Shown: positions 1 through 37,222 of the stretch, one piece after another | How the letters are laid out: the number at the start of each line of letters is the position of its first letter | Numbering within the stretch: the stretch's first letter is position 1 | Origin: Saprolegnia diclina VS20 | Lineage: Eukaryota > Oomycota > Saprolegniomycetes > Saprolegniales > Saprolegniaceae | Assembly: GCF_000281045.1 (NCBI RefSeq) | Contig: NW_008246092.1 | Coordinates: forward strand, 523,405-560,626 | Reading direction: 5' to 3' | Length of the DNA: 37,222 nucleotides | Position numbers and translations under genes: made by a program | The notes under the pieces: generated by a model | Told to the model about the DNA's origin: nothing | Databases searched by the model: none | What the model saw: only the letters and a program-made list of their open reading frames with translations

Positions 1-162
1 GGTCGTGTCGCCCCGCCTGTGGCCTGTCTAAATGCCATTTGGTGTTGTCTTTGGTCCAGCGCGACGCCAGCCACCATCTTTCGCCGGGCTCTCTTCGCAT
101 CCAAGGCGACGTCGAGTCTTGTCCTGCATTCTTCAATTCGCCACTCGAGACACATCCGCAGC

Positions 163-2229
163 ATGGCGTCGTCCAACAACCCGCTCCTCGCCGACTGGTC
201 GTCGCAGCCGTTCGAGCTGCCGCCGTTCGAGCTCATTGAGGCGAGCCACTTTAAGCCCGCGATCGAGGCGGCGCAGGCCGCGCAGCTCGAGGAGCTCCGC
301 CAGATCGCCGAGAACCCAGACGAGGCCACATTTGCCAACACGATCGTAATGTTCGACCGCAGCGGCGCGCTCTACGAAAAGGTGCTGGGCGTCTTCTACA
401 ACCTCACGTCGTCATGCTCGCCGCCCGAGCTCCAGGCCGTCGAGATGGAGCTCGCGGGTCCCCTCGCCGGCTACCAGTCCAAGGTCACGACGTTTCCGGG
501 CCTCTTTGAGCGCATCGACGCGGTCTACAACGCCCGCGACGCGTTTGCTGGCGAAGACCTCCGCCTCATCGAGCGCATTCACTTGGACTTTGTCCGGTCC
601 GGCGCTCGCTTTGACAAGGAAACGCAGGCGCGCTACAATGACATCATGCAGCAGTTGGCCGAGCTCACGACCAAGTTTAGCCAGAACGTCATGACCGACG
701 AGTCGGAAGTCACGATCGAGCTCTCGGAGGCCGAAATGGACGGCTGTCCCGACGACATCATTGCGTCCGCCAAGCAAAACGCACTCGACCGCAACGCTGC
801 CGACGGTGTCTACATTGTCACGCTCAGCCGCTCGATGGTCGAGCCGTTCCTGACGTACGCCAAGGACCGTGTCGTGCGCGAAAAGGTCTTCCGCGCGTTC
901 ACGTCGCGCGGTGAGCTCTCGCCCGAGCGCGACAACAACGCGCTGGCGATCGAAATCCTCAAGCTCCGCATCGAGCAGGCGCAGGCCCACGGCTACAAGA
1001 CGTTTGCCGACTACCAGACAAGCGACACGATGGCCAAGACGCCGGAAGCCGTCAGCGAACTCCTCAACCGCGTCTGGGCCCCGGCCAAGGTCGCGGCCAA
1101 CCGCGAGCGTGAGGCTCTCGAAGAGTACGCGGCCTCGATCGGCGACGAAGCCCACGTTGAAGCGTCAGACTGGCGCTACTACTCGGAGAAGGTCCGCCAG
1201 CTCCGGTACGACATTGACGAGTCCATGGTCAAGCCGTACTTTAGCCTCGACCGCATGGTCGAAGCCGTCTTTGACGTGGCGTTCCACCTCTTTGGCCTGC
1301 GTTTTATCTTGCGTGAAGACATCAAGGCGTACCACCCGGACGTCAAGGTCTACGAGGTGCGCGAGACGACGGCCGACGACGAAGACAAGCTCGTGGCGAT
1401 CTTCCTGCACGACAACTTTTGCCGCCCGTTCAAGGCTGGCGGTGCGTGGATGAGCGAGTTCCGTACGCAGAGCCGCAACGTCGACGACGAAGGCACCAAC
1501 GTCATTCCCGTCATCATCAACAACAACAACTTTGTCAAGGGCGCCGAGGGCGAGCCGACCTTGCTCTCGTTCGACGACTGCATCACGCTCTTCCACGAGT
1601 TTGGCCACGGCTGCCACGGCATGCTTTCAGACGTCAAGTACAACCGCCTTGCCGGCACGTCTGTCCTCTCGGACTTTGTCGAGCTCCCGTCCCAGCTCAT
1701 GGAGCACTGGGTCTCGGAGCCCGAGGTGCTCAAGAAGCACGCCCGCCACTACGAGACGGACGAGCCGATCCCGCAGAGCCTTCTCGACAAGCTCATTGCC
1801 GCTGCCAAGTTTGACCAGGGCTTTGGCACCGTCGAGTACATGGCATGTGCGCTCATGGACCAGAAGCTCCACCAGCTCGACTCGGTCGATGGCCTCGATA
1901 TGCTTGCGTTCGAGAAGGCGGAGCTCGCCAACCTCGAGATGCCGACGGGGATCGTCATGCGCCACCGCATCCCGCACTTCACCCACCTCTTTGCGAGCTC
2001 GGGCTACGCAGCTCTGTATTATGTGTACCTCTGGGCCGAGGTCCTTGACGCGGATGCCTTTGACGCGTTCTTGGAGGCCGGCGACATCTTTGACGTCGCG
2101 ACGGCCAAGCGCGTGCGCGCGTTTATCTACTCGTCGGGCAACTCGCAGCACCCGATGGACGCCTACCGGGCGTTCCGCGGCCGCGACCCGGTGATCGAAC
2201 CCATGCTCAAGAAGAAGGGCCTTGTCTAA
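163..2229 (+). CDS. M3-family zinc oligopeptidase (peptidyl-dipeptidase Dcp / oligopeptidase A-like)
   Basis: A single-exon gene of 688 residues from the first in-frame ATG. It belongs to the thimet-oligopeptidase family (M3), which cleaves short peptides and, in organelles, degrades released presequences. The zinc site is complete: HEFGH at residues 478-482 supplies two histidines and the catalytic glutamate, and the third ligand is Glu507 in DFVELPSQ, followed by EHW as in Dcp proteins. Length matches bacterial Dcp and OpdA (about 680 residues). The reading frame stays open without an ATG back to position 1; those 54 codons are rich in Arg, Ser and Ala and lack acidic residues, so an upstream exon could add a mitochondrial presequence (inference). 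The ATG at 163 alone would give a cytosolic enzyme. Family assignment is certain; the choice between Dcp and OpdA type, and the start, is not. Confidence 0.94.
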   Translation: MASSNNPLLADWSSQPFELPPFELIEASHFKPAIEAAQAAQLEELRQIAENPDEATFANTIVMFDRSGALYEKVLGVFYNLTSSCSPPELQAVEMELAGPLAGYQSKVTTFPGLFERIDAVYNARDAFAGEDLRLIERIHLDFVRSGARFDKETQARYNDIMQQLAELTTKFSQNVMTDESEVTIELSEAEMDGCPDDIIASAKQNALDRNAADGVYIVTLSRSMVEPFLTYAKDRVVREKVFRAFTSRGELSPERDNNALAIEILKLRIEQAQAHGYKTFADYQTSDTMAKTPEAVSELLNRVWAPAKVAANREREALEEYAASIGDEAHVEASDWRYYSEKVRQLRYDIDESMVKPYFSLDRMVEAVFDVAFHLFGLRFILREDIKAYHPDVKVYEVRETTADDEDKLVAIFLHDNFCRPFKAGGAWMSEFRTQSRNVDDEGTNVIPVIINNNNFVKGAEGEPTLLSFDDCITLFHEFGHGCHGMLSDVKYNRLAGTSVLSDFVELPSQLMEHWVSEPEVLKKHARHYETDEPIPQSLLDKLIAAAKFDQGFGTVEYMACALMDQKLHQLDSVDGLDMLAFEKAELANLEMPTGIVMRHRIPHFTHLFASSGYAALYYVYLWAEVLDADAFDAFLEAGDIFDVATAKRVRAFIYSSGNSQHPMDAYRAFRGRDPVIEPMLKKKGLV

Positions 2230-2562
2230 CTATCCCTTTCACGCTTCGTTTGTTATATAATTTTGTTGCTTTTCTCGCGTTCGTTCTGTCGAGTGAAGGG
2301 TCCTTTCCTGCAACGGCAAACTCAACAAGGGGTAGGGTCCACGGCCGTTTCCTATCAGTTTGTATCGTGTTCCCGTACCATCGTACGTCATGGCAGTTGT
2401 GCGCCGCCCGACCGTTTTGGGTCCGCACCATGTCATGCGTCGTGTCCCGAATCGGTGGCCAATCGGTCGGCGCAACCGCCGGCGCCATTTTGATGCACCG
2501 GTCGCGCGCCGTTGGCGACGGCCGTGGGCCGACCGAGCGCAGTGCCACATTTGCGCGGCAGC
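2230..2562. other. intergenic: 3' end of M3 peptidase gene and promoter of zinc-repeat gene
   Basis: No gene is seen in these 333 bases. A CCAAT pentamer (GGCCAATCGG around 2457-2466) lies about 100 bp before the downstream ATG and could be an NF-Y type site. Open frames here start at non-ATG codons and look non-coding. Confidence 0.5.
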
Positions 2563-3619
2563 ATGGACGACAATAGCTTTGTCAAGTCGTTTTTTGTCGA
2601 AGACATTGTGCGGAGGTCGTCGCCGCTCGAGCTCGCGACGCCGCGGTCCATGACCGACTTCAACTTTCAATCGGAGGACTCGGACTTCTTCGACGAGTAC
2701 CCGCTGCTGGACGACGACATCAAGACCGAGACGCACGACCTGTTCGAGCCGCTCGACCCGCTCCTCTCGACGCCCGTGCTGCAGAAAGCCGACCTCGCAC
2801 TCTTCTCGTTCCCGTCGAGCCCCGCGTTTGAAGTCCGCGGACCCCAACCCGCCTACTACCACAACCACTACAACAGCATGATCCACACGCTTCCACAAAA
2901 CTACCTCAGTAGTCACTTGTCCAGCAGCAGCCATCCTCTGCCGCCACCACCTCATCATCAGGCTACAACGCATAGCTCGGTGCAGCAGCCGGCCATCTAC
3001 CCGAGCGCGATGATGCCGCCACTGTACAAACCACCGCCGCCCGTCTTGCCCATCATGCGCTCGTACTCGTACCCGATGAAGCCCGCACCGGTGCCGATCA
3101 CAACGACCAAGATTCCCGTCCAGCGGTCGGCGACTGTCCCAACGACCGCAAAGGAACTCGATGACGCAACGTCGTCATCTTCGTTCAAATCCAAAGGCAA
3201 GCGCTGTACGATCGCAGGATGCACGCGCCGTGCGCAGTCCAACAACCGCTGCAAGGCCCACGGAGGTAGGTCCGCTACCATGCTCTTTCGGGGTTGACAG
3301 GCGGAGGCATGTCGTAGGTGGAGCGCGGTGCCAGTTTCAGGGATGCCCAAAGAGCTCGCAAGGCGGCGGCTACTGCCGGGCGCACGGCGGTGGGAAAAAG
3401 TGCGAGTTCGAAGGCTGCACCAAAGGGCAGCAGCGCAAGGGCTTTTGCTACGCCCACGGCGGCATCCGCAAGTGCAAGCAGGCCCACTGCGACAAGAAGG
3501 ACCGCGGGAACGGGTACTGCATTGCGCACGGCGGCGGGAAGCGCTGCTCGGTCGACGACTGCGTCAACGCCGTCCGGAAAGGCCGGTTTTGCCGCGTCCA
3601 CATGCCCGACGACGGCTAA
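2563..3619 (+). CDS. Zinc-repeat protein (WRKY19-type zinc fingers), putative transcription factor
   Basis: Two exons, 2563-3265 and 3318-3619, with a 52-nt intron (GTAGGT...GTAG), giving 334 residues. The C-terminal third (about residues 215-331) holds five copies of C-x4-C-x(9-10)-C-x2-H followed by GG, the pattern of WRKY19-type zinc fingers that are common in oomycete proteins. The spliced frame restores the AHGGG linker between repeats 1 and 2, which fixes the intron. The N-terminal part is acidic and aromatic (SEDSDFFDEYPLLDDD region), then Pro/His/Ser-rich, like an activation domain. The in-frame codons before 2563 contain no ATG. A DNA-binding transcriptional role is inferred from family and composition; no target is known. 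The stop lies 58 bp from the stop of the convergent UGT gene. Confidence 0.85.
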
Positions 3620-3677
3620 GCAAAAAGAGGTTCCTACTGCGGGATTGCCGACCACATCTACTCTTGTTGAGATCGAC

Positions 3678-5849
3678 TTATTGCACCTTCTTGAGCGGGT
3701 CGTGGCGGGCAAAGACCGAGAGGCAGGCCGAGAGCAGCGTGCGGAGGACGACGGCGACGCCGCAGAGCACGGCGCCGTACACCGCATACACGTCCAAGAG
3801 GTACGTCTTGAGCAGAGGCTGCGTCTCGCGCGCAGGGATCCAGCCCGCTGTGCCCCGGGCCGCGACAGCCTCGATGGCGTTGACTGCGGCATCGACACCG
3901 CCACCTGTCGTCAAGAGCCCACCGACACGCTCGGCCGCCAATGCAAACCTAGCCACGAATCGAGCTTGTTGCCAATTCTTCGACTCGTTACCGGTCGTGC
4001 GAGAGGAGGAGGTCGCTCGCAAAGTGGAGGCTTGCGGCCGTCACTTTTGTCGCTTCGATCGCGACGCCGGCGCCCGCCCGCACGATGCGGTCCGTAAACT
4101 CGGCCTAGTAGCGACAATATTGTCATTTGACGCCAGAGCGAATGGTTGTGGGTAGTAGTAATACGTGTTCGGCCGAGAACGGGATCGAGAGGATCGGTGT
4201 GCCGGCGAGCAGCGCCGACTGGACCGCTGAGAAGCCACCGGACGTGACGAGGAACCGGACGTTGGTCGTGTTGGGCACGTGGAGCGAGTGCGATACGCTG
4301 AAGAAGACGTCCGAGGACGCGAGGAGGTCCCGTGTGACCTCGTCGTGCAGGAAGCTCTTGTGCTAGCCATGTTGTCCGTACGTCTTTGACAGAGTATCAA
4401 CATTGCTTGTACCATCTCGGGCGACAACTTCCAAACCGTCCGGCACTCGACCTCGCGTAGAGCCGTCATCTAGAACAGCTCCGATGCTCGACAAGAGGAC
4501 GATGAAGAAGAGCGACGTACAAGCAGCGACACCATATCAGTGGAGAGGACCACGTCGGCGCCAAAGTCGACCAGCACGACGCACCCGTCGCGGTCCCGGC
4601 GCAGAAACGAGTCGAGTTCGGGTGATGGCGATGGCGGCGACAAGCTCGTGAGCGCGCCGACCTACGTTCTATCACACTCTGTTCAGCTTGTCGGAAGCGT
4701 ACGAGGCGGTGGAGCGGCGAGAGCGGGCGGGGGTGTTCGAGGCCAAAGACCGTGTTGGTCAGAACGAGTCGCTCGCCGTAACTTGGCGTCGACGGCAGTG
4801 CAAACTCGGACCGGGCCTTGGCGAGCGACGCAGCGACCGCGGCGTTGCCAAGTCGAAACCGCAGCCGATGCAGCCCGTTCGCACAGCGCTGCCACACCGT
4901 TTGGGTCTGCGTCCGACATGAGAGGAGGGAGCGAGGTCGAGACGTACGGCCATGGGGTACTGCGAGAATGGCGCGGGCACATACGAGGGCGGGTCGTCAA
5001 TGTCCAGCAGCAGGAACGGGTTGTGAATGATAAAGGGAAGCGAGAGGTTGTTGGCCACGTCCATCGCTGCAAACGCGTACCGGTCGGCCACCTACATGCA
5101 GATGCAGTCTCCTCTGGAGGCTCGGCCATGCAGGTAGACGTACGACGATCGTAGGCGCGTCTTCGCCATAGTCGGCGCGAAGCGGATGGTACATGGGTTT
5201 GTAGAACGACGCATAGTACTGCAAGGAGGCGAGGTAGCTCGAGTAGATGCCCACGTTGCCGACCTAGATGGCGCAAGGATCACGACAAGCGGACGGCGAC
5301 AACGACGACGTACGGCAGACTTGAGCGTGAGCGCGTGCGGGATCGGCGATGGCATCGTGCCAAGCGAGATGAACTCGAGGCCGGGGAGGTCGCTGACCCA
5401 ATTCCGGCACATCTGTACAGACCACGATCGTACCGCAAGCGTCATGCACGTGAGCGTACCTCGGGCAGCGCAAAGCTCACGCGATGGCCTCGGCGAAGCA
5501 GCTCCTCGATTAGATGCTTCATCGGCAGCACGTGCTCGAGCACGGGAATGCTCACAAAGGACACGTAACTCGGCGATGCAGCGGCCTCGGCCGTCGGCAA
5601 GCCCAGCCACGCGACGTGCTCGCTGAGAAGGTAGACCATCATGAAGGCGCAGAGCAGGAGGCAGAGCGGCAGCTTGAGGTGGCGCGCGAGGGCGGCGACG
5701 TGCTTGGTCGCGCAGGCCATGATGGCCTCGGCGGGCTCGGCGCCCATGCATGGCGTCGTCCACGCCATCGCCGACCGCGGCTTGACGCGGACCTGCGTCA
5801 CCCCGTTCCGGTAGAGTCGGCCTCCGCCCGCTCTACTCGTCGTCTCCAT
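3678..5849 (-). CDS. Membrane-anchored UDP-glycosyltransferase (GT1 family)
   Basis: Ten exons: 5849-5460, 5412-5314, 5263-5144, 5091-4948, 4906-4703, 4661-4521, 4469-4413, 4362-4165, 4104-3992, 3948-3678. Introns are 41-60 nt; the model closes in frame at 578 residues. It transfers sugar from a UDP-sugar to a lipophilic acceptor. The nucleotide-binding signature is in exon 8 (about residues 400-450): LHVPNTTNVRFLVTSGGF then LLAGTPIL and AEH. Upstream are CRTVWKL and VVLVDFGAD, matching the GT1 core. A hydrophobic segment near residue 55 (LPLCLLLCAFMMVYLL) and a C-terminal membrane helix (VYGAVLCGVAVVL) flank the enzyme. The last four residues are KKVQ, a dilysine ER-retrieval signal like that of animal UGTs, so the catalytic domain probably faces the ER lumen. 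Acceptor unknown; sterol or xenobiotic are possibilities. Several Met codons near the N-terminus leave the exact start open. Confidence 0.93.
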
Positions 5850-6225
5850 TGGGATTCTGGGATGCAGTTACGAGTATTTTAATTCCATTCTCAATTCGGC
5901 ATACAAAACGTAGCGTCATCGCGTGCATTTTTATTCGTACCAAGGTTGTGGTGCATAATCCGTGGCCGCCAAACGCCACCGACAAGCCGCGATGCGACGC
6001 CGCCGGACGCGCGCCATGCTAATGGCTCATCTACCACGGTACTCCATGCAGGTAGACATGGGCTGCATGCGACTTGCGGCGAGACCCTCATGTGACGTCC
6101 GCGCGACGAAGAAGAGACAGCGCGAACCGCGCCTCCTCCGCCGGCCATGGCCGAACTCTCACCCTTCTTGGATCATGCTGCATATACATAGCAGAGACGA
6201 CGAGGGTCTCTTCATAAATAGGTGG
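5850..6225. other. intergenic: UGT promoter and 3' flank of TM-ANK-TIR gene
   Basis: 376 bases between two minus-strand genes. The part next to the UGT start is AT-rich (5870-5945). No conserved open frame, RNA gene or repeat is seen. Confidence 0.45.
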
Positions 6226-9200
6226 CTATAGCGCCGAATGGTGGCTGCGGAGCGACTCGGTCGGGCTTGGCATGACGTCGACGATGCTCTCGAGCTCGCT
6301 CTCTTGCGTGTTGAGGCGACGGAGGAACCGCCGCAGCGTCTTGCTCGAGCCAGGCACCGGTAGCGGCGGTGGCGGCGTCGTCGGCAGCGCGCTGCTTGAA
6401 GGCCCCTCTTGCTTGAGCTGGAGCTGGCGCACGTGTGGCAAGAGGCGCTCGAGGCTCTGGCGGAACCCGATCGACTCGTTGAAGTGGTGGATGGCCGTCC
6501 GCGAGAGCGAGTAGACGAGCGCATTGTCGAGCGCCTGGAGCGAGAGCATGATCGGGACGATGGGCTTGTTGCGGTTCTCGGCAAAGGCGAGCGTGTCCCG
6601 CAGCGCCTCACTACGCCACCCATCAGGATCCCGCTGCTTCAAGACATGGGGCCTCTCGTACCTCTTGGTCGAGAGGTGCGAGAGCACGACGATGACGGCG
6701 AGGCAGCGCGGGTCCAAGATCGCGTCCTTCATGACCACTTGGCGCTGGGGACACGGGCCGTCGATCTTGCAGTCGACGCCGGCGGTCGCAAGCTCGGCCT
6801 TGAGCGTACTCGCAAACGGCTTGTGGCAGTCGCCGTGCACGAGCAAGACGTAGGTGGTGGTCCTCGGCGCGACGCCCGAGTGCTGCGAGACCGCGCAGCT
6901 CGAGTGACCGCTCGCATTCGACTGCCGCAGGACGTCGATCGTCGGCTCGACGCGCCGCTCTTCAATCTCGTCGCGGAGACCGTCGAGAAGCAACCCGAGC
7001 TGCACCTCGTACCTACACACGCCATGAGATGCCGGTGACAGAGCGAGATCGCAGCGTACTTGGCCTCGTTGTAGTCGAAGCGCACGGCGTTGCCGCTGCG
7101 AAACTTGGCCGTAATCGCCGGTCGAAAGTCCACGAGCTGGCGCGTCCAGAGGTACACTTCGAGCTCGTCCCCAATGACGACGCGGCCACAGGTGATGCCA
7201 ACGACTTGAGTAGTTCTGAGACATGCGACTCACGAGATATAGTGTACCTGGAATGTTGTGCTGCTTGGCGAAGGCGAGCTCCTTCATGCACCACTGCGAC
7301 GCGGGGTAGTCTTCGCTAAGGATCGCGAGGACGACCGAGGCGCCAACGATACCGCGCGCGATCTCTTCACGCCACTCGGAGCCGCCGCTGATGCCCGTCG
7401 GGTTCATCTGGTCGATCCACGTTGTAATAAACTGCGCTTCGAGCGAGCTGCGAATCTTGTTGGCAAAACTCGCGTGCGAATGGCAGTAGCTGATCATGAC
7501 GTCGCGTTGGCCCGCGGCTACAACAGTAAAGTTGAAATCTTGATAGTCGATACATCGATACACACCTTTTTTGATTTCGTACTGGATCGCGGTCGACGAC
7601 GCGCAGTCGAGCGCGCGTATGCCGGCGTTGTCGATAGCAATCACATCGAGCCCCATCTGGACAAGGATACGTGCGGTCTTGACGTTGCCCCGCTTGAGCG
7701 CCAAGTGCAGCGCAGTTTCGCCCTGAACAAAATAGGTATCAATGTATCAACTACAATCGCGATGTACCGTTGTGCTCATTTTGGCATGGATCTTGGCGCC
7801 ATATGCACGCAAGAGATACAAAATCCGACCCCGCGGCGTGTGTTCGAGATGCTGCTGCCGAGGCGAGCCCTCGAACGCCTTGTCCATCGGCTGGTTCTTG
7901 ACCGTCTCGTAATGCCCGAGGAGATGGACGAGCGACCGCCCGTAAATGTCCACCTACATGTTTCAGTATCAATCTATCAGTTTGAAATATCGACAAAAAT
8001 GCTACCATGTTGGGGTCGGCTTCGGCCAGCAAGAGGGCCTCGACTACATCGTAGTGGTTGTAGATTGCGGCCCACGCGAGGGGCGTCATGCCCAGCGTGT
8101 CGCTCGGATCTTCCTTGCAGTGAGCCAAGAGCAGCTTGACGACGCGGAGCTGGCCACGCATCGCCGCCTAAGACCATCCATCGTATTCTTTCGAGAGATG
8201 CGCGTACCCAATGCAGTGGCGTGCGGTGAAAGCGCCCGCAAGAATTCTCGCCGAGGATATCCGGGTCGACGCCTCCGTCCAAGAAGTGGCCGACTGTGCG
8301 CCAGTCGCCGTTGGCCGCCGCGAGGTGCATTGGCGTCAGCGCAATGTCCCCGCCCCACTCGACAAGCGTGTTGGCGAGGCTGAAGTGCCCGTTGAGCACG
8401 ATGACCTCGTACGCCGTGAGGTAAAACCTACGTAGTGCCGGTCTCGCCCACGACATTCGAGTAAGCTGTTCGCCCGTACCCGTTCCCAGGAATGTGCAGA
8501 TGGTTGGCGCCGGCACGCATCAGCGCCCGCAGGCAGTTGGGACATTCAGCGTAGTAGAGTGGTGGCGTCTTGTACTTGCGCTACGCTCGATATATATGAG
8601 ACATGCGAATCCATAGCGATGAACGGACTTGGTTGGAGACCGCAACGAGGTTTGGGTCAGCGCCGTACTTGACGAGCGTCTCGACAATCGCAGCATCCGC
8701 GTGGATCAGGGCCACGTGCAAGGGCGCTAAGAGCACCTGCGACCATCGCCGTTGAGTCGTGTCGTCGTGTTGGGATAAAGAGGTTAGGGTATATGTTACC
8801 TGTGCCCACGGCTGGCTGGGTCCGTACCGAGCATTCGTCGATGTCGCACGGGCAAAGTTCGTGCTCCGCAGGAAGATGAGCACGTTGAAGATCTTGGCGT
8901 AAATGTGCGAGAGGCGGAAGCTCAGGGTCTGGATCTTCTCGAGCGCGTTCGGGTCAAAGCCCCGCTCCAGAAGGAGCTGGACGACGGGCAGCCGGCCGTT
9001 GACGACCGCAACGTGCAGGGGGTTGCGCACCGACTTGGCCACTTGACCAAAGCAGCGCAGCCCGTTCGAGTACCTATATACCACAAGGTGCCATCCAGAC
9101 TCAAGTAGACAACAGAATGGACCCACCACTTGATGTGGAAGCACGGGCCGTCGAGGGCGACAGCTTCGTCGAGAAGCAGAAGTAGGTCGGGCACATGGCC

Positions 9201-10291
9201 ATTCTTGGCGGCTTCGTACAGGCCTTCCTTGACCTACCGAGTGACGTCCGTTCAGCCATTGACGCCAGGTGAAAGCGTTGTACGCGCAGAATGGCTCGGG
9301 CGTGGGCACCCCAGTTGAGCCAGTCGGGGTTGGAGAAGGTAAAGAGAAGGGAGCTAGGGATGATGTTGCGCTGTCCGAGCGCCACGTCGCGCATGCGGTT
9401 GAAGAGCGTGATCTGGTACCAGCACGCGACGTACACGTACACGTCGAGGGCGGTCAGGAGAAGGGACCAGATGAGCCACGGCCACGGCGGCGGAATGTCC
9501 GTCGGGTCATCGCGCACGTGGAAGCAGCCCACGTACGCCGCATGTGCAATGCCTTCCGAGACGTGCAGGGTAATCTGGACGATCAAATACGGGATCTCGG
9601 CCATGACGAGGAGCTCGCAAAACGTGAGCAGCCACGTCTTCTTGCTCTCACGCGTGTACAGCTGGTACCTGCGTAGTAGGTAAGCTCTTGCAGCATAAGG
9701 ACCCGTTCGGTACCTAGGGTTGTGGATCGCGGGGAGGCAGAGCAGAATGTTGGCCAAGCCCGTGTACACGGTAAGCGTGATGCCATCCAAGAACGCGTCG
9801 CAGGTCGCGCCGTTGTCGCCGTACTTCTTGCGCTTCATTTCCGGTCGGACGATGAAGATGGACGCGAGGATAAAGATATGGACAAGCGTGATGCGCACGG
9901 TCCACGAGATCATGCGCGAGCTCACAAACGTGTTGCCGTACTCGGCGAACTGCGGGATGCACGTCGCGACGCGCGAGACCATGGGCAGCACCAGCTGCGG
10001 CAGCGTGCGCTCGCACGCCTTCATGTGCTCCTGCAGCGTTCGGTCAAAGTGCTGGTCGTCTTCGGTGCGCGGCGTGTTTGACCAGCCGTCCTGCTGCGGC
10101 GACGGCAGCATGGGCATGCTCCCGCGCCGCTTCTCGCCGCCATGCTGCGGCGTCGTGACCGAGATGAAGGACGTGTGGCAGCCGGATGGCATCATGATGT
10201 GGGTCGTGAGCGGCGACGGCAGGTCCTCCTCAGGCTGCGTATCGTCCTGGGAGCTCATGCGCCGGGCCAAGGTCGGGCTGGCATGTGTCAT
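6226..10291 (-). CDS. Transmembrane-ankyrin-TIR-TIR protein (putative NADase-type sensor)
   Basis: Thirteen exons: 10291-9714, 9668-9284, 9233-9127, 9073-8800, 8736-8629, 8580-8480, 8427-8208, 8167-8006, 7953-7768, 7722-7566, 7517-7248, 7204-7060, 7012-6226; it closes in frame at 1159 residues. Order: polar N-terminus; four membrane helices (about residues 130-150, 171-189, 206-229, 255-282); ankyrin repeats about 320-760 (for example RTPLHWAAMRGQLRVVKLLL and TALHLALKRGN); TIR1 about 764-930; TIR2 about 952-1110; Pro/Ser tail. TIR1 begins DVMISYCHSH and carries SEDYPASQWCMKEL, the motif holding the catalytic glutamate of plant and SARM1-type TIR NADases (here Glu839). TIR2 aligns but lacks that glutamate. 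The first in-frame ATG is 10291. Known: TIR domains either signal by assembly or cleave NAD+. Inferred: a membrane receptor reading ligands or partners through ankyrin repeats and signalling by NAD+ cleavage. The intron at 9669-9713 keeps frame and could be retained. Confidence 0.9.
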
Positions 10292-10404
10292 GCTTCGACG
10301 GGACTGCGGCTTCAAGACCCAGCTGCCAGCTTTTAAAAATCTCGACGTTTGCTACAGTTTACGAGACAGCTTTAAATTCGTCGATTTAATAGGCCGTGGC
10401 TGTG

Positions 10405-10728
10405 TTACATGGGCGTGTCCCAGATACATTTTTCCATCGTTTTATTCGTGCGCTCATTGGCTGCGGCGGAGTCATTTTCAGAAACTGTGATGTCGATTGG
10501 TGCATTTTCAGCGAATGAGCTGGCATCGATCAGGTTATCCTCGTCACCAAGACCTCGTCTGGCACGGACCGAGCGCAGAGCAGCGATGGCTGCATGGTGC
10601 TCATGCACCGGTACCAGCACGACCGTCGAGAAAGCCATTCCGGAGAAAGGATGATAGGCTGCGTGCATGGACGAGGATGTGTCGGGTGGGTGGCGGGAAC
10701 AGGTACCCGAATTTCTAGAAGGCGTCAT
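10405..10728 (-). CDS. Possible small two-exon gene, unknown function
   Basis: Exons 10728-10707 and 10658-10405 (intron 48 nt, GTACCT...GCAG) would encode 91 residues. The body reads AFSTVVLVPVHEHHAAIAAL then a charged stretch and an Asp/Ser-rich end. It lies between the endonuclease IV stop and the start of the TM-ANK-TIR gene, all on the minus strand. I do not recognise the protein. The frame also stays open without the intron. Support is limited to an intact frame, plausible splice sites and a coding-like middle; it could be untranslated leader of the TM-ANK-TIR transcript. Confidence 0.33.
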   Translation of the reverse strand: MTPSRNSGTCSRHPPDTSSSMHAAYHPFSGMAFSTVVLVPVHEHHAAIAALRSVRARRGLGDEDNLIDASSFAENAPIDITVSENDSAAANERTNKTMEKCIWDTPM

Positions 10729-10823
10729 CGCAACCGGTGCAGACAGGCGGGTGCTGTGCACGAAGCTACTCGGTCGTGCCACCACGCGTCGCCGCCAAGC
10801 GTACGGTAGATACAGCGACACAA

Positions 10824-12058
10824 TTATCGTTTGCAAAGGTTATACAAAAGTGCAATCTCGGCTGCATACGCCTCGTCATCAACGACCGGCGTCTCGAGGA
10901 TCATCGGAACATCGTTGAAGCGCGGATCGTTCATAAGCAGCTCAAAGGCGCCGAGTCCAATGTGGCCCTTGCCAATGGCTTCGTGGCGGTCGGCGTGGCA
11001 GCCAAGCACGCCTTTCGAGTCGTTGAGGTGCAGCGCCTTGAGGTACTGCAAGCCGACCGTCTCGTCGAACGTCGTCATTGTCGCCTCGTACCTACACGTA
11101 GTGTATGTCCAGGACACCAGGACGAGAATGATTGATGCGTATACGCGTCTTTGATGTCCCAACCCGCGGCAAAGGCGTGGCACGTGTCCAAGCACACGCC
11201 AATGCGGTCGGCGTGCTGCGCTGGAATACGGTCGAGGATGCCGCGCAGCTCGGAAAAGTGGCCACCAATCGTCGAGCTACACCACATACTCCTCTAAGAA
11301 CGGAGTGCAACGCAGTCGCGACGCACCCTTGGCAGCTCATGTTTTCAACCAAGATGGTCACGCGAGACGTCGCCTGCAAGACGCCCGCAATACTCTCGGC
11401 GATCCGGTCCAAGCACGCGTCGATCGAGATGGCGCCGCGCGTCGAGCCCGGATGGAAGTTGTAGAGCGAGAGACCGAGTTGCTCACAGCGCAAGACTTCA
11501 TCGAGGAGCCCTACGCCCAGAAGCGCCATCACATTTTGGCCGCGGCGCTGAGAACGCACCCGCGCGGCTCTTTGCGAGCGTCGCGTCGTCGGGCGATCCG
11601 CAGTTGAGGAGGTAGCTTCCGTGTGGCACGACATCGCCCGGAGCGTAGCCAAAGTCGCGCATCGCTTGTTTAAACGCGTCAATCGTTGCCGGCTCCAGTG
11701 GTTTGCATGCCCACGTGCGCTGGGACCGCGTGAAGAGTGCGAATGCCCGGGCACCGATCTTTGCTGCGTTAAAGACCGCGTTCTCCAAGCCACCTGCGCT
11801 AGAAACGTGCGCGCCAAGAAGCTTGTTCGTGTGCATTGTTGCTTCTCGACGAGCCTGGAGCGTTGCGAGGCTCTGCGCGCGGTCGCTGGCAACCGCCGCT
11901 TCCTTGGCCAGGCGCTTGGCAGCGACCTTGGACTCCTTGGGCGGGATAGCCGAGCGCGTCACCGTATTTGCCTTCTTGGGCACTGATGTATCTGCCATTG
12001 CCATGCTTGGCCCGATGGATGGCGCCTTGCGGGCCAAGACGCACAAGCTTCGCCGCAT
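10824..12058 (-). CDS. Endonuclease IV (AP endonuclease, Apn1/Nfo family)
   Basis: Four exons: 12058-11560, 11510-11327, 11276-11145, 11091-10824; introns 49, 50 and 53 nt; 360 residues. It incises DNA 5' of abasic sites and removes blocked 3' ends in base-excision repair, using a trinuclear zinc centre. The metal-ligand motifs of the family are all visible in order: LLGAHVSSAGG, PHGSYLLN, FHPGS, VENMSCQG, CLDTCHAFAAG, LHLND, DRHEAIGKGHIG and ILETP. The first ATG (12058) gives MRRSLCVLARKAP, which resembles a mitochondrial presequence; a second ATG at 12004 starts MADTSVPKK and is followed by a Lys-rich stretch that could be nuclear-targeting. Dual targeting from two starts is inference. It shares a 480-bp divergent promoter with the mL46 gene. 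Confidence 0.95.
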
Positions 12059-12359
12059 TCTCGATGTGGCAGGTTGCACTTATTTTAACCGAGTATTACT
12101 CAGTACGCTAAACATAGGTTTAATTGGATCGCGTTTCGATGCGTCTGCACAACGCGTGCTCGTGGATCGGGCTCATGCCGCGTTCGCTTCACGCCTTCCA
12201 CGTCGATATCTGCATATACAATAGACGGTCATGCGGCAGCGCGCTACGGACCAGCGCACTTGTCCACTCGGCAAACGCTTTGCGCGCGTCGCCTCGAGGT
12301 CGTTTAAACTCGATTTAACGTCCCGAACCGTTTCGAATCCAAAGTGGATACTTTGATAC

Positions 12360-12371
12360 GATTGGCTAAAA
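12360..12371 (-). promoter_or_regulatory. CCAAT box within direct repeat, copy 1
   Basis: The minus strand reads TTTTAGCCAATC. The same 12-mer recurs at 12412-12423. AGCCAATC matches the NF-Y consensus; binding is inferred. Confidence 0.45.
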
Positions 12372-12411
12372 TGCATGGCATTTCTCGCATCAATGGGCCA
12401 TTGCGTATGGA

Positions 12412-12423
12412 GATTGGCTAAAA
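12412..12423 (-). promoter_or_regulatory. CCAAT box within direct repeat, copy 2
   Basis: Second perfect copy of the 12-mer, 116 bp upstream of the mL46 start codon. Same reasoning as copy 1. Confidence 0.45.
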
Positions 12424-12538
12424 GTCGCTGTATTTCCACCAATGCACGGTGACTGCTGTTCGGGGTTGGGGGACGTGTCGCCGCCAGTGGTTGGCGTCGA
12501 GGCCGGGCTTTTAGTCGGTAATAATATTTGGTCCTGCG

Positions 12539-13433
12539 ATGCAACGCTTCGTGCAGACGCTCTCCGCCCGGTCCTTCGCGACGAAGACGAGCAAGCTCCC
12601 GAAGCGCCTGGTCAAGCCGGCCAACGCCAAGGAGCCGCACCGCGCGCGTGGTCCGTCCAAGTACGTCAACAAGCTGCTGCCGATCGTGGACGATGGCAAG
12701 ACGTACCGCCTTGTGTGCGCGCCGGTCCTGGAGCGCCTGCCCGTGATCCTGCCCGACTTGGAGCAATGGGAAGAAGACTACATGCGCATGAAGCACAAGA
12801 TTGAGCTCAAGACGGCGCAGGTACCATTGCGCGCAATATGGCTAGCGACATGGGCTCATGCGATTTGCGATTGCGTAGCGCCTGCCCAAGGACTTTTGGT
12901 TTGCCGAGCCGGGCTCCGTCGAGGTCGAGCCCGAGGAGGCGCCGTTCCTTGAGGAGTGGAACGAAGACGAACTCATTGGCGACGGCTTCCAGATTGCCAA
13001 GCGCGAGACGGAGGACGACGCAGCCAACAACCGCCACTCGCTCAACCGCGCGTTGAAGCAGCGTGTGTTCTTGATCGTGCAGGACAAGACCTCTGGCAAG
13101 TGGTTCTTCCCCACGACCGAAAAGGACGACGCCGAGACGATGAAGGACGCTGCGTTCCGCGAACTCTCGACCGTTGTTGGCGCCTCGTTGGAAGCGTACC
13201 CTGTCGGCAACGCGCCGATGGGCTACCTGAAGGTCATGCACGAAGACGACCCGACCTTTGACGGCAAGGTGCACGGCACCAAGGTCTTCTTCTACAAGTC
13301 GCAGCTCGCGGGTGGCGACGTCGAGCTCAACACAGAAAAGGCCGGCGACTACCTGTGGGTCACACAGGCCGAGCTGGCAGAGTATTTGGACGCCGACGTT
13401 GCGGACTACGTCACCAAGATGGTGCCCCCGTAA
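12539..13433 (+). CDS. MRPL46: Mitochondrial large-subunit ribosomal protein mL46 (MRPL46)
   Basis: Two exons, 12539-12820 and 12879-13433, with a 58-nt intron (GTACCA...GTAG); 278 residues. mL46 is a Nudix-fold structural protein of the mitochondrial ribosome large subunit. The N-terminus MQRFVQTLSARSFATKTS is a typical mitochondrial presequence with an RSFA cleavage-like site. Then come a helical linker (DLEQWEEDYMRMKHKIELK) and the Nudix-like part containing GKWFFPTTEKDDAETMKDAA and AFRELSTVVG, where the true Nudix box (GX5EX7REUXEEXGU) has decayed, as expected for this non-enzymatic homologue. Family length is similar (about 280). Assignment is by motif layout rather than a database search. 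Confidence 0.88.
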
Positions 13434-13941
13434 GCCGTAGACGTAGTTCAAAAGTTGCCAGCAAGACCCCGACACCTTTGTTAATAGAACCCTTAGATTT
13501 TGACTGCAGTGACGCGAGCACTGCGATCCATGCTTCCTGAAGCTTCTCTAGACTAGTCCGTCGCCAACAATGCGAGCGCCCTCGACACCTCGCTAGCACT
13601 TGCTGCCTCGTCGTCGCCGAGTCCAGTGACCTGCATGGCGCTGTCATCGAGAGCATGCAGGCCCTTCCGTGGTGCTGTCAGTATTGCAGTTGGGCTGGTG
13701 TTGACGCTGGAGTGGCGTTGTCGGTGGTGGCCGCCTGGTCTGGTTGGGGTTGCACCTGGGAGATTCCTCGGTTGTTTTCGCAAGGTTGCTGGACAATGCA
13801 TTGGATTGGCCAGCTAAGATTTTATGTTTAGCTGGCGAATCAAAACCGCGAATTCCATTATGTAGGGCTCCAATCGGAGGCGGCGAATCTTGCGATGGAC
13901 ATGCATTTGCATTTTCGACCGACAACGAAGACGAGACCGAT
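13434..13941. other. intergenic: mL46 3' flank and mtaD-like promoter
   Basis: 508 bases. The frame of the downstream amidohydrolase is open upstream of its ATG back to about 13744 but has no earlier ATG. A minus-strand frame ending at 13553 has a coding-like last 30 residues but no start or splice model that I could support. Confidence 0.4.
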
Positions 13942-15694
13942 ATGACTGGCGTGGACTTGATCGTCGTGGGCCGACACGTGGTCCCGGTGGTGCCCGAAGG
14001 CGTCGTCCTTGAGAACCACGCGCTCGTCATCGCGAGCGGCGTCATCGTCGACATCCTTCCGGCGGACGACGCGCTGGCCAAGTACGCGGCGAAGGAGGTC
14101 GTGCGCCTCGACGAGCACATTTTGATGCCTGGCATGGTCAACGCGCACACGCACGCGTCCATGACGCTTCTTCGCGGCCTCGTACGCTCGCCACGTCATC
14201 GCCTTCTCGTCTCTGACCGACTTGATAGGCCGATGACAAGCCGCTCTGCAACTGGTTGATGGAAGACATCTTTCCGGCCGAGGGCAAGTTTGTCAGCGAC
14301 GAGTTTGTCCGCGACGGGTACCACCATGCGATGCATCATCCTTTCTCATGCTGCGTGCAGGACGCTCCACTCGGCCGCCGAGATGCTTCGGTCGGGCACG
14401 ACGTGCGCCAACGAAATGTACTTCTTCCCGGATGCGGCCATTCAGACGTTCGAGACCGTTGGCATGCGTGCGCTCGTGGGGCAGATCGCGATGGAGTTTC
14501 CGACCGCGTACGGCTCGGGCCCGGACGACTACTTCACCAAGGCCCGCGCCATGTTTGCCAAGCACAAGGACTCGAAGCTTGTACTGCGACCACCAGCCAT
14601 GAGAATCAAGAGGAAGAGACTCACGTGTCTTGTTGCTGCATGTAGGTCAAGCTCAGCCTCTGCCCGCACGCGCCGTACACGGTCTCGGACGCGACGTTCG
14701 CCAAGGTCAAGGCCCTCTCGGACGAGTCCAACGTGCGCGTGCACCTCCACTTGCACGAGACCGAGGGCGAGTGCTGCGACAGCGAGACCAAGACGCCGTC
14801 GATGCTGTGCCACCAGAGCCCGGAAAAGTGCCGTCCGCTCCAGGTAGACAGATCGCCGCGTACTTTGATGAACGCGATGGCTCATGTGAGGCTGTAGAAC
14901 ATGCAGCGCCTCGGCATTTTGAACGACAAGCTCATTGCAGCGCACATGACGCAGCTCACGGACGCCGAGATTGACCAAGTGGCCGCCGCGGGCACGAGCG
15001 TCGCGCACTGCCCGTCGTCCAACCTCAAGCTCGCGTCGGGTATCTGCCGCGTCTCGGACCTCCTTGCCAAGGGCGTCAACGTTGCGATTGGCACGGATGG
15101 TGCGGCGAGCAACAACACGCTCAACATGTTTGCCGAGATGAAGCTGGCGGCGATCCTCGCCAAGGCCGAATCCAAAGAGTGCACGAGGTACTTTACACCA
15201 GTTCTTCGACATACTAGTACTGGCGACTCACGGACGATGTGTGGTGTAGCGTGCCGGCAGCGACTGCACTGCGCATGGCGACGCTCAACGGCGCCAAGGC
15301 GGTCGGCATGGACCACATCATCGGGTCCCTCGAAGTCGGCAAGGTGCGGAACATGGCGTCAACCTCGGGCATGTGATGTTCATGATGATGGACATGTAGC
15401 ACGCCGATATCGTTGCCGTCGCCGCCGACTCCATCGAGATGCTTCCGATGTACAACGCGATTAGCCACCTCGTCTACGTCGCGGGCCGTGAGCAGTACGT
15501 TCCTCGAAGCGAGGCGAAGGAAAGGGTGTTGATACGGCGCTGTGTGTAGCGTCTCGGATGTCTGGGTCGCGGGCCAGCGTTTGTTGAAGGACCGGACGCT
15601 CACGACCATCGACGAGGCGGTCGTCAAGAGCCACTGCAAGAAGTGGTACAGCGCCATCAGCTCGCACCACGCCGAGATGCAACAGACCCAGTAA
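13942..15694 (+). CDS. MtaD-like amidohydrolase (methylthioadenosine/S-adenosylhomocysteine deaminase or related)
   Basis: Eight exons: 13942-14181, 14229-14317, 14361-14580, 14646-14843, 14898-15187, 15250-15343, 15400-15494, 15550-15694; introns 43-65 nt; 456 residues. It is a metal-dependent TIM-barrel hydrolase of the TRZ/ATZ/MtaD group, which deaminates adenosine-type thioethers or related amines. Motifs in order: MPGMVNAHTHASM (ligand His69 and His71), LSLCPHAPYTVSD, HLHLHETEGE, AHMTQLTDAEI, AHCPSSNLKL, GTDGAASNN (metal Asp), VPAATALRMATLNGAKA, GSLEVGK and VSDVWVAGQRLL. This series follows bacterial MtaD closely throughout, so a role in salvaging methylthioadenosine or S-adenosylhomocysteine is likely; guanine-deaminase or atrazine-hydrolase relatives share the fold. 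Eight introns in a bacterial-like gene argue against recent transfer. Confidence 0.92.
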
Positions 15695-16556
15695 GTGGAC
15701 TTGTGTGTGGCGTCTTCATCCAAAGTGTCTTGTGCGTCGGGTACTGGAGCAATCGTGTGAAACCCGCTTGTTTGTTTCCTGCGTATGACGTGGCACAACC
15801 ACACGTCTTTACCACGTTACAAAAATACACACGCAGACTTGCAGAGTCCAGCATGGATACGTTGATAGCTGGGCAAACGAGGGAAGGTATGCCGGTGCGG
15901 AATGGCTTTGCAGTGAATGTGCCACTGCAGGATGTGACGGAGGTACACTGTTCGATCCCCAAAGGTCCAACATACAGAAATCTGGCCCGCAGATTTTTAT
16001 TGTTTTCCAGCCTTTTGTGAAAACGACTGCAGACGATAGCAATGCTCGAGAAGACGACGTCGCTAGCCGAGGCATGCTAATGAGCATAGTGGTGCCTTGC
16101 TAGGACGCAAGCAGCGGAACGGTTCTCCAGGCCCCCGTGTAACTAGTTAGCGTGCACGCTAGCGTCCTTATTCTTGACACAGAGCTTTTGGTTCCGCCAT
16201 CATACGCGAAGAGACGAGGCTGCAGCAGTAGACTGCTCAGTGTTATGACTACTCATCGTCATGCGTCCGAGACTGCAATACGGAGAAACCTGACGACCAC
16301 CGTCGTCGACCGACTCGCATACGTAGCAACGGCGTCAGGTCCCGATGGTCGCTACACAAGCCTCCGCGCAGTCCAGATCTCGAACGCCGCACTGCACGAT
16401 GGGTACGTCTGCTATACATCCCGGCGCCACCGCGTCCCAAGCCTCCGTAATGACGCTGCCTTCAGTACTCGCCGAGGCCATCCTCGACCTACTACACCTC
16501 AAACTGCCCATAGAAAAAATGCTCATGTATGCTTGTTCTCAAATCGCACTCGACGA
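15695..16556. other. intergenic between convergent mtaD-like and chitin synthase genes
   Basis: 862 bases. No recognisable gene. A short minus-strand frame at 16335-16481 (49 codons from ATG) is the only coding-like piece. No RNA gene or repeat was identified. Confidence 0.4.
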
Positions 16557-19094
16557 CTAAGCGCTGTGGCGCAGGACCTTGGAGCTGTCGAGTGCGCCAA
16601 AGCCGTCTTGGTCCTTGACCTTCTCCTTCTTTTGCTTGCGCTTGGCCATGCCGCCCGAGCAGAGACAGAGCTTGAGGAGGACCCAGTCGCGGCCCGTCGC
16701 GACCACAAACGCGATCGACCCGAGGAGGCGCGTGACGTTGAAGAGCGCGATAAATAAAAACAGGCTCGGCAAAAAGACGTTGGCGCCGACAAAGTAGATG
16801 CACGTCATGATGAGCAGCGCGTTCGAAATGAGCCAAAAGAGCAGCGTGTACGACCGGAACGAGTCGAAGCGGCGCTTGACCTGGTCCGCGACGACTGCGT
16901 CATGGCGCGCAGCTGCCTCGGCGGCCTTGCGCTGCGCAACGAGGTCGCTGTAGCCGCCCGACCCGAGGCGCTGGCCGCCACCTTTCAGTGGGCCGTGGCC
17001 CGCACTGTCGCCGAGGCCCTTTGTGCCCCAACTCAGATCTTGAATGTTGCAGAATGCGTAGATCATGAGGATGTTGATGGTCGTCGGCAGCATCACGAGG
17101 TACTGGACAAAGGTAAAGACGACGTGGTGGAGCTCGAAATGGAAGGCGGCCGCGATGAAGTAGACGCCAAAGGTCGCGGCGAGGAGCACAATGTTGAAGG
17201 GCGACATGCCGTTGTGCGACGAGAGCGAGCAGACCGAGAAGAAGACGGCCGTGATGACCACGACCGCGTAAAAGACCGAGAGGAACGTGTAGAGCCACTG
17301 GACGTGCTTGGGCTTGTTGCCAAGGCCAAAGACGATCTGCACCATGATCAAGAACGCGTAGACGATGTTGAAGATGGACATGGCCATCGAGTGGTGGTCG
17401 TCGTACCACTCTTCCGAGTCCCAGAAGGGCAATTTCGACTTCTTGAGCGTCGTAAAGACCACGTAGTACACCGAGAGGTAGAAGAAGCCGCACATGAACC
17501 AGCCAAAGAAGAGCTGGACGAGCAGCTGAAAGTACTGGATCATAAGCCCGGCTTTCGTCAAGATCGAGTGGTTCGTGTGCGAGTAGAGCCGGCCCCACTG
17601 CACGATCGAGTAGAGCATCGCAAAGAACGAGCCGTTGAGCCAGCGACGGCGCTGCGCCATCAAATCCACGAGCGTCGACGGCACGTCCGTGCGAGCGACC
17701 GCGTCCTTGATGTACTTGAGCTTCCACGCGCCATTCGTGCGCGCGAGGAGCTCAAAGCACAAAATACGGTCTTCGGCGAGGTACATGTTGCCATAGAACG
17801 GCCCGAGCTCGGCCATGTCGGTCGTGAGGCTCTTAAAGTACGCTTGGAGCGGCGCGCCCTTGATGGCCGCAAACCGGTAGGCTGAGAACGCACCGGGCAA
17901 GACCGAGACAAAGCCAAAGCACGACTCGGTCGCCTTGTCGAGGAGGTTCGACACCTTGTACTCAAAGTGCTGCGTCGCGATGACAAAGTTCCAGAGGTTC
18001 GGGATCGGCCGGCTCACGGCAATCTCGCCGCAGACGCCGCCAATGTCGGCCTTCATCTCGAGCGTCGCGAGGAGCTTGTACAAGGCGGCCTTTGTCGGCA
18101 GTGTCCCGACATCGAGGAGGATGTTGTACTCGGGGTCGACTTGGTTGCAAAAGGCGTTGAAGAACCAGAGGTGCGAGTTGAGCTTCCCCGCATTGTGCTC
18201 CTTGAGCGCATACACCATCTGCAGCGGCGGGTAGTCGGCGCCGATCGTCGAGTTGTTGCTCATGATGACGCTCTGCTTGTTGTGCGGGTCCTTGGCGAGA
18301 CGCACCGTGCGTTCGAAAAGGTGCATTTGCGTGGCGGCGCCGGACGAGAAGATCGTCATCGCGTCCTCGTTGAAGACGCCAATTTCGCGCAGAAACGACG
18401 TCGCGGACGGGTTGGCCTTGGTGCGGCCGTCCGAGACGATGCACACGACGATGTTTTGCCAGGCGTCGTCGCCTTCGTAGCCCGGCAGCGCGTTCTTCTG
18501 GATGTACTTGACGTTGTTGCACACTTTTCGGAGCGTCTGCGCGAGCTCGGCGCCGTCTTCGTTGTACATGGTGATGACGAGCATCATGGTCGGCTTCCGG
18601 CCGCGCGTGACGCACTGCATGCGGTAGCCGTCGAGGGTAAAGTTGATCGGGTTGACCGTGGCTACGGGTGTGTAGCTGAGCTCGGCTGCTTCTTCGTAGT
18701 GCTCGCCGCCCTCGTACTCTTTCGTGAACGGAATTTGGATCCCGCGGCAGTTGCGCGATGGCAATGGGCCGGCCCGGCCGTTCTCGAGCCAGATCGAAAG
18801 CTCTTCGGCCCACCCAATGACCTCTTGCGACTTGGCCAAGAGCATTTGGCTCACATCGTCGTCGTTTTGCTCGGCCACGATGAGCAAGCACTCGCCGGCG
18901 TTCACAAAGCAGTTGATGGCCTCGCTGTAGAACATGTCGTACTCGGCGCGGACGCCACGCTCAATGTAGCGGAAGGCGTCGACGGTCGTAACGCAGTCGT
19001 TGTCATTGCGGACGTGGCTACCCACGCGCGTCGAGCGCACGGACGGCCGGCGCGCGATCGCGGGCAGACCCGTGCTCAGTTGGCTGCTCACCAT
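16557..19094 (-). CDS. Chitin synthase with N-terminal MIT-type domain
   Basis: A single exon of 845 residues from the ATG at 19094. It is a family-2 membrane glycosyltransferase that polymerises UDP-GlcNAc into chitin and extrudes it through the plasma membrane. The N-terminal helical region, residues about 38-110 (VDAFRYIERGVRAEYDMFY through AEELSIWL), matches the MIT domain typical of oomycete chitin synthases and thought to act in trafficking. Catalytic features are visible: the VITMYNED start of the GT-A domain, a DVGT motif, EDR at 441-443 (catalytic base region) and QRRRW at 481-485 (chain-binding). About seven hydrophobic helices follow, with a Gly-rich loop before the last two. An earlier in-frame ATG at 19205 would add 37 residues (MYYFIARQ...), but that sequence resembles a leader with a TTTATAG splice acceptor, so 19094 is preferred. 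Confidence 0.97.
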   Translation of the reverse strand: MVSSQLSTGLPAIARRPSVRSTRVGSHVRNDNDCVTTVDAFRYIERGVRAEYDMFYSEAINCFVNAGECLLIVAEQNDDDVSQMLLAKSQEVIGWAEELSIWLENGRAGPLPSRNCRGIQIPFTKEYEGGEHYEEAAELSYTPVATVNPINFTLDGYRMQCVTRGRKPTMMLVITMYNEDGAELAQTLRKVCNNVKYIQKNALPGYEGDDAWQNIVVCIVSDGRTKANPSATSFLREIGVFNEDAMTIFSSGAATQMHLFERTVRLAKDPHNKQSVIMSNNSTIGADYPPLQMVYALKEHNAGKLNSHLWFFNAFCNQVDPEYNILLDVGTLPTKAALYKLLATLEMKADIGGVCGEIAVSRPIPNLWNFVIATQHFEYKVSNLLDKATESCFGFVSVLPGAFSAYRFAAIKGAPLQAYFKSLTTDMAELGPFYGNMYLAEDRILCFELLARTNGAWKLKYIKDAVARTDVPSTLVDLMAQRRRWLNGSFFAMLYSIVQWGRLYSHTNHSILTKAGLMIQYFQLLVQLFFGWFMCGFFYLSVYYVVFTTLKKSKLPFWDSEEWYDDHHSMAMSIFNIVYAFLIMVQIVFGLGNKPKHVQWLYTFLSVFYAVVVITAVFFSVCSLSSHNGMSPFNIVLLAATFGVYFIAAAFHFELHHVVFTFVQYLVMLPTTINILMIYAFCNIQDLSWGTKGLGDSAGHGPLKGGGQRLGSGGYSDLVAQRKAAEAAARHDAVVADQVKRRFDSFRSYTLLFWLISNALLIMTCIYFVGANVFLPSLFLFIALFNVTRLLGSIAFVVATGRDWVLLKLCLCSGGMAKRKQKKEKVKDQDGFGALDSSKVLRHSA

Positions 19095-19952
19095 CGTCGT
19101 CCTAGCGTGGTCAGTTGGCGAATAAGCTGCGAAAGACGGTGTTGTTACTACACATGTGAGGGCCGGTGCTGGTGCCACCGCCTGTCGAGCTATAAAATAA
19201 TACATACAAACATACAGTCAAGAACCACCGATGCAATTAAAATTTGGCGAGAAATTTTGAATTTCCCACCACATGGCGCGTCAATGTGTGTTTTTCGTTT
19301 TTCACAGCACGTTGCGTTAGCACTGCCACTGTCGGGAGGCAGCACTTCTCGTCACAAACAAGGTCGTGCCGCCACCTTGTTCATCCTCGTCGTACCGCGT
19401 ACTGCAGTACGTCGTTGTCACCGTGTATACCAAATCGGGCTGTTTGATGACAGCGACTGGCGACAGGGCCAATTCGAAGAAGCCAGTGATCGAATATCAG
19501 CCGGTGGGATCTCTTTTGCACGCCCACATACACGCACGTGTGTTTCTTCGCTTCAAGGGATCGAAGGCGACCTGCGCCCCTCGGCCTACACACCTAGGTA
19601 CCGGTACCGTTTGACGCCAAGCGTGCATGCTGCCCTTGACACTACAGCACGTGCTGTACCTGTATGGCCTCCGCTTATTGACCTAGTGTACGGACGCGGC
19701 TTTGAACTGTGAAAACACACACACCCATTTCCCACGTGTGAATCTCTTCGGGTGGTGTGTAACGCAGGGTGGAATGTATTTTTTCTCAGTCGCATGAATT
19801 TGCGCCGGTCGCGATACAATTTCCAAGCCTATTTGCGATCCTTTAAAAAAGTGCAAGCGCCCCGTGCGATCGTGACCGGATACCCATCGTATCCGGATCA
19901 ATCGTTCTGGCCGGATACACTCGCACATTATCCGGACGCTCGTGGATCTGCC
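19095..19952. promoter_or_regulatory. Divergent region between chitin synthase and rad9
   Basis: 858 bases between two divergent start codons. An AT-rich tract (about 19190-19260) lies near the chitin synthase end. The rad9 end carries a cluster of CCGGATAC elements, listed separately. Open frames in between look non-coding. Confidence 0.5.
19876..19935. promoter_or_regulatory. Cluster of CCGGATAC elements upstream of rad9
   Basis: CCGGATAC at 19876-19883, its reverse complement GTATCCGG at 19889-19896, CCGGATAC again at 19911-19918, and a 7/8 inverted copy TATCCGG at 19929-19935. Four copies within 60 bp, alternating in orientation, end 17 bp before the rad9 ATG. A factor-binding array is inferred. 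Confidence 0.5.
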
Positions 19953-21166
19953 ATGGCGACCGTGACACTGCGCCTGGGGCAGGAGCAGCTCAAGCCCTTT
20001 GTGAGCGCGATCACATGCGTGAGCAAGGCCGGTAAGGAGATCAGCCTCGAGTGCGACGCCGAGACCATCACGCTCCGCGCGCTCAACGATGCGCACTCGG
20101 CGTCGGCCGAAATCACCTTTGACAGCGGCTTTCTCGACGGCTACACGCCGCCGTCGCTCGCCGGCGACGGCCGCCCGACCGCGCTCGTCAAGTGCACGAC
20201 CATGGCGAGCACGTGGCAGTCAGTCTTCCGTTCGCTCAAGAATGTGCTCTCGATGGAGATTGAGCTTGAGGTCGACGACGGCGACAATGGCGGTGGCCAC
20301 GACGCGGTCGACGCCTCTGTGATTGTGTTTCGCCTTTGCTGCGACAAGCGCATCACCAAGACGCACCGCATCAAGACTACTGACACGCAAACGCTGCGTC
20401 CCATCTTCGACAAGGCGTCGTCGCCGAGCCGGTACGTCGCAATGTAGTTGCAGTGCGAGCTGACGCGTCCGTAGCATCAAGATGCGCCCTTTCCACCTTA
20501 CGACGCTCCTACAGCACATTCATGGCACGGACGAAGTGAGCATGACATGCGGGAAGGACCAAGTCCGGTTCGAGAGCTACTACACCAACCCGCTCGACGG
20601 TACGAAGACGACGTCGCTCCAACATCGTCCACGCAAAGTCTCGTGTGCTGTAGTCAAGAAGCACGTGCACACCGAGACGACGGTCGACACGGCCGAGTTT
20701 ATCGCCTACCTCTTCGAGCCTGGCGAGGATCCGTTGAACGAAGCGGTTGTTCAGCTCATTTTTTGCCTCAAGGAAATTCGGGTACCGGCCGACGCGATAG
20801 AAGAAGCGGTCATCGTCTTGTAGGCGCTGCTCGCTTACTGCGACGCGTGCGGCCTCGCCGAGCTCGTTTTGTACTTTAGCGACGGCGGCAGGTACTACCA
20901 TAGTCAACAGTATAATGTCTGGCATCTCACTACTAGTACGGCTGTAGTCCGATCTTGCTCTCGACCGAGTCGGTGGCGACTGCGTCGTACGGTGCTCAAA
21001 TCGTCTTGTCGACGGTCGCGACACTTCACGCCGGGCCGACCCAAGACGCCGGCCCGTACGCGCGTCCATTGACTAGCATGTTGCGTTGCTTATGCCCACT
21101 AGGTCGCAAGAAGCCGAGTACGAGCACGCTGCCAGGGCAAAAAAGCAGAAGCGGTCGTCGGCCTAA
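19953..21166 (+). CDS. RAD9: Rad9, checkpoint clamp (9-1-1) subunit
   Basis: Six exons: 19953-20431, 20475-20599, 20654-20781, 20824-20891, 20948-21055, 21103-21166; introns 42-56 nt; 323 residues. Rad9 forms a PCNA-like ring with Rad1 and Hus1 that is loaded at DNA damage and activates the ATR-type checkpoint kinase. The order of segments follows animal Rad9: TLRLGQEQLKPFVSAI, SLECDAETITLRALND, WQSVFRSLKNV, KTHRIKTTDTQTLRPIFD, MRPFHLTTLL, then FCLKEIR and the strand pair ELVLYFSDGG / PILLSTE and QIVLSTVATL. After the PCNA fold only about 30 residues remain, ending with a basic stretch AKKQKR that may be a nuclear signal. The long phosphorylated tail of animal and fungal Rad9 is absent in this model. 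The intron at 20600-20653 is in frame and inferred from alignment. Confidence 0.88.
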
Positions 21167-21257
21167 GAAGCATAAGATTTCAAATTCGACTTGTGTTGGC
21201 GAATGGGCCACGTCCATCGGTGACGCGACCTTTGCTGTAAAGATACCGAGATTCGCC

Positions 21258-22206
21258 ATGCCAAGCGCCGCGCTGCTGCTGGAAGAAGCCTTTGGCAAGC
21301 ACATGCTGACGGGCGCCGCCGAGTGGCGCGAGGTCCCGGACGTTGTTCGCTCGTCCTTGTATGTGCTCCAAAAAGTTCTTTTGCATCTCGATGCGCGGCT
21401 GTCGCGCTGCGAGACGGACAAACCGTCGTCGTCGGCTCTTCTCGCAACGCTGCAGAAGTCATTGCGCGGCGTCGAAGCCGACTGCCAGGGCCTCGTGACA
21501 AGCACGGTCACCGCGGCGACGGCACCGCTGGAGGCAAGCGTCGCCCGGCTCAAGAAAGCTGTCGCCCATCGGCTTCAGACACAGCAAGGTCAACGTCACG
21601 ATGACATGTCGTCGTCCGCGACCTCACATTGCACTTGCGAATAGAAGCGACGCAGGCACTGACGACCCAAATCCAAGAGCTACAGGCGCACGCACGTACC
21701 GCACTTGCACGGGGGCTTGCGTGTGACAGCGTCTTGTAGGCGAGGCCGATGATGCGTACAAGCACAAGCTCAACGAGCTCGGGCGACGCGCCGCGACGCA
21801 CGCCGGCAGCCTCGCCCACTACGACTTGCTCGAGGTAGTCTATCAACGACATGGGGGTATGCTGCTGCTAATGATGGAGCGCTAGAAGCTCGAGATGCGC
21901 TGCAAGACGCTGGAGCGACAGTTCGCGTTGCATGCATCACAAGCGAGGCCCGTTGAGCCGCGGACAAGCGACGTTCAGGCGACGCCGACAAACGATACTC
22001 CCTTGGACGAGCCCGTGGCCGACCTTGCGCTAGAAGCAGCGAACGACGACCAAGCTTGCGATGTCGTCTTGGCGCCACCAGTGCGCTTGCTGACGCTACG
22101 GGAAAAGCGAGAAGCATCACGCCTCCGATTCGAAGAAGCGGCGCGCCGACAGAAAGCACGCTGGGCAACCCAACGCGACAAGACAAGTAGACGCTTAGTC
22201 ATTTGA
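21258..22206 (+). CDS. Coiled-coil protein of unknown function
   Basis: Four exons: 21258-21588, 21645-21695, 21740-21834, 21886-22206; introns 56, 44 and 51 nt; 265 residues. I recognise no domain. The protein is largely helical with heptad-like spacing (SVARLKKAVAHRLQTQQEAT, IQELQAHAR, KLEMRCKTLERQF), a more acidic middle, and a basic C-terminus (REKREASRLRFEEAARRQKA then RRLVI). Such a layout suits a structural or centrosome/flagellum-associated coiled coil, but this is only composition. It follows rad9 by 91 bp on the same strand, and its stop is 1 bp from the stop of the convergent minus-strand gene. Confidence 0.7.
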
Positions 22207-22207
22207 G

Positions 22208-22928
22208 CTACGAATACATTGTCGAGCGAAGGTAGAGACAGTCGGCTAATGGAATGCTCGGATCTTTCTGCTGCAGCGACACGAGCATGGCGTGGGCGGC
22301 CGCCACGGCCGACACAAAAGCGGACGCGTCGTCCTTCGAGGCCTCGTAGATGCGCAGTCGCGCGCCTTGCCAAAGAAGCGACGTCGCAGTCTGCGTAAGG
22401 GCCGTCGCGGTGCCAATGAGCCCGAGAACCCACGTCATCAAGGTCGCAGGGTCGTCGACGCCAAAGGTTCGCTCTGGAGCATTCTGGAATGCGAGCGTAA
22501 ACGTGAGATCGTGGCTGTCTACGCTCCTTGGTACGCATGCTGCATGCCTCCATCACGGCGAGAGTGCGTACATGGATCGGTGCCGACGGTGATGTGCACG
22601 AGAGCTCGCGTCAGAAGCGCGTCGTCGCCCATGTGAAGGACGGCGCCGTCGGTCGAGAGGCGCAGAAGCTCGGTTGCTTGGGCAGAGGACGAATCGGTGC
22701 GCAGCGCAGCGCCTTGCTTGCACGCGACAAGACTTGTGAGGTAGAACCGCTAGCCCAGCGTGAGGGGTCGCCAGCCAACATGGTCTACTTGGAAGGCGGC
22801 GACGCGCATGGGCAGATCCTTGGCTTCGCCAACAAGCATCTAATTAAAGCGCTGTGGACTTGCCTGTCAAGCGCTGGCGGTACATGGAAGTAGGCGCTGG
22901 CGCGGCGCGGGTGCAGCGGGATGGCCAT
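22208..22928 (-). CDS. Small protein with PH-like fold (tentative)
   Basis: Four exons: 22928-22884, 22839-22789, 22749-22572, 22518-22208; introns 44, 39 and 53 nt; 194 residues, closing in frame. From about residue 33 it reads RFYLTSLVACKQGAALRTD, later LTFTLAFQNAPERTFGVDD and ATLMTWVLGLIGTATALT; this resembles the last strands and closing Trp-containing helix of a pleckstrin-homology domain (Tyr/Phe-rich strand, then ...W...). A C-terminal helical part follows. Membrane or partner binding would be the usual role of such a fold; I could not confirm it. The start is the first ATG of this frame, and an additional upstream exon is possible. Confidence 0.6.
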
Positions 22929-23130
22929 CGCACCGCTTCGTTGCAGATCTCGGCCTGTCCTTGCCAAGCAGGCTGAAAATCGGATACACACTATTTAAAA
23001 TAAGTATTTTGGAGATGTTTCTACACACTATTTCTTGGCATTGTCCTAAAGATAGGATGCATGCCTAGTCTCAGGGCACCATGTGGATGTTCGAGCTCAG
23101 TGTTTATCCGGAGCTGCAATTGGGGCGAGT
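22929..23130. promoter_or_regulatory. Divergent promoter with 12-bp direct repeat
   Basis: 202 bp between divergent start codons. TACACACTATTT occurs at 22985-22996 and 23022-23033, on either side of an AT-rich core (TTTAAAATAAG). Confidence 0.45.
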
Positions 23131-26035
23131 ATGGACTCGGACAGCAGTGGCGCCGAGAGCAGCAGCAGCTCCGACACGCTCCTCGTGAAGAAGCAGCGGC
23201 TTCAGCAAGGGGGGTCCCTCGTCAAGAAGGTGCTTACCATGTCTACCTCAGTCTCGCTGGACGCCTGCGAGGCCTGCGAGTCGGCGATTCGAGGCGACCA
23301 ATCGTCCGTTGCCTGCGCCGGCCCGTGCTGCCGCAAGTTCCACAGCGACTGCCTGCCCAGCGACGCGAGCGTAAGCAGACCCTGGACGTGCGTCGACTGT
23401 CGGTCTCACAGCCACCGATGCTTTGCGTGCCAGCCCTTACTGGGCCCTGCGCCCATGAAACTGGTGCCTGCCACGGACACGACGCCCGTCGCCTGCCGCG
23501 CCGCGGGCTGCGGCAAGTTCTACCACATCACATGCGTCAAGAAGCTCTCGCTTACACGTGTGCTGGACGACAATGGGTTCATCTGCCCGCTGCACACGTG
23601 CGCCAAGTGCGAAGGCAGCCACGCCGCGTCCACGCATGCGATCCAGTGCATGCGCTGCCCCAAGGCGTACCACACCTCGTGCGTGCCCTCGACAGGTAGG
23701 ACCCTCCTCGCATCGATCAGTCGTTCCACCAAGCGCATGGACATAGGCGTGCAGCGACTGCATGGCACGGCCCGCGTCGTCTGCGTAACGCATCTCAAAG
23801 CGACGACGATAAGCGACGAGCCGCGCCGTCCTCGCATGTCGATCTCGTCTGTCGACTCGGCCAACGACGGCGTCTCGGACGCGAGCGAAGCCGAGTGGCC
23901 CAAGTCCCGCGATGACAAGAAGGCCAAGAAGACCGACAAGAAGAAGAAGAAGAAGAAGAAGCTCAAGAAAGAAAAGAAGCGCGCGCGGTCGAGCGACGAA
24001 GCCGACGTGCCGCCGCCGCCAAGTGCCCAGCCGCCGCCACCGCCGCCGCCGACCGAGGTTCCGACCAAAGCGCCAGCCAAAGTCCAGCTCAACATTACGA
24101 TCCCCGAGACGCCACTGCTGCTGTCGACCGAGGACAACAGCGTCGGTCCAAAGGAGACTGTGACGGGCCGTGACAAGTCGAGAAAGAAGAAGAAGAAGCG
24201 ACCGAGTAGCACCCGCCAGAGTGCGCTTGACGAGTCGATCGACGAGATGGACGAGCCGGAAGAGGCCAAGTGGGTCCAGTGCGACTCGTGCCGCAAGTGG
24301 CGTACGGTGCCGCAGCACCTCGACTTGGACGCGATGCCCGAAAAATGGTACTGCAAGATGAACCACTGGGCCAAAGCCTATGCATCGTGCGACGTCCCGG
24401 AAGAGGTCATTGAGCCCAAGAAGAAGAAGCAAAAGCTCGACCATGTGGCGACACTGCCGGTCGCGACGAGCATGGCCATGCCCATGGTGGACAAGGACAA
24501 GGTAGACGATGATGGACGCTGCTAACATCTGATCTCTCTTTTGACTAGAAACCATCCAAGAAGGAGCAGCGCGCGTCGAGTAGTCAAGCCACAAGCATGA
24601 GCAGTAGTGCGGCGACAGCGTCGTCGGTCGTACCGAGCAGTGCCAAGGCGCAAACCAAGGACGTCAAGTGGGTTCAGTGCGACAACGTCAACTGCGGCAA
24701 GTGGCGCGTCGTGGCCCAAGCCATCGACGAAGCGTCGTTACCAAGCAAATGGTTTTGCCACCTCAATACGTGGGCCCCCGACCTTGCGAACTGCCACGCT
24801 GAGAACCCTCCCGAAGTCGACTCGGTGCTGATGAACAAGAAGGCGCCTAAGCCCAAGCGCTCGACCAAAGAGTCGGCGCGGAGCCCTCGCAGCACAATTG
24901 TCCTTGCCACGGAATTGGTGGAAGCGGCGCTACCGACGGAGGAGGCGCCGGCCGCAGCCGCCCCACCGCCCGCCCCCGTCGCTATCGCCTCGACCAAGAC
25001 AAGCATCAGCGAGAAGAAGCAAAAGGTATCTCAAAAATCGAATCTCAACGCTCACTTTCTTGGCGCTTGATAGGTCAAGAAAGCCGTGCTCGAGTGGGCG
25101 CAATGTGAAAAGTGCAACAAGTGGCGCAAACTGCCGCACCACGTCAAATCGTCAACGCTGCCCGACAAGTGGTATTGCTCGATGAACCACTGGAACATTG
25201 CGTACGCTTTGCATTGCATTTTTGGGGAGAATATGACAATACATCGATGACTAGACTTGCGAGCTGCAGCGTGCCCGAAGAAGCCGACAACGACCCGTTC
25301 ATGGACCACGTTGTGGACCCGCGCCAAGGCTGGTACGGCGCAGTCAGTGGTCGCACCAAGCGCGGCAAGCTCAGCTACCGCGAACTCCTCTACGGCGGCA
25401 ACGGCCATTTGCGAAAAAGTAGCTGGTTCCCGATTCTCACATAGCACTCATGGCCCATGATAGCGTACACGGAAGAGTCGTCGACGCTCTCGTTTGAATA
25501 CGAAGGCAAGACCTTCTACCGCGACGACCAGTACCGCAAGAGCTCCATGTACCAGCCGCGCGAGCCGCCCGAGTTTCCATCCGACGCCAAGCTGGCCGTG
25601 GTCTCGCCGCCCGCGCCCGCGCTCACATTTGACGAGATGGCAACGTGTCAGCAAGAAATCTTCCGCGTTCTCCACGACGTTCACGCGTCCTACTCGACCC
25701 TCGACATTGTGCTCGCGCTCAACAGCGACGGCGCGGCCACCATATACTCGTACCCGCTGGTGCAGAGCTGCCTCCAGACCATGCTCACCTCTGGTGTCAT
25801 TGAGAGTGCGACCGAAGACGCGATTGTCAAGGTGACGATGCCGCTGCAGATCAGCACGTATGCGCGTGCGTACTATGTCACTGGCGAAAACAACCACGAC
25901 GTGCGCAGCTGGGACGAGCGGAGGCCGCACGCGCACGTCAAGTACCGTCGCAAACTCGTGTCGCGGCCACCGCTCAAGCTCGCCAAGCCGTGGAAACAGC
26001 AGGGGTTTACGGGCTTTCCCACCCCATCGAGTTAG
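23131..26035 (+). CDS. PHD and triple CW-type zinc-finger chromatin reader
   Basis: Six exons: 23131-23695, 23747-24501, 24549-25025, 25074-25201, 25255-25418, 25464-26035; introns 45-53 nt; 886 residues. N-terminal cysteine/histidine clusters (about residues 46-200; CEACES...CCRKFHSDC...CVDC and further C/H pairs ending CVTH) form PHD-type fingers like those of NSD proteins. A Lys-rich run and a Pro-rich stretch follow. Three CW fingers then occur at about 362-410, 480-527 and 606-652, each with W(V/A)QC...C..KWR, KW(Y/F)C and a final Cys; CW domains bind histone H3 methylated at Lys4. After CW3 comes a conserved-looking region ([20 protein letters not shown]) and a helical segment with winged-helix features ([16 protein letters not shown]). 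The start is the first in-frame ATG. Function inferred: nuclear reading of methylated histones. Its stop lies 32 bp from the stop of the convergent gene. Confidence 0.92.
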
Positions 26036-26067
26036 TAGTATATGCACCGTTTCAGCTATGTGTGTCG

Positions 26068-28878
26068 CTACCACGCATGCAGCGCCTTGAGAATGTCCTA
26101 CGAACGCCATGTTGGAGATCCGGGACGCTCTGCATTGGAGACCCTACCCCGCGTCGTTTGGTCATGCGCGCGTCGCGCTCGACAGTCATTTGCACTTGGC
26201 GGCGCAGTACCGACTGCAGGACGGTCTCGACACTGCGTTTGGGGACATGCATCGGCAACTCCAAACTCAGGTTGACGAGGACGTCGACGGCTCGCGACGC
26301 CGGCGCACTGGCCTCGTCCGTCGTTGTCGCCGGTTCGCGGTTGGACGCGAGTGCCGATTTCGCCGGTGCCCGCCGCCGCTGCGTGATCACAGACGGTCGC
26401 TTGAGCTTGCCGTCGACCGACGACGGCGTTATGCCCCGGCGATGGAGAAAGGCCGTGTAGTACTCGGACGCCTACGACAACCCGTCAGCGGCTTGGCTTC
26501 CGCAGCGACCTTGTCTCGACCGTATGGCGTCCGACGAGCGGGCAGTACACTTCGAGAAGCCCGGGCGTCGTAAAGAGGCCGAGCACGGCGCGGTTGTCCG
26601 AGACACTTTTCGCAGGCACCCAAATATGGTCGCTGACGATGCACCACGGAGCAGCATTTTGCTCGAGGGCGTCACCGAGGCCGAGGCTGCCGATGAGCAC
26701 ACCGGACCGCATGTCGTAGACAGTGATGGCACCGTCTTCGGCGGTCGCAAAGAGCTAAGGACATCGAATGGTTCCTTCTGGCAAAGACGAGGACGTACGA
26801 TCGGAAGGTCCTGGAGGCCGTGGATCGTAGTGAACGGGTGCGTCCCATCGAGGACGCGGAGGAGCGAGGCGGGTTTGGTTTTGCCGTCGCCTCTACTCGG
26901 TACCGAGCACACGTCGTGTTGAAGCCCGAGCACATAGGCCTGACGCGATCTGTCTTGATACATTCTTGATACAAACGGACGCTACCGAGGGCGGCGGCAG
27001 CATGTCGGCGCGGGCCATGAGGTCGTAAAAATGGAGCTCGTTGGCTGTCGAGAGACTCGCGACGAACTCTGTCTTGTGCACAAAGAGGGCCGTGACGGGC
27101 GCGCTATGGCAGCCGAGCGCTACACAAAGGTGTTATCGCTGGCCAAAGAGCGTAGCAAGTTGCACACCACAGTACTCGACTCGGAGGTGGAGGTGCCAGA
27201 CAAGCAAGGACCCGTTGGCCAAGCCAAGGACGAGTAGCGTATGGCTCGGGCCCGCCACGGCGCACGTGATGGGCGCTGCCACCACCACATGGGTACTCGG
27301 CGCGGCGTCCTTCCCGGCGAGTACATCAAAAACGAGGCACTTGTGCTGGCTTGCGACGCCGAGCTGCCACGTGCCCATGTCGCCAAGAAGAAACGCCACG
27401 TACAAATACGGCGCGTACGGCTCGGTCGGCACGACTACTACGTCGACTTCGACTTCCTTGCCTTTGCCCTTGTGTGCCTAGTCGTCGTTGGTGGTAAGAT
27501 GGTGTGCATGTGAATCTGCACCTTGTCGTGCTTGGTGGTCGCGGCCGGCTCGGTGATTACGGGTTTGAGGACGGGAGCGATGTTGTAGACGCTAGGGTCG
27601 ACCTCGAGAAGACAGTCTTTTGTATGGTCGAGCGCGATCGGCGGCGTCGGTGGCAGCGTCGACGGAAGGCTGCTCATCGCATAGACAAAGACTGCTCCAT
27701 GGACCAAGACGACGGCGGCAAAGGCAAAGTCATCCGAAAAGTGCACTCGCGCGATCACGTCCGACGTTAAGAGCTTGGAGCGCAGCACAAGCGCGCCGTT
27801 GCAGACGCAGTAGATGTACAGAAGGCTCTCAACGTTGTCGAAGACGGGGTCGACTACCTCGGGCTCACTTGTCGTCGTCGTCGTTGTGGCAGCGCGCCGG
27901 CGTCCCCAGACGGCGAAAAATGACTGCCGTGTCGCCCCTACATGCCACGATGGGCGTCATGCCAGTGACTCGTGGGCAGCTACCGAGCTGGAACGGACGG
28001 AGCGGTGACGAGATGCCGTCGATCGCAAAGAGATCGGGTGCGACCTTGGTCTTTGGCACGAGGACCGACCCGGTGCCGGCCTCGAGCACTTCAACCACGT
28101 TGGCCTCGTGCAAAAGCGCAAGCAGCTCGTGATCCGCACTGCCGACAAACGTAATGGGGCTTGGGCCGAGCTCCATTGACGTCGCGGGGAGGCAGAGCCG
28201 GGCTTTGGCTTCTTTTTCCTGCAGATCCGCGTTCATCTCGCCTTGTTCGAGCTTGAATGCCATCGTCGACGTGATTGCTGCCCACGCGCCTACCATACCG
28301 TGTTCAAATATGTACAATATACATTCATCTACGGTCGACAATATCTTCTTCGAGGATCTTGAGTAACATGCGGAAGGGCTGCGGCAGGGTCGGAAACACC
28401 AGGTCCGGGTCCACGTGGTCGACCGGCGTCAGAACGTCGACAAACTGCGTAAACGCAGAGATCGAGATGAGTCCCGCGGGGGAGCAAAAGACGCCCAAGA
28501 GCTCTCGCTCGTCGTTTGTCAAGTGTACCTAGCATCATTCAACTATTGAGGCAACTAACTAATGGCCTGTTGTACGCTGTGAGCGGCGAGGAGCTGGAAA
28601 AATGGCGCTTGCGGAATCCAGTCCTTGTCCTTATGCAGCTCGGGGGCATCCTAAAACCATGATCCACCCTTCTTTGCCCATCGATTCGTACGAGAAAGAC
28701 GGTGTCGAGCGGCACGTGCAAGCAGTCGGCGCTACCAGACGAGTCATGATCGCGTGCCAGTCATGACGCGTACCGGAGGCGAGCTTTGAGCTCCTTGCGC
28801 GCCTGGGCTTCGAGCGCGGCCTTGGCTCTACCGCTACCCCGTTAGCTCTCGTGGACGAGGCGCGACGACGCACGCCAT
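26068..28878 (-). CDS. WDR93-like beta-propeller protein (candidate flagellar protein)
   Basis: Thirteen exons: 28878-28874, 28833-28774, 28731-28692, 28650-28576, 28528-28333, 28289-27984, 27937-27522, 27477-27168, 27119-26986, 26939-26799, 26754-26521, 26471-26148, 26097-26068; introns 40-50 nt; 756 residues, in frame throughout. After a helical N-terminus, LPQPFRMLLKILEED matches the entry segment I associate with WDR93 (a ciliary WD-repeat protein also called CFAP297). Repeated beta-propeller blades follow, for example LLVLGLANGSLLVWHLHL, APVTALFVHKTEFVASLS with HFYDL, and LFATAEDGAITVYDM. The C-terminus is basic (RDARMTKRRGDILKALHAW). Length is close to animal WDR93 (about 690). Flagellar function fits a zoosporic organism but rests on this resemblance. 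The 5-nt first coding exon and the acceptor of exon 2 (28833 or 28827) are the least certain parts. Confidence 0.72.
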
Positions 28879-28946
28879 CGCGAATGGTCGCGGCCTTTTG
28901 AAAATGGTACGTTGGCTGAAGTTATCGCGGTTTCACCAGGCCCAAG
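28879..28946. promoter_or_regulatory. Compact bidirectional promoter (68 bp)
   Basis: Only 68 bp separate the two divergent start codons as modelled. It contains a small inverted repeat CGCGA-ATGG-TCGCG at 28879-28892 and a second TCGCG at 28926-28930 region. Shared control of the two genes is inferred. Confidence 0.4.
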
Positions 28947-31666
28947 ATGGACGCGGCCAACGACAGCACGTACAGCAAGGCGCTACGCCGTGGCCGCCAC
29001 CCACGGTCCTTTAACCGCACCGACACGTGTCAAATGTGGTCGACTTTGTACGTCTCCTTAGCTTTGTGCTGTAATAACAAGCTCTGTAGAAAACACTCGA
29101 GCTCCCGCGTCTCGAGCGTCAAGACGGGCCAAGGCCTTGGCAACATCGTTGCCAAGGAGATCGAGGTACAGCCCAATGCCTTATGGTCGTTTACGGTGCC
29201 ACTAGGCGCTGCAGAGCGAGAGCCCAACATCCGAGAAAGCGACGCGGATGACTCTAAAAGGTGCTCGACCGAACGATCCTCGGTGTGGACGTCATGTATC
29301 TGTATGCGTAGACGTCAAGTCGACGCCCAACCTCTTGAGCCCGAAAGAGAGGCGAAGCGAGAAGCGCCCAGCCAAGAAGAAGCACAGCACGCATGAAGAC
29401 GTTATCAAGCGGCTGCAGGCGCTGGGGTCGGGGAGCGCGATGGCGGCCACCCCGAATACCACCACCAACAATACCAATACCAACAACAACAACGTGTCGG
29501 CAACCACGATGGCAGCCATGGACGTCGATGCAACCAAGTTGCGCCAAGACTTTAGCTCGCAGAAAGACGCCCGCGTCTACTACGGTTCGACGGCAGCTTT
29601 GGAGCTCTTCAACGGCGACATGCTCATGGTCCCGTCAAGTCAGATACCCCTGGAGGTTGGATAAGAATGCGTGATTTAGGTGTCGGTGGCCGATGGGTCC
29701 GTGTGCGTCCAGCCCCTCGAGCGCCTCAAGAACCAGCTCAAGGGCTGCCGGGACAAGCTCCTGTTTACGCTCATCAACATGAATGAGCTTCGCAGTGCCA
29801 ACCCAATTCGGTTTGGCGACAGTGTCTGGCTGCAAATTAGCGTCGGGACGGGCGACACCTCGTGGGAGCAAGGCTTGTTCACATAGCAGTAAAATCAGTT
29901 CTTACTCGCGTGTAGGCGGCGTACTCGGCGCCAAGGTCCGCAAAGCGCCCGACCTCCAAACGCTTTCGCTCACACACGTTGAGAAAGACCCTATTGATGC
30001 GCCTCCAGAAGCCGCGCCCGACGAAGTGCTCCTCAATGTTGGGTATCCCGTGCCCGTCCGCGCCTACTTGCCCAAGGTATGTTGTGTATCAATCTATCAA
30101 GGTGTTGCGTACCGGTCTGTAGACGCGTGACGACTCTACCGACTCGCAGATCGACGATATGCAAGCTCGGCTACGCAATAAGACGTCGCGCATGGTCGGT
30201 CGCTGGATCGTGCGGTCCGCTGTCGTTCGACCCAAAGGCAAAGATGTACAATATTCAAATATTCAAATACGAAAGGCAAGTACGATGGACTGACGTAGGA
30301 CTTTGTCAACAATGACGACGAAATCTACCTGGAACAAGACTGGTTCTACCTCGGCGCCGATTTGGAGGCGACCGAAAAGAGTCAGACGGCGGTCTTGCGC
30401 CAGCTACCGCCGACCAAAACCACCAAAGTCGGCGAATATGTTGTCGAGCGCCGTGCCGCGTGGAAAGTGCGGCTCGTCGACTCGTCCAAAGGCGGTCTCG
30501 GGCTCAGCCTCGTGCAGCAGCAGATGGAGCGGCTTCTTTTCAAAGCCAAGACGCAGCTCAAAGCGTCCGAGAAGATGCGCGACGGTGGGGTCGCCCACGT
30601 GCTCTCGTGCTCTATCGCTTGCTCTTTGTAGGCCAACTGCGACACTATGGCCCCGACTTGAACGGCGGCCAAGGCTTCTCCAAGCAGCTGCGGCGCCACA
30701 TCCAAAACGTGACGGCCGAGTGCGACGACGAGTATTTTGCCCACCAAAACGACCGGGTATCCTACGTGCTATCCAATATACAATCCTACTCGACGCTTGT
30801 AGTTGCGCCAACTGGACGTGTACTTTGAAGACAAGATGGCAGCCATGGACAAGACGGACCGGAAGCGCGCGCCGCTCTCGCCGCTCGCATCGAGCCTCCG
30901 GTTTTCCGCGTCCGTACCCAACTTGAGCTCGTGCAAGGACTCGATTGGGCTTCACGCGCCGGCGACCGAGTCGACCGTGCCACCGTCGACCGAGGTATCA
31001 TGCGCGAAAGTTTGATACATTGATGTTGAAACATTGATAGAAAATCTGCAACCTGTGCGTCGCGTACGCCCGCGTCGGGTTTGACTTGTGCACACACAAC
31101 CACGAAGTCGCGCACTGCGTCGCGCTCGGGGCGCCATTGCCCTCCAAGTCGAGTGAGCCATCGTCGGGCGAGATGCTCAAAGCTCGTCTCTCGGAGCGGT
31201 AGGCGAAGCGTTGCCTATCGATTTCTCAATGTGGACATACATAGACACATGAGCACGTCGGATGGCGCCTTGCGCGCCGCCAAGGCCGCCGAGGCCGCGG
31301 AGTTGCGCGAACGCGGCCGTATCATGCGGTATCGCTTTCACGACGCGAGAGTTATCTAAAATGGACGATACATGTCCACATTAGGCTGCTCTCGGAGCAA
31401 GACGACCGTCTCGTCAACGTCATCAAGTACACGGAGCAGCGCGCGCACCTCGCAGCGATTGCAACACACTCGACCGACAACGACGACGACGCGCCGTCGT
31501 ACTTTTCAACCAAGCGGTCGCGCGTCCGGCGACGTCTCACGTCTATGATCAGCGACACGGGCCCGCGACGCAAGTCGACGCTTAAGTCGACGGTGCTGGC
31601 CGAGACGGTCCGGTCCCACGACGATGACGACGACGATTCGACCGGCGGCGACGCCAACGACAACAC

Positions 31667-31697
<31 letters not shown>

Positions 31698-32228
31698 GAC
31701 GAGCTCTCAGACGACGACGACGAGAACCCGGACGACGACGACGATTTCATCACGGAAGCCGAGATCCAGACGCTCGACTATATCAACGTCGAGAAGGCCA
31801 CGGCGCTGTACGCCAACGATGAAAAAGCGATGCTAGCGATGCTCCACGGGTTCGCCGACCTCGCCGAACACCGGCTCGTACCGCAGCTCCAAGACGCGCT
31901 CACCGCAAAACACAAGGCGTGCTTGCTCGAGACCTCGGACTTTTTGGCGCGGGTACGAATGGTAGTCACTATGTTGACGATCGTGGGTGTGTCGCTAGGC
32001 GTCCGAGTTTGTCATGGCGCGCCGAATACAAGTGCACGTCATGAGCTTGATCCAAAGGTCTCCCTGTCTATCTACCTTGTTTCAACGATGTGTAGCGTCG
32101 CGACGAGCAATGTCGACGACTTTTCCAGCATCGCGCCGGTCGTCGAACAACTCTTGCGCGAGGTCGATGGCACGATCCGCTTCATTCGCGCCCACAAGCC
32201 CCATGGCCGAAGCGGCGAAGTCATGTAG
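28947..32228 (+). CDS. Large protein with IP3-receptor/MIR-like region, acidic run and helical C-terminus
   Basis: Fifteen exons: 28947-29047, 29090-29165, 29206-29260, 29312-29628, 29680-29872, 29916-30076, 30123-30245, 30299-30584, 30632-30756, 30803-30994, 31041-31198, 31245-31328, 31385-31952, 31999-32057, 32096-32228; 876 residues, in frame. A basic, low-complexity start (Asn/Thr run from codons near 29455) precedes a beta-rich region: VYYGSTAALELFNGDML, CRDKLLFTLINMNELRS, NPIRFGDSVWLQI, WEQGGVLGAKVR and later DDEIYLEQDWFYLG. This pattern (RS...GD.V.L, strand spacing) recalls the beta-trefoil/MIR domains of IP3 receptors. Next come helical charged segments, a Cys/His cluster (KICNLCVAYARVGFDLC), a long Asp run (31619-31745) and a helical C-terminus of about 120 residues. 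No channel-forming helices are present, so it is not an IP3 receptor itself. Function unknown. The intron 29873-29915 uses a GC donor; 29261-29311 is an in-frame intron and optional. Confidence 0.75.
31619..31745 (+). repeat. Asp-codon (GAC/GAT) low-complexity tract
   Basis: An imperfect trinucleotide run encoding mostly Asp with Gly, Asn, Ser and Glu interruptions inside the preceding gene. The GAC/GAT mixture suggests selection for acidity or an old expansion rather than a recent pure-repeat expansion. Confidence 0.8.
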
Positions 32229-32480
32229 CGTCATCTTCCAAATGCATCAATGTGTCGAGTGCACGCATGTTGCTGGGATTACGATGACGTGCGATGGGGT
32301 CGTCGCTGGTGCGCCGACGAAGTCGCTGCGAATAATGATACTCCTCGCGTGTGTCCATCCTCCTTGGTTGTGCCCAAGTAGCGACCGTGCTGTTGGCGCG
32401 CAATCGGCTCGTCGTCGCCAGAGGAGCAAGTTCGATTCACATTTGGGCGGCTTGCCTGCTAGTTGCGACCTGAATTCGGA

Positions 32481-32508
32481 TTTCCGCACCTGAATCGAGG
32501 TGCGGAAA
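32481..32508. promoter_or_regulatory. 11-bp perfect inverted repeat, 6-nt loop
   Basis: TTTCCGCACCT at 32481-32491 and AGGTGCGGAAA at 32498-32508 are exact reverse complements separated by GAATCG. It sits about 80 bp before the P450-like ATG and 50 bp before the initiator motif, so it is a candidate operator-like site for a dimeric factor. Confidence 0.5.
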
Positions 32509-32558
32509 GCCGGCTCTAGTGCAGAATGTTGGTCCAGATCAGAAGTGCGCATGATTGG

Positions 32559-32566
32559 TCATTTCC
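32559..32566 (+). promoter_or_regulatory. Oomycete initiator (Inr)-like element
   Basis: TCATTTCC matches the oomycete initiator core (TCATTYY) and lies 20 bp before the ATG at 32587; an ATTGG pentamer precedes it. Transcription from here would exclude the upstream in-frame ATG at 32551. Confidence 0.45.
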
Positions 32567-32586
32567 AAAAGGTACGAAGCATCAAC

Positions 32587-33714
32587 ATGGGCGTGCCGCT
32601 GCTGCAAGACGCGGCCCCGGCGCTTGCGGTCGCCGTTGTGTCGCTGGTCTTGTACGTCGGCTTCCGCGCACCGTCCGTGCGCGTCCTCTTCTTCAGCGCC
32701 ATGGCCTACATCAAGGGCGTGCCCATTGTGTGGATCGACGCACCAGCGCTCGCGGCGAAAGCACTCAAAGCCTCGTCGTCCAAAGGCATCTTTCTCGAGC
32801 GCATCTTGTCCGAGCCCGCATGGCTGCCTGTGATCTCCCTCGAGTCGGTCGATGATCCGTTGTGGAGCAGCATGAAGAACAATCTGACGTTGCTCTTGAA
32901 GGCGCTGCCATCGGCTTCGGCACTCGAAAGCATCACAGCACGCATCACCGACACGTACCTCGCCGAGCACGAGATTCTGGACTCGAACAGCGTCGTGTAC
33001 ATAACGGTCGCTGCGTTCTACGAGTGGATCTTTGCCAAGGCGTTCCCAGACGACGCGAATTTTGTGTGCGACTCGACGTGGGAGTGGCGCAAGGAGCTAG
33101 CGCTCAAGGGCAAGGCCAATGTCGCGCTCAAGCAACGCGTTGTCGACTGGATCATTGGCGAAGTCAAGGCAACGCCGGCGATCTACAATCTATTTGGTGC
33201 CAAGTGGGAAGAGCCGGCGTACTTTTCGCTCTTGCTGCAACCCTTCTTCCTCTCGCCCGCAATCAACGTCTCGGACGTCGCCGTCACCATGGGCTCGCTC
33301 GTGCACTGTCACGGTCTCGTCGATGAGAGCATCTCGGATCTGATCAACAAGGCGCTCGACATGGCGCATCCGTTTGTGATTGTCGAGCGCTTCCTCGAGC
33401 ACGGCCTTGCGGCGGACGACGTTACGATTGCACCGGGGACTCACGTCTTTATCCCGATGGACATTATGACAAGCGACAACACCATTCGGTTCGGCGCCGG
33501 TGCACGCAAGTGCCCGGGCCAACACCAAGGCATGGCGCTCATGCTTGGCCTCTTTCAGCGACATGTGCTCCTGAGCCCCAAGTTCCAGCCGGCACTCCAC
33601 CACAAGTACTCGGGGCGCGACCAAGACGGTCAAGAAACACTGCCCGAGCTGCTGTATCAAGTCGCTTTGATCGTGTCTGTCTTTTGGACGGCGCTCAAGC
33701 ACCGCTTTTTATAA
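32587..33714 (+). CDS. Compact cytochrome P450-like protein, copy A
   Basis: A single exon of 375 residues. It has an N-terminal membrane anchor (LAVAVVSLVLYVGF), a region of about 220 residues alignable to P450 helices, and near the end the haem-ligand loop FGAGARKCPGQ with Cys309, a full match to FxxGxRxCxG. P450s bind haem through this Cys and oxidise lipophilic substrates. However, it is about 125 residues shorter than usual P450s, the helix-I AGxDT motif is not seen, the helix-K ExxR is replaced by K255-A-L-D258 in the block KALDMAHPF...GTHVFIP, and the PERF segment before the haem loop is missing. It may be a diverged haem protein rather than a monooxygenase. The start is set by homology to copy B and by the initiator motif; ATG 32551 is the alternative. 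Copy B lies tail to tail downstream. Confidence 0.88.
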   Translation: MGVPLLQDAAPALAVAVVSLVLYVGFRAPSVRVLFFSAMAYIKGVPIVWIDAPALAAKALKASSSKGIFLERILSEPAWLPVISLESVDDPLWSSMKNNLTLLLKALPSASALESITARITDTYLAEHEILDSNSVVYITVAAFYEWIFAKAFPDDANFVCDSTWEWRKELALKGKANVALKQRVVDWIIGEVKATPAIYNLFGAKWEEPAYFSLLLQPFFLSPAINVSDVAVTMGSLVHCHGLVDESISDLINKALDMAHPFVIVERFLEHGLAADDVTIAPGTHVFIPMDIMTSDNTIRFGAGARKCPGQHQGMALMLGLFQRHVLLSPKFQPALHHKYSGRDQDGQETLPELLYQVALIVSVFWTALKHRFL

Positions 33715-34248
33715 TTTTTCAAGGAACGAGAAGCACCGCATGGTGCCACGTTATCCGTATATGCGATCTGGCGACTGGTCACGTCACCTATACTGCCACA
33801 CTTCTCAAAGCTGTTTGGCCTATCTTGCGCGTGGTTTGGCCGTACAAGAGTTCTAAAGATCTATCTGTGGTTTTGCGTGGACGAGACAAGAATCATCTGT
33901 CGGGCATGAGCGGGTTATCGAGACACGTGTTTGGCCAAGGGTCACTAAGAAATGCATTTTGTAGACCCTTGGTTGGCGAGCCGTGAAGAAGCTGTGGCCC
34001 ACTTAACCCGTGCCTAACGCACACAGGGCTACGGCAGCTAGGAAAGAGTGTGCAGTGTACACCATAATGGACGGCTTTGCATTGCATGTCGCCCACGTAA
34101 CTGGCCTGGACGTATCGCCCCACGACTACCGTTTGTCGTAAGCCAACCGGTCTACACCTCTCTCTCTGAACAGCAGATGGTCTCCCGAGTGCTGATACAT
34201 CCACGAACAGCAGCACAAAGAATACAAATATATATGTACTCAAACAAT
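33715..34248. other. intergenic between convergent P450-like genes
   Basis: 534 bases between the two 3' ends. No gene, and no extended similarity to the genes themselves was noticed. The sequence next to copy B is AT-rich (34215-34255), probably its termination region. Confidence 0.45.
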
Positions 34249-35373
34249 TTACTCAAACCCAAGCCGCTGACGAACAGCGCGTAGCAAGACACGCCAGATG
34301 ACAGCGCCTTGATAGAGCAGCTCGGGCAGCGTCTCGAGGCCGTCTTGGTCGCGGCCCGAGTACTTGTGATGCAGCGCCGGCTGGAACTTGGGACTCGTAA
34401 TCACTTCGCGCTGGAAGAGGCCGAGCATGAGCGCCATGCCCTGGAACTGCCCCGGGCACTTGCGAATGCCAGCGCCAAAGCGCATCGCGCTGTCGCTCGT
34501 CATGTTGTCAATAGGTACAAAGACGTGCGTACCGGGGGCAATGACCACTGCGTCGTCCACGACCAGACCGTGTTCGAGGTAGCGTTCAATGATGATAAAG
34601 GGATGGGCCATGTCGATGGCCTTGTGGATGAGATCGGTCGGCGCTGTCTCTGCTTCGCCGCGGCGCACGAGCAATCCGACAGTGACCGCAATGTCCGAAA
34701 TATTGATCGACGGCGAGAGAAAGAATGGCTGCAAAATGAGCGAAAAGTACTCGGGGTCGCGCCAGTTTTCGCCAAAGAGGTCGTAGATCAGTGGCGTCGC
34801 CTCAATGTGCGCGATCGTCCAGTCGACAAAGCGGTTCTTGAGCGCCATATCGCCTTTGCCCTTGAGCGCGATCTCCATCCTCCATGCGTTGGTCGCGTCG
34901 ACGATCCAGTCGGCGTCGTCCTTGGGCAGCGGCCGCGCAAAAATCCACTCGAAAAGCGATGCAATCGAAATGTGCACCACCCCCCGCGCGCAGAGAACGT
35001 CGTGGGACGCGACGTAGTTGGTCGTGACGGTCGATGTGATCTGCTGCAGGTCCTGGGACGACGGCAGTTGCTTCATGAGAACGACGAGGTTGGCCTTCAT
35101 GCGGCTCCAGCGCGGGTCGTCGATCGACTCGATCGAGATGGCAGGCAGCCACGCGGGCTCGGAGAATTCGTGCTCGATGAAGACGCCTTTGTTGGTCGAC
35201 GCCTTGAAGACCTTAGCAGCGAGCGCGGGCGAGTCCACCCAGACAACCGGCACACCCTTGAGGAACGCGAGCGTGTTGAGGATCACCTTGCGGAGCGACG
35301 GCGCGCGAAAGCCGACGTAAAAGAGCGCCGACGCCACGACGACGCCGAGCGCGAGTCCGACTTGGTAGGCCAT
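34249..35373 (-). CDS. Compact cytochrome P450-like protein, copy B
   Basis: A single exon of 374 residues, collinear with copy A and more than half identical by eye, including LYVGFRAPS/FYVGFRAPS, LSEPAWLP/FSEPAWLP, ALKGK, YFSL-LQPFFLSP and the C-terminal block KFQPALHHKYSGRDQDG. The haem loop is FGAGIRKCPGQ with Cys306. The same departures from canonical P450 are present: K251-x-x-D254 (KAID) where ExxR is expected, no AGxDT, and no PERF segment. Retention of these features in both copies indicates a stable lineage, not decay of one gene. It starts at the only ATG of the frame that aligns with copy A (35373); an initiator-like motif lies 18 bp upstream. Substrate unknown. Confidence 0.88.
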   Translation of the reverse strand: MAYQVGLALGVVVASALFYVGFRAPSLRKVILNTLAFLKGVPVVWVDSPALAAKVFKASTNKGVFIEHEFSEPAWLPAISIESIDDPRWSRMKANLVVLMKQLPSSQDLQQITSTVTTNYVASHDVLCARGVVHISIASLFEWIFARPLPKDDADWIVDATNAWRMEIALKGKGDMALKNRFVDWTIAHIEATPLIYDLFGENWRDPEYFSLILQPFFLSPSINISDIAVTVGLLVRRGEAETAPTDLIHKAIDMAHPFIIIERYLEHGLVVDDAVVIAPGTHVFVPIDNMTSDSAMRFGAGIRKCPGQFQGMALMLGLFQREVITSPKFQPALHHKYSGRDQDGLETLPELLYQGAVIWRVLLRAVRQRLGFE

Positions 35374-35390
35374 TGTGCAACGAGCTGGCA

Positions 35391-35405
35391 AGAATGCAAA
35401 TGAAC
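35391..35405 (-). promoter_or_regulatory. Oomycete initiator plus flanking element (Inr-FPR)-like
   Basis: The minus strand reads GTTCATTTGCATTCT, close to the oomycete composite core GCTCATTYYNCAWTTT. It ends 18 bp before the ATG of copy B, the same distance range as the element of copy A. Confidence 0.5.
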
Positions 35406-36124
35406 ATGAAAGCAACGGCCGTGCCCTTTCGCTGCACGAGAAGGTGGCTGCCGTCCACCAGCCGCTCGAGTGAACGCCACCGGCTGGGCGCAAGCGAGAG
35501 CAGCATTCAACACCAAATGATCCGACACACGAGAGCGCAGGGATGAGTCGTGCGTTACGTCCAAGGCTGGACAGGTGCTACCCTTTCCCTCGGATGAACG
35601 ACCGGCCCTTTACAGACGTTTCGACAGCCAGTTTGTCCATGTCTAGAACATAAACACGCAAAGACGACGCTCTCTTTCATAGCCGCGCTTTGGATCCACG
35701 GCTTCCTCGGCCTTTACCGCGGGCATGTGCAACACACTGAGGAAGGCTGCATAGACTTGGTCTACATTGGACTTCAAGTACATGCATGATCGTTTTGCTG
35801 CGATATTCGAATGGTGGGTGCATCGCGCTGCCAGTGCAGAGGAGCACTACAGCCACACCCGGTTCTGGCAATGTCGATAGCGCGTTTCCATTTCGCAAGC
35901 ATGTCAAGACGACGGATTCTCATACAGCATCAACAAGATCTTTGTTTCAGAGTGCGCAACGTGTTTGAGCTATAGCATCGGCCAGATGTCCTGTAAGGAT
36001 GAATGTCAGCGCAGAGAACGAAGTCACTTGGTGTACGAAGCGGCGTGGAGTCCCGTCGAATCGCAACGTGTAGAAACGCGGTTGGTTTAGCAACTTGCAG
36101 TTTTGCGGTGGAGTCACGCGTTCA

Positions 36125-36898
36125 TCAGCAGATCGGATTCGATTCGGAGGGTTCCTTCTTCGCCGCTCGCAAATTTATTGATAATCTTTGGACGAGCTCA
36201 ACATGTGATGCGCAAACATGTGATTTTGCGCAGCATTTAGCAGTCAACGTTTTTACCCTCCAAAGAGTCAACAAGTCGCTCGAAACATCGCACAAGTTTG
36301 GAAAAGCGCTGACAACCAGCGGAACGCAGCGAAAGCGGTCCGACCATCGCACCTTCGGAACCGTTGGTGTGAACTCATGACCAGATTGGCGGTCGCCAGG
36401 TCCAATGATGCGGCATCCGTTGCCGGCAAGTGTCGAGCGAGGTGCTAGGTTAGCGGTATTTGCTACTACAATAGTACGTGTGTGCATTTTGAAAAAAATA
36501 GGCGGTTGTGGCGTATCGTTCATCGCACCGTTGGGTGCGAGAAGGTCCATACCGCAGGCGGGCCTCAACGTACTAGTTAGTACTGGATAAGCTCTTGTTC
36601 TCATCGGTGGGTATGCTTCGTTTTGGCAGCTGAAAGGATTTGTGTTCCTCATCATCGCGAGCGACAAGCACACCGCAGTGCGGCGAACCGCCTCGGTTAA
36701 AAGAGCCAAGCGCTCATGCATCGAAGGTTCTGGTGTAGTGTAGTACAGTACTGCGAGGGCTCTATAACACAGTTGATGACGTTGACAAGGTGTGCAATCG
36801 CCAGGGTACCGGTACATGGATGTGGTGCGTCCCTTCGCAGGGCATCCTGGGTTGGCTTGAGCCAGGCAGTGAACCTCAGGTGCCTCGAGCTCGCCCAT
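36125..36898 (-). CDS. Doubtful open reading frame, no recognised product
   Basis: 257 codons from an ATG without introns. No domain, repeat or motif is recognised; Cys, Pro, Arg and Thr are scattered, and third positions lack the strong G/C bias of the neighbouring genes. Kept only because of its length; more likely chance or remnant sequence. Confidence 0.18.
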   Translation of the reverse strand: MGELEAPEVHCLAQANPGCPAKGRTTSMYRYPGDCTPCQRHQLCYRALAVLYYTTPEPSMHERLALLTEAVRRTAVCLSLAMMRNTNPFSCQNEAYPPMRTRAYPVLTSTLRPACGMDLLAPNGAMNDTPQPPIFFKMHTRTIVVANTANLAPRSTLAGNGCRIIGPGDRQSGHEFTPTVPKVRWSDRFRCVPLVVSAFPNLCDVSSDLLTLWRVKTLTAKCCAKSHVCASHVELVQRLSINLRAAKKEPSESNPIC

Positions 36899-37097
36899 GT
36901 CCTCTCGTTTGTACGGTCACTGCTCGCTGCTCGCTCTGGCTGGTTAGGATACTAGTCCACCAAATAGAAATGATTTGCATACGTGCATGACAGAGTACTG
37001 CGTGAACGTCGCCAGCGCAGCACTTTGAGAAGCCTGACAACGGATTTACCGGAAATAGTATGCATATATGCTACATGAAATAATATTACCTAGTGTC

Positions 37098-37177
37098 ATG
37101 AAATAGTGTATTTAAACACTAGTTTGGGGTTGAAGCCGCTGCAACGTTGAATGCGGGAGCGATATGAAATAGTGTAT
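37098..37177. repeat. 14-bp direct repeat ATGAAATAGTGTAT, two copies
   Basis: Perfect copies at 37098-37111 and 37164-37177. The first overlaps a palindrome TAGTGT...ACACTA (37104-37121). The reverse complement contains ACACTATTTC, which also occurs at 23026-23035. Confidence 0.6.
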
Positions 37178-37222
37178 GGCTTCGAAATTATTTTTAAAAT
37201 TATATACCCAAGCAGGTGCGTG

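What the first reader, a model, noticed from the sequence alone, without database searches (positions are those of the whole stretch)
6226..10291. Membrane-ankyrin-TIR-TIR receptor with an intact NADase glutamate
One spliced protein combines four membrane helices, a long ankyrin array and two C-terminal TIR domains. TIR1 has SEDYPASQWCMKEL, the motif that carries the catalytic Glu of SARM1 and plant TIR NADases. I know of TIR in plants, animals and bacteria mostly joined to NB-ARC, SAM/ARM or LRR parts; a membrane + ankyrin + tandem TIR layout in an oomycete could be an uncharacterised immune or cell-death sensor.
Basis: partly seen in the sequence, partly recalled or inferred. Interest (0 to 1): 0.85.

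Follow-up and report, generated by a model that had tools for sequence, protein, structure and literature searches.

The report
Oomycete membrane-ankyrin-TIR NADase-like receptor
This water-mould gene encodes a membrane protein whose inner end carries one TIR domain with its cutting residue intact and a second, apparently dead TIR domain; the same design recurs in many oomycetes, so it is probably a real but unstudied NAD-based signalling system.

Summary
Minus strand 10291-6226 encodes one protein: four membrane helices, about ten ankyrin repeats, two TIR domains. It matches the annotated Saprolegnia parasitica protein SPRG_02069 at 1068 of 1140 aligned residues. Of 383 relatives 120 were listed; all with an organism name are oomycetes, 15 genera. 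Glu839 is Glu in 117 of 117 residues (3 of 120 rows gapped). TIR2 aligns with TIR1, but its equivalent residue is never Glu or Asp (Gln in 102 of 113, 7 gapped): a conserved dead partner. Ankyrin-to-TIR1 spacing is 23 residues in 120 of 120; two membrane-loop cysteines are invariant. Best reading: a membrane-anchored TIR NADase controlled by its ankyrin stack and a pseudo-TIR. NADase activity, trigger and product are inferred; an immune role is unproven and general signalling is as likely. A 2022 review already mentions uncharacterized oomycete ankyrin repeat-TIR proteins in one sentence (PMC9153377).

The parts
6226..10291 (-). whole coding region, 14 exons, 1142 aa; ATG at 10291-10289, stop at 6228-6226
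   Evidence: full-length match to P0001 (SPRG_02069)
9830..9922 (-). predicted membrane helix 1 (aa 124-154)
9800..9802 (-). invariant Cys164, TM1-TM2 loop (outer side predicted)
   Evidence: Cys in 110 of 110 residues, 10 of 120 gapped
9740..9799 (-). predicted membrane helix 2 (aa 165-184)
9548..9634 (-). predicted membrane helix 3 (aa 205-233), with Cys210-Glu211 (Glu in 112 of 113 residues, 7 of 120 gapped)
9524..9526 (-). invariant Cys241, TM3-TM4 loop (outer side predicted)
   Evidence: Cys in 112 of 112 residues, 8 of 120 gapped
9398..9484 (-). predicted membrane helix 4 (aa 255-283; predicted helix continues to 293)
7567..9027 (-). ankyrin array (aa 373-759, about ten repeats), introns included
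   Evidence: Pfam Ank_2 1.7e-37
6991..7517 (-). TIR1 (aa 760-905), introns included; predicted helix alphaE runs on to about aa 927
   Evidence: TIR1 alone: TIR_2 69.8 bits, TIR 26.6 bits, both over cut-off
7279..7281 (-). codon GAG of Glu839 (WCMKE)
   Evidence: Glu in 117 of 117 residues, 3 of 120 gapped
6421..6861 (-). TIR2, pseudo-TIR (aa 949-1078), intron 6661-6611 included
   Evidence: TIR_2 1.2e-3, 19.7 bits, below cut-off (13-exon model); hhalign to TIR1 97.9%; order of strands and helices
6592..6594 (-). codon ACG of Thr1021, the TIR2 position equivalent to Glu839
   Evidence: Gln 102, Thr 3, Ala 2, Leu 2, Ser 2, Val 1, Pro 1 of 113; no Glu or Asp; 7 of 120 gapped
6611..6661 (-). 51-nt in-frame intron inside TIR2

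Best explanation
A membrane-anchored TIR signalling enzyme. Four membrane helices (N and C termini inside, two outer loops probably joined by a Cys164-Cys241 disulfide) hold a cytosolic ankyrin stack whose last helix runs without a linker into TIR1. A change at the membrane or on the ankyrin surface (a ligand, a partner, clustering or stretch) lets TIR1 domains assemble, and Glu839 then cleaves NAD+ to nicotinamide and an ADP-ribose product that acts as a signal, plausibly for calcium, or drains NAD+. TIR2, on a flexible tether, keeps the TIR fold without the catalytic Glu and serves as a regulatory or assembly partner. Shown by computation: gene model, domains, conservation, fixed spacing, loss of the Glu in TIR2. 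Predicted: topology and fold. Inferred: disulfide, NADase activity, product, trigger, role of TIR2.
For: TIR1 passes the Pfam cut-offs for TIR_2 and TIR. Its profile finds Cat1 at 1.4e-9, AT1G72930 at 5e-5, RPS4 at 3.1e-4, RPP1 at 4e-4 and AbTIR at 0.0024 in the PDB; the printed alignments (RPP1; Cat1, AT1G72930, RPS4) set Glu839 on the Glu of their WCxxE motif. Glu839 is Glu in 117 of 117 residues; W835 and C836 kept in 118 of 118, W808 and R809 in 119 of 119. The equivalent TIR2 residue is acidic in 0 of 113. That contrast inside one protein argues that the Glu of TIR1 is kept for function. TIR1 is the best conserved part against S. parasitica (143 of 146). The ankyrin C747-TIR1 Y770 distance is 23 in 120 of 120, while the TIR1-TIR2 distance runs 51-279 in 114. 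Charge puts the TM2-TM3 loop inside (mean K+R 7.2, against 2.9 and 1.3 in the other loops; 98 rows). Own-genome paralogues on C68, C29 and C5 keep the TIR1 Glu and carry Gln in TIR2.
Against: A conserved Glu does not prove NADase activity. Only the 120 listed of 383 relatives were examined. The C5 paralogue keeps the Glu but has Arg for the Trp and a gap in the BB-loop region, and its frame is broken by a stop that may be an intron. TIR1 also matches non-enzymatic TIRs (TLR2, MyD88) weakly. No enzyme assay, no RNA, no localisation. The membrane bundle has no significant structural relative (Foldseek: 0 matches at E<=0.001). No coordinates were available, so pocket geometry and the Cys-Cys distance were not measured.
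Confidence: 0.55

Rival explanations
1. TIR scaffold without enzyme activity: both TIR domains act only by binding other TIR proteins, as in Toll-like receptors and MyD88.
For: TIR1 also matches TLR2 and MyD88 chains weakly (E 0.017 and above); TIR2 lacks the catalytic Glu.
Against: Glu839 and WC are invariant in every examined relative with a residue there, over old paralogue clades, while the neighbouring TIR2 was free to lose the Glu.
Confidence: 0.2
2. TRP-like cation channel with a TIR tail, as several database names ('TRP-CC family protein') suggest.
Confidence: 0.12
3. The enzyme serves general developmental or calcium signalling and is not an immune or death sensor: it makes a cADPR-like messenger in growth, sporulation or osmosensing. 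(Concerns the role, so it can hold together with the best explanation.)
For: Found in genera of very different lifestyles (names; lifestyles recalled); 4 loci found in this genome, a lower bound; PMC4820453 reports no CD38 homologue in P. infestans or S. diclina (passages), leaving a cADPR source open.
Against: Copies are not few everywhere: Globisporangium splendens has 7 entries in the list. No expression data; TIR enzymes known elsewhere mostly serve defence or cell death (recalled).
Confidence: 0.4

Closest known systems
Oomycete ankyrin repeat-TIR proteins (one sentence in the 2022 review PMC9153377)
   Same: Same lineage and ankyrin + TIR; very probably this family (the review names no gene in the section read).
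   Different: For these proteins the section read gives no membrane domain, no second TIR, no catalytic comparison and no function; it does list TIR proteins with short extra parts such as transmembrane regions as present in oomycetes and other groups.
Plant TIR proteins, several named NADases (RPP1, RPS4, AT1G72930)
   Same: TIR1 motif with the Glu (WCxxEL); PDB profile matches.
   Different: No NB-ARC or LRR found; TIR on the C-terminal side of ankyrins; membrane bundle; pseudo-TIR partner.
SARM1 (described from recall)
   Same: Repeat domain coupled to a C-terminal TIR NADase.
   Different: Ankyrin instead of ARM, no SAM domain found, four membrane helices, second dead TIR; SARM1 is not among the 45 PDB matches.
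Cat1 (CRISPR-associated TIR)
   Same: Best PDB match of TIR1 (1.4e-9) and of TIR2 (0.011).
   Different: Bacterial and soluble (recalled), no ankyrin or membrane part.
Dictyostelium TirE (PMC13142454, passage)
   Same: Eukaryotic microbe protein with two diverged tandem TIR domains beside a repeat region.
   Different: RCC1 repeats instead of ankyrins; whether one of its TIRs is dead is not stated in the passage seen.
TRPA/TRPN channels and plant ACD6-type ankyrin-membrane proteins (recalled)
   Same: Ankyrin repeats plus membrane helices.
   Different: There ankyrins precede the membrane part; no TIR; TRP channels have six helices.

Membership tests
TIR domain superfamily (TIR1) | Pfam TIR/TIR_2 above curated cut-off | tested here: met
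   TIR1 alone: TIR_2 69.8 bits (cut-off 28), TIR 26.6 (21.3)
TIR NADase | catalytic Glu in helix alphaC | tested here: met
   Glu839, 117 of 117 residues (3 of 120 gapped), predicted helix 834-845
TIR NADase | NAD+ cleavage dependent on that Glu | not testable with these tools
   needs an assay
TIR NADase (TIR2) | catalytic Glu | tested here: not met
   0 of 113 residues acidic, 7 of 120 gapped
TIR domain superfamily (TIR2) | TIR homology and fold | tested here: met
   hhalign 97.9% (13 TIR1 rows against 8 chosen TIR2 rows); C68 paralogue TIR2 43.2 bits, over cut-off. Against: the window copy alone is under the cut-off, 19.7 bits
SARM1 | ARM-SAM-SAM-TIR layout (recalled) | tested here: not met
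   no SAM or ARM match
Plant TNL | NB-ARC and LRR | tested here: not met
   no such match
Toll-like receptor | LRR ectodomain, single TM helix | tested here: not met
   no LRR match; four hydrophobic segments
TRP channel | six-helix channel domain after the ankyrins | tested here: not met
   no channel family in 38 members at E<=0.01; four helices before the ankyrins
Connexin or tetraspanin bundle | shared fold | tested here: inconclusive

The most novel reading that the evidence does not exclude
An ancient, oomycete-wide membrane receptor class in which an active TIR NADase is paired in cis with a conserved dead TIR, as kinases pair with pseudokinases, and which supplies a cADPR-type calcium messenger in organisms where no CD38 homologue has been found.
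Probability: 0.3. Interest if true: 0.85.

Novelty: new variant of a known kind. Interest (0 to 1): 0.6.

Why it matters
TIR enzymes are studied in bacteria, plants, animal SARM1 and lately amoebae (abstract and section 5 of PMC13142454). A conserved membrane TIR class across oomycetes, which include crop and fish pathogens, would extend TIR signalling to a further eukaryote branch, offer a natural active-TIR/dead-TIR pair for studying how TIR activity is controlled, and make a concrete question testable: where an ADP-ribose-type calcium messenger could come from in organisms in which no CD38 homologue was found (PMC4820453). It would also correct the 'TRP-CC channel' names now on several of these genes.

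Tried and rejected
TRP channel membership: rejected on layout and Pfam. Fold of the membrane part: no significant relative; connexin and tetraspanin resemblance left undecided. The full-length fold search listed only ankyrin-type structures, so the TIR pocket could not be read from it (50 rows shown each). A search with the membrane region alone found 6 proteins at E<=0.01, the query among them, all close relatives, so it cannot say whether the bundle occurs outside this family. The short-protein search with the TIR1 profile gave 13 hits at E<=1e-5; the 7 whose source name gives an organism are oomycete; it cannot reach long proteins. CD38 family PF02267 in the own genome: no match, but the control rang nowhere, so inconclusive. 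A gene like S. diclina SDRG_11320 was sought in the own genome and only the known loci answered; assembly gaps not excluded. Phage-defence models (PADLOC) match TIR1 weakly (best PDC-S66 6.8e-8, ThsB 1.7e-6), which shows TIR kinship and no more. A nucleotide search of bases 1-25000 in plasmid records found nothing. The 1678- and 1891-aa models P0003 and P0005 were treated as fusions with the downstream gene, not as longer receptors. The first intron set (1159 aa) was replaced; the gene model and the TIR2 part rest on a scripting error (a failed pattern search) and are not used. Rows left out: the tree used 52 of 121 rows, chosen by me, P0063 dropped; the TIR1 profile 13 of 15 printed rows (P0101, P0120 left out); the TIR2 profile 8 of 14 printed rows (two with long inserts and four with decayed or missing TIR2 left out).

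Papers: PMC9153377 passages and section 6; PMC13142454 abstract, passages and section 5; PMC4820453, PMC6647872, PMC12223298 passages only; the rest only as search listings. These eight paper searches showed no functional study of this family; subscription papers are mostly not held and no supplement was read.

Full report
What is there. The minus strand from 10291 to 6226 encodes one protein. My first splice model had 13 exons and 1159 aa. Comparison with the annotated Saprolegnia parasitica protein SPRG_02069 (P0001) showed a further 51-nt in-frame intron, 6661-6611, inside the second TIR domain. The corrected model has 14 exons, 13 GT-AG introns of 40-63 nt and 1142 aa. It matches P0001 at 1068 of 1140 aligned residues with 3 gap positions, and every junction is continuous in P0001; the Achlya model P0002 lacks a short stretch at one junction. 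Third-position GC in exons is 0.846; intron GC is 0.484. No transcript data were available.

Domains. On the first (13-exon) model Pfam finds ankyrin repeats (Ank_2 1.7e-37) and, for TIR1 alone, TIR_2 at 69.8 bits and TIR at 26.6, both over their cut-offs; the second TIR alone scores 19.7 bits, under the cut-off of 28. An AlphaFold2 model of P0001 with 60 chosen family members (mean pLDDT 76.6) shows four long helices at 124-154, 165-184, 205-233 and 255-293, an ankyrin stack, and two alternating strand-helix TIR folds. In TIR1 the helix 834-845 carries Trp835, Cys836 and Glu839. The last ankyrin helix (751-762) runs straight into the first strand of TIR1 (764-769).

A family across oomycetes. 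A search of 5.8 billion proteins gave 383 relatives at E<=0.001, of which 120 were listed. Every listed relative that carries an organism name is an oomycete, from 15 genera: Saprolegnia, Achlya, Thraustotheca, Aphanomyces, Globisporangium, Pythium, Phytophthora, Nothophytophthora, Plasmopara, Bremia, Peronosclerospora, Peronospora, Hyaloperonospora, Albugo and Lagenidium. A quick tree of 52 of the 121 rows, drawn with a midpoint root, has three clades that each hold Saprolegniales together with Peronosporales or Albugo rows (orders recalled), which suggests duplication before these orders split; in one of the three the Saprolegniales side is a single long-branch Thraustotheca row (P0086), whose place the program calls unsure. 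The own-genome C68 locus matches that same row best. This genome has at least four loci: the window, C68, C29 and C5 (a lower bound); Globisporangium splendens has 7 entries in the list.

Active and dead TIR. Over the 120 relatives, Glu839 is Glu in all 117 that have a residue there; P0063, P0110 and P0117 are gapped. Profile comparison of 13 TIR1 rows with 8 chosen TIR2 rows places TIR2 on TIR1 over 111 columns (97.9% probability) and sets Thr1021 against Glu839. At that position the family has Gln 102, Thr 3, Ala 2, Leu 2, Ser 2, Val 1, Pro 1 and no Glu or Asp (7 gapped). The own-genome paralogues agree: Glu in TIR1 and Gln in TIR2 on C68, C29 and C5; the C5 copy has Arg for the Trp, a gap in the BB-loop region and a stop in the frame that may be an intron. 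In one clade (P0112, P0115, P0118) TIR2 is more decayed.

What it is likely to do. TIR1 has what known TIR NADases share at sequence level, and its best PDB matches include molecules named NAD hydrolases and ADP-ribosyl cyclases beside plant disease-resistance TIRs; weaker matches include TLR2 and MyD88. With an invariant Glu beside a TIR that lost it, an enzyme with a regulatory twin is the most economical reading. The trigger is unknown; the outer loops, the membrane and the ankyrin surface are all candidates. The product is unknown. A calcium link is attractive because no CD38 homologue was reported in P. infestans or S. diclina (PMC4820453, passages), but this is inference. Nothing here shows an immune or death role.

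What is known. [quoted passage not shown] A 2026 preprint surveys 7,432 eukaryotic TIR domains and notes uncharacterised eukaryote-only clades and tandem TIRs in Dictyostelium TirE; a term search of its main text found no oomycete, ankyrin or stramenopile (PMC13142454). A P. infestans protein named 'TRP-CC family protein' (PITG_05737) was listed as tyrosine-nitrated (PMC6647872, passages); whether it belongs here was not tested. The membrane bundle with invariant cysteines, the dead second TIR, the fixed ankyrin-TIR joint and the spread over the oomycetes did not appear in eight paper searches, most of which I saw only as listings.

Neighbour. About 400 bases downstream, on the same strand, lies a gene (about 5822-3700) matched by the tails of two database models, Thraustotheca P0003 and Aphanomyces stellatus P0005, which carry the UDP-glycosyltransferase family PF00201. 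Direct Pfam scans of single open frames there found no such family, as expected for a gene split by introns. The fused models point to conserved gene order and are probably mis-joined.

Noticed in passing
5822-3700, minus strand: Gene directly downstream matching the glycosyltransferase-bearing tails of P0003 and P0005; same order in Thraustotheca and Aphanomyces stellatus.
   Followed up: partly
12079-11095, minus strand: Xylose isomerase-like TIM barrel (PF01261, AP endonuclease 2 type), upstream of the gene.
   Followed up: no
2494-3297, plus strand: Open frame with a WRKY19-type zinc finger match (PF24906, 1.9e-7).
   Followed up: no
L014 (G000:C25:160000-166000): Open frame with a SAM domain followed by TIR_2 and a further C-terminal part: SARM1-like parts in another order.
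   Followed up: partly
L018 (G000:C5:47000-53000): Open frame joining a TIR-like stretch (27.9 bits, just under the cut-off), SAM and ricin-type lectin repeats.
   Followed up: no
L012 (G000:C5:1163500-1171500): Divergent family member: TIR1 keeps the Glu but has Arg for the WC tryptophan and a gap in the BB-loop region.
   Followed up: partly
L013, L015, L016, L017: Further TIR_2-like stretches in the own genome (14 matches in all at E<=0.1), not characterised.
   Followed up: no
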